Assembly: GCF_003122325.1 (NCBI RefSeq)
Contig: NZ_QFBC01000028.1
Coordinates: forward strand, 1 to 44,450
Length of the DNA stretch: 44,450 nucleotides
Source: Rhizobium album
Lineage (GTDB): Bacteria > Pseudomonadota > Alphaproteobacteria > Rhizobiales > Rhizobiaceae
Direction of reading: 5' to 3'
Part shown: one piece after another, positions 1 through 44,450 of the stretch
Layout: each line of letters opens with the position of its first letter
Position numbering within the stretch: the first letter of the stretch is position 1
The notes under the pieces: generated by a model
Database searches by the model: none
Told to the model about the DNA's origin: nothing
Seen by the model: the letters and a program-made list of their open reading frames with translations, nothing else
Position numbers and translations under genes: made by a program

Positions 1-571
1 GTTGACCGCGCACCGCAGCAACCAGGTCCGTCGGCGCCAGCCCGTCGCCCTCGCGCGACTGCACCGCAACCGTCACCTCGCCGGGCGCCGGTGACCAGAC
101 GTCGACGTTGAGGACGCGAGGGTCAGCCGACAAAGCGTGAAAGACGTAAGCACCATGCGCACCCGCAGTCGAGAAGGCTTCTGGCGCGAGAAGAACACGA
201 CGTCGGAATTCCTCATTCGATTCCAGGACAGCCGGGGTGTTGCTAGTTGCTGGCGTAATGACGCGCCGGCTCACACCATAGAAAGCCGCAAGATGGTCAA
301 GATCCGCGTCCACCGCAAAAGCGACCATGACGGCTCGCACTGCATCATTGATCGCTGCAATCACCAGCAGTTCGCGGTAGGCGTCGGTCTCTTCAAGGAT
401 AACCGCAGGGTCCGCTTCTAGCTGCGAAACGTCGTATGGAATATCGGCAGCAGTGAAAAGCTCAGAGAGCCTCGTCTTGCGTTGGCGAAGGATGTTTTCA
501 AAGTCAATTCCCCGAATTGCTAAGGGAACTGGAAAACGGGAAAGATCCAACGTGGATGCTGAAAATCTCAT
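1..571 (-). CDS. Baseplate J-like protein, partial
   Basis: The reading frame stays open from an ATG at 571 to the window edge, giving about 190 N-terminal residues with no stop. It begins MRFSASTLDLSRFP and continues with a pattern typical of the P2 gpJ/Mu gp47 baseplate family, including DPAVILEETDAYRELL and an FRRRVLLAPEAFSTAGAHGAY stretch. In contractile-tail phages gpJ builds the baseplate wedge with gpW and gpI. The ATG overlaps the stop of the gpW-like gene by four bases (ATGA), so the two are translationally coupled. The C-terminal part lies outside the window. Family call is firm from gene order V-W-J plus sequence. Confidence 0.85.
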   Translation of the reverse strand, partial: MRFSASTLDLSRFPVPLAIRGIDFENILRQRKTRLSELFTAADIPYDVSQLEADPAVILEETDAYRELLVIAAINDAVRAVMVAFAVDADLDHLAAFYGVSRRVITPATSNTPAVLESNEEFRRRVLLAPEAFSTAGAHGAYVFHALSADPRVLNVDVWSPAPGEVTVAVQSREGDGLAPTDLVAAVRGQ

Positions 572-948
572 TGCATCCCTCCAAGCACAAGGCGCAGGTT
601 GGCGTCTTGTGCGACAGAGTAGTCCCCAAGGTGCCCGCGCGGATAGTAAGTGCCGATTACCGCCAACATCAAAGTGCCAGCGGAGTCTGCACGCGTCACC
701 CGGCCTCTGGTCATCCGGAACCGCGGTTCCCATTTTGCAATAGCGCTCGCAGCTGCTGAATAAACAGCAAGAACGTTACGGCGCGTCATCTTGGCGTCGA
801 CTAAGTCCGGTAGATCAGATCCAAAATCGCGCCTCATTACCCGAGAGCCTACCGGCGTCATGAGAATTTTGGCTATTGATTGCTGCACATGTTCCCAGTC
901 GGACATAGGCGTAGCCGTAACGGCGCTAACGCCAGTGGAGTGGGGCAT
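568..948 (-). CDS. Baseplate assembly protein W (GPW/gp25 family)
   Basis: A 126-residue protein of the gpW/gp25 family, the inner baseplate wedge protein with lysozyme-like ancestry in T4 gp25. The family core is visible: IAKILMTPVGSRVMRRDFGSD near residues 25-45, followed by KWEPRFRMTRGRV near residue 95. An AAGGAGA ribosome site lies six bases before the ATG. It follows gpV after a short gap and overlaps the gpJ start by four bases. This marks the phage as having a contractile tail. Confidence 0.9.
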   Translation of the reverse strand: MPHSTGVSAVTATPMSDWEHVQQSIAKILMTPVGSRVMRRDFGSDLPDLVDAKMTRRNVLAVYSAAASAIAKWEPRFRMTRGRVTRADSAGTLMLAVIGTYYPRGHLGDYSVAQDANLRLVLGGMQ

Positions 949-957
949 TGAATCTCC

Positions 958-1497
958 TTAAACGGGTGGGCCTGACGTGCCTCCGCCTGGGATGACGCCG
1001 GCATGCTCGTGGGTGTCGCCGATGTTCTTGCCATTGTGGGTAACGGATCCGCCAACGACATCGAGAGATCCGCGGATCGTCACGTCAGCGATGATCTCAA
1101 CCGACCCATCACCGATAGTTATCCGCGATCCGCCTTTTGTAATTACGGCTTCCGGACCATTATGAGGGCGCGGATTCGACGTTGATGGAGTGGACATATC
1201 AATTACAGCGTCGGTGATGTCTCCGCTTTCAGACACCACATCTACTTGCTCACCAACCGTCGGCGGTATGTGGCTCTTGATGCCGCCACTTGCGATTTCT
1301 TTCCAGGGTAGCCAAGGGCTGAGATAGTCCCGGCCATTTGGTTTAGCAAACAGGACGCGCGCCAAGCCTTTTGCATTGTCTACCTCTTTGACAGTACCAG
1401 TGCGCTTCCTGTTGCGTGCGCGGCGTTCAATTTCGGCGATCCTGTTAACCAGATACGCCATCTGCCCAGGCAGATCATTCGGAATGACATCACTCAC
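958..1497 (-). CDS. Baseplate assembly protein V (tail spike)
   Basis: A 179-residue gpV-type baseplate spike. The N-terminus is an adaptor helix (residues 1-30), followed by an OB-fold-like segment ([17 protein letters not shown]) and then beta-helix-like sequence rich in Gly, Ile and Val ([20 protein letters not shown]). The C-terminal end carries [19 protein letters not shown], the His-x-His metal-binding tip of P2-type membrane-piercing spikes. In P2 the spike trimer punctures the outer membrane during contraction. It overlaps the preceding gene by four bases. Confidence 0.9.
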
Positions 1498-2282
1498 CCG
1501 GAGACCTCAGCTGGCTGCGTATCAATCTCGACAAGCTCGATATCAGGCTCGGCGCCCTCAGGCGTCGATAGCAGCAGCGCGTCCATTTCTTCTTTGATCA
1601 GGCCATAGCGACGTTGAATGGTCTGCCATTCAAATGACGTGCCGGCGATCTGAGCCTGCATCAGCTCGATTTGTGTCCAGAACATAGAATCGTACAGCTC
1701 CTCTGCCTTCGCAAAGAACCGGCCAAGCGGACTTTGATCACCCAAGACTTTGCCGCGAGCGGGATCTGCCCAAAGGTCAACGGTTAACTTGATCTGCTGT
1801 GCCGCCAACCGAACGCCCCCGCTGTCACCGCTCGTGCGAGCGCGCTCAATTTTGGCGTTTCCAGAGTGCAGCCCTTGGAAGACCTGCGCCCACTCATTCT
1901 CAGGATCGGACAACGCGTCGCCAATCTGGCGGGCAACGATGTCCATCATGAACTCGAAGGCTGAATCCGTGCCGGGAATGCCGGGATAGACCACGCTTTC
2001 GCCCGTTTCCGGATTGGTCTCGACATGACTGGCGGTAACGCCCATCTCGAAGAGGATGTCCGTTTGGCCGTTCGCCACCCAGCCGCGAAGAACATAGCTC
2101 TCGGACTTGGAAGCATCGGTGTAGACCGAGATGAACGGGCGATCTTCATCCGTCCTCAGAGAGCCGTCGGCGTCGACTTCAAGTGCGCCAATCTGGCTGT
2201 CGAGAACGTTGTCACCTACGAGGGTGCGGCCCTTGAGGGCTTGCACAGCCGCGATGCGAGCTGCAATGCGTGTCAGTGACAT
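1494..2282 (-). CDS. Conserved phage structural protein, unknown function
   Basis: A 262-residue protein between a putative head-tail connector and baseplate gpV. The N-terminus ([20 protein letters not shown], then [12 protein letters not shown]) resembles tail-terminator-type proteins that bind the end of the tail tube, but the protein is longer than those. No catalytic motif is visible. The ATG at 2282 is preceded by a GGAGCGG site, and the stop overlaps the gpV start (ATGA). A tail terminator or completion role is inferred from position only. Confidence 0.6.
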
Positions 2283-2299
2283 GGGCCGCTCCGCGAGGG

Positions 2300-2683
2300 C
2301 TACGCCTCGTTCAAATTCAAGACCAGCCGCGTGTGGCTGCGGTCATCGACGTCGGCGACTTCAAACCAAGGCATTCCGTGTCGCGCCAAGGCGCGAACCT
2401 TGTCCCCAGACTGCGGTTGCGGCCCGGTATACTTCGCCCGATCTATGTGCAACTGAGCTTTGTCGGCAACGATTCTCGACCGCCAACCGTCACTTCGCGA
2501 GCCGGCGATACTGGTTGTTTTGCCCTCACCTACTCGCAGCACAGCTTCAATTTCGATGAGTGGCCGTGCAGGATCGGCCACTCCATTTTTTAAGAACGAC
2601 AAGCGCACTGGCTCGGCTAAGACGAAATCAACGCAGTCCAACACCTTGTCGCGCAAATTATGAAAACGGGCAGCAACCGGCAT
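2300..2683 (-). CDS. Putative head-tail connector protein
   Basis: A 127-residue protein immediately downstream of the major capsid gene. In lambda-like head modules this slot holds small head completion or attachment proteins such as gpFII. The sequence has a beta-rich pattern ending in [21 protein letters not shown], which is compatible with such adaptors. No diagnostic motif is seen, so the call rests on position and size. Confidence 0.5.
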
Positions 2684-2702
2684 GATCCCTGCCCTCCTTC
2701 AC

Positions 2703-3740
2703 TTAGGTGTTCTTGGCCCGCAGAAGGGCGCCAGGACGCGTGCAAATATGCAGCGCATTCGTCTGCGTTTCACCGTAGACGCCCTTATCGAGGTCCAACA
2801 GCGCCTGCTTGGCGTAGTACTTCTTGCCGAGCGTGTTCACGGTGTCCATGTACGGCGCCGGAGCGTAATACGTCTTGAACATGCCGCGAGCGCCAACTGG
2901 GAAGAACTTGGCTTTCAGCGTGTCGATGCCCAGCTTCATGCCGTCGCCTTCGGCAGCAACGGCGCCGTAGTTCTCAAACACGATGCCGCCGAACGTGAAG
3001 ATCGGATTTTCGGCGCGGCTCGGGCCGACATAGCTGTCGCGAAGGATCGCCGCTTCCGACCAACCCTTGTAGGTCTCGCGGACTTCCTTATGGGAAATCA
3101 GCTGGTCGAAGAACGTGTCGCCGACGAACGAGTGCACGTAGCCGAACGGCGAGCCGCCCATCTTGGTGCGCGTCGCACGGACGATGGCGGCGCAGGCCTT
3201 GCGGAGGACGCCCTCGCCCGGATTGGCGTTGTCCAGATCGAAGTCGACTTCGTTCGCCTGGGTCACGCCGAACTCATCGAAGAGGTTCAGCGTCGAGCCG
3301 TCGGCATAGGTGACAACGCCCTGAACGGCGCCAAGGCGGCTGTACTCGTTCGTGACATCCAGATCGGCCATGTTGTCGGCGATCTTGTCGAGAACGACGG
3401 CCATGACCGTTTCGGTCTCGGTCTCCGAGCCAAACTTGCGGACGCCCTGCACCTCATCGGCAATGACCGACCATTCGCGCAGGAAGTGCGGCACGGTCAG
3501 GTGCTTCATCGAGCGCTTCTCGGTATCCTTCACGTCGCCCTTGCCGCCGCGGGGAGTGGGCGGGACAAGCTGGATAGAGTCGCCGATGCGCTCGATTGCG
3601 ACGGAGGTCGTCGAAACGGATTTTTCCTCGAACAGGCCGAGCGCATCGAGTCGGCTCGGGCGGTATTCGAGTTCGTTGATCGAATCCGTCAGGGAGGTGA
3701 CGGAAAACGCGTCACCCTTGAACACATTAAGAACGCTCAT
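2703..3740 (-). CDS. Major capsid protein, lambda gpE-like
   Basis: A 345-residue major capsid protein of the lambda gpE family (Phage_cap_E), close to the 341 residues of lambda gpE. Recognisable segments are SVSTTSVAIERIGDSIQLVP near residue 40, HLTVPHFLREWSVIADEVQG near residue 80, and KMGGSPFGYVHSFVGDTFFDQL in the insertion region. The C-terminus has FKTYYAPAPYMDTVNTLGKKYYAKQ. The start uses an AGGAGCTCCGA leader. A rho-independent terminator lies in the gap behind the decoration gene, which may set the capsid-to-decoration ratio. Confidence 0.93.
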   Translation of the reverse strand: MSVLNVFKGDAFSVTSLTDSINELEYRPSRLDALGLFEEKSVSTTSVAIERIGDSIQLVPPTPRGGKGDVKDTEKRSMKHLTVPHFLREWSVIADEVQGVRKFGSETETETVMAVVLDKIADNMADLDVTNEYSRLGAVQGVVTYADGSTLNLFDEFGVTQANEVDFDLDNANPGEGVLRKACAAIVRATRTKMGGSPFGYVHSFVGDTFFDQLISHKEVRETYKGWSEAAILRDSYVGPSRAENPIFTFGGIVFENYGAVAAEGDGMKLGIDTLKAKFFPVGARGMFKTYYAPAPYMDTVNTLGKKYYAKQALLDLDKGVYGETQTNALHICTRPGALLRAKNT

Positions 3741-3754
3741 TCGGAGCTCCTAAG

Positions 3755-3777
3755 AAAAAGGCCGCTCGAAGGCGGCC
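3755..3777 (-). terminator. Intrinsic terminator/attenuator between decoration and capsid genes
   Basis: Read on the minus strand, GGCCGC and GCGGCC form a six-base-pair stem around a six-base loop, followed directly by five T residues. It lies between the decoration gene stop and the capsid start, inside a leftward operon. It should therefore act as a partial terminator or as an RNA 3' end, with a separate start or read-through supplying the capsid gene. Confidence 0.7.
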
Positions 3778-3804
3778 GTGCAGGTTGATTTTGGGAGCGT
3801 CCGA

Positions 3805-4464
3805 TTAGCGGACGATGATGCCCTGAGCGGCAAGCTGGCTGATGCCAAGCGCCTTTTCAGCCGCTGTAATGTCACCCGGCCAAGTCAGCGCGACGCCCTT
3901 GACCTGGGCGAGCCGGGTGATGCCGGCCACCTTGCCGGTTGCGCCGGAGCCGGTGACGATGCCGTCATAAGCAATCGCCTTGGCGAACTGCGAACCGTCC
4001 GTGCCGTCCTGGTTGTACGCTACGTACTGAATGTCACCGGGCTCGACGCCGACATCGACATACCAGGTGTCACCGACAACATTCGGCGTGCCGCCGGCCG
4101 TGATGGTGAAACGAACGCCGCCCTTATTGAACAGCGTGCCGTGCGTCGAAACGCCGATCTGCTGGCCTTCAGGGTCGGTCCAGTCCACCTTCGTCGCAGC
4201 GGAAGCGACACCGACATAACGACCGTTCTTGGCGGTCGAGGTCAACGGAGTAGCGTCCATGGCGATCGTACCAGACGAAGCCGTGTTGCCGGCGTCAGCG
4301 GAAGCTACTGCGGTGGCGTCGGCGACCGTGACCTTGGCGCCGAGCACCTGGCCAGGGACGATGGTCTGGCTGATTGCGATCTTCAGGTTGTCGCGGCTGT
4401 AGCCTGCGGCGCCCTCGGACAGAATGAATTCACCGGCGTGCCGGCCTTCAGTGAGAATGGTCAT
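3805..4464 (-). CDS. Head decoration protein, lambda gpD-like
   Basis: A 219-residue protein of the lambda gpD capsid-decoration family, which stabilises the expanded shell by trimeric binding at its threefold sites. The N-terminal family signature is present (GRHAGEFILSEGAAGYSRDN), as are a PGQVLGAKVTV segment and a C-terminal VKGVALTWPGDITAAEKAL. It is about twice as long as lambda gpD (110 residues). The middle (residues 50-130) is an insertion rich in Thr, Gly and Ala, perhaps an added surface domain. Confidence 0.85.
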   Translation of the reverse strand: MTILTEGRHAGEFILSEGAAGYSRDNLKIAISQTIVPGQVLGAKVTVADATAVASADAGNTASSGTIAMDATPLTSTAKNGRYVGVASAATKVDWTDPEGQQIGVSTHGTLFNKGGVRFTITAGGTPNVVGDTWYVDVGVEPGDIQYVAYNQDGTDGSQFAKAIAYDGIVTGSGATGKVAGITRLAQVKGVALTWPGDITAAEKALGISQLAAQGIIVR

Positions 4465-4481
4465 CTAGACACACCTTCCGA

Positions 4482-4889
4482 TTACTTGTTGAAGCGCTTG
4501 TTGGCGCGTGCGACGACCTTGGCCCACGAGGCCTTGGTATCCGGCTGCTTGTCACCGCCACCACCGAGTTCAGCGCCAGCCATGCGGGCAGCCTCGTAGT
4601 TCTCAGGCGTCTCACTGGCGACGGGGGCCGGCGCAAGCGCTAGGACTGCCTTGGCGGCTTCCGCGGTGCTGCCGGTCGAGAACAGGTGCTCGGCAAGAGC
4701 CTCGCGGCCCTTGGCCTCATCCAGCGACATGATCGCTGTGCGGCGGTCGCGGTCAGCTTTTACGGCGTCAGCGGTAGCGGCCGTTGCGGCTTCCAGGTCG
4801 GCCTTGGCCTTGGCTTCAGCGGCGGCCTTTTCGGCCTTCAGCGTGGCCAGTTCGGCAGCAAGCGCGTCCGCACGTTCCTTGTCGTTCAT
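4482..4889 (-). CDS. Nested scaffold protein (internal start in protease)
   Basis: An in-frame ATG at 4889 (MNDKERADALAAELATLKAE) is preceded by CAGGGATACCGAC, a usable ribosome site seven bases upstream. It would give a 135-residue protein equal to the protease C-terminus: a long Ala/Glu/Lys coiled coil and then a Pro/Ala linker. This matches lambda C/Nu3, where the scaffold is made from an internal start within the protease gene. Separate expression is inferred. Confidence 0.6.
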   Translation of the reverse strand: MNDKERADALAAELATLKAEKAAAEAKAKADLEAATAATADAVKADRDRRTAIMSLDEAKGREALAEHLFSTGSTAEAAKAVLALAPAPVASETPENYEAARMAGAELGGGGDKQPDTKASWAKVVARANKRFNK

Positions 4890-5546
4890 GTCGGTATCCC
4901 TGTGGTTCGCAGCGGACGACGCCGCATCGTTTAGTTTTGCCATGGACCACCCCTTGGCCTTGGCCTGGGCGGCGAAACGCTTGGGTGCGTTCGCATAGGC
5001 GCGGTAGTCGTAGGCGGCGATCGGCTTGGCCTTTTGCTCGCCCGTGTCGTCGGCAAAGCCCGCCGCAACGGCCTCATCGCCGTCGTACCAGGTCTCCGCC
5101 TTCATGATGTCGCGGCATTCAACGGCAGATTTGCCGCTGCGGCGGGCGTAGACCTTGGCGTAGGCGGTGGCGTAGGCCTCGAGTTCCTCGATGGTCTTCG
5201 CGTGGTCCGCGGAATTGCCGTAGGTGACGTTTAGCGGGTCGTGGATCATCATCACGGCGCCGTCGGCCATGGTGATTCTGTCACCGGCCATGGCGATAAG
5301 GCTGGCGGCGCTTGCCGCTATGCCCTCAATGACAATGTGCACGCTGCCGTCGTAGGTCGCCAGCGCCGCATGAATGGCTGCGCCGTCGGCTGCGATGCCG
5401 CCACCGCTGTTCAGCCGGACCGTGATGTCGCCATCCAGCCCAGCTAGCGCGGTCACGACCTCCGCATGCGTGAAGCCGTCGTCAAACCAATCGACGCCGA
5501 CCGTACCAGAGAGTGTCACCTCCTGGCCGTTGACTTGAACAGTCAT
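4482..5546 (-). CDS. Head maturation protease, ClpP-like
   Basis: A 354-residue prohead protease of the S14/ClpP-related type. The N-terminal catalytic domain contains VRLNSGGGIAADGAAIHAAL, then the serine nucleophile region EGIAASAASLIAMAGD and the histidine region MMIHDPLNVTYGN. The ATG at 5546 follows an AAGGA site; a longer frame reaches 5717 but would run through the gpW-like gene. The C-terminal 135 residues are a coiled-coil of Ala, Glu and Lys repeats with their own internal start, typical of a scaffold fused to the protease. Confidence 0.88.
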   Translation of the reverse strand: MTVQVNGQEVTLSGTVGVDWFDDGFTHAEVVTALAGLDGDITVRLNSGGGIAADGAAIHAALATYDGSVHIVIEGIAASAASLIAMAGDRITMADGAVMMIHDPLNVTYGNSADHAKTIEELEAYATAYAKVYARRSGKSAVECRDIMKAETWYDGDEAVAAGFADDTGEQKAKPIAAYDYRAYANAPKRFAAQAKAKGWSMAKLNDAASSAANHRDTDMNDKERADALAAELATLKAEKAAAEAKAKADLEAATAATADAVKADRDRRTAIMSLDEAKGREALAEHLFSTGSTAEAAKAVLALAPAPVASETPENYEAARMAGAELGGGGDKQPDTKASWAKVVARANKRFNK

Positions 5547-5562
5547 CTTATATCCTTGTCGG

Positions 5563-5784
5563 CTAGTACGGTCGAAACCTGCCGCGGATCGCATAGCGAC
5601 GACGCGTGCCAGAGCATTTCGAAGAGTGATAGTCGATGAGGCGTTGCAGGGCCGCAGTGTCGGCTTTGAAGTACTGCACCTCGTCTTCGCCGAAGCGCGC
5701 CCGCTGAACGCCGTCACCAGAAACGATGGCGGTTAGTAGGCTGCGGAGGCGTTCGGCTTCGGCGCAATGGTCAACGTCTGCCAC
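5563..5784 (-). CDS. gpW-like head-tail joining protein
   Basis: A 73-residue protein resembling lambda gpW, which joins the portal to the tail connector. It has an N-terminal helix (CAEAERLRSLLTAIVSGDG), a beta hairpin (ARFGEDEVQYFKAD), a second helix (TAALQRLIDYH) and a basic tail. The start is GTG at 5784, sharing its first G with the portal stop (TAGTG). In lambda W precedes the portal gene; here it follows it. Confidence 0.75.
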   Translation of the reverse strand: MADVDHCAEAERLRSLLTAIVSGDGVQRARFGEDEVQYFKADTAALQRLIDYHSSKCSGTRRRYAIRGRFRPY

Positions 5785-7403
5785 TATGCCGCCTCCGACG
5801 TTTCGTTGCCGTTTGGCATCGCTGCCCCCATAGGTCCGCCACCACCGGTACTGCGACCAAAGGGGATCGGGATCTTCTTTTCGCTAAGATCGACAATCTC
5901 GGCGGCGATCTTCTGGCGCGTGACCCCAGCATCCTTGCCCATAAGTGTGGATTCGTCCTCGAGAGAGGACAGCCCGAGCTCGATGCGCTTTGCGGCGGCC
6001 ATCACCGATTTGTAATCGTCAGCAGTTGGCTGTGCAGGACCGGGCCATTCCGCGTTGCAGACCAGATCACGGTTAGCCGCAAACGCGGCATAACCGCCCT
6101 TGAACGGGATGCGCCCGGTGCCGATCATCTCGTCAAGCCAATTTTCGTATGCGGCTTGGCAGTACGGCGCCGCGATCCGCTCACGGCGGCGCGTCACGAT
6201 CGGCCAAATCGACGCAATTCCCATCCGAATTGACGAATACGTCGCGCCCGAGAAGTCAAAAGTGAACGATTCCGCCGTGATTCCGAGCCTTCGGGCCATT
6301 TCTCGCTGCAAATTGCGGGAGAACGGAATGTACTGGCTGCCAGGCGTCGCCGCCGTGTGCATGTGGAATTCTTCACCGGGGCCGAGGTGGTTGATCCGCC
6401 CGTGGTCCGACATCGAGATGCCGTGATCCTTGAGCGCGTCAATTCGGTTGCCCCAGACGTCCATCAGGTCGGCGGCGAGGTCCGGATCATCGTCTTCGAT
6501 AACCTTGATCGCCTCAAATGCTGCTTCCGATGGCTCCGGCGACTTGATTGTCGCAGCGAAAGCCGTCTGCAGCAACGCAGTCGTGAGCGTTGCGTCAGCA
6601 AGCTGGTCGTACTGCGCGGCAACCTTGAGTATCGGCGCCAGGACGGAGATGCCGCGGGCACTGTCGGGATTGTCGCCGCGATCCATGACATGCACTACAC
6701 GCCTTAACGCGCCGTCATATGCTGGCACATCGTAATCATAGTCCTGGCCGTTCTTCTTGCCGATGAACCGATACGCGGCGACACGACCGTTATCGTCGTG
6801 GAAAATGCCCTGATCCAGGCCAGTGAACTCGCTGGTCTCGCGCTTCAGCCGATGAGGAGCAATCAATGAGACCTTCGTGCCCGTCTTAACTCCATAGCGC
6901 CTGCGCATGCCCTTCGGCATGAAGTCAAAGATGCCAAAGGCCTCTCCGCCGGCAAGATAGTACCTGATGACGCCATCAAGGTTTTCAGCTAGGGTCGCCT
7001 TGCCCTTGGCGTCAAACTCCTTTGGATTCCAGACATGCAAATGCCAAGCATCTTCTACGACCTTGCACCACTCTGCCGTCTCCTTGGCATCATATCCAAG
7101 AGATGAAAGCAGCGGCCGCGCACTCAGCTTGAGTTCGTCGCCGATCGTGTCGGTGATGATCTGGTCGACGGCACCGGCAATCCAACCGGAGTTCTGGATA
7201 AACGACCAGGCCAGCGCCGAAGCCCGCTCTGCAGACTCCCGGACGTCAACCGCACCATCGCGAGTGACCGCGCGCCGCATCGCAAGGATGCCCGTGCCTC
7301 CATCTCGAAGGTACTGCGCGCGTGTCCGCTTTCCGCCCGGCGCCGACACGATTGATCCATCGGTCCTTATTCGGACGCGCGGTTTTTCCGTCGGGGTATT
7401 CAT
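5784..7403 (-). CDS. Portal protein, lambda gpB family
   Basis: A 539-residue lambda-family portal protein, the dodecameric vertex ring through which DNA is packaged. Family segments are ALAWSFIQNSGWIAGAVDQI near residue 65, VVHVMDRGDNPDSARGISVL, and FTFDFSGATYSSIRMGIASI. The ATG at 7403 overlaps the terminase stop by one base (TAATG) and has a GGGGGG site ten bases upstream. An in-frame TTG at 7421 is less likely. It is tightly coupled to terminase and the gpW-like gene. Confidence 0.92.
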   Translation of the reverse strand: MNTPTEKPRVRIRTDGSIVSAPGGKRTRAQYLRDGGTGILAMRRAVTRDGAVDVRESAERASALAWSFIQNSGWIAGAVDQIITDTIGDELKLSARPLLSSLGYDAKETAEWCKVVEDAWHLHVWNPKEFDAKGKATLAENLDGVIRYYLAGGEAFGIFDFMPKGMRRRYGVKTGTKVSLIAPHRLKRETSEFTGLDQGIFHDDNGRVAAYRFIGKKNGQDYDYDVPAYDGALRRVVHVMDRGDNPDSARGISVLAPILKVAAQYDQLADATLTTALLQTAFAATIKSPEPSEAAFEAIKVIEDDDPDLAADLMDVWGNRIDALKDHGISMSDHGRINHLGPGEEFHMHTAATPGSQYIPFSRNLQREMARRLGITAESFTFDFSGATYSSIRMGIASIWPIVTRRRERIAAPYCQAAYENWLDEMIGTGRIPFKGGYAAFAANRDLVCNAEWPGPAQPTADDYKSVMAAAKRIELGLSSLEDESTLMGKDAGVTRQKIAAEIVDLSEKKIPIPFGRSTGGGGPMGAAMPNGNETSEAA

Positions 7404-9367
7404 TATCGATATGCCCCCCAACGTTGGCGCTCACGCCGCTTCGGGCGCTCTTCAGTTTTGGTTTCAGGCTGTTCTTTGATGGCCGGCAAAGACCGGTTAT
7501 CGTTGTCAGCCTTGGACACCGGTCGCGGTTTCCGCGGCGGCGCCTTGTCGAGCTTCACAGGCAATGACATGCGTGCAGCCAAGGCTAGTACCAAGCAGTC
7601 CCAAGCTTCATTTCGTGCACCAACAGCTTTCTTGACCCAGGATCGAGTGATCTTGTCGCCGACTTGCTTTGTGACCGCGTGCTCTGACGTAAGTTGATCG
7701 AAGTAGTCTGCACTCAGGCCGGCGGCGGGAAAATGCACCGCCCTCGGAGTTGGCTCAAACTCGTGCGGGACGATGGCCAGCCTCGAAGATAGATCGTCCT
7801 TCGCGGTGTCGACGCCGATGATATAGGGCTTGTCACCGGAGTTTTTCGTCCTCGATGCCGTCTTCGGCCAGATCATTCGCGGCGCTTTCGGATCCGGATT
7901 GCCACGACCGATCGTCGCATAAATCCGGCGCCTTTTGCGGTCGCGGCAGAATTTGTAGACCATCTCACTGCGATGGCCTGCACTATCGATACATCCCGCC
8001 TGTGGGATAAGCCGCCTGCCCTCATCGGTTTCCAGCGGTTCAGCAATCAGCTTGTCAAGTTCATCCCATACGACTGGTTTCGACGTGTCGCCGTGCAGCA
8101 CTTCATGCCGCGCGACCCACATCTCCCCGTGAGCGCCGTGGCCAACGAACGTGACCTCGATGCGGTCGTCCTGCGTGTCGGCACCGTAGGTGACAAGCCT
8201 TACATCGGACGGCAAAGTTTCGTAGTTATAAGGCTCGCAGCGTGACTTAAGCACGTCCGGATCGGCAACATTTACCACTTCCTTGTGCGGCAGACCCAGC
8301 ACCAGGTTCACAAATGTCTTCTTCTGCATAGGGTCTTTGTAGACCCGCAGCCATTCAGCAGCCAGAAACCGCCACGCCGCATTGGGGAACAGACTGTAGG
8401 CCGCCCAAATGTGGAAGCCTGCGTGCCCCGTATGTGGTTTTGTGGCTACCCAATCGCCGCCATTGATGAGAGCGCGCTTGTCCTTTTCCTCAATCCGGCA
8501 ACCGCCCGCTTCGCAGCGGAAGTATGCCGTATCTGGAAGGTGCTTGCCCTCTTCATCCCTGTCCCATTTGAAGTTTTCCCACTTCAGCGTTTGACGCGCC
8601 TTGCAGTGCGGGCAACCTACGAAATAGTGGCGCTGGTCGCTTTCTTCCCAGGACTTCTCAATGCGGCTGATTCCCTGAACTGTCGGAGTTGATCCCAAAA
8701 TGATCTTCCGATTCCAAAACGTCTCCGACCGCTTCGTGCCGAGTGCGATCTGGTCGCCTTCGTTGCCAGCACCCTGGGCCGGATAACCGTCAACCTCGTC
8801 GAACGCGATGATACGGGCGGTGATGCGGCGGAAGCCGGCGGGGCTGTTGGCGCCAACAAACGCGACAGATGCGCCGTTTCGAAAAAGCCTCTTCTCGACC
8901 TTCTGCTGAGCGGCCTTTGAACTCAAGTCTCCAGCGATTGCCGCCAGAACAGGCGTATCTCGCAACATGGGCGCGATTTCGGTGGTGCTGTAGTCGCGCG
9001 CATCATCCTCTTTCGGTTGCACGACGAGCATAGGCGACGGATCCTGATGGATGAAAAAACCCACCATGTGATCCAAAAGTTTGGTGTAGCCGACACGTGC
9101 CGACTTCATGACGGTGATTTTCTGAACCGTCGGATCTGTGACGGCATCCATCATGCCGTCCTGGTATTTGAAAGACTTGAACTTGCCAGTGTGAGCACTC
9201 GTCTCACGAGACAAATAGGCAAACTCGTTCGCCCACTGGCTCAGCGTCAATTTCGGCGGAGGACGGAGCGCTTCATTGCGCGCTCGCGACATCCTCCTCA
9301 GCAGATGGGCCGAACCGGCCTTGTATCGACTCGCGGAGCTTGTCGAAGTCACGTTCTCCATCGACAT
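7403..9367 (-). CDS. Terminase large subunit, GpA family
   Basis: A 654-residue GpA-type terminase. The packaging ATPase has a variant Walker A at residues 85-96 (VMKSARVGYTK, as in lambda VVKSARVGYSK) and Walker B at 186-191 (IIAFDE). The C-terminal nuclease region includes TYGADTQDDRIEV and GCIDSAGHRSEMV. GpA-type enzymes cut at cos sites. A second possible start, ATG at 9292, has GAGGAGG directly abutting it; the longer start is kept because lambda gpA has a similar N-terminal extension. It ends with an NDN-containing basic tail. Confidence 0.92.
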   Translation of the reverse strand: MSMENVTSTSSASRYKAGSAHLLRRMSRARNEALRPPPKLTLSQWANEFAYLSRETSAHTGKFKSFKYQDGMMDAVTDPTVQKITVMKSARVGYTKLLDHMVGFFIHQDPSPMLVVQPKEDDARDYSTTEIAPMLRDTPVLAAIAGDLSSKAAQQKVEKRLFRNGASVAFVGANSPAGFRRITARIIAFDEVDGYPAQGAGNEGDQIALGTKRSETFWNRKIILGSTPTVQGISRIEKSWEESDQRHYFVGCPHCKARQTLKWENFKWDRDEEGKHLPDTAYFRCEAGGCRIEEKDKRALINGGDWVATKPHTGHAGFHIWAAYSLFPNAAWRFLAAEWLRVYKDPMQKKTFVNLVLGLPHKEVVNVADPDVLKSRCEPYNYETLPSDVRLVTYGADTQDDRIEVTFVGHGAHGEMWVARHEVLHGDTSKPVVWDELDKLIAEPLETDEGRRLIPQAGCIDSAGHRSEMVYKFCRDRKRRRIYATIGRGNPDPKAPRMIWPKTASRTKNSGDKPYIIGVDTAKDDLSSRLAIVPHEFEPTPRAVHFPAAGLSADYFDQLTSEHAVTKQVGDKITRSWVKKAVGARNEAWDCLVLALAARMSLPVKLDKAPPRKPRPVSKADNDNRSLPAIKEQPETKTEERPKRRERQRWGAYR

Positions 9368-9896
9368 CCACCGTCAGCTGGTTCAGCGCTTCAGTCACCT
9401 CCGCATCGATGATTGCCTTGATTTCCTCGGCCGACTGAAGCGTCGTGAGATCCGGCGCGATCTTTGCGCCAATACCAAGCAGCCGATTGCGCACGACCGC
9501 GTACTCAGCTGCGACAGCCACCACGACATCGTCGATTGCGACAACCGCACCGCTTTGTCGGTCGTATTCGAGCTGCTTTAGTCTCGCCGCATAATTTTCT
9601 TTGACCTTTTCGGCATCCGCCTTCGACCAAAGCTCCTCGCCGTCAGCAGACACAAGTCTGGCCGCCTCTTCGCGGATATCGACAGCGTCGGTTACTTGGG
9701 AGGTAACATCATCCTCACTTGTTACCGCCGACGACTTGATGCCGTGTTCAAGTAACAACTTGTCCGATGCGGCCACATCCACAAGGCCCTGCCCTGTGAT
9801 GACTAGCAACCCCCTTTGTTTCCAGAGAGTTACGGTCTTTCTGCTGACGTCGCGGTGTGCGGCATATCCAGCTTGGTTCAGGTAGTCAGGTAACAT
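9273..9896 (-). CDS. Terminase small subunit, Nu1-like
   Basis: A 207-residue protein at the TerS position. The N-terminus is a winged helix-turn-helix (LNQAGYAAHRDVSRKTVTLW) that would bind the packaging site. Central residues 90-130 form a helical region (DAEKVKENYAARLKQLEYDR), and the C-terminus would contact TerL, as in lambda Nu1. ATG at 9896 with AAGGGGG eight bases upstream is chosen over an in-frame TTG at 9917. Its 3' end overlaps TerL by about 95 bases. Confidence 0.85.
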   Translation of the reverse strand: MLPDYLNQAGYAAHRDVSRKTVTLWKQRGLLVITGQGLVDVAASDKLLLEHGIKSSAVTSEDDVTSQVTDAVDIREEAARLVSADGEELWSKADAEKVKENYAARLKQLEYDRQSGAVVAIDDVVVAVAAEYAVVRNRLLGIGAKIAPDLTTLQSAEEIKAIIDAEVTEALNQLTVDVDGERDFDKLRESIQGRFGPSAEEDVASAQ

Positions 9897-10098
9897 GGCG
9901 TTACCCCCTTTTTTCAAACTGCAATGTCGGAGATTGGGCGGCTGCGTACCCGCTGGTACTGTTTTAGGGGATACGGTCCCTGACCTGGGGGTGGGTGGGG
10001 TCGCAGATCCCCATCATATCATACCCCATATCGTCACCCATGTCAACACCGATATCGAAATAAATCAGCATTTTATCGATATTTCTTCATTTAATTGT
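9897..10098. other. Non-coding gap upstream of TerS, candidate cos/packaging region
   Basis: No gene is seen here. The TerS-proximal part is G/C-run rich (several GGGG tracts on the plus strand near 9985-10000). The distal part is AT-rich with repeated ATATC/GATAT words (10005-10085), including the palindrome CGATATCG. In cos phages with a Nu1/GpA terminase, the cohesive-end site and small-subunit binding sites lie just before TerS, so this is the natural place to look. No specific nick site can be assigned from sequence alone. Confidence 0.35.
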
Positions 10099-10716
10099 TT
10101 AACTCAATACGTTCTTGGTGATAGCCCGAACCGCACGCTCGATCTCGATTGGCATCCGCGTGTCGGCGATACGGTAGAACGTTGCGGCGCTCTCATCGCG
10201 CACCACTTCACGGGGGACAGCCGGCCCCCACAAGGCCTCTATCGCATTGTTGCGCTTGGAGACTTTGTTGAACTTGCCAGTGTTCTTGAAGACATGTCCA
10301 CCAGCTCGTGCTCTGCCCACCGGGCCAACGCCGCTCGCCGCACGCCTCCCTTTATTCAGGAAGGTGCCATCGTATAGCTTGCGGTTGCCCCATGCTGCGG
10401 CAGTGACGCCCTTGCGTGTCTGACGCGGGCCGAAGTCTTTGAGCGGCATGTAACCACCGCGCACATCGATAGCCGCCGTGAGATTGGATGCCGACGCCTT
10501 CAGCAGCTTCATCCCGCCGTGCTTCACGACGTTCTGCTGAGACGTGCCCATCTGCTTGGCCACGGCCTTCTTGACGCTGGCGTTCACCGTTGTCGCTGTT
10601 TTGTTCAGCGCCATCGCGTAAACGCGCTTGCCCTTGCTTTCCGACCCCAATGCCTCGGTCGCCTGGCTCAGCAACTTAATGCCGTTGCCATGCCATGTCA
10701 TCGATACGAGGGTCAT
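10099..10716 (-). CDS. Minor tail protein Z-like
   Basis: A 205-residue basic protein resembling lambda gpZ-type minor tail proteins: an N-terminal helical segment (GIKLLSQATEALGS), ALNKTATTVNASVKKAVAKQ, and a C-terminal IEIERAVRAITKNV. gpZ acts at tail completion and DNA entry in lambda. The ATG at 10716 lies just after the tRNA-like gene; in-frame starts farther upstream would run into the tRNA. Finding a tail gene ahead of the terminase is unusual, since gpZ is normally downstream of the head genes. The family assignment is moderate. Confidence 0.6.
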   Translation of the reverse strand: MTLVSMTWHGNGIKLLSQATEALGSESKGKRVYAMALNKTATTVNASVKKAVAKQMGTSQQNVVKHGGMKLLKASASNLTAAIDVRGGYMPLKDFGPRQTRKGVTAAAWGNRKLYDGTFLNKGRRAASGVGPVGRARAGGHVFKNTGKFNKVSKRNNAIEALWGPAVPREVVRDESAATFYRIADTRMPIEIERAVRAITKNVLS

Positions 10717-10730
10717 GGAGTGCCCGCAAT

Positions 10731-10805
10731 TGGCGCAGCGCCGCCAGAGTTGAACTGACACAAGCGGTTTTGGAGACCGCTGCTCTACCGTTGAGCTAGA
10801 CGCGC
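10731..10805 (-). tRNA. tRNA-Trp-like gene, anticodon CCA
   Basis: Read on the minus strand this folds as a tRNA: T8-A9, D stem GCTC/GAGC, anticodon stem GCGGT/ACCGC around CTCCAAA (anticodon CCA, tryptophan), a four-base variable loop, T stem GTCAG/CTGGC with loop TTCAACT, and an encoded CCA at 10733-10731. The acceptor stem is weak: five inner pairs form, but the outermost two are G-G and C-T, and the 3' side is one base long. It may be a working phage tRNA, a degenerate one, or a tRNA-like signal. Confidence 0.65.
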
Positions 10806-10855
10806 TTGGGGTGGTTGCGCAATTTAATTGGCGTTTGATAGGAGATCAGTACTCT

Positions 10856-11362
10856 CTATTGAGAGTTGCCCAAGTCGGACTCCGAACCGTCTTCGCCTTG
10901 CTGCCCCGAATGAGGAGAGACATCAAGAGATGTCAACATGAAAATGGAAATGTAGATATCGTAAAGAACTAAAAGATTGAAAGTCACTATAATTATCGCG
11001 GCTGCATGACAAGCGGATATCCAAATTGCGGAAACGACACCGCCTTTGACGAATAAGACCACCAAAAGCACACAAAAAGAAGCGAACATGCTCCAGGCAT
11101 TTCTTGATAGCTCACCGCGGGCTCGAATGATATTTGCTGTTAAATCGACTCCACTAGCCTTAAGATTGTTTTTAAGTCTGCCGAGAGCAAGATGAATGTT
11201 CGCAACCGAAGCCATTGTTATTGTCAACAAGACCACTAAAATCGAGAGGAGCTCATGCGTCACAAGCCCCTGAAGAAATGTGTTTTTTGCAAGAAGCTCG
11301 GGGTTGACGCAGGTAGCTAGTATCACAGAGAACGTAACGGCTAACAGGATAAGCCACTTCAT
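10856..11362 (-). CDS. Four-helix inner-membrane protein, RexB-like in layout
   Basis: A 168-residue protein with four likely membrane helices: residues 3-21, 35-58 (LLSILVVLLTITMASVANI), 90-110 (MFASFCVLLVVLFVKG) and 112-135. A polar acidic tail of about 25 residues follows. Its ATG overlaps the stop of the preceding gene (ATGA), so the pair is made together. Soluble partner first and small multi-helix membrane protein second is the order of lambda rexA-rexB. Base composition is clearly more AT-rich than the head genes, suggesting a recently acquired cassette. No sequence-level homology is claimed. Confidence 0.6.
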   Translation of the reverse strand: MKWLILLAVTFSVILATCVNPELLAKNTFLQGLVTHELLSILVVLLTITMASVANIHLALGRLKNNLKASGVDLTANIIRARGELSRNAWSMFASFCVLLVVLFVKGGVVSAIWISACHAAAIIIVTFNLLVLYDIYISIFMLTSLDVSPHSGQQGEDGSESDLGNSQ

Positions 11363-12189
11363 TTCGCAGTTCCAAAGAGCATCGACGTCAACTTTCCTAT
11401 CAAAGCCTCATCCTTCGAGGCGGGCAGGTCTTCCGTCGGGACGTCGACAGTCTTTCGGTTCTTTGCAGACGAAAACACAATCTTTTTCCCCGCCTTCATC
11501 TCCACTGAGCCAGCCCCATCAGAAGTGGTTTTTAGAGCAGCCTCAATATACTCTCCCTTCGGGTCCAAAGCGCCCTGAGAGTTCGTGTGCGTGAATTTGG
11601 TTTTTTCGGAGCCAACGGCTTTTGCCGCATCAACGATAGCTCTAATTTCCTCTTCCAAGCCGAGCGCATTTGGCGGAACAAACGTGAATTCCAGCCGTGT
11701 AAGTCGGCCACGGTACTTGTCGACAGCTGACCAAAAGTCTTGGGCATTTGACACATACTCAACGAACGCGACGTATTCGTGGCCAGGCGTTTTGTTTTCA
11801 ATTGAGGCGAAGAGAGATTCGATCAACGCTTTTGTTGCAGCCATCCCGGTCTGCATGGCTATCAATTGGGAACTGCTCGACAGATCCAACAAAAACCAGG
11901 CAGTCTTCCAATCCTCGATCATTGCAATGGCGTAATCATCGTCGGGACCGCTATGAATCGGTTCTAGCGCCTGCCTTCCGATGCGCCCAACAAGGATGTC
12001 GCCAAAGATGCCGTACGTCAGGAAGGAGAACGTACGACCGTAGTGATCGAAGTCTAATCTCTTCCGATTGAAAACCCTCTCTAAGTAAAATCTGCGGGTT
12101 ATGTCCCTGGCGGGCGAACCATCAGATCCTAGCAACGTCATTTGGTCCGGCTTCGCCAATGAGAGCCTTAAGTACTCGAATCCAGCCAT
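11359..12189 (-). CDS. Soluble partner of membrane protein, RexA-like in layout
   Basis: A 276-residue protein of unknown family. The ATG at 12189 has GGGGGG four bases upstream; an earlier in-frame start lacks such a site. Notable segments are FYLERVFNRKRLDFDHYGR near residue 30, RGRLTRLEFTFVPPNALGL near residue 170, and a C-terminal KAGKKIVFSSAKNRKTVDV. There are no membrane helices or signal peptide. Its length is near RexA (279 residues) and it is coupled to a four-helix membrane protein, so a sensor-effector exclusion pair is the leading guess. Other abortive-infection or toxin-membrane pairs are possible. Confidence 0.55.
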   Translation of the reverse strand: MAGFEYLRLSLAKPDQMTLLGSDGSPARDITRRFYLERVFNRKRLDFDHYGRTFSFLTYGIFGDILVGRIGRQALEPIHSGPDDDYAIAMIEDWKTAWFLLDLSSSSQLIAMQTGMAATKALIESLFASIENKTPGHEYVAFVEYVSNAQDFWSAVDKYRGRLTRLEFTFVPPNALGLEEEIRAIVDAAKAVGSEKTKFTHTNSQGALDPKGEYIEAALKTTSDGAGSVEMKAGKKIVFSSAKNRKTVDVPTEDLPASKDEALIGKLTSMLFGTAK

Positions 12190-12552
12190 AGTCCCCCCAA
12201 TGCGGTTTCTTGCATTGAAGCAACTATTCAACCCTATGTGGAGTCTAAATCTACTGACTCGTTGAATTGGGTGCCTTAGCATGGACGGATAAGCTGGCCG
12301 AGCGCTGGACGTTGGCGGTCTCGTTTAAGCCGCTGCGTTCGCCGTCGCGGCACCATGAAGCAAAAGCGCCGAGGAGCCGCGGGGCTCAACTCGGCGCACG
12401 ATTACCTAGCTGCGAAGAGGAGGAGAGACGCGCTGGGTAATTTCGAATGAAGAGCAAGAGGCGCACCCTGTACTGGCGTCGATCCTCCTGCTTGGCCAAA
12501 GCGACTTACAACGCCGCTCGGCGGATATGAACGAGACGGCATTGGTAACTTA
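12190..12552. other. Gene-poor gap with strong stem-loop and tiny ORFs
   Basis: About 360 bases without a convincing gene. At 12368-12402 GCGCCGAG pairs with CTCGGCGC and encloses a nested GAGCC/GGCTC stem, a very stable hairpin; ATTACC/GGTAAT pair just to its right. Two tiny plus-strand ORFs overlap by ATGA: 12355-12450 (31 residues, MKQKRRGAAG...) and 12447-12530 (27 residues, MKSKRRTLYW...). Both are very basic but lack good ribosome sites. The region probably carries the promoter for the leftward two-gene cassette, though no clear hexamers were found. Confidence 0.4.
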
Positions 12553-12762
12553 TTAGGCCCCAGCGCCTCCGTCTCGTATTTCGCGAAAACCCGTTGGAGC
12601 TTCCGCCCCTGAAAACGCGGCCATGCGGCTCGCGTCGGCAGGTGGGATAGTTACGCCCACCTCAGCGGCTGCAACGACCTGCAGCATGTGCGAGCGTCCG
12701 TCTCGCCGTGGAGATCGGAAGTATGTGGGGCCATTCGCGACCCCTTCATATATCCACACCAT
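12553..12762 (-). CDS. Small hypothetical protein
   Basis: A 69-residue frame starting MVWIYEGVANGPTYF and ending in a Gly/Ala-rich tail. It lies just downstream of the 309-residue putative regulator on the same strand, with a 20-base gap. There is no clear ribosome site before the ATG, and no family is recognised. It could equally be a chance frame in a GC-rich stretch. Confidence 0.3.
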   Translation of the reverse strand: MVWIYEGVANGPTYFRSPRRDGRSHMLQVVAAAEVGVTIPPADASRMAAFSGAEAPTGFREIRDGGAGA

Positions 12763-12782
12763 GGCGGTTACGAAAAGTGGAC

Positions 12783-13712
12783 CTACGCTGCTGTCGCTGC
12801 CGAAATCGCGGCCATAAGATTGTCGTTTGCCGCAATTAACGCCCGCCTGCCGCCCTTGCGTCTAGCGTATTCTGGCGACTGGCGAACAGCGAGTCCAATT
12901 TCTGCATAGGACTTCGCATTTGCGGCGGCATTCAAAACCGTCAAGTCCTCGTCACTTAGACTCCGCTCAATCTCTTCCCACTTCTCGCGCTCAGCAATCT
13001 TGTCGGACAGATCCTGCCAGGCGATCGATCCGCCGCTCCCCTTTGGAGCTTTCTTCATGCCGATGAAGTTGTCGGCATATCGGGCCGTTCCCGCTGCAAT
13101 GCCGTCCTCGCACTGATAGACCTCCGGCATCACTGGAGTGTTTGCAATCGCCTCCGCCAACATTGCGGCAGCCTCATCGCGACTGAAGCTCCGCCCACTC
13201 CGCCTCTTGCCGCCTGGCACATATTCATGGTGGCATACATCAAACGCATCACAGAACCAGGCATTGCTCTCCCCAGGCGACGCGCCAGTCCCACCAAGCG
13301 GACGCTCCTGCTGCTCCTTTGTTCCCAACATCGAACCAATTGGCATTCTGATGCTTCCGGCTACAGGCTCGCCGTCAATACCCGCCATCATGCATCGCTC
13401 GGTCTGTCCGCCATCGCTGAACCGAAGGTTTCCGATGCGAATGATCGGGCCAGGAACATTCCGCCGCAGCACTTCGCTGTAGACCTCCGGCCCGCGTTCG
13501 AAACGAGACTTCGACTGCCGCATCATTTCTTCAGTTGAGGGGCGAAGCGAGATCCGCCGCTCGACATGGACATCCGAGAAATCTTCAGGGTTGTTATCGT
13601 TGGCGGCAACCACTGACCAGCTAGTTTGGTCTGGTGCAGAGGTTTCCTCCGGCCGACTTACAAATTCTCGAAGCGCAGTCAACTGATCTGCAAGCGAACC
13701 GTGTCGAGCCAT
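12783..13712 (-). CDS. Unknown protein with C-terminal helix-turn-helix-like segment
   Basis: A 309-residue protein. The ATG at 13712 is chosen because GAGGAGGG precedes it by four bases within a CCACTAGAGGAG leader; an open frame continues upstream but overlaps the nuclease gene. The C-terminal 60 residues (LSDEDLTVLNAAANAKSYAEIGLAVRQSPEYAR, read with a break) resemble a sigma-region-4/LuxR-type helix-turn-helix. Two NDN peptides are present, near residues 42 and 297. Lying between the nuclease and the late genes, it could be a late-gene regulator; that is inference from position and the C-terminus. Confidence 0.55.
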   Translation of the reverse strand: MARHGSLADQLTALREFVSRPEETSAPDQTSWSVVAANDNNPEDFSDVHVERRISLRPSTEEMMRQSKSRFERGPEVYSEVLRRNVPGPIIRIGNLRFSDGGQTERCMMAGIDGEPVAGSIRMPIGSMLGTKEQQERPLGGTGASPGESNAWFCDAFDVCHHEYVPGGKRRSGRSFSRDEAAAMLAEAIANTPVMPEVYQCEDGIAAGTARYADNFIGMKKAPKGSGGSIAWQDLSDKIAEREKWEEIERSLSDEDLTVLNAAANAKSYAEIGLAVRQSPEYARRKGGRRALIAANDNLMAAISAATAA

Positions 13713-13773
13713 ACCGCCCTCCTCTAGTGGTTTGAACTTGGTGATACCACTAGATGTAGTAAAATCCGCCCAT

Positions 13774-14277
13774 TTAACAACTTGGCTCGTTGTCGTTCCC
13801 GGCCAACCACTTCCGCACCAGTGCGACGGCCTGCGCGGCTGCGTCATCCTCAGTGACTGCCCGTACCACGACAACTGGATGCCCAAGGGCCGCGAGCGCC
13901 GGATGTCTCGTGACCTGGCTTGGCTCAAGGGCGGCCCGACCAACCTTGTTCTCGATGAGGCCAAGCCGACCGCCCTTGAGATAAATCCGAAGGTCTGGCT
14001 CGCCGGCCGTCATGCCTGCGGCCTTGGCTTGAGCCGACGCCGTCTGGCCTCGCTTTGCAGCGTTCTGGTCGCCGGCGAACAGAAACTGCTTGCCGTATTC
14101 CGGCATATCGCGAAGAGCGCGGCACTGCGCGGCCTGGAGTTCCCATTCGAGCGGCAACGCGTCAGTGATGGTCACCTTGCCGTCTGCCCTCGTCTTGATG
14201 ACCTTGCGGACACCGCCGATGCGGGCCGTCTGTGTGGTGGCGCGTTTGGTGGTGGACTGGCGAGATTGGCGGGGCAT
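13774..14277 (-). CDS. VRR-NUC domain nuclease
   Basis: A 167-residue VRR-NUC (PD-(D/E)XK fold) nuclease, a family of Holliday-junction or structure-specific nucleases common in phage replication modules. The catalytic core is GEPDLRIYLKGGRLGLIENK (Asp, then Glu-x-Lys), followed by LEPSQ and ALGHPVVVVRAVTEDDA. The N-terminus is basic. It ends GNDNEPSC, another NDN tail. The leader CACCACCAAGGAG resembles the recurrent phage leader. It lies directly beside the iteron region. Confidence 0.85.
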   Translation of the reverse strand: MPRQSRQSTTKRATTQTARIGGVRKVIKTRADGKVTITDALPLEWELQAAQCRALRDMPEYGKQFLFAGDQNAAKRGQTASAQAKAAGMTAGEPDLRIYLKGGRLGLIENKVGRAALEPSQVTRHPALAALGHPVVVVRAVTEDDAAAQAVALVRKWLAGNDNEPSC

Positions 14278-14345
14278 TTGTGAGGCTCCTTGGTGGTGGT
14301 AAATTCTATCGAAAGATGATCAGTCCAGCGCATCCATCATTTGCC

Positions 14346-14697
14346 GGGACAAAGCACCGGGACAAATTCCCCCTCTTAAGAGGGGGGAATATGTTGTCCC
14401 GCTGGATGCTCGCTGGACAAAGTTGCGGGACAAGCGGGACAAGCGGGACAAAAGTGCCTGTAAGTTATTGATTTTATTTGCCCTGATTTTTCAGGATTTT
14501 GTCCCGTTTGTCCCGCTGCCTATTTTTTAGCCGGACAAAAGTGCGGGACAAAGGGGTCTTGCGGGACAAGCGTTTTGTCCCGCTAGGTTGTATAGCTTTC
14601 AGCGCAACCATTAGGGGAATTCTTGTCCCGCTGTTTTGTCCCGCCACCCTGTAAACTATTGAAAAACAACCGGGACAAAGCGGGACAAGCGGGACAA
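14346..14697. repeat. Iteron cluster, probable phage replication origin
   Basis: Sixteen exact copies of GGGACAA occur in 352 non-coding bases. Ten are on the plus strand at 14346, 14359, 14427, 14436, 14445, 14545, 14563, 14672, 14682 and 14691. Six are on the minus strand at 14394, 14499, 14508, 14575, 14623 and 14636. Two one-base variants lie at 14414 and about 14533. Three are in perfect 9-base tandem (GCGGGACAA, 14425-14451). An 18-base perfect palindrome (CCCCCTCTTAAGAGGGGG, 14369-14386) and an AT-rich tract with a CCTGA/TCAGG hairpin (14466-14500) complete an origin-like layout beside the initiator-like gene. Confidence 0.8.
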
Positions 14698-14720
14698 AAC
14701 GGCATTTGGCGCAGGTTGTA

Positions 14721-16844
14721 TCAGCTTGGCCAGTACCAAAGCCCGATATTGTTGACATGCCCGTCTTCAATGAGTTGCTTAGGTGCCCGCTGGAACTGTT
14801 TGCGAGCGGTTTCTGCCGCCCCAGCAGACGTCATGTCGCGGCTGGCGTAGAACTCCATTCGCCAGGCCTGCTCGTCCACAACGAGGACGTCTTCGGGGTA
14901 TTGTCGGCCATCAGGCTCAATGCCGTTCTTGGCCACGGCTCGCCTCAGGGCATTGAGTACGTCGCCTTTAGGGCCTTTCAGCGTTCCGCTGGAAGGCGGC
15001 TTTTCTGCTTCTGCGACCACGACGACTGGCGCAGTTGTTGGTTCTCCATCCTCGTTCACGCCAATCTCAACAGGCTTCATCATGAACGCCAGGACGTCGC
15101 CATCCTCGCCGTCGTTGGTGCCATCGCAAACCAGTTTGTGGACGTTGCCATCCTTCTTTACCATGAAGCTCGCGTCGACTGCACCGTCCAGGTCGATAGC
15201 GCCCTTCCCCCGTTCGCCGCTCCAGGCGCTGTGATGGATTGCTGTTACATGGGCTTTGGTTTCAGTCAGGATGTGGTCGCAGGACCGGACGAACTTGACC
15301 ATGTCCTTAGAAGCGTTCTGGTCGCCGGCGCCAAACACGCGCGTAAGGGTGTCGATAATCACCCAGACGCATTTGTGACCTGTAATCGTTTCCGCGTCCC
15401 GGATGATTTTTACGATCTCCTCCGCATCCTTGAGGTCACGGGTGAAATCGAGCATGCCACCGACAACGAGCAGCGGAACGTCTTGAACGCCGTGGTGCTT
15501 TCGGAACGCCATCATGCGCCGCTCAGTGAGTTTCTTGCGCTCCGCAGCCACATAGATGACCAAGCCCTGCTGGACGCGCAGGCCGTGCCAATCCATCCCG
15601 GCCGCGATATGGCAGGCTAGATCCGTCGTCACGACACTCTTCCCCGTGCCCGGCAGCCCTGAAATCGTCGTGAACTCCCCGACGCCGAGCCATCCTTTCA
15701 GAATGGTCTCCTTCGGCTTGCCCTCAACGATTTCGTCGAACCAGGTGAGTTCGAACCGCTCCCGCTTCTTTGGCGCGGGCTCTTGCTGCGTGCTTTCGAT
15801 AATCTCTGGGCCGGCGCGCTCCTTCTTCGTCAGGTTCCGCTCGACCATGGCGGCAAGGGCGCCGGGATCCGATCCGGCAACATTGTCATTGTCGCCCTGC
15901 GGGATTTGCCGCGGTGAATTAGCGGTTTTGTCCAAGCCTCGTTTTATCTTGTCCCAGCATTTGCGCTCGCCGTCGGTGGCGATGAGACCATTTGACCGAG
16001 CCGCGTCAATCAGGCCTTGTTCGGCGTCACTTCGGGAGATATGCCCGCCCGCGACGAACTCCCCGATGTTGCAGGCGCTTGCGAACAGCTGCTGGCCTCG
16101 CTGCCCTTTCGGAGCGGAAGCAAGGTTCTCAAGTTCCATCTCGAACGAGCGGCTTGCATATCGTGCTGCGGACGCGTCCTCCGGCTGATAGCGATACTCG
16201 CGAGCCTGGCGCTCAACTGGCTGGGGAGCTTTGGCTATCACCAAATCCAACAACCAATCGGGGGCATCCGCAATGTCTGGAATGCCATCGGCCTCGTGGT
16301 CGAGCCATTGATACCGCCGGCCGTCCGCCATCACCGAGCCGGGGGCCACGATGTACCCACCCTCGCCCCTGGTATCAACGCCTGATGCGATTGCGGCACG
16401 GTTGCGAACGCCGTCGACATGGCGAAAGAATATGTGCGTTCCGCCATTGGCAGTGCTGGCTCGAGCCGTCGGCGGGAGAGCTCCGTGCTTCGCTTCCATA
16501 TCGGCGAGCCACTTGTGCCCGTCGCGATCGCCGTGTCTGTCGAGGTCAAGCACCCATGCCCCGAGCTTCTCGCCTGTTGGCACGCCGATAACGCCGGTCG
16601 GATACTTCTCGCCAAACCAGATATTGACGATACGGGCTGATGTCGTGGCGCCTTTCAAGCCATTGCTGGTATACGGCGCCTTTTCCGAATACTCGATCCA
16701 TTCGCCAGTGCTCTGGTCCTCACCCCACTGCTTCGATTCACGACACGGGAAAACCGAAATGCCCGCGGCGATATACGCGCGGGCAACATCAATGGGAGCC
16801 TTGTCGTCCGCACTTAGCGGCTGCTTTGCCCATGGCTTAGACAT
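14721..16844 (-). CDS. Primase-polymerase / RepA-type ATPase (replication initiator)
   Basis: A 707-residue two-domain protein. Residues 15-200 form a bifunctional primase-polymerase domain: catalytic acids in WVLDLDRHGDRDG (near 100), GGTHIFFRH (near 135), and SGVDTRGEGGYIVAPGS (near 155-170). Residues 365-600 form a RecA-fold helicase of the RepA/AAA_25 type, with Walker A GLPGTGKS at 396-403 and Walker B VWVIIDTL near 490. The C-terminus may be a small winged-helix region. The iterons lie just past its stop, so it probably binds, opens and primes the origin. The ATG follows GGGAGTG. Confidence 0.88.
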   Translation of the reverse strand: MSKPWAKQPLSADDKAPIDVARAYIAAGISVFPCRESKQWGEDQSTGEWIEYSEKAPYTSNGLKGATTSARIVNIWFGEKYPTGVIGVPTGEKLGAWVLDLDRHGDRDGHKWLADMEAKHGALPPTARASTANGGTHIFFRHVDGVRNRAAIASGVDTRGEGGYIVAPGSVMADGRRYQWLDHEADGIPDIADAPDWLLDLVIAKAPQPVERQAREYRYQPEDASAARYASRSFEMELENLASAPKGQRGQQLFASACNIGEFVAGGHISRSDAEQGLIDAARSNGLIATDGERKCWDKIKRGLDKTANSPRQIPQGDNDNVAGSDPGALAAMVERNLTKKERAGPEIIESTQQEPAPKKRERFELTWFDEIVEGKPKETILKGWLGVGEFTTISGLPGTGKSVVTTDLACHIAAGMDWHGLRVQQGLVIYVAAERKKLTERRMMAFRKHHGVQDVPLLVVGGMLDFTRDLKDAEEIVKIIRDAETITGHKCVWVIIDTLTRVFGAGDQNASKDMVKFVRSCDHILTETKAHVTAIHHSAWSGERGKGAIDLDGAVDASFMVKKDGNVHKLVCDGTNDGEDGDVLAFMMKPVEIGVNEDGEPTTAPVVVVAEAEKPPSSGTLKGPKGDVLNALRRAVAKNGIEPDGRQYPEDVLVVDEQAWRMEFYASRDMTSAGAAETARKQFQRAPKQLIEDGHVNNIGLWYWPS

Positions 16845-16885
16845 TAGGATGCACTCCCTTGCCCAAAGAATAGGTCCACGCCACG

Positions 16886-16914
16886 TTGGCGCGTCTGGGC
16901 GGTTGTGTTATGAT
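16886..16914 (+). promoter_or_regulatory. Sigma70-type promoter for the plus-strand small gene
   Basis: TTGGCG at 16886-16891 and TATGAT at 16909-16914 are separated by exactly 17 bases, matching the -35/-10 layout (four and five of six consensus bases). It points rightward, toward the 62-residue gene at 16942, with a leader of about 20 bases. It is the only clear plus-strand gene promoter within the long leftward block. Confidence 0.6.
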
Positions 16915-16941
16915 CAAGCATGAAACCTCCGAGGTATCGGC

Positions 16942-17130
16942 ATGCAGAGAAATCGATATGACATGCGCCAGGAGGAAGACGAGTCGTGGACCGTCTTCGA
17001 TATATTCACTGGCTTGCCGGTTTCTGTAAACGGCGTCCCTCAGGACGGCTTGGAGATGGAGCAGGCCGACGACTTGGTCGACCTGCTGAATTACCTGTAC
17101 GTCACGCGGCGAGACGGGGTGACGCATTGA
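16942..17130 (+). CDS. Small acidic conserved protein on the opposite strand
   Basis: A 62-residue acidic protein (many Asp/Glu) with the look of a conserved rhizobial small protein: SWTVFDIFTGLPVSVNGVP followed by GLEMEQADDLVDLLNYL. GAGG lies seven bases before the ATG and a sigma70-like promoter precedes it. It runs against all neighbours and its last 29 bases overlap the methyltransferase 3' end. Function unknown. The convergent, self-promoted layout is that of a moron expressed from a prophage. Confidence 0.65.
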   Translation: MQRNRYDMRQEEDESWTVFDIFTGLPVSVNGVPQDGLEMEQADDLVDLLNYLYVTRRDGVTH

Positions 17131-19639
17131 GGTTGTCGTTTGCAGGCATCGAGGCTTGTATGCGCATCCCTAACCATTGAAATTTAGGGACAGCCCAAGA
17201 GTTACCTAAGCTTTTATATCTCGGTCCATCCGCAGCCATGAGCCACCAGCCGCCATTCAAGTCTTTCTCCCACATGTCGGCTGGTCGGTTCTTGGTTATC
17301 TTCTGCGTGGCATAGTGCTTGATGGGTATCCTCGTATAATTATCCTCAAAACCCTGAAGGCGTTCGCATTCCATTGGCGTGAGGCGGCGGACGGCGGATG
17401 ATACCTGCACTGCGTGGCTGTGCGACTTGGACAGCGTAAATGATGGATCGCCGTCATCACCTATCCCCAGGCCGGTTCGCTCACCAAGAGATTGGTGGCG
17501 CAGCCCGACTTGGGTGTTGATCGGGCGTACTTCGCAGATAGCCGGCATCACACCAGCATTCGCGTGGCTGCCCGTGAAGCCACCGGCCCGCAAGGTGGGC
17601 GACAGGTCGAATTGCGCATCGCCGCCGTAGTCCTTGGCGGTGAAGCACACCACAGCGTCGGGGCCACGATCCACGCAAGGCGAGCCATCGTGGCGAGCAG
17701 ATAGCGTGCGCGCCACGTCGCTGCCGTCTAGTGTCTGCACAGCCACCATCGTGGTGGTCTCATAGTCCTGCGAGGAACCCTCGCGCGTTGCGTCGCAACG
17801 CGCGATCTCAGGTGCGTATGCAACGACGGCTTCCGTATCGAGACGGTGCGAAGCATTGCTCCTTGCGCGCAGACAAGGAGCAATGCTCGCTGAAGGCGTC
17901 AATTCACCGCAGCTTCCAAGGCCGCCCGTAGCAAAACCGGCAACGTCTTTCCCCGCTTCTCCGCGCGTCGGAGGATGCCTGCACACGCTTTCGGGCTCAA
18001 AAAGAACCGCTGCGGGATCGGCCCCGTTTCCAAAATCTGCGACAACGAGCACACGGCGGCGTCGTTGGGCGACTCCAAAAAATTGGGCATCCTTGACAGC
18101 CCACGCCGCCCGTCCTTTTGGTCCAGAGACCATACCATGACGGGGCCACTTTCCTCTTGCCGGCGGATCGATGGGGGCATCAGCGCCCACAAGTCCGGCG
18201 AGGAAGCATCCGAAGGCGTTGTCTTTTGTGCTGAGAACGCCGACGACATTTTCCCAGACGGCATTCCGAAGTCCATTGCGATCTGCAAGCTCATGCGCAA
18301 GCCTCACGAATTCGAGTGACAGATTGCCGCGCGCGTCGGCAAGTGATTGGCGAAGGCCGGCCACGCTGAATGCCTGGCAGTTATGTACGACTGCGCTCTG
18401 CACGACATACGAATGATCTTCATCGACCTCGATGTTGAATACCGTCTCCTCGCCCACGGGGGTGAAGCCGGAGACCGTCCTGAGCATCATGCCGTGCCGA
18501 ACGCGAGACTTCCGTGACATGGGTTGCGGGTATGCCCGAACCTGATAATAGTCGCGCTGGTTGCACGTCCTACCTTCGATCACGCAAGTGTCTGGCGTCT
18601 CGACGAGGGCGACAGACGAGACGTAGCCTTCGGCGGCCATGAGGTCGGAAATGCCGTAGGCGACGGGACGGCTGGTTGTGCTGATGCTGACCTTTCCGTC
18701 GTTTGTAACCGAGCCATCTGTGTCGAGGAATCCGCGAAGAAATTCGCCGCGGAAGCTGTGCCCCATAACCCACGACGGCACGGTCTTCATGTGTGAGTAG
18801 TGCGCGAATTCGGCCTCCAGCCAATCAGCGAAGGCCGTATCATGGATGGAGACACGCACGGTTGTTCGCTCATGGCTGACTGTGTGGACCGCATTGCCAA
18901 TGGCGGCCTTCAACTTCACGTATTTCCCGGGGTTGATGCCAAGCACGACGGACTTCTTGGCCTTGCCATCATGCCTACGTATCCATCCGTCACCGAGATA
19001 CATGCCAGCGATGTACATAGCCGTCTTTACGTCGAACTTGGCGGATTCCGGCGCACGGTTGTCGTTGTCATGACTCAACAACTGGCACCACTGGCGACCA
19101 GGCATATCCTTCGCCGCGACCCACTCAGGGTGGCCGCAATGCTCCACTTTGGTGTACAGATTGTCGCGCCTGGTGTTCTGATTGCGCCACTCGACCGACA
19201 GGAACGGATGGTCTGCTGTGCAAGTGATTGGTTCGCACATGCCAACGCCGGTCAGGACGCCAACTTCCTTCCGCTCATTGCCGATACGAACGACCGTGCG
19301 AAGTCTTCCCTTGTGGGTGACGACTTCGTCGCCGACTCTGATTTCCTCGATGGGCACATACCCCTTCGCAGACAGCACCATGTGACCCGCCGTGAAGCAC
19401 GGCGTGCCTCCCGCAAGAATGTCCACGCGGCCGAGCGTCGTTGTGTCGATCTTAGTGAAGTCTCCAAGGTTCGGCACGTCTGGATAGTGATGCGCCAGGA
19501 CGGCAGACGGAAACTTCTCGATTTCCGAGTAGGCCACAGCCTTCCAGCCAAGCGGATGCCAGGCGACAGAGGCTGCTTCTATTCCGCTGCACACGCTCAA
19601 GAAGCGCAGGCCGGTGTTGTTATCATTATCGTGTTTCAT
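17102..19639 (-). CDS. DNA cytosine-5 methyltransferase interrupted by an intein
   Basis: An 845-residue precursor; removing the 340-residue intein gives a 505-residue Dcm-type enzyme that methylates cytosine at C5. Motif I is LSVCSGIEAASVAWHPLGW, motif IV is GGTP|CQAFS (split by the intein), motif VI is VWENVVG, motif VIII is FFGVAQRRRRV, and motifs IX-X are RRLTPMECERLQGF and KSLGNSWAVP. A long target-recognition region lies between VIII and IX. The ATG at 19639 has GGGGG five bases upstream; an in-frame TTG at 19654 is rejected. No partner restriction enzyme is nearby, so this is an orphan methylase, perhaps for self-protection. NDN peptides occur at both ends and inside the intein. Confidence 0.93.
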   Translation of the reverse strand: MKHDNDNNTGLRFLSVCSGIEAASVAWHPLGWKAVAYSEIEKFPSAVLAHHYPDVPNLGDFTKIDTTTLGRVDILAGGTPCFTAGHMVLSAKGYVPIEEIRVGDEVVTHKGRLRTVVRIGNERKEVGVLTGVGMCEPITCTADHPFLSVEWRNQNTRRDNLYTKVEHCGHPEWVAAKDMPGRQWCQLLSHDNDNRAPESAKFDVKTAMYIAGMYLGDGWIRRHDGKAKKSVVLGINPGKYVKLKAAIGNAVHTVSHERTTVRVSIHDTAFADWLEAEFAHYSHMKTVPSWVMGHSFRGEFLRGFLDTDGSVTNDGKVSISTTSRPVAYGISDLMAAEGYVSSVALVETPDTCVIEGRTCNQRDYYQVRAYPQPMSRKSRVRHGMMLRTVSGFTPVGEETVFNIEVDEDHSYVVQSAVVHNCQAFSVAGLRQSLADARGNLSLEFVRLAHELADRNGLRNAVWENVVGVLSTKDNAFGCFLAGLVGADAPIDPPARGKWPRHGMVSGPKGRAAWAVKDAQFFGVAQRRRRVLVVADFGNGADPAAVLFEPESVCRHPPTRGEAGKDVAGFATGGLGSCGELTPSASIAPCLRARSNASHRLDTEAVVAYAPEIARCDATREGSSQDYETTTMVAVQTLDGSDVARTLSARHDGSPCVDRGPDAVVCFTAKDYGGDAQFDLSPTLRAGGFTGSHANAGVMPAICEVRPINTQVGLRHQSLGERTGLGIGDDGDPSFTLSKSHSHAVQVSSAVRRLTPMECERLQGFEDNYTRIPIKHYATQKITKNRPADMWEKDLNGGWWLMAADGPRYKSLGNSWAVPKFQWLGMRIQASMPANDNLNASPRLAA
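18380..19399 (-). mobile_element. LAGLIDADG intein inside the methyltransferase
   Basis: A 340-residue intein. Block A begins at Cys1 (CFTAGHMVLSAKGYVPIEEI), followed by VGDEVVTHKGR. Block B is TCTADHPF with the conserved His. The LAGLIDADG endonuclease motifs are IAGMYLGDGWI near residue 130 and LRGFLDTDGSV near 221. Blocks F/G are VFNIEVDEDHSYVV and VVHN, followed by Cys+1. Splicing residues (Cys1, block B His, penultimate His, final Asn, Cys+1) are all present, so it should splice. It sits between Pro and the catalytic Cys of the ProCysGln motif. Both endonuclease acidic residues are kept, suggesting active homing. Confidence 0.95.
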
Positions 19640-19650
19640 TGTTCCCCCAA

Positions 19651-20034
19651 TCAAAACGGCGCCTCCCGCAATGCGGCCCTTAGCCGGTCAGCACATCCAA
19701 GCCACGCCGCCTTCACCAACATTCGCGCATCTAGCTCGTCCAGAAGCGCCAAGTCCGAAATTCCGCGTTCGGTGAGCCATTCGCCGACCGCCTCGACGCC
19801 GCCGTCCAGCGCCTGCAGTTCGAACGGATCCAGCCGCCGCATCTTGGCCAGGTCCTCGATGATGAGGACGCATTCGCCGCAGAGGTAGCCTGGGTCGTCC
19901 TTCTGCTTTGTTAGGCCTACGCCCGTTCCGATGGCCCGCCTGGCACAGCAGCGGCAAACCGTCGGCGCGCCCTGGGCGTCAGCTGTGGGCGTGAACGGGA
20001 TGGCGGGCTTTTTTAGGTTTGGGATGACGGTCAT
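19651..20034 (-). CDS. Cysteine-cluster protein, possibly DUF6511
   Basis: A 127-residue protein with CRCC and CGEC cysteine pairs (residues 28-31 and 52-55), likely one zinc site. Behind it is a helical domain ending DELDARMLVKAAWLGCADRL. The C-terminal pattern recalls the phage DUF6511 family; that name is from memory and tentative. It starts by ATGA overlap with the upstream methyltransferase stop and lies 12 bases before the intein-bearing methylase, so all three are one transcription unit. Confidence 0.6.
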   Translation of the reverse strand: MTVIPNLKKPAIPFTPTADAQGAPTVCRCCARRAIGTGVGLTKQKDDPGYLCGECVLIIEDLAKMRRLDPFELQALDGGVEAVGEWLTERGISDLALLDELDARMLVKAAWLGCADRLRAALREAPF

Positions 20035-21101
20035 GCGGCTTCCCTGGCCGGATGGTTGTCGTTGGCGGCCGAAAACAAATCTGCGACCGGCTGACCTTTA
20101 GTGCCCAGAGAAGCAATGTTTTTGGCCGCCTGTCGGAAGTATGATGGCTTAAGTTCGAAACCGACGCCCTTACGGCCCATCTCGACAGCTGAATAGACCT
20201 CACTGCCAATCCCAAGGAACGGCGTCAGTACCGTCTCGCCGTGCATGCTCCATAAGTCGATGCACCGCTCAATGACATCGAGCTGCAGCGGCGAGATATG
20301 TTGTTCGTCCTGCTCGTCACGCGCTGATCGATATTGCAGGGTGCGGGTCTGGCGAACATCGCTCCATACAGGAGAGGCGTAGCGTTGCCAGACAAGGATG
20401 GACTTCCACTGCTCAAACGGCCACGGCTGCTTGCCCTGCGCCAACGTCTCGGCGGCATGACGGTCATAAGCCTCGCGGCTGATATCCAGTCCGCCATCTT
20501 CGCCAGGCTGCGCACCGATCCACTGCGACAACGGACCATGGATCGCGCACTCGTTCTCGCCCGGCTTGCGGAACGACACGATGTAGTCGGCAAGCCCCTG
20601 CCCGCTGATGCTGCTGTCCTTCGCCAACTGCTTATGCAGTAGCCGGATAGACTTCGTGCGCTGCTGTGCAACGACGGGGTCTTTCCAGATGCAAACCTCG
20701 GAATGGAAGAGCCAGCCTGCATCCTCGTAGGCGCGAATAATCTCACCGCGGAAGTCTCGCATGCCGATGAAGCCATTCCGTCTCTTGCTCGTCGGCAACT
20801 GCATGCAGTGCACGCTGTGGATGCGGCCCGGCTTGGTGACGCGCAGCAGCTCTTGGATTAGGAATGCGTAGTGCTCCCAGAACGCGCCGCCCTCGTTGTT
20901 GCTGATATCCCGGTCGAAGCTAGAAAACTTGTACAGCCCCTCGAAAGGAGGGGAATGGATACCGAAGTCCACGCTGTCGCCGGGAATGGCGCGGATCAGT
21001 TCGCACGAATCTCCTTCGTATATGGCGTAGTTGTCGGTAATAACCTGGTTCACGGCGTTGATGCCTGCGGTCACGGTCGGCGTCGTATGGGTGTTGGTCA
21101 T
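20031..21101 (-). CDS. DNA methyltransferase, N6-adenine/N4-cytosine type
   Basis: A 356-residue amino-methyltransferase of the N6/N4 class. The catalytic motif IV is HSPPFEGLY near residue 50, the SAM-binding motif I follows later (VLTPFLGIGSEVYSAVEMGR), and FELKPSYFRQAAKNI is motif X-like, giving the beta-class order (IV before I). The ATG at 21101 follows the recurrent GAGGAGACACC leader. It ends in an NDN tail (SAANDNHPAREAA). Immediately upstream is a SNF2-type helicase. Together they look like an epigenetic or anti-restriction module. Confidence 0.88.
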   Translation of the reverse strand: MTNTHTTPTVTAGINAVNQVITDNYAIYEGDSCELIRAIPGDSVDFGIHSPPFEGLYKFSSFDRDISNNEGGAFWEHYAFLIQELLRVTKPGRIHSVHCMQLPTSKRRNGFIGMRDFRGEIIRAYEDAGWLFHSEVCIWKDPVVAQQRTKSIRLLHKQLAKDSSISGQGLADYIVSFRKPGENECAIHGPLSQWIGAQPGEDGGLDISREAYDRHAAETLAQGKQPWPFEQWKSILVWQRYASPVWSDVRQTRTLQYRSARDEQDEQHISPLQLDVIERCIDLWSMHGETVLTPFLGIGSEVYSAVEMGRKGVGFELKPSYFRQAAKNIASLGTKGQPVADLFSAANDNHPAREAA

Positions 21102-21121
21102 GGTGTCTCCTCGTGGTAGCG

Positions 21122-22525
21122 CTAGGCGGTGAGCCAAGTCGGAATTTGCATCGGGATTTTCGGGTCGTAGCTGGCCTTCTCGCGAGCTTGCGCATTGATT
21201 GCCTGCTTCGTGATGTTGGCGGTGTGGAGCACCATGGCCGCAGCCATGCGGTCGGCGTCCGCCTCCTTGCGCTTAAGGTTCGCGACCACAGCGCCTTCCG
21301 TCTCGGCGGCAATGAAGTGTGCCGTCACCTCGTTCTGCTGCCCAAACCGCCAGAACCTGCGGATGGCCTGATAGACCTGCTCGAAGCTGTCATTGAGACC
21401 GACAAAGCCGGTATCCGCACAATGCTGCCAGTTCATGCCAAATCCGCAAATCGACGCCTTGCTGACCAGCACGCGGATACGGCCTTCGCTGAAATCGATC
21501 AGCTTCCGCTCTTTCGCGTCTTCGCTATCTGAACCACGAACCTCAACGGCACCCGGAATTGCCTTGGCAAGCGCTTCGCTTTCGGAATTTAGATTGCACC
21601 ACCAGACGAATGGGCGATCAGTCGGCGTCAATGACGCCGCTGCGGCCACGCGATCCGCTACGCTGTCCCGACGAGCCTTGATGCGATCTTGCAGTGTGGA
21701 CGCACGGCCGCCGGCTAGATCATCTGCCGAGTTGTCCACGGCCACCGTGTGATGGATCTGGTGCAGCGTCGGCAGCGAATATGCGCCATCGTCATATCCG
21801 AGGTCGGAAGGCTTGCGCAGCATGACAGCCCATGAGGCCATCCAGCGCCAGAAGTCGCTCTCGGCATGCCCTTTCAGCCGCCACTTTTGTGTTTCTCCAC
21901 CATCGTGGGTGAAGAACGTCGCGAGCATATCTGAATAGGACATGATGCCGAGAAATTCAGCGTGGTTGCCGAGTTCCATGAAATCGTTCGGGGCCGGCGT
22001 CGCGGTCGCCGCCAGCCGGAACGGAATGCCATGACAGGCTTCCACCAGTTCGTTGCGGTAATGTCCCGTCTCTGATTTGAGAATGCTGCTTTCATCGAGG
22101 ATGACGCCAGCAAACTCGGCGAGGTCGAAATGCTCGATCTTTTGGTAGTTGGTGACGTTGATGCCTGGACCGCATTCCGCCTGCGAGCGAACGTGCCGCG
22201 CCGGAATGCCGAACTTCTCTGCTTCTCGGACCATCTGAGCCGCGACAGCAAGCGGCGCGAAATGCAGCACGTCGCCGTGCGTGGCCGTATGCACGGCCTG
22301 CCCCCAGGAAAGTTCCATTAGGCTCTTGCCAAGGCCAGTGCCAGCAAACAAGGCAGCACGGCCGCGTTTGAGCGCCCACGTCACGATATCGCGCTGGAAC
22401 GGGAATAGCGCCCCGGGGAGCGACGGAATGTCATGCATGCCAGTTGGTGGGTCAAGGATCGCCTTCCGCGCCAGAAACGCAGCGTAGGCGTCCGTCTGCG
22501 CTGTCTGCGCGACGATCGGGTTCAT
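21122..22525 (-). CDS. SNF2-type DEAD/DEAH-box helicase
   Basis: A 467-residue superfamily 2 helicase/translocase of the short phage SNF2 type. Motif I is FAGTGLGKSLMEL near residue 62, motif II is GVILDESSIL, and motif III is LAATATPAPND. The C-terminal lobe has VLVSKASICGFGMNWQHC and motif VI QAIRRFWRFGQQNEV. The leader carries the recurrent GAGGAGACTTC element. It is adjacent to the amino-methyltransferase, a pairing common in phages. Likely roles are DNA remodelling in recombination or replication. Confidence 0.88.
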   Translation of the reverse strand: MNPIVAQTAQTDAYAAFLARKAILDPPTGMHDIPSLPGALFPFQRDIVTWALKRGRAALFAGTGLGKSLMELSWGQAVHTATHGDVLHFAPLAVAAQMVREAEKFGIPARHVRSQAECGPGINVTNYQKIEHFDLAEFAGVILDESSILKSETGHYRNELVEACHGIPFRLAATATPAPNDFMELGNHAEFLGIMSYSDMLATFFTHDGGETQKWRLKGHAESDFWRWMASWAVMLRKPSDLGYDDGAYSLPTLHQIHHTVAVDNSADDLAGGRASTLQDRIKARRDSVADRVAAAASLTPTDRPFVWWCNLNSESEALAKAIPGAVEVRGSDSEDAKERKLIDFSEGRIRVLVSKASICGFGMNWQHCADTGFVGLNDSFEQVYQAIRRFWRFGQQNEVTAHFIAAETEGAVVANLKRKEADADRMAAAMVLHTANITKQAINAQAREKASYDPKIPMQIPTWLTA

Positions 22526-22564
22526 GAAGTCTCCTCTTAGTGGTGTCAGCGCGGTGGTGGCGCG

Positions 22565-22780
22565 CTATTGTGCGATAGCCGCCCGCAGCAACTGCGAAGC
22601 CGCCAGCCGCAGTCCAGCAGCACTTGCGCGATGATGCACGGCGGCCTGTGCGGCACGATTGCGGATTTCGACCGCGATCCGCGGCTCATCGTTAGCAATC
22701 TCGTCGCAGGATGCGGCCTGCTTGTCGTGCCATTGGGCGGTCAGGTAGTAGGCGGTGGCGAGTTGGGACGGGGTGGTCAT
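22565..22780 (-). CDS. Small helical hypothetical protein
   Basis: A 71-residue Ala-rich helical protein (QLATAYYLTAQWHDKQAAS near the N-terminus). It overlaps the stop of the preceding gene, as do nearly all genes in the 22.5-26 kb run, so it is part of one tightly coupled operon. No motif or family is recognised. Confidence 0.6.
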   Translation of the reverse strand: MTTPSQLATAYYLTAQWHDKQAASCDEIANDEPRIAVEIRNRAAQAAVHHRASAAGLRLAASQLLRAAIAQ

Positions 22781-23127
22781 GATGCCACCAGATTGCGCAG
22801 CTTACCGACCGCTTCTGTCTGGTTGCTCACGCCGAGAATTTTCCACAATTCGGCGAGTGCACATGACGTCGATTGGGCCGCAATGCTGTCCGACGTGTAG
22901 CCCTTCGCCCAGATCGGCCGAAGCAAGTCAGCAGCCGCCACGCGGGCTTCAGCGAGATTGAGTTCATCGGCCAGCATTCTGATCGCCTGAGCCGCAGAAC
23001 AAGGCCCGTAGCCCGCCTCGTTGGCGGCTTCTATAGCCTCTTCGTACCACGCCTTGTAATCATCCCCGCCCCTTTGTTGCTCGGCAACAATCGGGCGGTC
23101 CGAAGTTTCGATGCAATCTTTGGTCAC
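22777..23127 (-). CDS. Hypothetical phage protein
   Basis: A 116-residue protein starting at GTG 23127, which overlaps the preceding stop (GTGA). The central part is helical (DYKAWYEEAIEAANEAGYG, then AIRMLADELNLAEARVAAA). No catalytic or metal-binding motif is visible. It is probably genuine, given the coupling on both sides. Confidence 0.6.
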   Translation of the reverse strand: MTKDCIETSDRPIVAEQQRGGDDYKAWYEEAIEAANEAGYGPCSAAQAIRMLADELNLAEARVAAADLLRPIWAKGYTSDSIAAQSTSCALAELWKILGVSNQTEAVGKLRNLVAS

Positions 23128-23453
23128 TGGCGCACAACCTCCATCCGATAATCAACGTAGAAATCGACCTGACCGAACCACAGGTCACAGGACGGCGAAT
23201 AGCCGTCCTCGTCTATGTCGTCTGGCCGTTCAATCCGGTTGTGCTCGACCACCCACGCCACCAACTTGCCCTCGCCCGGTTCTTCCGGGTCGTCGGATTC
23301 ATAGACCCTGATGTCTTCAACATACTCAGGCCATTCCGGGTCGCACTGATCGCGGTAGGCGTTTATGAGGCTGGTTGCGGATGCGAGGGCCGCGTCCAAC
23401 GAAGGCTGCGGCGTGTATTCGCAGAAGCCAGGGTCGAAGAGGTAGAGCGTCAT
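23124..23453 (-). CDS. Hypothetical phage protein
   Basis: A 109-residue acidic protein beginning MTLYLFDPGFCEYTPQPSLD, with a mid segment ESDDPEEPGEGKLVAWVV and the end VDFYVDYRMEVVRQ. The ATG at 23453 overlaps the previous stop (ATGA) and has CAGGG seven bases upstream; an ATG six bases earlier is too close to that site. The beta-strand pattern suggests a compact fold. Function unknown. Confidence 0.6.
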   Translation of the reverse strand: MTLYLFDPGFCEYTPQPSLDAALASATSLINAYRDQCDPEWPEYVEDIRVYESDDPEEPGEGKLVAWVVEHNRIERPDDIDEDGYSPSCDLWFGQVDFYVDYRMEVVRQ

Positions 23454-23644
23454 CGCCATCCCTGCCGTCGATCGGCCTCCCGGCGCAGTGCGCGATCCTG
23501 TGCGGCATCTTCCCGCTGCTGCTCATAGGTAGGTCGCGAACTGCGCACGCGAACCACGGCGGACGGCAGGTCTGCGCAAAGCGAGCAATGGGACATGTGT
23601 TCGCCGCAGCGGCCGCAGATGTGGTCGCAGTCAGTGATACCCAT
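23450..23644 (-). CDS. Small zinc-ribbon protein
   Basis: A 64-residue protein with CDHICGRCGEHMSHCSLC at its N-terminus: two cysteine pairs and a histidine, a likely single zinc site. A charged helical tail (YEQQREDAAQDRALRREAD) follows. The ATG at 23644 overlaps the upstream stop (TGATG) and has GGAGGG five bases before it. It probably binds nucleic acid or a partner protein. Confidence 0.6.
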   Translation of the reverse strand: MGITDCDHICGRCGEHMSHCSLCADLPSAVVRVRSSRPTYEQQREDAAQDRALRREADRRQGWR

Positions 23645-23985
23645 CACGCCCTCCCCTCACCCAGCCCATCAATCTGCGCCAGGCAGTAATCGACGCGAGA
23701 CCGCGCCTGGTTCAATTGATCGCCCCAGTGCGCCCGCTCGCTGGCCACGAGCGTCGCCGCTTCTTGCTCCGTCGCCGGTCGCTCATAGGTGATGCGGATC
23801 TGCGGGTAGCTATCGCCTGCACAGTCGAAATAAGGTTCGAAGTCGATCTCAGCCGTTGAGCGATATTCGGCGGGAATTGAAAGCCTCGCTTTGTTAAGGA
23901 GTAGCAGGACTTCGTCAAGGCCGTGTGGGGCTTGCCGGTCGCCTGCAACGCTCCAGTTCAGGGCGGTTTCGGTGATTGTGGTCAT
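23644..23985 (-). CDS. Hypothetical phage protein
   Basis: A 113-residue protein with a beta-like N-terminal half (IDFEPYFDCAGDSYPQIRIT) and a helical C-terminus (ATLVASERAHWGDQLNQARS). GGGAGGG precedes the ATG by seven bases. It shares overlapping stops and starts with both neighbours. No family recognised. Confidence 0.6.
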   Translation of the reverse strand: MTTITETALNWSVAGDRQAPHGLDEVLLLLNKARLSIPAEYRSTAEIDFEPYFDCAGDSYPQIRITYERPATEQEAATLVASERAHWGDQLNQARSRVDYCLAQIDGLGEGRA

Positions 23986-24158
23986 GGTTTTGCCCTCCCG
24001 GAACCAGAGCAGTCAGCGCATGTCTCTGTAGCCATTGAGACGTATCCCGTCTCGTGGCGGGCATAGCGCGAACCGCTGCCGTTGCACATAACGCACTTGA
24101 CCGGCGTTACGGGCAGTACGCCGAGGCCGCCACCGATCATTTGCTTCTCGGTTGCCAT
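23982..24158 (-). CDS. Small DnaJ-type zinc-finger protein
   Basis: A 58-residue protein whose body is two CxxCxGxG repeats, CVMCNGSG and CADCSGSG, about 25 residues apart. This is the zinc-binding motif of DnaJ and of many small phage proteins. The ATG at 24158 shares bases with the upstream stop (TGATG) and has GAGGAGG upstream. It may bind a protein or nucleic acid partner; there is no J domain. Confidence 0.65.
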   Translation of the reverse strand: MATEKQMIGGGLGVLPVTPVKCVMCNGSGSRYARHETGYVSMATETCADCSGSGRAKP

Positions 24159-24352
24159 CACACCCTCCTCGCCATCGCTTCGCAATCATGCCCGACGCGC
24201 GTCAGATCCATCGACAAGTCCATATGCTTCAGCTCGGTCAGCCGCATGGTGGCCTCGTGAAGCCACATGGCTGCGATTTCGAGTTGCACCGTCGGCGTCT
24301 CGGCTCGGGCGGGTGGGGTGGTTGTGGGTCTTCTTTTCGCTGCTCGGTTCAT
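24158..24352 (-). CDS. Small helical hypothetical protein
   Basis: A 64-residue protein: a basic N-terminus (MNRAAKRRPTTTPPARAE) followed by an amphipathic helix (IAAMWLHEATMRLTELKHMD). GAGG precedes the ATG, and both ends overlap neighbouring genes. No family recognised. Confidence 0.55.
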   Translation of the reverse strand: MNRAAKRRPTTTPPARAETPTVQLEIAAMWLHEATMRLTELKHMDLSMDLTRVGHDCEAMARRV

Positions 24353-24999
24353 GCGACCTCCCTCATCTCGCCGTTATCGTTCGCCGCTTCGATGGCGGCG
24401 CGACCTGCATCAAACTGTTGAATCCCCCACAGGATCGCCCGACAGCACCAAATGTAGTGGTAGGTGTAGTCCTCCAGGTCGTGCTCGTAGAAGTACACGA
24501 AGCGCTGGCCGGTGATCGGGCACTTCCAGTCCATGACCTCGCGAACGGCATGGTGGTGATCACTGCCGCACGCATTGTAGAAAAGACCGTCCCATTCGTC
24601 GTCGATCTCCTTCCACGCGGCTGCCTTCTGCTCATCGGACTCGAAATGCCATTGCTTAAAGTCTTCGGCGACGGCTTCCTTCAATCGGTCCTCGCTGAAC
24701 TTGAGGTGGCCGCCATGCTTGTTGGTCGCCTGGATTTTCTCTGCCCAGTAGCAAGGGTTGATCCACTTATCGCGGAAGAACTCGAACATGTCTGTCAGGC
24801 GCGAGAACACGAAAGAGCCCATGTCGCCGCTGATGCAGAGATAGCCGGGCCACGTCGTGATGTGGAAGCGGTAGACCGACGAACCAGGCCGGCTGAACGT
24901 GATGTGGCGATAAACGCCGTCGATGATGTGGCCAGTGATCTTGTGGTCCGCAACGTCTCGCAGGAAAGTCTCTTGATCGGGTTTGTAGGTGTCGGTCAT
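24349..24999 (-). CDS. Conserved rhizobial-phage protein, unknown function
   Basis: A 216-residue protein with a strongly patterned N-terminal half (HITFSRPGSSVYRFHITTWP, then YLCISGDMGSFVFSRLTDMF) that I recognise as a recurrent phage hypothetical. Later parts are acidic with His clusters (GSDHHHAVREVMDWKCPITG). The ATG at 24999 overlaps the previous stop (ATGA); a frame extending to 25026 is unlikely. It ends in an NDN tail (EAANDNGEMREVA). No catalytic role can be assigned. Confidence 0.65.
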   Translation of the reverse strand: MTDTYKPDQETFLRDVADHKITGHIIDGVYRHITFSRPGSSVYRFHITTWPGYLCISGDMGSFVFSRLTDMFEFFRDKWINPCYWAEKIQATNKHGGHLKFSEDRLKEAVAEDFKQWHFESDEQKAAAWKEIDDEWDGLFYNACGSDHHHAVREVMDWKCPITGQRFVYFYEHDLEDYTYHYIWCCRAILWGIQQFDAGRAAIEAANDNGEMREVA

Positions 25000-25367
25000 C
25001 CAACGGACCTCTGCTTCGCCCACCACTCGTCGACGTACCCCGGCACCTCATAAAGCGGATTGCCGGTGAACTCCGACTGATAGGCGCCCAATGCTTCATG
25101 ATGACCGACAACCTTGCCGCCAATGACGTTGGCGGAAGAGCCGGGCTCGCGGCCGGGCGCATACCAACCAGTGCGACGCTCGCCGTCAGACAACGTTCTT
25201 CTCTCGTCGTAGGGGCCGATTTCAGACGCGCCACACTTCTCGCAGTGATACGGGCCGCATTGTGTGTAGCCGACCCCGACATCAACGAAATCAGCGTCAC
25301 ACTCCGCGCCGCAGTACGGGCAGGCCTCTTTCGGCTCCGGTTCGCCGTAGCAATACCCGCCGCTCAC
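24996..25367 (-). CDS. Zinc-ribbon hypothetical protein
   Basis: A 123-residue protein with two cysteine pairs, CPYCGAEC near residue 16 and CEKCGAS near 42, forming a probable zinc ribbon (Lar/DUF-type restriction-alleviation proteins have similar ribbons, but that link is only suggestive). The start is GTG at 25367 within a GTGA overlap with the previous stop. Confidence 0.6.
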   Translation of the reverse strand: MSGGYCYGEPEPKEACPYCGAECDADFVDVGVGYTQCGPYHCEKCGASEIGPYDERRTLSDGERRTGWYAPGREPGSSANVIGGKVVGHHEALGAYQSEFTGNPLYEVPGYVDEWWAKQRSVG

Positions 25368-26137
25368 GCCGCCACCTTCTCATCAACAACCTGGAACCCC
25401 GGCACGGCACGAGCGCCACCGCGAACAAGCTCATCGGCATTGCGCTGCGCAACGGCCAGCAACTCCGCCTTGGCGCGCGCCCAGCACCACTCCATCGCAG
25501 CTTCCTCGTCCACCAGCTTTGCCGACCAGACTGTCCGCAGCCCGAGACCGGTCGTCGCCGCCTTGTCGGCGCGCTTCGCCTGCTTCTGCAGGGTGGCGGC
25601 GTGGGCCAGTTGCTCCTCGGCATCGACGCGCGCCGCGAGGTTGCCCGCTGACGCGCGGATTGCTTCTTGCGCAGCCTGTGCCGCAGCAGCAGCTTCAGCG
25701 GCCTTGGCGGCGGCCTCAGCGGCCTTTTCATCGGCGACCTTTTTGCGCCAGACCGCGAGCAGCTTGCCAAGCTCGGACTTGCCGAGATCAACCTTGCCGC
25801 GCTTGGCTTGGATCAGCGGGTTGTAGGCGGCTTGGATAGCGGCGATCTTGTCGTCGAGCGGCTTCTTCTCAGCAACGCGCAGCGTGTCGGCACGCTTGCC
25901 TGCATCATGCAGCACATCGTAGAGCTTCTCGACGGCATCATGCATTTCCTGGCTGGAAATGGGCTCGCCGTCGCACCAGTTGGTGGCTTCCTCGAAGAGG
26001 TCTTCGATTTCCTTTTTAATCAGGTCAAAGGCGCTGGGCTGGTCGTCGTTGGCCGGCGGCTGGTTGTGGTCCCTGGGCGGCAGGTTAACGGCCATAGGGT
26101 CGAAGTTGTCGGCAGGCGCGCGTCTTTGTGCGGGCAT
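25364..26137 (-). CDS. Coiled-coil phage protein, unknown function
   Basis: A 257-residue protein. Residues 35-110 are helical with EEATNWCDGEPISSQEMHDA and KKPLDDKIAAIQAAYNPLIQ. Residues 120-190 form a long Ala/Glu/Lys coiled coil. The end GGARAVPGFQVVDEKVAA resembles C-termini of phage recombination-module proteins of unknown function. The leader GAGGAGACATC is the recurrent one, and it is the first gene of the coupled run to 22565. It carries a variant PANDDQ of the NDN peptide. Confidence 0.6.
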   Translation of the reverse strand: MPAQRRAPADNFDPMAVNLPPRDHNQPPANDDQPSAFDLIKKEIEDLFEEATNWCDGEPISSQEMHDAVEKLYDVLHDAGKRADTLRVAEKKPLDDKIAAIQAAYNPLIQAKRGKVDLGKSELGKLLAVWRKKVADEKAAEAAAKAAEAAAAAQAAQEAIRASAGNLAARVDAEEQLAHAATLQKQAKRADKAATTGLGLRTVWSAKLVDEEAAMEWCWARAKAELLAVAQRNADELVRGGARAVPGFQVVDEKVAA

Positions 26138-26353
26138 GATGTCTCCTCTTTGTGGCGGTGGTCAGAGTGCCGGCAGCAATCCCCGGCTTGCAGGCGATAG
26201 GCGTGCCGTGACGCCTCGTTTTATTCCCTTACTGACAGGCTCTTACGAGCGGGCCAGTGAGCCCTACCGCACCGCTAACGACGCCTCCGACGAGGCTATA
26301 CCGGCAAGGGTCTCGCTCTGCTGATTACGCGGTTGCTACCCGCGATTTATGGC

Positions 26354-27523
26354 TCAGTCCTTGTAGGGATCGAATTCGTTGCTGCCCGCCATGATGACGC
26401 CGCGAGGCTTCAGGACGTGCTCGATCGAGATCGTGCCTGCGTGAGCGGCGAGAACCTCAGGCAGGCGTCGGTAGGCCTGCGGTGCTTCGTCGAGGTCGCT
26501 GCCAAGCACGGTGACACCTTTGTCGCGAATCCACCGCTGCCACTCATCGTGGCGCACTTTGCCAGGCTGGCGGATCTTCTTCCCGTCCACCTTCACAAAC
26601 TTGCCGCGAGCTTCGGTTCGCGACATCACACGACCGGCGCCGTGCACGGTGGAGTACAATGATGCTGCCGACTCCGGCGTGTCAACGCCGCGCAAGATGA
26701 CGGCGTCATCGCCCATGGAGCCACCGACGAAACCATACTGGCCTGGGAATGCCGGCGTTGCGCCTTTGCGAACCACCCACATGTCGATTCCGCCATGGTT
26801 CTCGTGCCAGGCAAAATTGTGGTGGTTGTGAACACTGAACGTGACAGCGCCGCCAATGATTTGACGGACACGCTCAACCACCCACTCACGGCCAGCGTAG
26901 GCGTAGAGACCACCAAGTTCTATGCCCGCTAGATAGCCTCGCCCCGTATCGCTGTCTGCAGGAAGCAGTGCCGGCGGCACTTCCATTCCATCTTTGGCGC
27001 CAGCGAGCGCGAGGTACTTTGTCGTAATCTTGTGGCCGAGCCCGCGAGAGCCAAAGTGCACGCCGATCCACGTGGCGCCGTCGTCGCCCTCGAAGATATC
27101 GACATAGTGATTGCCCGAGCCGACAGTGCCCAGTTGAGCTTGCGCCATCGATTTCAGGTCTGCGACCTCGGCAGCGTCCCAAAGGTCGCTCTCAAAAATC
27201 TCATGCTCGACACGCTCATCATTTTTACGACCGACTCCGAACGAAACGACGCGGGAGATATCCTGGAGTATCTCACCGATGCGCGGCGCGATATCGGCAT
27301 AAGGCGTATCGAGGCGGACTGCCATGTTGCCGCAAGCGATGTCGAAACCCACGCCGCTGATGCTGATGTGGTCGGTGTAGCCCACTACGCCACCGATCGG
27401 ATGCGCGTAGCCCAGGTGTCCGTCAGCGCACAACACGCCTGCGGCAGCACTGCCGGTGTTCATGCACGTTTCCATCTGCCCGATGGTTTTGTCGTCATGT
27501 TGACCATAAATCTTGAAGGTCAT
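26354..27523 (-). CDS. rtcB: RtcB-family RNA ligase
   Basis: A 389-residue RtcB-type ligase, which joins RNA 2',3'-cyclic phosphate/3'-phosphate and 5'-OH ends using GTP and manganese. Metal and guanylylation motifs are intact: GVGFDIACGNM (Asp61, Cys64), LGTVGSGNHYVDI (135-139), GVHFGSRGLGH (His156), HNHHN (232-236) and HGAGR (294-298, the guanylylated His). The family ending EHVLKPRGVIMAG is present. No archease partner is nearby. In phages RtcB can repair tRNAs cut by host anticodon nucleases. The start follows the recurrent GAGGAGATATC leader. Confidence 0.93.
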   Translation of the reverse strand: MTFKIYGQHDDKTIGQMETCMNTGSAAAGVLCADGHLGYAHPIGGVVGYTDHISISGVGFDIACGNMAVRLDTPYADIAPRIGEILQDISRVVSFGVGRKNDERVEHEIFESDLWDAAEVADLKSMAQAQLGTVGSGNHYVDIFEGDDGATWIGVHFGSRGLGHKITTKYLALAGAKDGMEVPPALLPADSDTGRGYLAGIELGGLYAYAGREWVVERVRQIIGGAVTFSVHNHHNFAWHENHGGIDMWVVRKGATPAFPGQYGFVGGSMGDDAVILRGVDTPESAASLYSTVHGAGRVMSRTEARGKFVKVDGKKIRQPGKVRHDEWQRWIRDKGVTVLGSDLDEAPQAYRRLPEVLAAHAGTISIEHVLKPRGVIMAGSNEFDPYKD

Positions 27524-27604
27524 GATATCTCCTCTTGTGGTGGCGACGCATGGTAGGCGCTGCATGTTGGCGACTACGCCGGTCGCAAACTCAGACGTCA
27601 ACCG

Positions 27605-29290
27605 CTAAAATGGGATGTCGTCGTCCATCTGGGCGCGCCAATCGACGTTGTCGTTCGCGGGCGGTTCGCGGTTGTCATTGGCAGCAGCAACCCCGACGCG
27701 GTGCGCCATGATATCGGGATACTTGGGATCCCGCTCGTAGTTCAGCTGGATCTCGGTAGTATCCATCAATTCAGCTTGCCGCTCCAGGAACTCCAAAACA
27801 TCGCGCGGGAACGGGCGCTTTCCGCCGTGCATCATCCACCACCGATCGGCTTTTGATTTCGGATATCCGGTGTGGGCACAGCAGACCCACTCATTCACCT
27901 GCTTCATGCCGACGAGGTAGCTGACCTTGACACTGTCCGGCTTGCCGGGCTTGCCTGGGTGATGGAAGAACGACCTTGCCGAAACTACATGCCAAGGCTT
28001 TTCGGTTGAGAGCACCGGCGTAATGTCGGCCTTGGCCGTGATCTTCTCTTCCTCATTTGGTGGGAAGACGTAGCCGCAGCACTGACACGTCATGATCGAA
28101 ATCGGAATAAGCTCACCACACCCGCACTGACCATTTATGTCCGGCGCATCGGGTGGGCACAGCTTCTTCGGCTGCTCGCCAAGACCTTTGCCCGGCTCGC
28201 GCGGCCGAATCTGATCAATCGGCCCATGATACGCGAGATTCCGTCCATGGTCGGCCACCAGGCAGTCGGTCTTGCCCGGTGAGTTGCGGGTGCCGCGGCC
28301 AAGAATCTGCACCAGCTTTCCGGCCGACTTCGTGCTGATCAGCAGCGATATGAAGTCGACGAAGGGGAAATTCGTGCCGGTGGTAATCATGTTGACCGAC
28401 ACGATCGACCACAACTCCCCGGCCTTAAACGCCGTGAATATGCGGTCCATCTCGTGAGCGTTATCGCTGGTCAATGCTTCGCAGGTCCGGCCGTGTCGCC
28501 GGATCGCGTCGCGTATGTGGATCGCATTTTCCTTGCTGGTGCAGAAGAATAACCCCGCCCGCCTGTCGGCGGATGCAATCATGTCTTCGGCGATCGCCTC
28601 CTCGATGATGTGTTCTGCCGCTTCGGCCACCTGCCCTGGGATGTAATCGCCACCACGGGTGCCGATGCCCTTCAAATTTATCTTCGCTGCAGTTTTCTGG
28701 CTGGTTAGGCGGGTGAGATATCCTTGCTCCATTAGATCGCCAATGCCGATCTCGTAGACGACGTCATCGAATAGTCGGTCGTCGCCTTCCGTCAGGCGAC
28801 CGGAATCCATCCGGTAATCTGTAGCGGTCGTCCCGCAAACGCGGCTGTCCGGATTGGCTTCACGAACCGCTTCGAAGAATTTTCCGTACTGCGTGTCGGA
28901 ATTCCGGCTGATCGCATGCGCTTCATCAACAATGACCAGGTCGATTTCGCCAATCTGCGCCACCTTGTTCCATACGGACTGGATGCCGCAGAAAAGCACC
29001 TGCGCCGACGCGTCGCGCCGCTTCAAGCCAGCCGAATAGATCCCCGCGGGCGCGAACGGAAGCAACCCGACGAATTCCTTGTAGTTCTGTCCGACAAGAT
29101 TGGCGGCATGCGTGACGTTGAGGATACGCATGCTGGGATAGTCGGAGAGTAGTTCCTCGATAATCTTGGCAATGACCAGCGCCTTGCCGGCGCCAGTCGG
29201 CAGCACGATAAGACCGTTGCCGCCGCCCTTCCCCCAGTATTCGTAGAGAGCATTAATCGATGCCCGCTGGTAGTCGCGGAGTTCAAGCAT
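27605..29290 (-). CDS. SF2 helicase with zinc ribbon and SSB-like C-terminal tip
   Basis: A 561-residue superfamily 2 helicase of the UvsW/type-III-Res-like kind: motif I LPTGAGKALVI at residues 30-40, motif II VIVDEAHA, motif III CGTTATD, and motif VI QILGRGTRN. Motif I has Ala where Ser/Thr is expected after GK. Residues near 395-425 hold a four-cysteine ribbon (CGCGELIP, then CQCCGYVF). The last residues, MDDDIPF, match the SSB C-terminal docking peptide exactly. Two NDN peptides precede it. The ATG at 29290 overlaps the sigma-factor stop (TGATG). Confidence 0.88.
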   Translation of the reverse strand: MLELRDYQRASINALYEYWGKGGGNGLIVLPTGAGKALVIAKIIEELLSDYPSMRILNVTHAANLVGQNYKEFVGLLPFAPAGIYSAGLKRRDASAQVLFCGIQSVWNKVAQIGEIDLVIVDEAHAISRNSDTQYGKFFEAVREANPDSRVCGTTATDYRMDSGRLTEGDDRLFDDVVYEIGIGDLMEQGYLTRLTSQKTAAKINLKGIGTRGGDYIPGQVAEAAEHIIEEAIAEDMIASADRRAGLFFCTSKENAIHIRDAIRRHGRTCEALTSDNAHEMDRIFTAFKAGELWSIVSVNMITTGTNFPFVDFISLLISTKSAGKLVQILGRGTRNSPGKTDCLVADHGRNLAYHGPIDQIRPREPGKGLGEQPKKLCPPDAPDINGQCGCGELIPISIMTCQCCGYVFPPNEEEKITAKADITPVLSTEKPWHVVSARSFFHHPGKPGKPDSVKVSYLVGMKQVNEWVCCAHTGYPKSKADRWWMMHGGKRPFPRDVLEFLERQAELMDTTEIQLNYERDPKYPDIMAHRVGVAAANDNREPPANDNVDWRAQMDDDIPF

Positions 29291-29787
29291 CACGCCGCGT
29301 CCTGCAACGCCCGCCGGCCCAGTTCCTCGCGCTGGCGTATACGCTCTTTTGAAACGCCATACTTTTCTGCGATCTCGCGCAAGCCATCACCCATCGCCCG
29401 GCGCAAGACGACTTCGCCATGACGGTTGGCGTCCAGTTGTTCCAGCGTCTGCAAAAGCTCGAGGCGTTCGATTTGGTTCGGCAAGTAGCTTGCCGACACC
29501 ATCGACTCCTCATCGTCAACGAACGTGATGCGCGTTTTGCGCTTCGCCTCGCGCCGGCGTTTGTCCTGGGCTTTGTGGCGCATGCACAAGGTGATCCAGT
29601 TGTAAAAGCCACCGTCTGGGCGGAAGCTTTTCCAGTGGAGCAGGATATATGCGAGTGATTCCTGCACCAGTTCTTCGCGCTCGTCGGTATTGTTGCACAG
29701 GCGGGAGGCGAGCCGCTTTAGGTGCGGCATGTAGCCTAGCAGGCGCGCATCGAATTCTGCAGGACGGTTATCGTTGGCCGGGGTCAT
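29290..29787 (-). CDS. Phage RNA polymerase sigma factor, ECF-like
   Basis: A 165-residue two-region sigma factor. Region 2 covers residues 20-80 (HLKRLASRLCNNTDEREELV, ESLAYILLHWKSF, then FYNWITLCMRHKAQDKRRRE). Region 4 covers 120-160, with helix-turn-helix LREIAEKYGVSKERIRQREE. GGGAGGG lies upstream of the ATG. Lying in the middle of the early/replication block, it could redirect host polymerase to a later promoter class. A short N-terminal NDN peptide (MTPANDNRPAEF) precedes region 2. Confidence 0.8.
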   Translation of the reverse strand: MTPANDNRPAEFDARLLGYMPHLKRLASRLCNNTDEREELVQESLAYILLHWKSFRPDGGFYNWITLCMRHKAQDKRRREAKRKTRITFVDDEESMVSASYLPNQIERLELLQTLEQLDANRHGEVVLRRAMGDGLREIAEKYGVSKERIRQREELGRRALQDAA

Positions 29788-30050
29788 GCTGCTGCCCTCC
29801 CTTGGAGAATTTCAAATTCGATCGACTGCGCGATCATGAAGGCGATTGTTGATCGGGCATCGTGGTCGAGCCCGCTTGCCTGTCTGTGCCAGTAGTCGGC
29901 GCCTTGCGGCGTCCGCGCCCAGATGAAGGCGCGCTCTAACGCCGTCATGTCGCCAGCAAGAACCTGATGAGCTCTGGCGATATCGAGGCGCATTGCGGTG
30001 AGGTCATAGAAGGGCACGGCTCCGCCTTGCTGCCCGAGGTCAGCAAACAT
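29784..30050 (-). CDS. Small hypothetical protein
   Basis: An 88-residue protein beginning MFADLGQQGGAVPFYDLTAM, mostly helical (LDIARAHQVLAGDMTALERA). The ATG at 30050 follows GAGGAGACCGAC, the recurrent leader; the longer open frame upstream is ignored because it lies in the nuclease gene. Its stop overlaps the sigma-factor ATG, so it is co-translated with that gene. Confidence 0.6.
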   Translation of the reverse strand: MFADLGQQGGAVPFYDLTAMRLDIARAHQVLAGDMTALERAFIWARTPQGADYWHRQASGLDHDARSTIAFMIAQSIEFEILQGRAAA

Positions 30051-30075
30051 GTCGGTCTCCTCTTTCGATGTGGTG

Positions 30076-31035
30076 TCAGGCTGCTTGGTCGGCGGCCGGA
30101 GTGTTGTCGGTAGCGGCGCCGTCCACCCAAAGCTCGCCGTTGGGCAAGCGGTAGGTAATGGTCTCGCTGGCTTCATCGGCGTTGATCATTTCGAGCCCGG
30201 CAAGCGTCGTCGGGATGAAAAGGTGGGCCGGGCATCCGGCTGCTTGGTCGTCGAGCGAGAGCGGTTGATGCCATCGCGCGCAATCCCATGCGGCATTGCC
30301 TGTCATCAACGGCGTGCTGTGGATGCATGTTCTGCAGTGGGCGCGCGGCATTTGCTCGCCCCAACACACCGCAGCCTGGCGGCAGAACCGCCCGCGGAAG
30401 TCGTCTCTTTTCTTGCAAAGCCGCACGGGCGGCTCGGGCATGTTGATGATGCGTTCAATGCGGGCCACCGCTCTGATGGCAAATGCGGCGTCGTATTCGA
30501 CCCGCTCGAGGTGCAGATCCTCGTCGTTCTTGTTGCTCATCATGTAGTAGACGCGATCGACGCCCAGGCCGAACATGTAGAATTGAAACGTGGCGTAGTG
30601 ATCTGGCTTGCCGGCCTTTACGCCCTTATTCTTGACGACGCGGAAAACTTCCTGCTTTGCAGATTTGCACTCCACAATGTGCTCAGTCTTCGGCGCCTCG
30701 ACGATACCGAGAGCGCGGCCGTCGATCTTGCCGCGGAGGTGCCCGCCAGCGGCGCGAACCCTGTCCTGCTGCCCCCACACCTCACATCCGACCAGCCGCA
30801 AGAGGTCAATTAATCGCTCTTCTTCGATGTTGCCGCGCTCGAAGATCCGCCGCTTTTGCCAGTCGATGCGCTCCCCTGGCGAGGCTCGCCGAAACGAAAG
30901 CCAGATCTGCCTGTCGCATTCAAGGCCAATGTCGCCGGCTGGCACGCCGACGGATTCCCAGTCGTCATGTCCCGCCTCGAGCGCGGCTTGAATTTCGAGC
31001 AAGGTGCTGGATGTGGGCTTGGGGATTGGGACCAT
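30076..31035 (-). CDS. PD-(D/E)XK exonuclease, RecB/Cas4-like
   Basis: A 319-residue nuclease of the RecB-nuclease/Cas4-like superfamily. The catalytic core is GKIDGRALGIVEAP, then HIVECKSAKQEVF (Asp, Glu-x-Lys), followed by HYATFQFYMFGLGVDRVYY (a QxxxY-like helix). The C-terminal third has clustered cysteines (FCRQAAVCW, HCRTCIHS, WDCARW, GCPAH) that could hold an Fe-S cluster or zinc. It likely resects DNA ends for the Sak4/SSB recombination system. The ATG at 31035 overlaps the previous stop (TAATG). Confidence 0.8.
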   Translation of the reverse strand: MVPIPKPTSSTLLEIQAALEAGHDDWESVGVPAGDIGLECDRQIWLSFRRASPGERIDWQKRRIFERGNIEEERLIDLLRLVGCEVWGQQDRVRAAGGHLRGKIDGRALGIVEAPKTEHIVECKSAKQEVFRVVKNKGVKAGKPDHYATFQFYMFGLGVDRVYYMMSNKNDEDLHLERVEYDAAFAIRAVARIERIINMPEPPVRLCKKRDDFRGRFCRQAAVCWGEQMPRAHCRTCIHSTPLMTGNAAWDCARWHQPLSLDDQAAGCPAHLFIPTTLAGLEMINADEASETITYRLPNGELWVDGAATDNTPAADQAA

Positions 31036-31247
31036 TAGACAGTCCACCCCATGAAACGTTGCAGAGTTGCACCCATGCGGGCGGCGACGCTGCAATGCTC
31101 TGGGGTACGCCCGTAGGTCGTCATGTGCTCGCCATGGGGCTCAGGGCTGTCGTGGCAGCGACGAGCGTAAATCACGATCTGATCATACCCGTACTCATCG
31201 GCGATCCGCTTCGCGGCGGCGATTGGGATTTCTGTCATGTCACGCAT
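31035..31247 (-). CDS. Small conserved phage protein
   Basis: A 70-residue protein with AAAKRIADEYGYDQIVIYAR near its N-terminus and HGEHMTTYGRTPEHCSVAAR, a pattern recurring in phage genomes without known function. AGGAGG lies seven bases before the ATG at 31247. The next gene starts within its stop (TAATG). Confidence 0.65.
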   Translation of the reverse strand: MRDMTEIPIAAAKRIADEYGYDQIVIYARRCHDSPEPHGEHMTTYGRTPEHCSVAARMGATLQRFMGWTV

Positions 31248-31437
31248 CGAGCAGCCTCCTTTCGATTTCATAGCAATCGTCGCCGCCCGTGTAGCCGCCG
31301 GTGTGCGTGATGCGGTGAGCCGTTCCATCCTGCATCGTGACCACCAATGCCGTGGAAGTGTACAAGCGGTCCCAGTGGACGCTGGCGACCAGATCCTTGT
31401 TGACGGCGAGTTCTTTGGTCAGGCGAGTTAGGGCCAT
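31240..31437 (-). CDS. Small hypothetical protein
   Basis: A 65-residue protein (MALTRLTKELAVNKDLVASV...) with a beta-like core, WDRLYTSTALVVTMQDGTAH, then THTGGYTGGDDCYEIERRLL. The ATG at 31437 overlaps the preceding stop (TGATG). The frame upstream of this ATG belongs to another gene. Confidence 0.6.
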   Translation of the reverse strand: MALTRLTKELAVNKDLVASVHWDRLYTSTALVVTMQDGTAHRITHTGGYTGGDDCYEIERRLLDA

Positions 31438-31772
31438 CAAAACATCTCCATCGTTTTCAAGCATCGAGCCGGGAAGCGTGCGTCCTGCTCGAAAGCCAGG
31501 CACGCGGCCAGCCCGTCACGTGTCACCCACTCCTCGACTGAATTCCCCGTCATCCCGCAATCCAGGATGACGCAGCAGCCCGGAACGTGGTTGCCGAATT
31601 CATCTTCCCAGTCTTCAGCCTTGTCGTGGATGCAATGACGGCACCAATCACGCTCAAACTTTTCGGCTTCGGCTTGATCGGCCGGCCGCCAGAGCCCTGC
31701 CGCCGGAGCAGCAGGGACAAAGCCAACTTGAGCGCGCAAAGCCTTGGCGAAGTAGGCTTGCAGGTCTTCCAT
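31437..31772 (-). CDS. Cysteine-rich small phage protein
   Basis: A 111-residue protein with CRHCIHDKAEDWEDE near residue 45 and PGCCVILDCGMTG near 68. The cysteine arrangement suggests one zinc site. The N-terminus is helical (MEDLQAYFAKALRAQVGF). GAGGG precedes the ATG at 31772, three bases after the clamp stop. Function unknown. Confidence 0.6.
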   Translation of the reverse strand: MEDLQAYFAKALRAQVGFVPAAPAAGLWRPADQAEAEKFERDWCRHCIHDKAEDWEDEFGNHVPGCCVILDCGMTGNSVEEWVTRDGLAACLAFEQDARFPARCLKTMEMF

Positions 31773-31774
31773 GG

Positions 31775-32836
31775 TCAGACCCTCATAGGCATCAGGACGC
31801 CGGTCCAACCATCAAAACCCGCCGACGTGATAACGCCCGGCGCGCCGCCATCGAGAAGCGCCAACTTGACCGGGCCAGCCGGCACGACTGAGAAAAGATC
31901 GCGGATGTACTGGCTGTTGAACCCAATATCGAGAGGTTCGCCGCCGTATTCCGCGGCGATTTCATCGCTGGCGCTGCCCGATTCCGGGTTGTTGACAGAC
32001 AGGCTGATAGCGCCCGGCGCGATGCTGAAACGCACAGCCCGACCACGCTCAGATGAGATCGTGGAGACGCGGTCTGCGGCTTTCATGATCTCGTCGCGGT
32101 CGACAGTGATGATCTTGTCGTTGGCCGTCGGAATGACGCGATTGTAGTCAGGGAACGTCCCGTCGATCAGCTTGCTGACGATGACCAAATCACCTGCTTC
32201 AACACGGATCTTGCTGTCCGACACGGACACCGTCACCGAGCCCTTCGGCAACAGCCCAACAATCTTTCGCGGCACGATGATGCCTGCGAACTCGGCACTG
32301 GCCGCAACGTGATGCCGCGAAAGACGATGACCGTCCGTCGCCACTGCGATGGTCTTGTCGAACTCCCCCTTGAAGAAGATGCCATTTAGATAGTAGCGCG
32401 TTTCCTCGGTTGAAATCGCAAATTGAACCGGCGCGAACAGGGCGGCGAGATCAATGTCAAAGGTGGCGTTGTATGTGCCGGCTGTTAAATCGGGGAAGTC
32501 CGATGCTGGCAACGTTGCAAGTGAAAAGCGCGACCTGCCTGACTTGACGATTAGCTGGTCGCCCTCAAGCGTCAAGCTGACGTCGTCGTTGCCCGCCTTC
32601 TTTGCGATGTCCGCCAAAAGCTTGGCGTTGACGCAAGTCTCCCCGGCTGCGTGAACCGAAGCGGCGGCCGAAGCGGTAACTTCGACATCCAGATCGGTAC
32701 CTCGCAGTGTCAGGCAATCGCCGTCAGCCGACAGGCGCAGCATGGACAGGACCGGGACGGTGTTTCGCGCCTCGACCGCTCTGCCGACAGCAGTGACGGC
32801 GCGCGCAAGGTCTGCGCGCTTTATGGAAAGCTGCAT
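31775..32836 (-). CDS. dnaN: DNA polymerase III beta-type sliding clamp
   Basis: A 353-residue DnaN-like clamp, close to bacterial beta length (about 366-375). It begins MQLSIKRADLARAVTAVGRA, has repeated clamp folds (LRLSADGDCLTLRGTDLDVE, then FSLATLPASDFPDL and YYLNGIFFKGE...VATDGHRL), and ends GWTGVLMPMRV, equivalent to the bacterial MPMRL end. It would encircle DNA and tether polymerases. No phage polymerase is in the window, so it may work with host Pol III or divert other clamp clients. The leader is the recurrent GAGGAGACATC. Confidence 0.92.
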   Translation of the reverse strand: MQLSIKRADLARAVTAVGRAVEARNTVPVLSMLRLSADGDCLTLRGTDLDVEVTASAAASVHAAGETCVNAKLLADIAKKAGNDDVSLTLEGDQLIVKSGRSRFSLATLPASDFPDLTAGTYNATFDIDLAALFAPVQFAISTEETRYYLNGIFFKGEFDKTIAVATDGHRLSRHHVAASAEFAGIIVPRKIVGLLPKGSVTVSVSDSKIRVEAGDLVIVSKLIDGTFPDYNRVIPTANDKIITVDRDEIMKAADRVSTISSERGRAVRFSIAPGAISLSVNNPESGSASDEIAAEYGGEPLDIGFNSQYIRDLFSVVPAGPVKLALLDGGAPGVITSAGFDGWTGVLMPMRV

Positions 32837-32888
32837 GATGTCTCCTCTTGTGGTGGGAATGGCGCCGGTGGTGAGCCGGCGCGGTAGG

Positions 32889-33413
32889 TTAGGCTTGCGG
32901 TCCGAAACGGCCATATGCCTCGATCACGCCCATTGCCTGCGCTTTCGCATCATCAAGAGCGTTGTGGGCGATGCCAACGCTTGGCTGCGTGGTGCCCGTG
33001 AGGTCAAAGAGTGTACGGCAGTCCCTAGGCGATCGGTAATGCCAGGGCGTTTCCATTCCACAAGCTTGAAATGCCGATTCAATCAAAACTAAATCAAACG
33101 ATGGAGGTTTCGCCCACACGCGATCCGCACACGTACGTCGAACATATGTGGAGAATTCTGCTAGTACTCCGCCAACCTGGCGGTCGCCGGCAAATGCCGA
33201 TCGACGAGCCTCTTCCGATTGTTCCATCCACCATTGAACGGTTGCAGCATCGATGGTCAGACCTGCCTTCGTGGCGCTCGCTGGATTGATGGAAGCGTAA
33301 AATTCTTCTCCGAATTCTCCGGTCAGGGCGTCGAAAGTAACTGCTCCGATGCTAAGAATCACGCTTCCCGGTTTCGTGCCAAGGGTTTCAATATCGATCA
33401 TTAGGTCTCGCAT
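32889..33413 (-). CDS. DnaQ-like 3'-5' exonuclease (DEDDh)
   Basis: A 174-residue DEDDh exonuclease. Exo I is MIDIETLGTKPGS (Asp7, Glu9), Exo II lies around PPSFDLVLIESAF, and Exo III is GIAHNALDDAKAQAMGV with the His and Asp. It resembles exonuclease VIII-type phage enzymes. It could proofread or process ends next to the clamp gene. The ATG at 33413 overlaps the lipoprotein stop (TGATG); an in-frame GTG three bases earlier is less likely. Confidence 0.85.
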   Translation of the reverse strand: MRDLMIDIETLGTKPGSVILSIGAVTFDALTGEFGEEFYASINPASATKAGLTIDAATVQWWMEQSEEARRSAFAGDRQVGGVLAEFSTYVRRTCADRVWAKPPSFDLVLIESAFQACGMETPWHYRSPRDCRTLFDLTGTTQPSVGIAHNALDDAKAQAMGVIEAYGRFGPQA

Positions 33414-33829
33414 CACTCACCTCCCGAAAGAAGTTCGCCGGCGTCGCCGCGGAAATCGATGTCCGGCAAGATGGACTGCGGCTTGAAAGTGACGCGATAG
33501 TGGTAGGCGCTGGCCTTGGCGGGTTCCAACTGCTCGACGAAGAAGGTCACGTTGTCGGACAGGCCGAGGAAGTGTTTCTTGTATGAGGACGGCCCAGTCT
33601 TGCAGGTGATCGTGACTTGGCGAGCAGGATCGTTATTGCCGAGCGAACAAAGGCCCTCGATGCTCAGCATGTAGCCGCCGGTAATTCCGTTATAGAACAC
33701 GACGCGGCGGGTGATTTCGAAGTTGTCAGCCGCCTTCGAAAGATTGTGCGACGCTACATCGGCGTCATTTGTGCAGCCAGTCAGCATCAGAGCAGCGCCA
33801 ATCGCAGCTGCAGCAATCCGTTTCAACAT
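33413..33829 (-). CDS. Phage beta-sandwich lipoprotein
   Basis: A 138-residue lipoprotein: signal peptide MLKRIAAAAIGAALMLTGC with lipobox LTGC, cleaved before Cys19. The mature part contains ASHNLSKAADNFEITRRVVF, YNGITGGYMLSIEGLCSLG and HYRVTFKPQSILPDIDF, the recurrent pattern of phage beta-sandwich lipoproteins. It is expected in the periplasm, anchored to a membrane. Its position among recombination genes suggests early expression. Superinfection exclusion is a plausible but unproven role. The leader is the recurrent one. Confidence 0.8.
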   Translation of the reverse strand: MLKRIAAAAIGAALMLTGCTNDADVASHNLSKAADNFEITRRVVFYNGITGGYMLSIEGLCSLGNNDPARQVTITCKTGPSSYKKHFLGLSDNVTFFVEQLEPAKASAYHYRVTFKPQSILPDIDFRGDAGELLSGGE

Positions 33830-33885
33830 TTAAGTCTCCTCTTGTGGTGAGGCGGGCCGCTGGTAACGGCCCGCATACGGCGTGG

Positions 33886-34503
33886 TTACTTGCTCCACGG
33901 GTTCTTTTTGGCACCTCCCGCCGCAGCAGCGGGCGCCGGTCTTGCCGCAGCGGGCCGGTTGTCGTTGGCAGGCGTTCTTGCCGCGCCGCTCTTAAACGGT
34001 GGGCGTTTCGCAGTGCCGTCGCCGATCAAGCCGAGTTGCGGCACGGGTTCTTTCGCTGCGGCGTCTTCGAAGAAGAAGCGAGCGATCTGGTTTTTGTCTT
34101 TGTAGTTGCCCGAGCCGTCAGCCTTCGGGCCGCCTTCTTGGATCTCGATTTCTGCGACGAACGACTTGAACAGCAATTCGTCGGTATCGGTGTCGCCGGT
34201 GATATTCACATCGACGGCGCGGCCCAGGCGGTCGAACTGCGGCTTGCCGTATTTGTACTGGCCGTGATTGAAGCCGTCGGCATGGACGATGGTCCAGTAT
34301 GCCCAAAACTTCTTGCCCTTCAGGTCTTCCGGCTCCTGCACCTCGAAGGTGATTTCGGCCTGATAGCCCTTCGTGTCGTTCGTAGGCTTGAGCTCGATCG
34401 CCTCCGCCCAGATGCGGCAATAGCTGTGCGGGATGAGCCCGCCACCGCCCTGTTTGTCGGTATTCTCGAAGTCCACCTCGTAATCAAATCCGAGTTTGGC
34501 CAT
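33886..34503 (-). CDS. DUF669 protein, SSB-like partner of Sak4
   Basis: A 205-residue DUF669 protein, believed to be a single-stranded-DNA-binding partner of Sak4 recombinases. It starts MAKLGFDYEVDFENTDKQGG and has IPHSYCRIWAEAIELKPTND, YQAEITFEVQEPEDLKGKKF and GKPQFDRLGRAVDVNITGD. The C-terminus is a flexible Pro/Ala/Asn tail ending KKNPWSK, not the acidic DDDIPF tip of bacterial SSB. An NDN peptide lies in that tail. The start follows the recurrent leader. Confidence 0.85.
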   Translation of the reverse strand: MAKLGFDYEVDFENTDKQGGGGLIPHSYCRIWAEAIELKPTNDTKGYQAEITFEVQEPEDLKGKKFWAYWTIVHADGFNHGQYKYGKPQFDRLGRAVDVNITGDTDTDELLFKSFVAEIEIQEGGPKADGSGNYKDKNQIARFFFEDAAAKEPVPQLGLIGDGTAKRPPFKSGAARTPANDNRPAAARPAPAAAAGGAKKNPWSK

Positions 34504-34526
34504 GCATGGTCTCCTTGTGGTGTGGT

Positions 34527-34676
34527 TTAGAGCAGGTAGTAGCGATAAGGCACGCTACCGAAGGGCGTGGATGTCTGGTCACGCCAGACATTGGTGAGCC
34601 AAACCCAGATGAGCCGTCCGCCGCGAGTGCGGGCCTTGACCGGGAACCAGGCGAACCAGGATTCACCGCGGAACAT
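34527..34676 (-). CDS. Small Trp-rich phage protein (49 residues)
   Basis: A 49-residue frame starting ATG 34676, overlapping the preceding stop (TGATG). The sequence is MFRGESWFAWFPVKARTRGG, then RLIWVWLTNVWRDQ and ending VPYRYYLL. It is Trp- and Arg-rich with no membrane helix. The tight overlap and the lack of any other gene in this interval support it as real; similar short Trp-rich proteins occur in rhizobial phages. Function unknown. Confidence 0.6.
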   Translation of the reverse strand: MFRGESWFAWFPVKARTRGGRLIWVWLTNVWRDQTSTPFGSVPYRYYLL

Positions 34677-35011
34677 CAAGCCAGCTCCCGCGAAGGACCG
34701 ATGACATCGGACAGGTCAATGCCGACGAGCTTGGCGATGGCGCGCAAAAGCTCCATCTTCTCTTCGACCTCGCAGTGAGGCTCGTGGTTGTCCTCGTCGT
34801 ACTTCTTCGCCCGTTTCAGGAGTTCCTTCATTTCCTGCACGTCACGCTTGAGGGCGTCGAACTCATCGCGGGTGATGTCGGGCTTTAGGTTGAAGGGAAT
34901 GCGGGGCCGTGCTGGCGCGGGGTCCACCTCCCACGGCTGCGGGAAGTATGGTGCCCAAGGGCCGCGCGTCTTATCAGCGAAGTGGTCGCCAACCATCGAC
35001 ACGACACACAT
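34676..35011 (-). CDS. Hypothetical protein with coiled coil
   Basis: A 111-residue protein. The N-terminal part is Pro-rich (GPWAPYFPQPWEVDPAPARP), followed by a charged coiled coil (DEFDALKRDVQEMKELLKRA) and a helical end (EKMELLRAIAKLVGIDLSDV). It sits between the Sak4-like recombinase and the SSB-like gene, overlapping both neighbours by stop/start sharing. It may assist the recombination complex; that is inferred from position. Confidence 0.6.
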   Translation of the reverse strand: MCVVSMVGDHFADKTRGPWAPYFPQPWEVDPAPARPRIPFNLKPDITRDEFDALKRDVQEMKELLKRAKKYDEDNHEPHCEVEEKMELLRAIAKLVGIDLSDVIGPSRELA

Positions 35012-35820
35012 CAGGCCGCATCCTCTTCTTCCGCGGGCGCCTCTGTCACGACGTCCGGCTGCGGCGGGAAGTACTGGTTGAGGATGTCGAAGCCCTTGCC
35101 CTGTTTGAAAGGCAGCGTCGGCTTGGGGATGGAATACCGGTTGCCGGCGACGTAACCTGGCCTCTCCTGCACAGCGATGGAGACGTCGCCACCGCCCTGC
35201 CCGCGGTTGGCAGTCTTCTTGAAGCCGAGATCTTCCTTCTTGATCGACACCGGCTGGTGCAGAAAGCCAATAAGGTCCGATGCGGCGCAGATGGCCGACG
35301 ATGAATCGTCGCGCAGGTTGAGGTTGTAACGCGGATAGCTGTCCGTGGTGATGCCCGGAACAGTCTTGGCTTTAACGTGAGCAATGAGCACCACATAGAA
35401 GCCAGCTTTCTTAAGCTCGAGCACCTTGGCAATGAATTCCAGCCACACGGCATGTGCGGCGGCATAGCCCTTGCCGAAGCCTGGCGCCTCGATGTCGGGC
35501 CAGTCGTTGCGTGCGCAAGCCTCTGCGTTGATCATCGTCTCGAGGCCATCAAGTGCGTCAAGAACGAAGGTGCGCCGGTCGTGCTCGGCCTGCAGCATGA
35601 ATTCCATCTGGTCGATGACGTCCTGGTAAACGTCGGAAACGCCGAAGGACTTCATGGGCGAGCCAGCGGACTGCCTTTCGCCCTCGCTGGTCCGGCAGTA
35701 ATAAGGCGCGGGCCACTCCGACGCGAGGGTGGTTTTGCCGAGTTTCGCCCCGCCATAGATGGTTACAACGGGCGGGTCGGTATCTGATGTGTCTTCAAGC
35801 TTATCCCAAGAGATAGCCAT
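35011..35820 (-). CDS. Sak4-like recombinase (AAA_24 ATPase)
   Basis: A 269-residue RecA-core ATPase of the phage Sak4 type, a single-strand annealing/strand-exchange protein. Walker A is YGGAKLGKTTLASEWP at residues 22-37; the Walker B region is TFVLDALDGLETM near 85; and VVLIAHVKAKTVPGI forms the following strand. The acidic C-terminus (APAEEEDAA) is typical. It pairs with the DUF669 SSB-like gene downstream, the known functional partner. It starts with GAGGAGAGCTAC. Confidence 0.85.
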   Translation of the reverse strand: MAISWDKLEDTSDTDPPVVTIYGGAKLGKTTLASEWPAPYYCRTSEGERQSAGSPMKSFGVSDVYQDVIDQMEFMLQAEHDRRTFVLDALDGLETMINAEACARNDWPDIEAPGFGKGYAAAHAVWLEFIAKVLELKKAGFYVVLIAHVKAKTVPGITTDSYPRYNLNLRDDSSSAICAASDLIGFLHQPVSIKKEDLGFKKTANRGQGGGDVSIAVQERPGYVAGNRYSIPKPTLPFKQGKGFDILNQYFPPQPDVVTEAPAEEEDAA

Positions 35821-35830
35821 GTAGCTCTCC

Positions 35831-35935
35831 TCATTGCAGAAAGGCGAGGATGAAAAGGAAGGCGGCGTAAGCGACGACCAGGTGCACGTCGTTGCAGCGC
35901 GGCTTGCGCGTCAGTCGGGGTCGAACAGCTTGCAA
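35831..35935 (-). CDS. Possible very small membrane protein
   Basis: A 34-residue frame from TTG 35935: a basic stretch (RPRLTRKPRCND) and then one membrane helix (VHLVVAYAAFLFILAFLQ). It starts within the 3' end of the preceding small membrane gene and ends just before the Sak4 leader. The helix is convincing but the start codon is weak, so it may be spurious. Confidence 0.3.
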   Translation of the reverse strand: MQAVRPRLTRKPRCNDVHLVVAYAAFLFILAFLQ

Positions 35936-36156
35936 AGCAGCCACCAACCGATCAGCGCGAAGATCATGAAGAGCACGACCGCTGGGGACGAAACCAAGGC
36001 AGCAACGAATGCAGCCGCGCAGCCGGCCGCATAAATGCTACGGCGAAGGGTCGGCGGCTTGAATCGAAACGGTTTAGTTGGGATGGGCGTGGCGTCAAGC
36101 CGCGAGACCGGGACATAGTCGAGCGGCGGGCCGGTGAGGTCTGCGTCTTTGGTCAT
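35911..36156 (-). CDS. Small two-helix membrane protein
   Basis: An 81-residue protein with a Pro-rich cytoplasmic N-terminus (ATPIPTKPFRFKPPTLRRS) and two membrane helices near residues 40-56 and 58-75 (VVLFMIFALIGWWLLCKLF). The ATG at 36156 is the first good start; the longer open frame upstream is discounted. The gap before it (36157-36248) holds no gene. Function unknown. Confidence 0.55.
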   Translation of the reverse strand: MTKDADLTGPPLDYVPVSRLDATPIPTKPFRFKPPTLRRSIYAAGCAAAFVAALVSSPAVVLFMIFALIGWWLLCKLFDPD

Positions 36157-36248
36157 GCTGCGCTCTTGATAAAAACAGACATAAAGCCTCCTCTGACCTC
36201 TTGCGCATAGCGCAAGAGGTTTGGTGGTGGTTTGTGATTTTGGTGGCG

Positions 36249-37226
36249 TTAGGCGGCTCGCGCGGCCCAGTCTTCGACGGCGTTTTTTGCCGTGGCCAAC
36301 CCCAGTCCCGTAATGGCGCGAAGCTCCTTGATCGCATTGACCTTCTGGCCTGCGGCAGCTAGGCGCTGCCACTCATGGTCATAAGTCGGCTTGGGCACCT
36401 GGAACGTACCGTTCAGCACGTAGACGCCGAACTCCTGGCCCTTGTGCTTGGCGGCAAGGCGGTTGGCCTCGGCGGTGGCAGCCCCCACGGTGTTGTGGAT
36501 GTACGGTCGTGCCGCAGGCTTAGGCTGGCCGTCCTCGATGAGGGCAACGATTGCGGTGGGGTCGACACCATGGGACGCCGCCGACCGCACCAGCCAATCG
36601 CAGCTAGACAGACTGTAACGCATCGGAATGCCAAAGGAGTCGATCCAGAAGGAATCTCCTTCAATGTGGGCCACTTCGTAATAACGAAGCCAACCGTTGC
36701 CTGGCCACTTGACCCAATCCCCAACCTTGAACTTCGGCTTGGCAACGTTGTCATTGCTCGCCGACGGTGTGCTGGCAGAGCCGCGTCCGTATTCGTCAGA
36801 CAGGGTGTCGGACTGGGCGGCAACGTTGACTTTGGGCTCGGTCCATTCGGACACAAGGTCCGTAGGTCCTCCTCGATCTATCCGATAATATCGTTCGCCG
36901 GTATCGATCCAAAGGCGCCCACTGCCTTCGGCCGCCCAGGTGTCGCCGTTGAACTTATACATCGGCCCGATTTTCTGGCCATCGCGCGTCTTGTAAAATT
37001 TGCCTTTCTCTATTTTTAGAGGCGCATGTCGAATCACTGAGGGTGAAAAAAACCACCGGTTTTGTACTTTATCGCCGAGGCTGCCGTCATGGCCGCCCGC
37101 CCATCCGTCGCCAAACTCCACAAGCACGGAATAATCGTCGAAAGCCGAAACCACGCCTTCGTGCTCTCCCACTACACCGCCACGCCCCTTTGCAATGACC
37201 CGGTCGTCAACCTTAAACTTGCCCAT
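36249..37226 (-). CDS. Multi-domain protein with L7/L12-like C-terminus
   Basis: A 325-residue protein. Residues 1-60 (KFKVDDRVIAKGRGG...VLVEFGDGW) and 165-210 (KFKVGDWVKWPGNGWLRYYE) look like SH3/KOW-type beta barrels. The last 40 residues (VNAIKELRAITGLGLATAKN, then AVEDWA) match the helix-loop-helix of the ribosomal L7/L12 C-terminal domain, which binds translation GTPases. The ATG at 37226 has GGAGGG eight bases before it; an in-frame TTG at 37232 is rejected. There is an NDN peptide in the linker. Role unknown. Confidence 0.6.
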   Translation of the reverse strand: MGKFKVDDRVIAKGRGGVVGEHEGVVSAFDDYSVLVEFGDGWAGGHDGSLGDKVQNRWFFSPSVIRHAPLKIEKGKFYKTRDGQKIGPMYKFNGDTWAAEGSGRLWIDTGERYYRIDRGGPTDLVSEWTEPKVNVAAQSDTLSDEYGRGSASTPSASNDNVAKPKFKVGDWVKWPGNGWLRYYEVAHIEGDSFWIDSFGIPMRYSLSSCDWLVRSAASHGVDPTAIVALIEDGQPKPAARPYIHNTVGAATAEANRLAAKHKGQEFGVYVLNGTFQVPKPTYDHEWQRLAAAGQKVNAIKELRAITGLGLATAKNAVEDWAARAA

Positions 37227-37228
37227 GT

Positions 37229-37513
37229 TCAAGCCCTCCCCGCGGCACGAACAGCCGCCAAATCGATGATGTCTGCGGACGGTGCATCCGCCGGCGGCTT
37301 TGCGGCGCTGCCGCTGTTGTCGAATTCCGGATCTGGCTCAAGCTCGATGAATTCGTACCAGACCGGTTGGAGCACGCCGACGAGGCGCACCTGATATTCA
37401 CGGCCCCAAGAGCGCTCGCCGATGATCTGGCCGGTAACGAGATGATTGGACGTCAGGCGAACCTGGTCGCCATAGTCGAAGAAGACGCCTTCGCATTCGT
37501 CGCACATATTCAT
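37229..37513 (-). CDS. Small SH3/KOW-like protein
   Basis: A 94-residue protein beginning MNMCDECEGVFFDYGDQVRL, with VTGQIIGERSWGREYQVRLV, a beta-barrel pattern similar to the SH3/KOW segments of the next gene. A Cys-x-x-Cys pair lies at residues 4-7. It overlaps the preceding HTH gene and lies two bases before the L7/L12-like gene. Function unknown. Confidence 0.6.
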   Translation of the reverse strand: MNMCDECEGVFFDYGDQVRLTSNHLVTGQIIGERSWGREYQVRLVGVLQPVWYEFIELEPDPEFDNSGSAAKPPADAPSADIIDLAAVRAAGRA

Positions 37514-37800
37514 GCTGCCACCCTGGCATGGCCGTCGATGGTCGGTATGCGTTTGAGCGTCACAGGCATAAGGCCCGAAGTCGTCGAGCAGCCGCCGTTC
37601 CGCGGCGACATGACGGTGATGCGGTCAGGATAGTTGTCGTTGTCAGCGACGGGCCGCGGCGGCTTGCGGCCGTTAATGGCCTCAAGGATAGTTGTCTTTC
37701 CGAAGCCGAACTCGTGGGCGAGCGTCTGAAACGATGCTCCCTCAGACTTGCGGGCACGGATGCGCATTAGCATCCCGTCAGGGATCAACTTTGGTCTCAT
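37510..37800 (-). CDS. Small helix-turn-helix protein
   Basis: A 96-residue protein whose N-terminal half is a resolvase/Fis-like helix-turn-helix (MRIRARKSEGASFQTLAHEF, then GFGKTTILEAINGR). An ADNDNYPD peptide and a loose C-terminus follow. It may regulate the leftward genes or bind origin-proximal DNA. It begins with the recurrent leader ACCACAGAGGAGATTTT. Confidence 0.65.
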   Translation of the reverse strand: MRPKLIPDGMLMRIRARKSEGASFQTLAHEFGFGKTTILEAINGRKPPRPVADNDNYPDRITVMSPRNGGCSTTSGLMPVTLKRIPTIDGHARVAA

Positions 37801-37928
37801 AAAATCTCCTCTGTGGTGTATCCAACTTGGTGGATGGATGTCGCGACCCTGGCGGTCGCAAACTCTATACGCAAGTGAAATCTTGACATCTTAAACGCCA
37901 AGACATAGATCTTGCGTTGAGGCCGCAA
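37797..37928 (-). CDS. Possible 43-residue ORF with TTG start
   Basis: A frame from TTG 37928 directly after GAGGAGACC (37929-37937) runs 43 residues (KIYVLAFKMSRFHLRIEFAT in the middle) and ends by ATGA overlap with the HTH gene. A CACCAC word lies upstream as in other leaders. In its favour are the leader and coupling; against it are the rare start, short spacing and overlap with a possible plus-strand RNA. Either reading is open. Confidence 0.3.
   Translation of the reverse strand: MRPQRKIYVLAFKMSRFHLRIEFATARVATSIHQVGYTTEEIL
37883..37911 (+). promoter_or_regulatory. Candidate plus-strand promoter
   Basis: A perfect -35 hexamer TTGACA (37883-37888) is followed after 17 bases by TAGATC (37906-37911), a poor -10 (three of six). 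It points rightward into a gene-free interval that ends in a strong terminator, opposite to the surrounding operon. Confidence 0.4.
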
Positions 37929-38036
37929 GGTCTCCTCAATGAGCTGGCGGAGGTTGTGGTGACCGTTGATGCCAGGTCTTAAACGGGGCGGGCTACGGGT
38001 GGTGCCGGGCTGTTAACGCCCCGTTTTGTTTTTTGG
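37918..38036 (+). ncRNA. Candidate plus-strand small RNA
   Basis: A transcript of about 120 bases would run from the predicted start near 37918 to the T-tract at 38036. It contains GGTCTCCTC at 37929-37937, the exact complement of the GAGGAGACC ribosome-site element used ahead of many genes of this phage, so it could act as an antisense regulator. The same bases could instead be a ribosome site for a short minus-strand ORF. Existence is inferred from promoter plus terminator only. Confidence 0.35.
37982..38036 (+). terminator. Strong rho-independent terminator, rightward
   Basis: AACGGGGCG (37982-37990) pairs perfectly with CGCCCCGTT (38017-38025), with TTGTTTTTT immediately after on the plus strand. 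The minus strand has no T-tract, so it stops rightward transcription only. No annotated rightward gene precedes it for about 20 kb, which points to a local plus-strand RNA or a block on converging transcription. Confidence 0.75.
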
Positions 38037-38104
38037 GGTGTTTGCGGGGTTAGGCGCCCGTTAGCTGGGTTTCGATGGTGCCGTGGCCACGCCCCACAAT
38101 TCCT

Positions 38105-38974
38105 TCACCCCATGCACCGGCGCCATTCGGCGAACATCATCCGCAAGAGGCGCTTTTCGGTGTATCGCTTCGCCCGATTTGCGGCGTGGGCGGTATAGCT
38201 GTCTTTGCCGGTTTTCGATTCCTTGATGGCTTCACCGGTCTTGTGCGGCAGGCGTTCTGCCTCATAACGGGCGCGATTCGCAAAGACCTTTTGCAGCGTC
38301 GTGTATTCCGTGTTGTCGTCGATGACTTCGCCGAACAGCGGACGGAATTTGCCCATACCGAGGATAATCGAGTTTCCGACATTCCACATCAGTGAACGCC
38401 GGGTCGGCGAGTACGCGTGAAGCAGCGCTTCGTCTCCAGCCTTACGGCGCTGGCGTTCACCGCCGATGACGGCCAATCCCATACGTTTCCAGACGGCCGA
38501 AACAGACTTGAAGTCGCCCAGGCTGTAAAACTCACCTGTTTCGCGGTGATATCCGCTGCACTCGCCAATGATACAGGCGGCCGACACGTCGCCAAGTCCC
38601 TTGATAGACTTCACCCATTCGAAGACCGGCAGCTTCTTGACGGCACGAACGAGCTCCTTTTCGTACCTGCCTTGCTGGTCGTCGAGGATCTTGAGCGACA
38701 TAAGGTAGGGCGAAATTGCGCCGTAGTATTCGTGCTCTTCGTCTTTTGATGCCGCAGCGAAAGTGGCTGCGGCCTGCTCCTTGTCGCCATCGAAATGCCT
38801 GCGCAACGAAGCCTGCGCCTGCAAGATCAATTTGGTTCTGGCCTTCACCATGTCCTGGCGTAGGCGATAGTACTCAATGATATCTTCAATCGCCTCGGTA
38901 TAGATGCCCGACGTTTTGAATGGCGCGGCGGGCATTGTTACGGGCGGAGTTGCAAGTTCGGTATTCAGATACAT
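38105..38974 (-). CDS. Helix-hairpin-helix protein resembling IS110 Tnp C-terminal domain
   Basis: A 289-residue protein. The N-terminal 110 residues are coiled coil (IEDIIEYYRLRQDMVKARTK). Residues 120-215 resemble the Transposase_20 region of IS110-family enzymes: SIKGLGDVSAACIIGECSG (a helix-hairpin-helix), FYSLGDFKSVSAVWKRMGLA, and YSPTRRSLMWNVGNSI. The RuvC-like DEDD domain and the serine motif of IS110 transposases are not seen, so it is not a working transposase. It may bind branched DNA. The recurrent leader precedes it. Confidence 0.6.
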   Translation of the reverse strand: MYLNTELATPPVTMPAAPFKTSGIYTEAIEDIIEYYRLRQDMVKARTKLILQAQASLRRHFDGDKEQAAATFAAASKDEEHEYYGAISPYLMSLKILDDQQGRYEKELVRAVKKLPVFEWVKSIKGLGDVSAACIIGECSGYHRETGEFYSLGDFKSVSAVWKRMGLAVIGGERQRRKAGDEALLHAYSPTRRSLMWNVGNSIILGMGKFRPLFGEVIDDNTEYTTLQKVFANRARYEAERLPHKTGEAIKESKTGKDSYTAHAANRAKRYTEKRLLRMMFAEWRRCMG

Positions 38975-38992
38975 GGTGGTCTCCTCTTATGT

Positions 38993-39371
38993 GCCGAGCC
39001 AATGGGTTGCGGGCTTCGGCGTGGTGGTTTGGGGTCCAGAAGGCGCGGCAGATAACCGATGGGTTGCACTCCGCCAATGGCCGCGCCTTCTGGGGTTGGT
39101 TGCGAGCGGGCACGGCGCATGAAAGGTGCACGTGGCGTCGATGGCGCCTGCTCGTTGCCTGCCGTGCAGGCGATAGGGATGAAGTGGCGCGGCGGTGTGG
39201 ATGTGGGTTGCGCTTGGCCCATAGCCGCACCACTTCAAACAGGTTGCAGATGGGTGGCAACAACCGCAGGGGCTGCGTTCTTCTCCAGGCCATTCCACCT
39301 GCAAAGGATTTGCTCGATGACTGGCGTGTATTCGTTGGGTTGCGCGCTACAAGTGGCCATCCATCGAGCAA
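38993..39371. repeat. Stem-loop array, left block (six hairpins)
   Basis: Six hairpins between two leftward genes: 38993-39020 (short), 39036-39093 (14 perfect pairs, CCAGAAGGCGCGGC), 39103-39154, 39181-39236 (12 of 13 pairs, GAAGTGGCGCGGC), 39244-39304 and 39310-39371 (TTGCTCGATG/CATCGAGCAA). Stem sequences differ completely, but the long ones are 52-62 bases, close the stem with GGC/GCC where clear, and usually hold a loop near 30 bases containing GGGTTGC (at 39004, 39061, 39205 and 39337). No ORF in any frame fits across them. Same family as the block at 40013-40797. Confidence 0.75.
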
Positions 39372-39385
39372 TTCAAAGCCCAAAC

Positions 39386-39988
39386 CTAGACTTCCGAGGC
39401 CAGCGCCTTGCGCTGCAACTCCTCGATCCGCTTGAGCGACAATGACTTGTGAATGGGAACGCCGGGCTTCGCTGCAGATGCGATAGCAGAGAGCCAGCGG
39501 CCGGTGCGAACCATAGTGGCACCCTGGCCGAGATAATGGGCGATAGCGGGCGCGAGCTCTTCGGGCTTGGCCTGACCGAGCAGCACTTCGCCGCCTTGGC
39601 CGTCTTTAAATTTGGTGAGGTAAAGCCCCGTCAGCACCGCGCCAAAACGGCGGGCTCGGGCATTGCTAGCGGCCTTTGATGCGGCGCTCTGTTCGACGAA
39701 CGGCACAACAGTAGATGGAAGCGGGTCGTTTGCGGCCTCGTCGACAATTTGGACCGAGCCGATATCTTCGCCGCGCAAGACGCGCTGACGGTCGGATCGA
39801 GAAATGGCGCCAACGATTGCTGCTGCGGCTTCCCGCCAGGCTTCTTCATGCAGCGCCGGGCGCTTGCGGAGTTGTGCGATCACAAGCTCAATTGCTTTGC
39901 CGCTATCGCGGCCAGCCTCATCGTACATGCGAAGGCATGTGGAATGCAGGTTTTCGGATCTCGCGCCTTGTGGTCTTGTTGCTGTCAT
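39386..39988 (-). CDS. Hypothetical protein inside the stem-loop array
   Basis: A 200-residue helical protein, flanked on both sides by hairpin blocks. Segments: MTATRPQGARSENLHSTCLR, AAAAIVGAISRSDRQRVLRG, ARRFGAVLTGLYLTKF and LSLKRIEELQRKALASEV. No catalytic or metal motif is visible. The ATG at 39988 follows the recurrent GAGGAGACCACT leader. Being embedded in the array, it may be functionally linked to it, for instance as an RNA- or hairpin-binding protein; that is speculation from position. Confidence 0.6.
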   Translation of the reverse strand: MTATRPQGARSENLHSTCLRMYDEAGRDSGKAIELVIAQLRKRPALHEEAWREAAAAIVGAISRSDRQRVLRGEDIGSVQIVDEAANDPLPSTVVPFVEQSAASKAASNARARRFGAVLTGLYLTKFKDGQGGEVLLGQAKPEELAPAIAHYLGQGATMVRTGRWLSAIASAAKPGVPIHKSLSLKRIEELQRKALASEV

Positions 39989-40012
39989 AGTGGTCTCCTC
40001 TTGGTGGGGTGG

Positions 40013-40797
40013 CCTGCCGGGCGCGATTTCAATGGGTTGCGTGGGACGGTTGGCTTGGCAGGTATTGGTGTTGCGGGTGGCGGCGCTTGGTGACTGGGTT
40101 GCGGTGTCCCTTTGGCATCCACCTGCAATTCGGGTTGCGACGACGGTGGCGTCTTTCCCACGGACCGCGACAATTCCCTGGCCACCGTCGTCACAATGTT
40201 TGCTGATCGGCGAACATCTACTGGGCTGCGTAAGGTTCGTGGCCGATCAGCCCGCCTCGCGGCGGAGTGGGATTGAGAGAGGCGGCTCTCGCGGTTTGGG
40301 TTGCGGCGACTTCCTGGCCACCCCTCTCAATTTAATCACGAACGGCGCGGCGGCTTCTCGATGGACACCACGTGAATGATGGCCGCGCCGTTCGTATTTC
40401 TGGCCGTGTCGCCGCTTGGCGCCATCGGGTTGTTGGGTTGCTTGCCGCTGCGAACGCGGAATGGGTTGCGCGTTGCCATTGGCAACAACAAGCAATAAGG
40501 CTGAGAGCGGGGCGGCGCTGTTATGGTTTTCGCGGGCGCTCTGGCCACACTCTCAATTTCTGCTGACCGGCGCGTTTCCGCTGGATTTCGTTGGGTTAAT
40601 GGCCGGTCAGCGCCCTCTCGGGCATGGGTTGCAAGTGGTGCGGCGCCATGTTCGTGGGTATCGCCGTCGTCCTGGCCACACCACTTGCGTTCGGTCGGGG
40701 AGGATGGCGGCGAGGCCGTTTTGAGTTTCGCCGCCTTTCTGGCCGCCACCCTACCCTAGCTAACTTTCCACAGCGCCGCTTGCGGCGTTCTGGAAAG
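40013..40797. repeat. Stem-loop array, right block (twelve hairpins)
   Basis: Twelve consecutive hairpins: 40013-40062, 40071-40128, 40139-40192 (12 perfect pairs), 40202-40251 (10), 40272-40331, 40338-40395 (14 perfect pairs, ACGAACGGCGCGGC), 40438-40495, 40502-40555, 40562-40611 (10), 40631-40688 (10), 40702-40750 and 40764-40797 (short loop). Apart from the last they are 49-60 bases, separated by 6-42 bases. The loop-closing pairs are mostly GGC with (T)GGCC. GGGTTGC occurs at 40034, 40096, 40132, 40298, 40435, 40463 and 40626. Stems are unrelated to each other, so pairing rather than sequence is conserved. Confidence 0.8.
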
Positions 40798-40936
40798 CGG
40801 CCCGTCCTTTCTCGCGGGCCTATGGCGGCCCTCTCGCAGGCCACGCTCTTCTTCTATCCACCGCGCCTCGCGGCGCGCGTCTTCTTCTCTCACCTTGTTT
40901 GTCCTGATACATAATCCGCCCTCTCAAAAATTGATG

Positions 40937-41026
40937 TCACCGTCTTGGGTCGGCTAATGGTGGCCCGCGTTCCCGCGCAGGCCTGGTTCTAATTGTGTCT
41001 CTATCCTCGTTCGGTAGTCTTGGCAT
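40937..41026 (-). CDS. Possible 29-residue leader protein
   Basis: ATG 41026 has GGAGG seven bases upstream, a very good ribosome site, and opens a 29-residue basic frame (MPRLPNEDRDTIRTRPARER, then GPPLADPRR). It would be the first gene of the leftward early transcript. No family recognised; the frame is short enough to be chance. Confidence 0.35.
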   Translation of the reverse strand: MPRLPNEDRDTIRTRPARERGPPLADPRR

Positions 41027-41100
41027 TCTCGGTCCTCCGTGAAGGACCCCTTCAGCGGCGCCCCTGTGCGTCGTTGACGAAAAGACCAATAGGCGATTCA

Positions 41101-41139
41101 TGTACGTTATGCAAATTATTTTTTCACACATTGTACAAT
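41101..41139. promoter_or_regulatory. Candidate repressor operators and repressor promoter
   Basis: TGTACGTT at 41101-41108 recurs at the rightward promoter (42266, and inverted at 42295). A 10-base perfect palindrome ATTGTACAAT lies at 41130-41139; its right part TACAAT (41134-41139) could be the -10 of the repressor gene, only 13 bases before its ATG, so the mRNA would be nearly leaderless. The -35 (GCAAAT) is weak. This fits autoregulation by the S24 repressor. Confidence 0.45.
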
Positions 41140-41152
41140 TAATTTTTGCTAC

Positions 41153-41908
41153 ATGCCACACAATATGAAAAAACCAATTTCGACTGACGAAGTGACGGCG
41201 ATTATGGCTCAACGTCTTGTGGAGGCGCGGATCGCCGCCGGCTTCAGCAGGCGATCAGATGCCCTCAATCGGTTTACAAGCTGGAGTCCAAGCACCTACG
41301 CCAGCCACGAGTTAGGTCGGCGTCGCTTCGACTCCGATTTTGCTGAGAAGTATGCTGTCGCATTCAAGGTGCCGGTATCGCATCTCCTAGCGCACGATCT
41401 CTATTCTGCAGAAGAGACGAAGCCGACATCGAATATTGTCCGACTTCAGCGTCCGAGGCCAAACGCGAGCTTCCCTCCGATTTACCAATCGTTCAATACT
41501 GAATCGACCCTGCCTCTCCTAGGGCAGACTACCGGCGGTCCAAATGGGCGCTTCATCCTGAATGGAAGCGAAGTCGGCCGAGTCTTTTGCCCACCAATGC
41601 TGGAGGGAGTTGAAGGGGCGTATGCAGTGCGCGTCTTCGGAACATCCATGGAGCCACGCTTTAAGGCCGGCGAAACGGTCTGGATCAACCCACACGAGCC
41701 CGTTCGCGCCAAAGACGACGTCGTCGTGCAGCTGCTGACCGACGGCGAGGACCAGCCAACAGAAAGCTATATTAAAGAGTTTCGCTCGCAATCTTCAAAA
41801 GTTCTTCGCCTGTGGCAGCACAATCCTGACGAGGACGAAAGCCACGAGATGGTTTTTGACAACGAAGACGTCTTCTCTGTACACAAGATCGTATTTCATG
41901 CGGTTTGA
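41153..41908 (+). CDS. S24-type phage repressor (CI/LexA-like)
   Basis: A 251-residue repressor. Residues 15-80 form the DNA-binding helix-turn-helix (RLVEARIAAGFSRRSDALNR, then YASHELGRRRFDSDFAEKYA). Residues 140-250 form the S24 peptidase/dimerisation domain with nucleophile Ser165 in FGTSMEPRF and the likely general base Lys208 in SYIKEF. It should keep lysogeny and self-cleave with activated RecA. It has no ribosome site before either ATG (41153, 41165), as in leaderless repressor mRNAs. It diverges from the leftward genes. Confidence 0.88.
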   Translation: MPHNMKKPISTDEVTAIMAQRLVEARIAAGFSRRSDALNRFTSWSPSTYASHELGRRRFDSDFAEKYAVAFKVPVSHLLAHDLYSAEETKPTSNIVRLQRPRPNASFPPIYQSFNTESTLPLLGQTTGGPNGRFILNGSEVGRVFCPPMLEGVEGAYAVRVFGTSMEPRFKAGETVWINPHEPVRAKDDVVVQLLTDGEDQPTESYIKEFRSQSSKVLRLWQHNPDEDESHEMVFDNEDVFSVHKIVFHAV

Positions 41909-42159
41909 GCTTCGCCACGCTCTATCCATGTAGGAATGATTGTCAGATTACGCTGCATTAAGGGGCGCTTAGGGCACTCTCCGCACCTTATTTTTCTGCA
42001 CAGCTGCATGTAATTAGCTACGCCTATCTCATTAACCTTTCGCAGGTTCGAGCGGTAGAGCAGCCTTGAGTGCCCGCAATCATCACACGCAACATAAACT
42101 CGCGCCAGCTCGACGACGAGCCGCATTGCGTCAGGATGACTAATCGGAGCACTCGACAT
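41896..42159 (-). CDS. Small zinc-binding protein, convergent with repressor
   Basis: An 87-residue protein with two cysteine pairs, CDDCGHS near residue 25 and CGECPKR near 59, plus a helical stretch ARVYVACDD. It could be a small DNA-binding or regulatory protein. GGAGAAAGGTA precedes the ATG. It faces the repressor and their 3' ends overlap by 13 bases, so the transcripts would interfere. A palindrome lies just upstream of its start. Confidence 0.55.
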   Translation of the reverse strand: MSSAPISHPDAMRLVVELARVYVACDDCGHSRLLYRSNLRKVNEIGVANYMQLCRKIRCGECPKRPLMQRNLTIIPTWIERGEAQTA

Positions 42160-42179
42160 TACCTTTCTCCCATGTTCTC

Positions 42180-42195
42180 GTTATGTTCACATAAC
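42180..42195. promoter_or_regulatory. Palindromic operator candidate
   Basis: GTTATGTTCACATAAC has seven-base inverted arms around a two-base centre. It lies upstream of the leftward zinc-protein gene, between it and the rightward early promoter. The GTTATG half also appears beside the TGTACGTT site at 41101. It may bind the repressor or a Cro-like protein. Confidence 0.4.
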
Positions 42196-42265
42196 AAGCA
42201 GGTTGCGATTAAAGAGTCGAGTCGTTTGTTGCGAATCAGTTAAAAAATACAACCAGGCAAACTTG

Positions 42266-42308
42266 TGTACGTTTTGTGTTTGACAATTTGACGTAACGTA
42301 CATATAGA
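42266..42308 (+). promoter_or_regulatory. Rightward early promoter with overlapping operator half-sites
   Basis: TTGACA (42280-42285), a 17-base spacer and TATAGA (42303-42308) make a strong sigma70-type promoter. TGTACGTT (42266-42273) lies upstream of the -35 and its exact reverse complement AACGTACA (42295-42302) abuts the -10, so a dimeric repressor bound to either would block polymerase. It drives the genes from 42382. Confidence 0.75.
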
Positions 42309-42381
42309 TCTCCTCACCGCCCACGAAGAAGCTCCCACAAGAGCCGATCTGGCCGGACACCCCACCACCGAGGAGACCGAT

Positions 42382-42771
42382 ATGTTCAGACAACCAGACG
42401 CCTACATCATTCCATCCCATCTCGACGACAGCGTCGATGACCTGCCTGTCGCGGCCCATAGCGACGAGCCCATGCCGCGCCCGGATCATAAGGCGAAAAA
42501 GCATGGCCGTCCCATGCGCCGTCGTTGGCCTAATTTCCCCCATGCTCGCCCGAAGGAATCTATCGGTGCGGGCTATTTCGTATTCAAACGCGGCGCGACG
42601 ACCGGCCGGATTGAGACAGCGCCGCGCCGGTTCGCGGGCGGCATTCCGTTTGAGCACGAGACCTTTGAAGGCGCGGTCGACGAAGCGGCTCGCCTGACCG
42701 TAGAGCGCGGCGGCACGTTCGAGGTGTTCGCCCGTTGCGCGTTGGCCCAGACACCCGGCAGGCCGGAATGA
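42382..42771 (+). CDS. First rightward early gene, unknown function
   Basis: A 129-residue basic protein: an acidic N-terminus (YIIPSHLDDSVDDLPVAAHS), a Lys/Arg-rich middle (DHKAKKHGRPMRRRWPNF) and a conserved-looking C-terminal domain (GYFVFKRGATTGRIETAPRR, then HETFEGAVDEAARLTVERGG). The CACCACCGAGGAGACCGAT leader lies directly upstream. In lambda-like switches this is the Cro/N position, but no helix-turn-helix is visible. Confidence 0.6.
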   Translation: MFRQPDAYIIPSHLDDSVDDLPVAAHSDEPMPRPDHKAKKHGRPMRRRWPNFPHARPKESIGAGYFVFKRGATTGRIETAPRRFAGGIPFEHETFEGAVDEAARLTVERGGTFEVFARCALAQTPGRPE

Positions 42772-42911
42772 ACGCCATCCACGTCACGCCCATGACGCCG
42801 CTTCAGCGTTGCGTCGTCGACATCAGCGTTCTGCGACTTCGCGCCGTTGAGGTCGCCACCGCTGCTGGCATCCTGTTTTGGCTTGGCTGGCACGCCGCAG
42901 CCAGCTTCTAA
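42768..42911 (+). CDS. Small single-helix membrane protein (47 residues)
   Basis: A 47-residue frame beginning by ATGA overlap with the previous stop: MNAIHVTPMTPLQRCVVDIS, then LRLRAVEVATAAGILFWLGW and ending HAAASF. One membrane helix near residues 26-46. Tight coupling supports it. Function unknown. Confidence 0.5.
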   Translation: MNAIHVTPMTPLQRCVVDISVLRLRAVEVATAAGILFWLGWHAAASF

Positions 42912-42946
42912 ACCACCTAACACCACAATTGAGGAGACTTATAACT

Positions 42947-43549
42947 ATGGCAAGATCTGCCGAGAATGATGACGCACGCCTTGACGCTACCCCAGCTGCC
43001 AAGCTCGTAACCTATAAGGGCTACAACAAAGACCTGTCCTGCAGCCCCGATGGCGTGAAGTTCCAATATGAAATCGGAAAGACCTACGACAACGGCGGCC
43101 GTCCGGTACGCCGTTGCGGCGACGGCGCATTCCATTCGGTGGAAATGCCAATGGACGCTTGGAGCTATTACGGGCCTGCAAAAAGCCGGTACACCTTAAC
43201 CGAGGCGTTCGGAGATATCGCGCGAGATGCAAACGGCGATTCCAAAATTGCATCAGCCAAGATCACAATCGGTGTCGAGTTGTCCCTCGGCGACCAGGCG
43301 CACTCGGCCACCACCGGCAACCGGGCGCACTCGGACGTGAAGGGCGCGAATTCAGTCGCGGTCGCCGTTGGCCGCAACTCCACGGCGACCGCCCACGAAG
43401 GCGGCGCCATCAGTCTTGCAGCTTACGACGACAATGTCTGGCCGCCTAAGCTGGTCGCCGTTCGCTCGTCGCTCGTCGGCGAGAATGGCATCGAGCCCGG
43501 CAAAAAATACCGGCTCACCACCGGCGGCGAATTCGAACTCGCCGCATGA
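42947..43549 (+). CDS. DUF7666-like protein
   Basis: A 200-residue protein resembling the phage family I know as DUF7666: KLVTYKGYNKDLSCSPDGVK, FQYEIGKTYDNGG, FHSVEMPMDAWSYYGPAKSR, then a short glycine/serine repeat zone (HSATTGNRAHSDVKGANSVA) and GENGIEPGKKYRLTTGGEFE. The repeat zone is often longer and pentapeptide-like in relatives; here it is reduced. The ATG at 42947 follows CACCACAATTGAGGAGAC. Biological role unknown. Confidence 0.65.
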   Translation: MARSAENDDARLDATPAAKLVTYKGYNKDLSCSPDGVKFQYEIGKTYDNGGRPVRRCGDGAFHSVEMPMDAWSYYGPAKSRYTLTEAFGDIARDANGDSKIASAKITIGVELSLGDQAHSATTGNRAHSDVKGANSVAVAVGRNSTATAHEGGAISLAAYDDNVWPPKLVAVRSSLVGENGIEPGKKYRLTTGGEFELAA

Positions 43550-43574
43550 CCCAACACCACTGAGGAGACTGACT

Positions 43575-43826
43575 ATGGAAAGAAGACCGCCCCCGCGCGG
43601 ATACCAACCAAAGCCGTATCGCGGGACCGACTTGCAGGTAATCGCCAACCTGTCACCCGCGCGCGCCATCAAGCTCGGCATCCCCGCAGAGCGGCTGCGC
43701 TGGGTGTCCGAGTGGCACGCCTCGTTCAAGAGCAGCCGACACCAACACATCGCCGGACGGCTGAACCAAATCGCCAACGCGATGGCGTCCGTGAACGACA
43801 ACCGCCCGCGGAGGACGGTGGCATGA
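43575..43826 (+). CDS. Small basic hypothetical protein
   Basis: An 83-residue basic protein (MERRPPPRGYQPKPYRGTDL...LRWVSEWHASFKSSRHQHIA) ending ASVNDNRPRRTVA, an NDN tail. The leader CACCACTGAGGAGACTGACT precedes the ATG at 43575. It overlaps the next gene by four bases. No domain recognised. Confidence 0.6.
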   Translation: MERRPPPRGYQPKPYRGTDLQVIANLSPARAIKLGIPAERLRWVSEWHASFKSSRHQHIAGRLNQIANAMASVNDNRPRRTVA

Positions 43827-44188
43827 TGTCAAACGAGGCGACCGAGATTTTCGTGTTCGGATCCAACCTCGCCGGTATCCACGGAGCGGGCGCCGCCCGC
43901 TTCGCGGTCCAGCAGCACGGAGCCATCTATGGGCAGGGCATCGGCTTTCAGGGCCGCTCCTACGGCATTCCTACCAAGGATCACAAGTTAGAGACCTTGC
44001 CGCTTTCTGAAATCGAGAGACACGTCGAGGATTTCCTTGAGTTCGCTCGAGATCACGACGAGCTGACCTTCTATGTCACGCCCATCGGCTGCGGCCTAGC
44101 TGGTTACAGGCGTCCGCAAATTCGTCCGATGTTCGAGGACATGCCCGCCAATTGCAGGTTCGCCGAAACGTGGGAGGATGAGGAGTGA
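43823..44188 (+). CDS. A1S_2505-like phage protein, macro-domain-like
   Basis: A 121-residue protein of the widespread phage family annotated A1S_2505-like. IFVFGSNLAGIHGAGAARFA near the N-terminus and VTPIGCGLAGYRRPQIRPMF near residue 90 give the glycine-rich loops of a macro-like, ADP-ribose-binding type fold, and GQGIGFQGRSYGIPTKD lies between. Target and activity are unknown. Members are early, non-structural proteins. The ATG shares bases with the previous stop (ATGA) and has GGAGG upstream. Confidence 0.7.
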   Translation: MMSNEATEIFVFGSNLAGIHGAGAARFAVQQHGAIYGQGIGFQGRSYGIPTKDHKLETLPLSEIERHVEDFLEFARDHDELTFYVTPIGCGLAGYRRPQIRPMFEDMPANCRFAETWEDEE

Positions 44189-44450
44189 TGACGGATGCGA
44201 TAACTGACGAAATGGTCGAAGCCGCATGGCGGGCTTGCCCCGTGGGTAGCTTCGATCGTCATGTCGTGCGCGGCATGCTCGATGCTGCATTTTTTTTGGC
44301 TCGCACACCAGCACCCCAGGAGCAAATGACGGGCTTCGAACTGCCGGCCGACGTCATCGAAAGTCTGCTGAAAGTTGGCCTTGTTGAATGGGGCCAGACC
44401 TTTTGCCAGTCGGACGAAAAGCACATCGAGGATTATCGCGACACGCTGCG
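44188..44450 (+). CDS. Hypothetical protein, partial at window end
   Basis: An open frame starts by TGATG overlap at 44188 and runs to the window edge, giving 87 residues: MTDAITDEMVEAAWRACPVG, then RHVVRGMLDAAFFLARTPAP and a C-terminal FCQSDEKHIEDYRDTLR. It crosses an eight-T homopolymer at 44289-44296, a place where sequencing or slippage errors could shift the frame. The family is not recognised; the 3' end is missing. Confidence 0.55.
   Translation, partial: MTDAITDEMVEAAWRACPVGSFDRHVVRGMLDAAFFLARTPAPQEQMTGFELPADVIESLLKVGLVEWGQTFCQSDEKHIEDYRDTL

What the first reader, a model, noticed from the sequence alone, without database searches (positions are those of the whole stretch)
38993..40797. 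Array of about 18 covarying stem-loops flanking one gene
Two blocks (six plus twelve hairpins) fill otherwise gene-free DNA. The long hairpins are 49-62 bases, with stems of 6-14 pairs whose sequences are unrelated from one to the next, yet most keep the same geometry: a closing GGC/GCC, a loop near 30 bases, and GGGTTGC in or beside the loop (11 exact copies here; I noticed only one elsewhere in the window). Unequal stem sequences with intact pairing mean the fold is selected. Most imperfect pairs (40272, 40502, 40631, 40702 and 39181 hairpins) become G-U when read on the minus strand, favouring a role in the leftward early transcript; the 39103 and 40071 hairpins point the other way. Possible roles: antitermination or put-like RNA elements, an RNA decoy or anti-defence RNA, protein-binding scaffold RNA, or single-strand DNA recombination sites. 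I know no described element with this pattern.
Basis: seen in the sequence. Interest (0 to 1): 0.88.

Follow-up and report, generated by a model that had tools for sequence, protein, structure and literature searches.

The report
Phage guide-RNA array with swappable guides
The hairpins look like a phage-borne array of two-part guide RNAs for a recently described CRISPR-like protein family (TIGR-Tas), and comparing related phages shows the hairpin stems staying alike while both guides inside them are replaced, which bears on the open question of how such arrays change.

Summary
The hairpins are real, but the kind is already described: a stem-loop TIGR (Tandem Interspaced Guide RNA) array of a temperate phage in a rhizobial-family host. 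On the minus strand each unit reads stem-CCA-N9-(mostly C)G-N4-CCA-N9-(mostly C)G-stem, the box C / spacer / box D layout of Faure et al. 2025, and the neighbouring 289-aa gene resembles their nuclease-less Tas protein (TasA). There are 17 units: 16 inside the given coordinates, one past tas. A covariance model from these 17 finds 117 units in 14 of 15 related tas loci, all on the tas strand (the 15th gives three when searched alone), and none in 38 other mobile-element stretches. Two things appear new. In 90 of 103 stem-matched unit pairs from different phages the stems are 86% identical but both spacers are at chance identity (24.5%); L014 and L015 have genes 91-93% identical and spacers 24%. 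And a roughly 200-aa gene of no known family sits in at least 15 of 17 loci. Two spacer pairs match 18/18 in phage genes (integrase; head completion), but permuted pairs show no enrichment at genome scale, so targets stay unproven. Most likely role: guided DNA binding against rival phages.

The parts
38105..38974 (-). tasA-like gene, 289 aa, Nop-type protein without a recognised nuclease domain
   Evidence: NCBIfam NF052498 TIGR_Tas_endo E 1.2e-20, 74.4 bits, below the curated cut-off of 100; all 15 members of alignment A3 (this protein and 14 relatives) match that model; profile matches PDB 9mty_A at E 6.9e-6; the model's best fold matches are IS110-family recombinases, E 0.035 and above; no Pfam match at E 0.001
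39386..39988 (-). conserved accessory gene, 200 aa, no known family, lies between the two sub-arrays
   Evidence: tblastn relatives in 19 of 21 loci searched, 15 of 17 after removing duplicates, one of them weak (L018, E 2e-4); alignment A4; no good match in NCBIfam, Pfam, PHROGs, PADLOC or PDB folds
40013..40751 (-). upstream TIGR stem-loop sub-array, 11 units: 40702-40751, 40635-40684, 40562-40611, 40504-40553, 40442-40491, 40342-40391, 40277-40326, 40202-40251, 40141-40190, 40075-40124, 40013-40062
39040..39365 (-). middle TIGR stem-loop sub-array, 5 units: 39316-39365, 39249-39298, 39184-39233, 39104-39153, 39040-39089
   Evidence: 40.3 bits, E 8.4e-7
41153..41908 (+). divergent CI-like repressor; the leftward transcript of the array would start between it and 40.8 kb (inferred)
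   Evidence: PHROG 4 E 1.6e-21; Peptidase_S24; minus-strand promoter-like sites at 41159-41130 and 40940-40911 (consensus matches only)

Best explanation
The array is a stem-loop TIGR array. It is transcribed leftward together with the 200-aa accessory gene and tasA, and cut (by a host RNase, inferred) into single hairpin guide RNAs. Each hairpin carries two 9-nt spacers, each between a CCA (box C) and a C/T-G (box D), and is held by a TasA dimer. The two spacers pair with opposite strands of one 18-bp DNA site; as TasA has no recognised nuclease, it would block transcription or replication there. Spacer pairs are replaced whole, inside constant stems, so the phage re-aims its array without changing its scaffold; the most likely targets are genes of competing phages. 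Shown here by sequence: unit geometry, strand, Tas homology, accessory gene, near all-or-none spacer replacement. Inferred from Faure et al. 2025: transcription, processing, dimer binding, two-strand targeting. Weakly supported: phage targets. Unknown: how spacers are replaced and what the accessory protein does.
For: Tas identity. Layout as in the paper: in 141 units (130 distinct spacer pairs) of 17 loci box C is CCA at 98/99/90% and 97/100/82%; the finder demanded most of these letters and both box D Gs, so those figures are partly by construction, but the base before each G (C 79% and 91%), the nAAC linker and the spacer columns (no base above 40%) are not. A model from the window alone: 117 hits at E up to 0.01 in 14 of 15 other tas loci, all on the tas strand; L017, without a hit there, gives 3 on that strand when searched alone; 0 in 38 of the 53 mobile-element stretches fetched, 758 kb. 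Spacer replacement: 103 stem-matched unit pairs between loci, 90 with both spacers at 5/9 or less, 6 with both at 8/9 or more, 7 in between; in the 90 mean spacer identity is 24.5%, stem identity 86%. Aligned loci: L014/L015 tas 93, accessory 91, stems 88, spacers 24%; L008/L009 89, 92, 65, 19%; L010/L011 77, 71, 82, 30%; L014/L026 79, 26, 92, 59% (units partly shared). Candidate targets: pair GGTGAAAGC/GTCATAATT of L014 and L026 matches 18/18 near the start of the integrase gene of the G120 prophage, 17/18 in the related G522 record and 18/18 in one of two IMG/VR contigs found; pair ATGAATTCT/CAGCACCGA of L015 matches 18/18 in the head-completion gene of 7 of 12 IMG/VR stretches and of one bacterial contig. 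In the stretches searched the two carrier phages have no match closer than 4 mismatches.
Against: The Tas score is under the NCBIfam cut-off. No RNA data. Against 394 family genomes 133 true pairs gave 9 in-register 18/18 hits and one permuted set gave 14: no bulk enrichment. By PHROGs 2 of the 9 true hits lie in phage integration or head genes; of the 14 permuted hits 10 ORFs were scanned and none was of such a class; too few to decide. In 1.15 Mb of phage DNA 1 of 20 permutations also had an exact gap-free hit (0 of 6 in the smaller set). Another 0.90 Mb of mobile-element stretches gave none at 1 mismatch or less. No site for the window's own 17 pairs was reported in its own genome (gap 0 only); one of them matches 18/18 at the start of a host gene in two genomes, taken as chance. 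Four other pairs scanned in IMG/VR, two of them the window's, gave 0.
Confidence: 0.78

Rival explanations
1. It is a TIGR-TasA array, but its job is to regulate genes of its host or of its own phage (lysogeny, integration, copy number) rather than to act on rival phages.
For: No recognised nuclease; the locus lies beside the repressor; the paper names gene regulation and help for integrases as options; most of the 9 exact hits are in genes that look like host genes.
Against: No gap-free site reported for the window's 17 pairs in its own 6.86-Mb genome, with an 18-base positive control found; hits in whole genomes are no more frequent than with permuted pairs; a regulator of fixed genes would be expected to keep its spacers, yet they are replaced at chance-level identity.
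Confidence: 0.14
2. It is a structured leader RNA (antitermination or put-like, decoy, or anti-defence RNA) that acts without DNA guides.
For: Structured, selected hairpins in the leftward leader region of a phage.
Against: Two fixed 9-nt hypervariable windows per hairpin and the box layout beside a Tas-like gene. The relatives were fetched through tas, so the link to tas in them is not an independent test; the 38 stretches picked by integrase had no units. A put-like element would be expected to keep its loop sequence.
Confidence: 0.03
3. The hairpins are DNA elements: recombination sites (attC-like), REP-type repeats or a partition site.
For: Palindromic arms in non-coding DNA; conserved stems could serve as short homology for exchange of cassettes.
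Against: All 17 units have one orientation, and all 117 hits in related loci share the tas strand; box C and box D make the units asymmetric. attC core sites and integron integrases were not searched for.
Confidence: 0.03

Closest known systems
Stem-loop TIGR array with TasA (Peromyscus leucopus gut contig; Faure et al. 2025, PMC12045711; sections 4-10, 24, 44 and 49 read)
   [quoted passage not shown] 11, 5 and 1 here).
   Different: Here the linker is 4 nt and nAAC-like; an accessory gene lies in the locus; related loci show constant stems with changed spacers. The word-start terms Rhizob and Brucella do not occur in its main text (names such as Sinorhizobium would not have been caught).
Dual-repeat TIGR arrays with TasR, TasH or TasA
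   Same: 9-nt spacers, box C CCA, box D UG in TasR arrays (here mostly CG), G-C pair across the loop, A-rich loop.
   Different: Variable stems in place of edge repeats; no nuclease domain recognised.
IS110 transposases with bridge RNA (IS621, ISCro4)
   Same: Predicted fold resembles their structures; NCBIfam IS110 model matches part of the protein at E 2.4e-9, under its cut-off.
   Different: No catalytic domain recognised, many guides instead of one; transposon ends were not looked for.
CRISPR arrays (recalled)
   Same: Rows of guides with a linked effector.
   Different: Stems differ from unit to unit, two short guides per unit, guides replaced in place rather than added at one end (inferred). 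Adaptation genes were not searched for here; the paper reports none with TIGR systems.

Membership tests
TIGR-Tas, stem-loop array type | Nop-domain Tas protein beside the array | tested here: met
   NF052498 E 1.2e-20 but 74.4 bits against a cut-off of 100; 15 of 15 members of A3 match; PDB profile hit 9mty_A; best Foldseek hits are IS110-family recombinases, E 0.035 and above, TM about 0.35
[quoted passage not shown]
   9-nt spacers with CCA and G-ending box D in the window's units and in 141 units of 17 loci (box letters partly required by the finder)
TIGR-Tas, stem-loop array type | Variable palindromic stems instead of edge repeats | tested here: met
   covariation 0.668 against 0.166 shuffled
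TIGR-Tas, stem-loop array type | Array expressed and processed into single hairpin RNAs bound by Tas | not testable with these tools
   needs RNA-seq and pull-down
TIGR-Tas, stem-loop array type | Two-strand RNA-guided DNA targeting of an A.rc(B) site | tested here: inconclusive
   two candidate 18/18 phage targets but no enrichment over permuted pairs
TasR or TasH (nuclease Tas) | N-terminal RuvC or HNH domain | tested here: not met
   289 aa; no Pfam match at E 0.001; the model begins with long helices
Integron attC | attC core sites and an integron integrase | not tested
   set aside because of the single orientation, the box layout and the Tas gene

The most novel reading that the evidence does not exclude
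Phages carry a re-aimable guide array: the stems of each TIGR hairpin are constant addresses, and a cassette of two 9-nt guides inside each stem is exchanged all-or-none, so that a TasA without nuclease, helped by a dedicated accessory protein, can be pointed at new sites in rival phages (such as the start of an integrase gene and a conserved head-completion motif). This would be guide turnover by replacement in place, without an adaptation module like Cas1-Cas2 (none is known for TIGR systems).
Probability: 0.4. Interest if true: 0.92.

Novelty: new variant of a known kind. Interest (0 to 1): 0.76.

Why it matters
The discoverers of TIGR-Tas name two open problems: where spacers come from and how arrays change, and what the natural targets are, because most systems sit on metagenome contigs. 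These phages offer related arrays whose hairpins can be lined up by their stems, an isolated phage with the system (RHph_X2_25), and a clear pattern: constant stems, replaced spacers. That turns spacer turnover into something that can be measured and tested, and adds a partner gene that the main text of the paper does not mention.

Tried and rejected
Rfam at gathering scores: only a tRNA in the window. DNA relatives of the region in the phage collection: none at blastn level. A first unit finder without bulges gave no units for L016, L024 and L025; a bulge-tolerant one gave three each. Targets at 1 mismatch or less: none in 214 kb of tas loci (the wrong arrangement rcB.A gave one, and permuted pairs one in two sets), none reported in the own genome, none in 0.90 Mb of mobile elements, none in integrase loci beyond the known one. 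A pair from L019 that hit three genomes 18/18 falls in an amidohydrolase-like host gene (named by eye) and was dropped as chance. A 17/18 hit of an L018 pair in a terminase gene of three phage stretches is noted only. Genus-level search with 35 Brucella-group pairs: 4 exact hits against 0 permuted, but 3 of the 4 are that host gene; at 17/18 it was 3 true against 5 permuted. The 8 pairs of RHph_X2_25 were not in the genome searches, only in the local ones. Spacers A and B of a unit are no more alike, or complementary, than permuted. Accessory protein: model of mean pLDDT 65.7, no fold match with E under 1. Five of 146 rows of the unit table (outside arrays or inside a gene) were dropped before the counts; L016 and L025 were left out of the stem comparison as duplicates of L017. 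Searches for sigma-70-like promoters and terminators gave only consensus matches; no terminator-like site on the minus strand was listed.

Full report
What was claimed. About 18 covarying hairpins with a common loop word around one gene at 38993-40797, of no described kind.

Check of the observation. The hairpins exist. Read on the minus strand they share one layout: stem, CCA, nine free bases, C or T (mostly C) then G, four bases (mostly nAAC), CCA, nine free bases, again C (mostly) then G, stem. A free-spacing pattern for this layout gave 12 units in the region, all on the minus strand and with one exact spacing, against a mean of 0.07 and a maximum of 2 in 500 shuffles of the region; one further minus-strand and three plus-strand hits elsewhere or at the edge had other spacings. 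Allowing variant box letters gives 17 units: 11 at 40013-40751, 5 at 39040-39365, 1 at 38046-38095. Stem pairs covary strongly: score 0.668 against 0.166 in shuffles, 0 of 500 as high, and the signal vanishes when partners are slid. As to coding: two of six frames of the 396-base block are open, none of the six of the 811-base block, and between relatives the spacers are unrelated, which speaks against a conserved protein.

What it is. The gene left of the array, 38105-38974 on the minus strand, matches NCBIfam's TIGR-Tas model at E 1.2e-20, under its curated cut-off. All 15 members of an alignment of it and 14 relatives match that model, their profile finds PDB 9mty_A at E 6.9e-6, and the predicted structure (mean pLDDT 70.5) has IS110-family recombinases as best, weak fold matches. 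No nuclease domain was recognised: a TasA. Faure et al. 2025 (PMC12045711; outline, sections 4-10, 24, 44 and 49 and passages read; supplement not available) describe TIGR arrays with mostly 9-nt spacers between box C (CCA) and box D (UG in TasR arrays; diverging but covarying elsewhere), a second form made of stem-loops, and tandem targeting of the two DNA strands. The window fits the stem-loop form in each feature that was tested on sequence.

Relatives. The Tas protein was found in 4 of 300 related genomes, its own included and one weak, in 13 viral contigs counting the window's own, in 7 genome contigs, some of them the same prophages, in one isolated phage, Rhizobium phage RHph_X2_25, and in no plasmid record. 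A covariance model made only from the window's 17 units found 117 units at E up to 0.01 in 14 of 15 of these loci, all on the tas strand; the fifteenth, L017, gave three on that strand when searched alone. In 38 of the 53 integrase-flanking stretches fetched (758 kb) it found none. The loci were fetched through tas, so their link to tas is not an independent finding. The phage looks temperate: a CI-like repressor lies beside the array, and RHph_X2_25 has a repressor and an integrase that is 83% identical to that of phage 16-3.

Accessory gene. The single gene between the sub-arrays, 39386-39988, has tblastn relatives in 19 of 21 loci searched, 15 of 17 without duplicates, one weak; the other two, L013 and L026, have an ORF of like size near that place whose likeness I judged by eye only. 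In L012 it lies after tas. It has no good match in NCBIfam, Pfam, PHROGs or PADLOC and no fold match. Faure et al. state that TasA lacks clear associations with other proteins, apart from a ParB-like gene in some dual-repeat loci.

Replacement in place. Matching units by their stems across loci gives 103 pairs with at least 19 of 24 stem bases equal. In 90 both spacers are at 5/9 identity or less, in 6 both are at 8/9 or more, 7 are in between; in the 90 the mean spacer identity is 24.5%, the value for unrelated letters, while stems are 86% identical (inner stem bases are constant and lift that figure; units were matched by stem, not by position). Aligned loci give, for tas, accessory gene, stems and spacers: L014/L015 93, 91, 88, 24%; L008/L009 89, 92, 65, 19%; L010/L011 77, 71, 82, 30%; L014/L026 79, 26, 92, 59%, the last because some units are shared whole while others differ wholly. 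So guide pairs are replaced whole, or nearly so, inside constant stems. Whether this is exchange between phages using the stems as homology, or copying from a target, is not decided. Two single spacers recur in unrelated units, where 0.15 recurrences would be expected, which hints at a shared source.

Targets. The cutting rule of the paper (8-nt 3' overhangs) implies that the target strand reads A then the reverse complement of B; this step is my own derivation. One pair of L014 and L026 matches 18/18 near the start of the integrase gene (PHROG 1, Pfam Phage_integrase) of another tas-bearing prophage, G120, 17/18 in its relative G522, and 18/18 in an integrase of one IMG/VR contig; the second contig found looks unrelated. 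The second prophage of the carrier's own host has a different integrase without the site. One pair of L015 matches 18/18 in the head-completion gene (Pfam PF05521) of 7 of 12 IMG/VR stretches and of one bacterial contig; the other 5 stretches are hit in other genes. In the parts searched, neither carrier phage has a match closer than 4 mismatches. Against this: over 394 genomes 133 true pairs gave 9 in-register exact hits and one permuted set gave 14. By PHROGs 2 of the 9 lie in integration or head genes; 10 of the 14 permuted ORFs were scanned and none was of such a class; too few to decide. Exact IMG/VR scans of four other pairs, two of them the window's, gave none.

Verdict. A phage-borne stem-loop TIGR-TasA system: identity well supported, function inferred. 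The system type is described; the accessory gene and the replacement of guide pairs inside constant stems were not found in print in the searches made (listings; passages of PMC12045711 and PMC12385481). These cover open-licence papers only, not preprints or supplements.

Noticed in passing
window 36249-37232 (-): Phage protein with a ribosomal L7/L12-like C-terminal stretch (Pfam PF00542, E 2.5e-6); RHph_X2_25 has a protein so annotated downstream of tas. Not the L7Ae of box C/D particles (recalled).
   Followed up: no
window 26354-27601 (-): Phage protein matching RtcB-type RNA ligase models below their cut-offs (NCBIfam, E 1.4e-29).
   Followed up: no
window 31775-32914 (-): Phage-encoded DNA polymerase III beta clamp (TIGR00663, above cut-off), annotated also in RHph_X2_25.
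   Followed up: no
window 29290-29787 (-) and 10735-10805 (-): Sigma-70-type factor and a tRNA-Trp gene carried in the window.
   Followed up: no
L003 (G018:C2) and L006 (G018:C4): One bacterial genome carries two different tas loci, each with its own stem-loop units.
   Followed up: partly
window unit 40013-40062 and L009:5626; L009:5566 and L115:24844: Single 9-nt spacers TTGAAATCG and ATGAAGCAT recur in unrelated units of different phages with different partner spacers (0.15 recurrences expected).
   Followed up: partly
L121:1139, L127:5448, L130:11356: A spacer pair of L018 matches 17/18 in the terminase large-subunit gene of three related phage stretches.
   Followed up: partly
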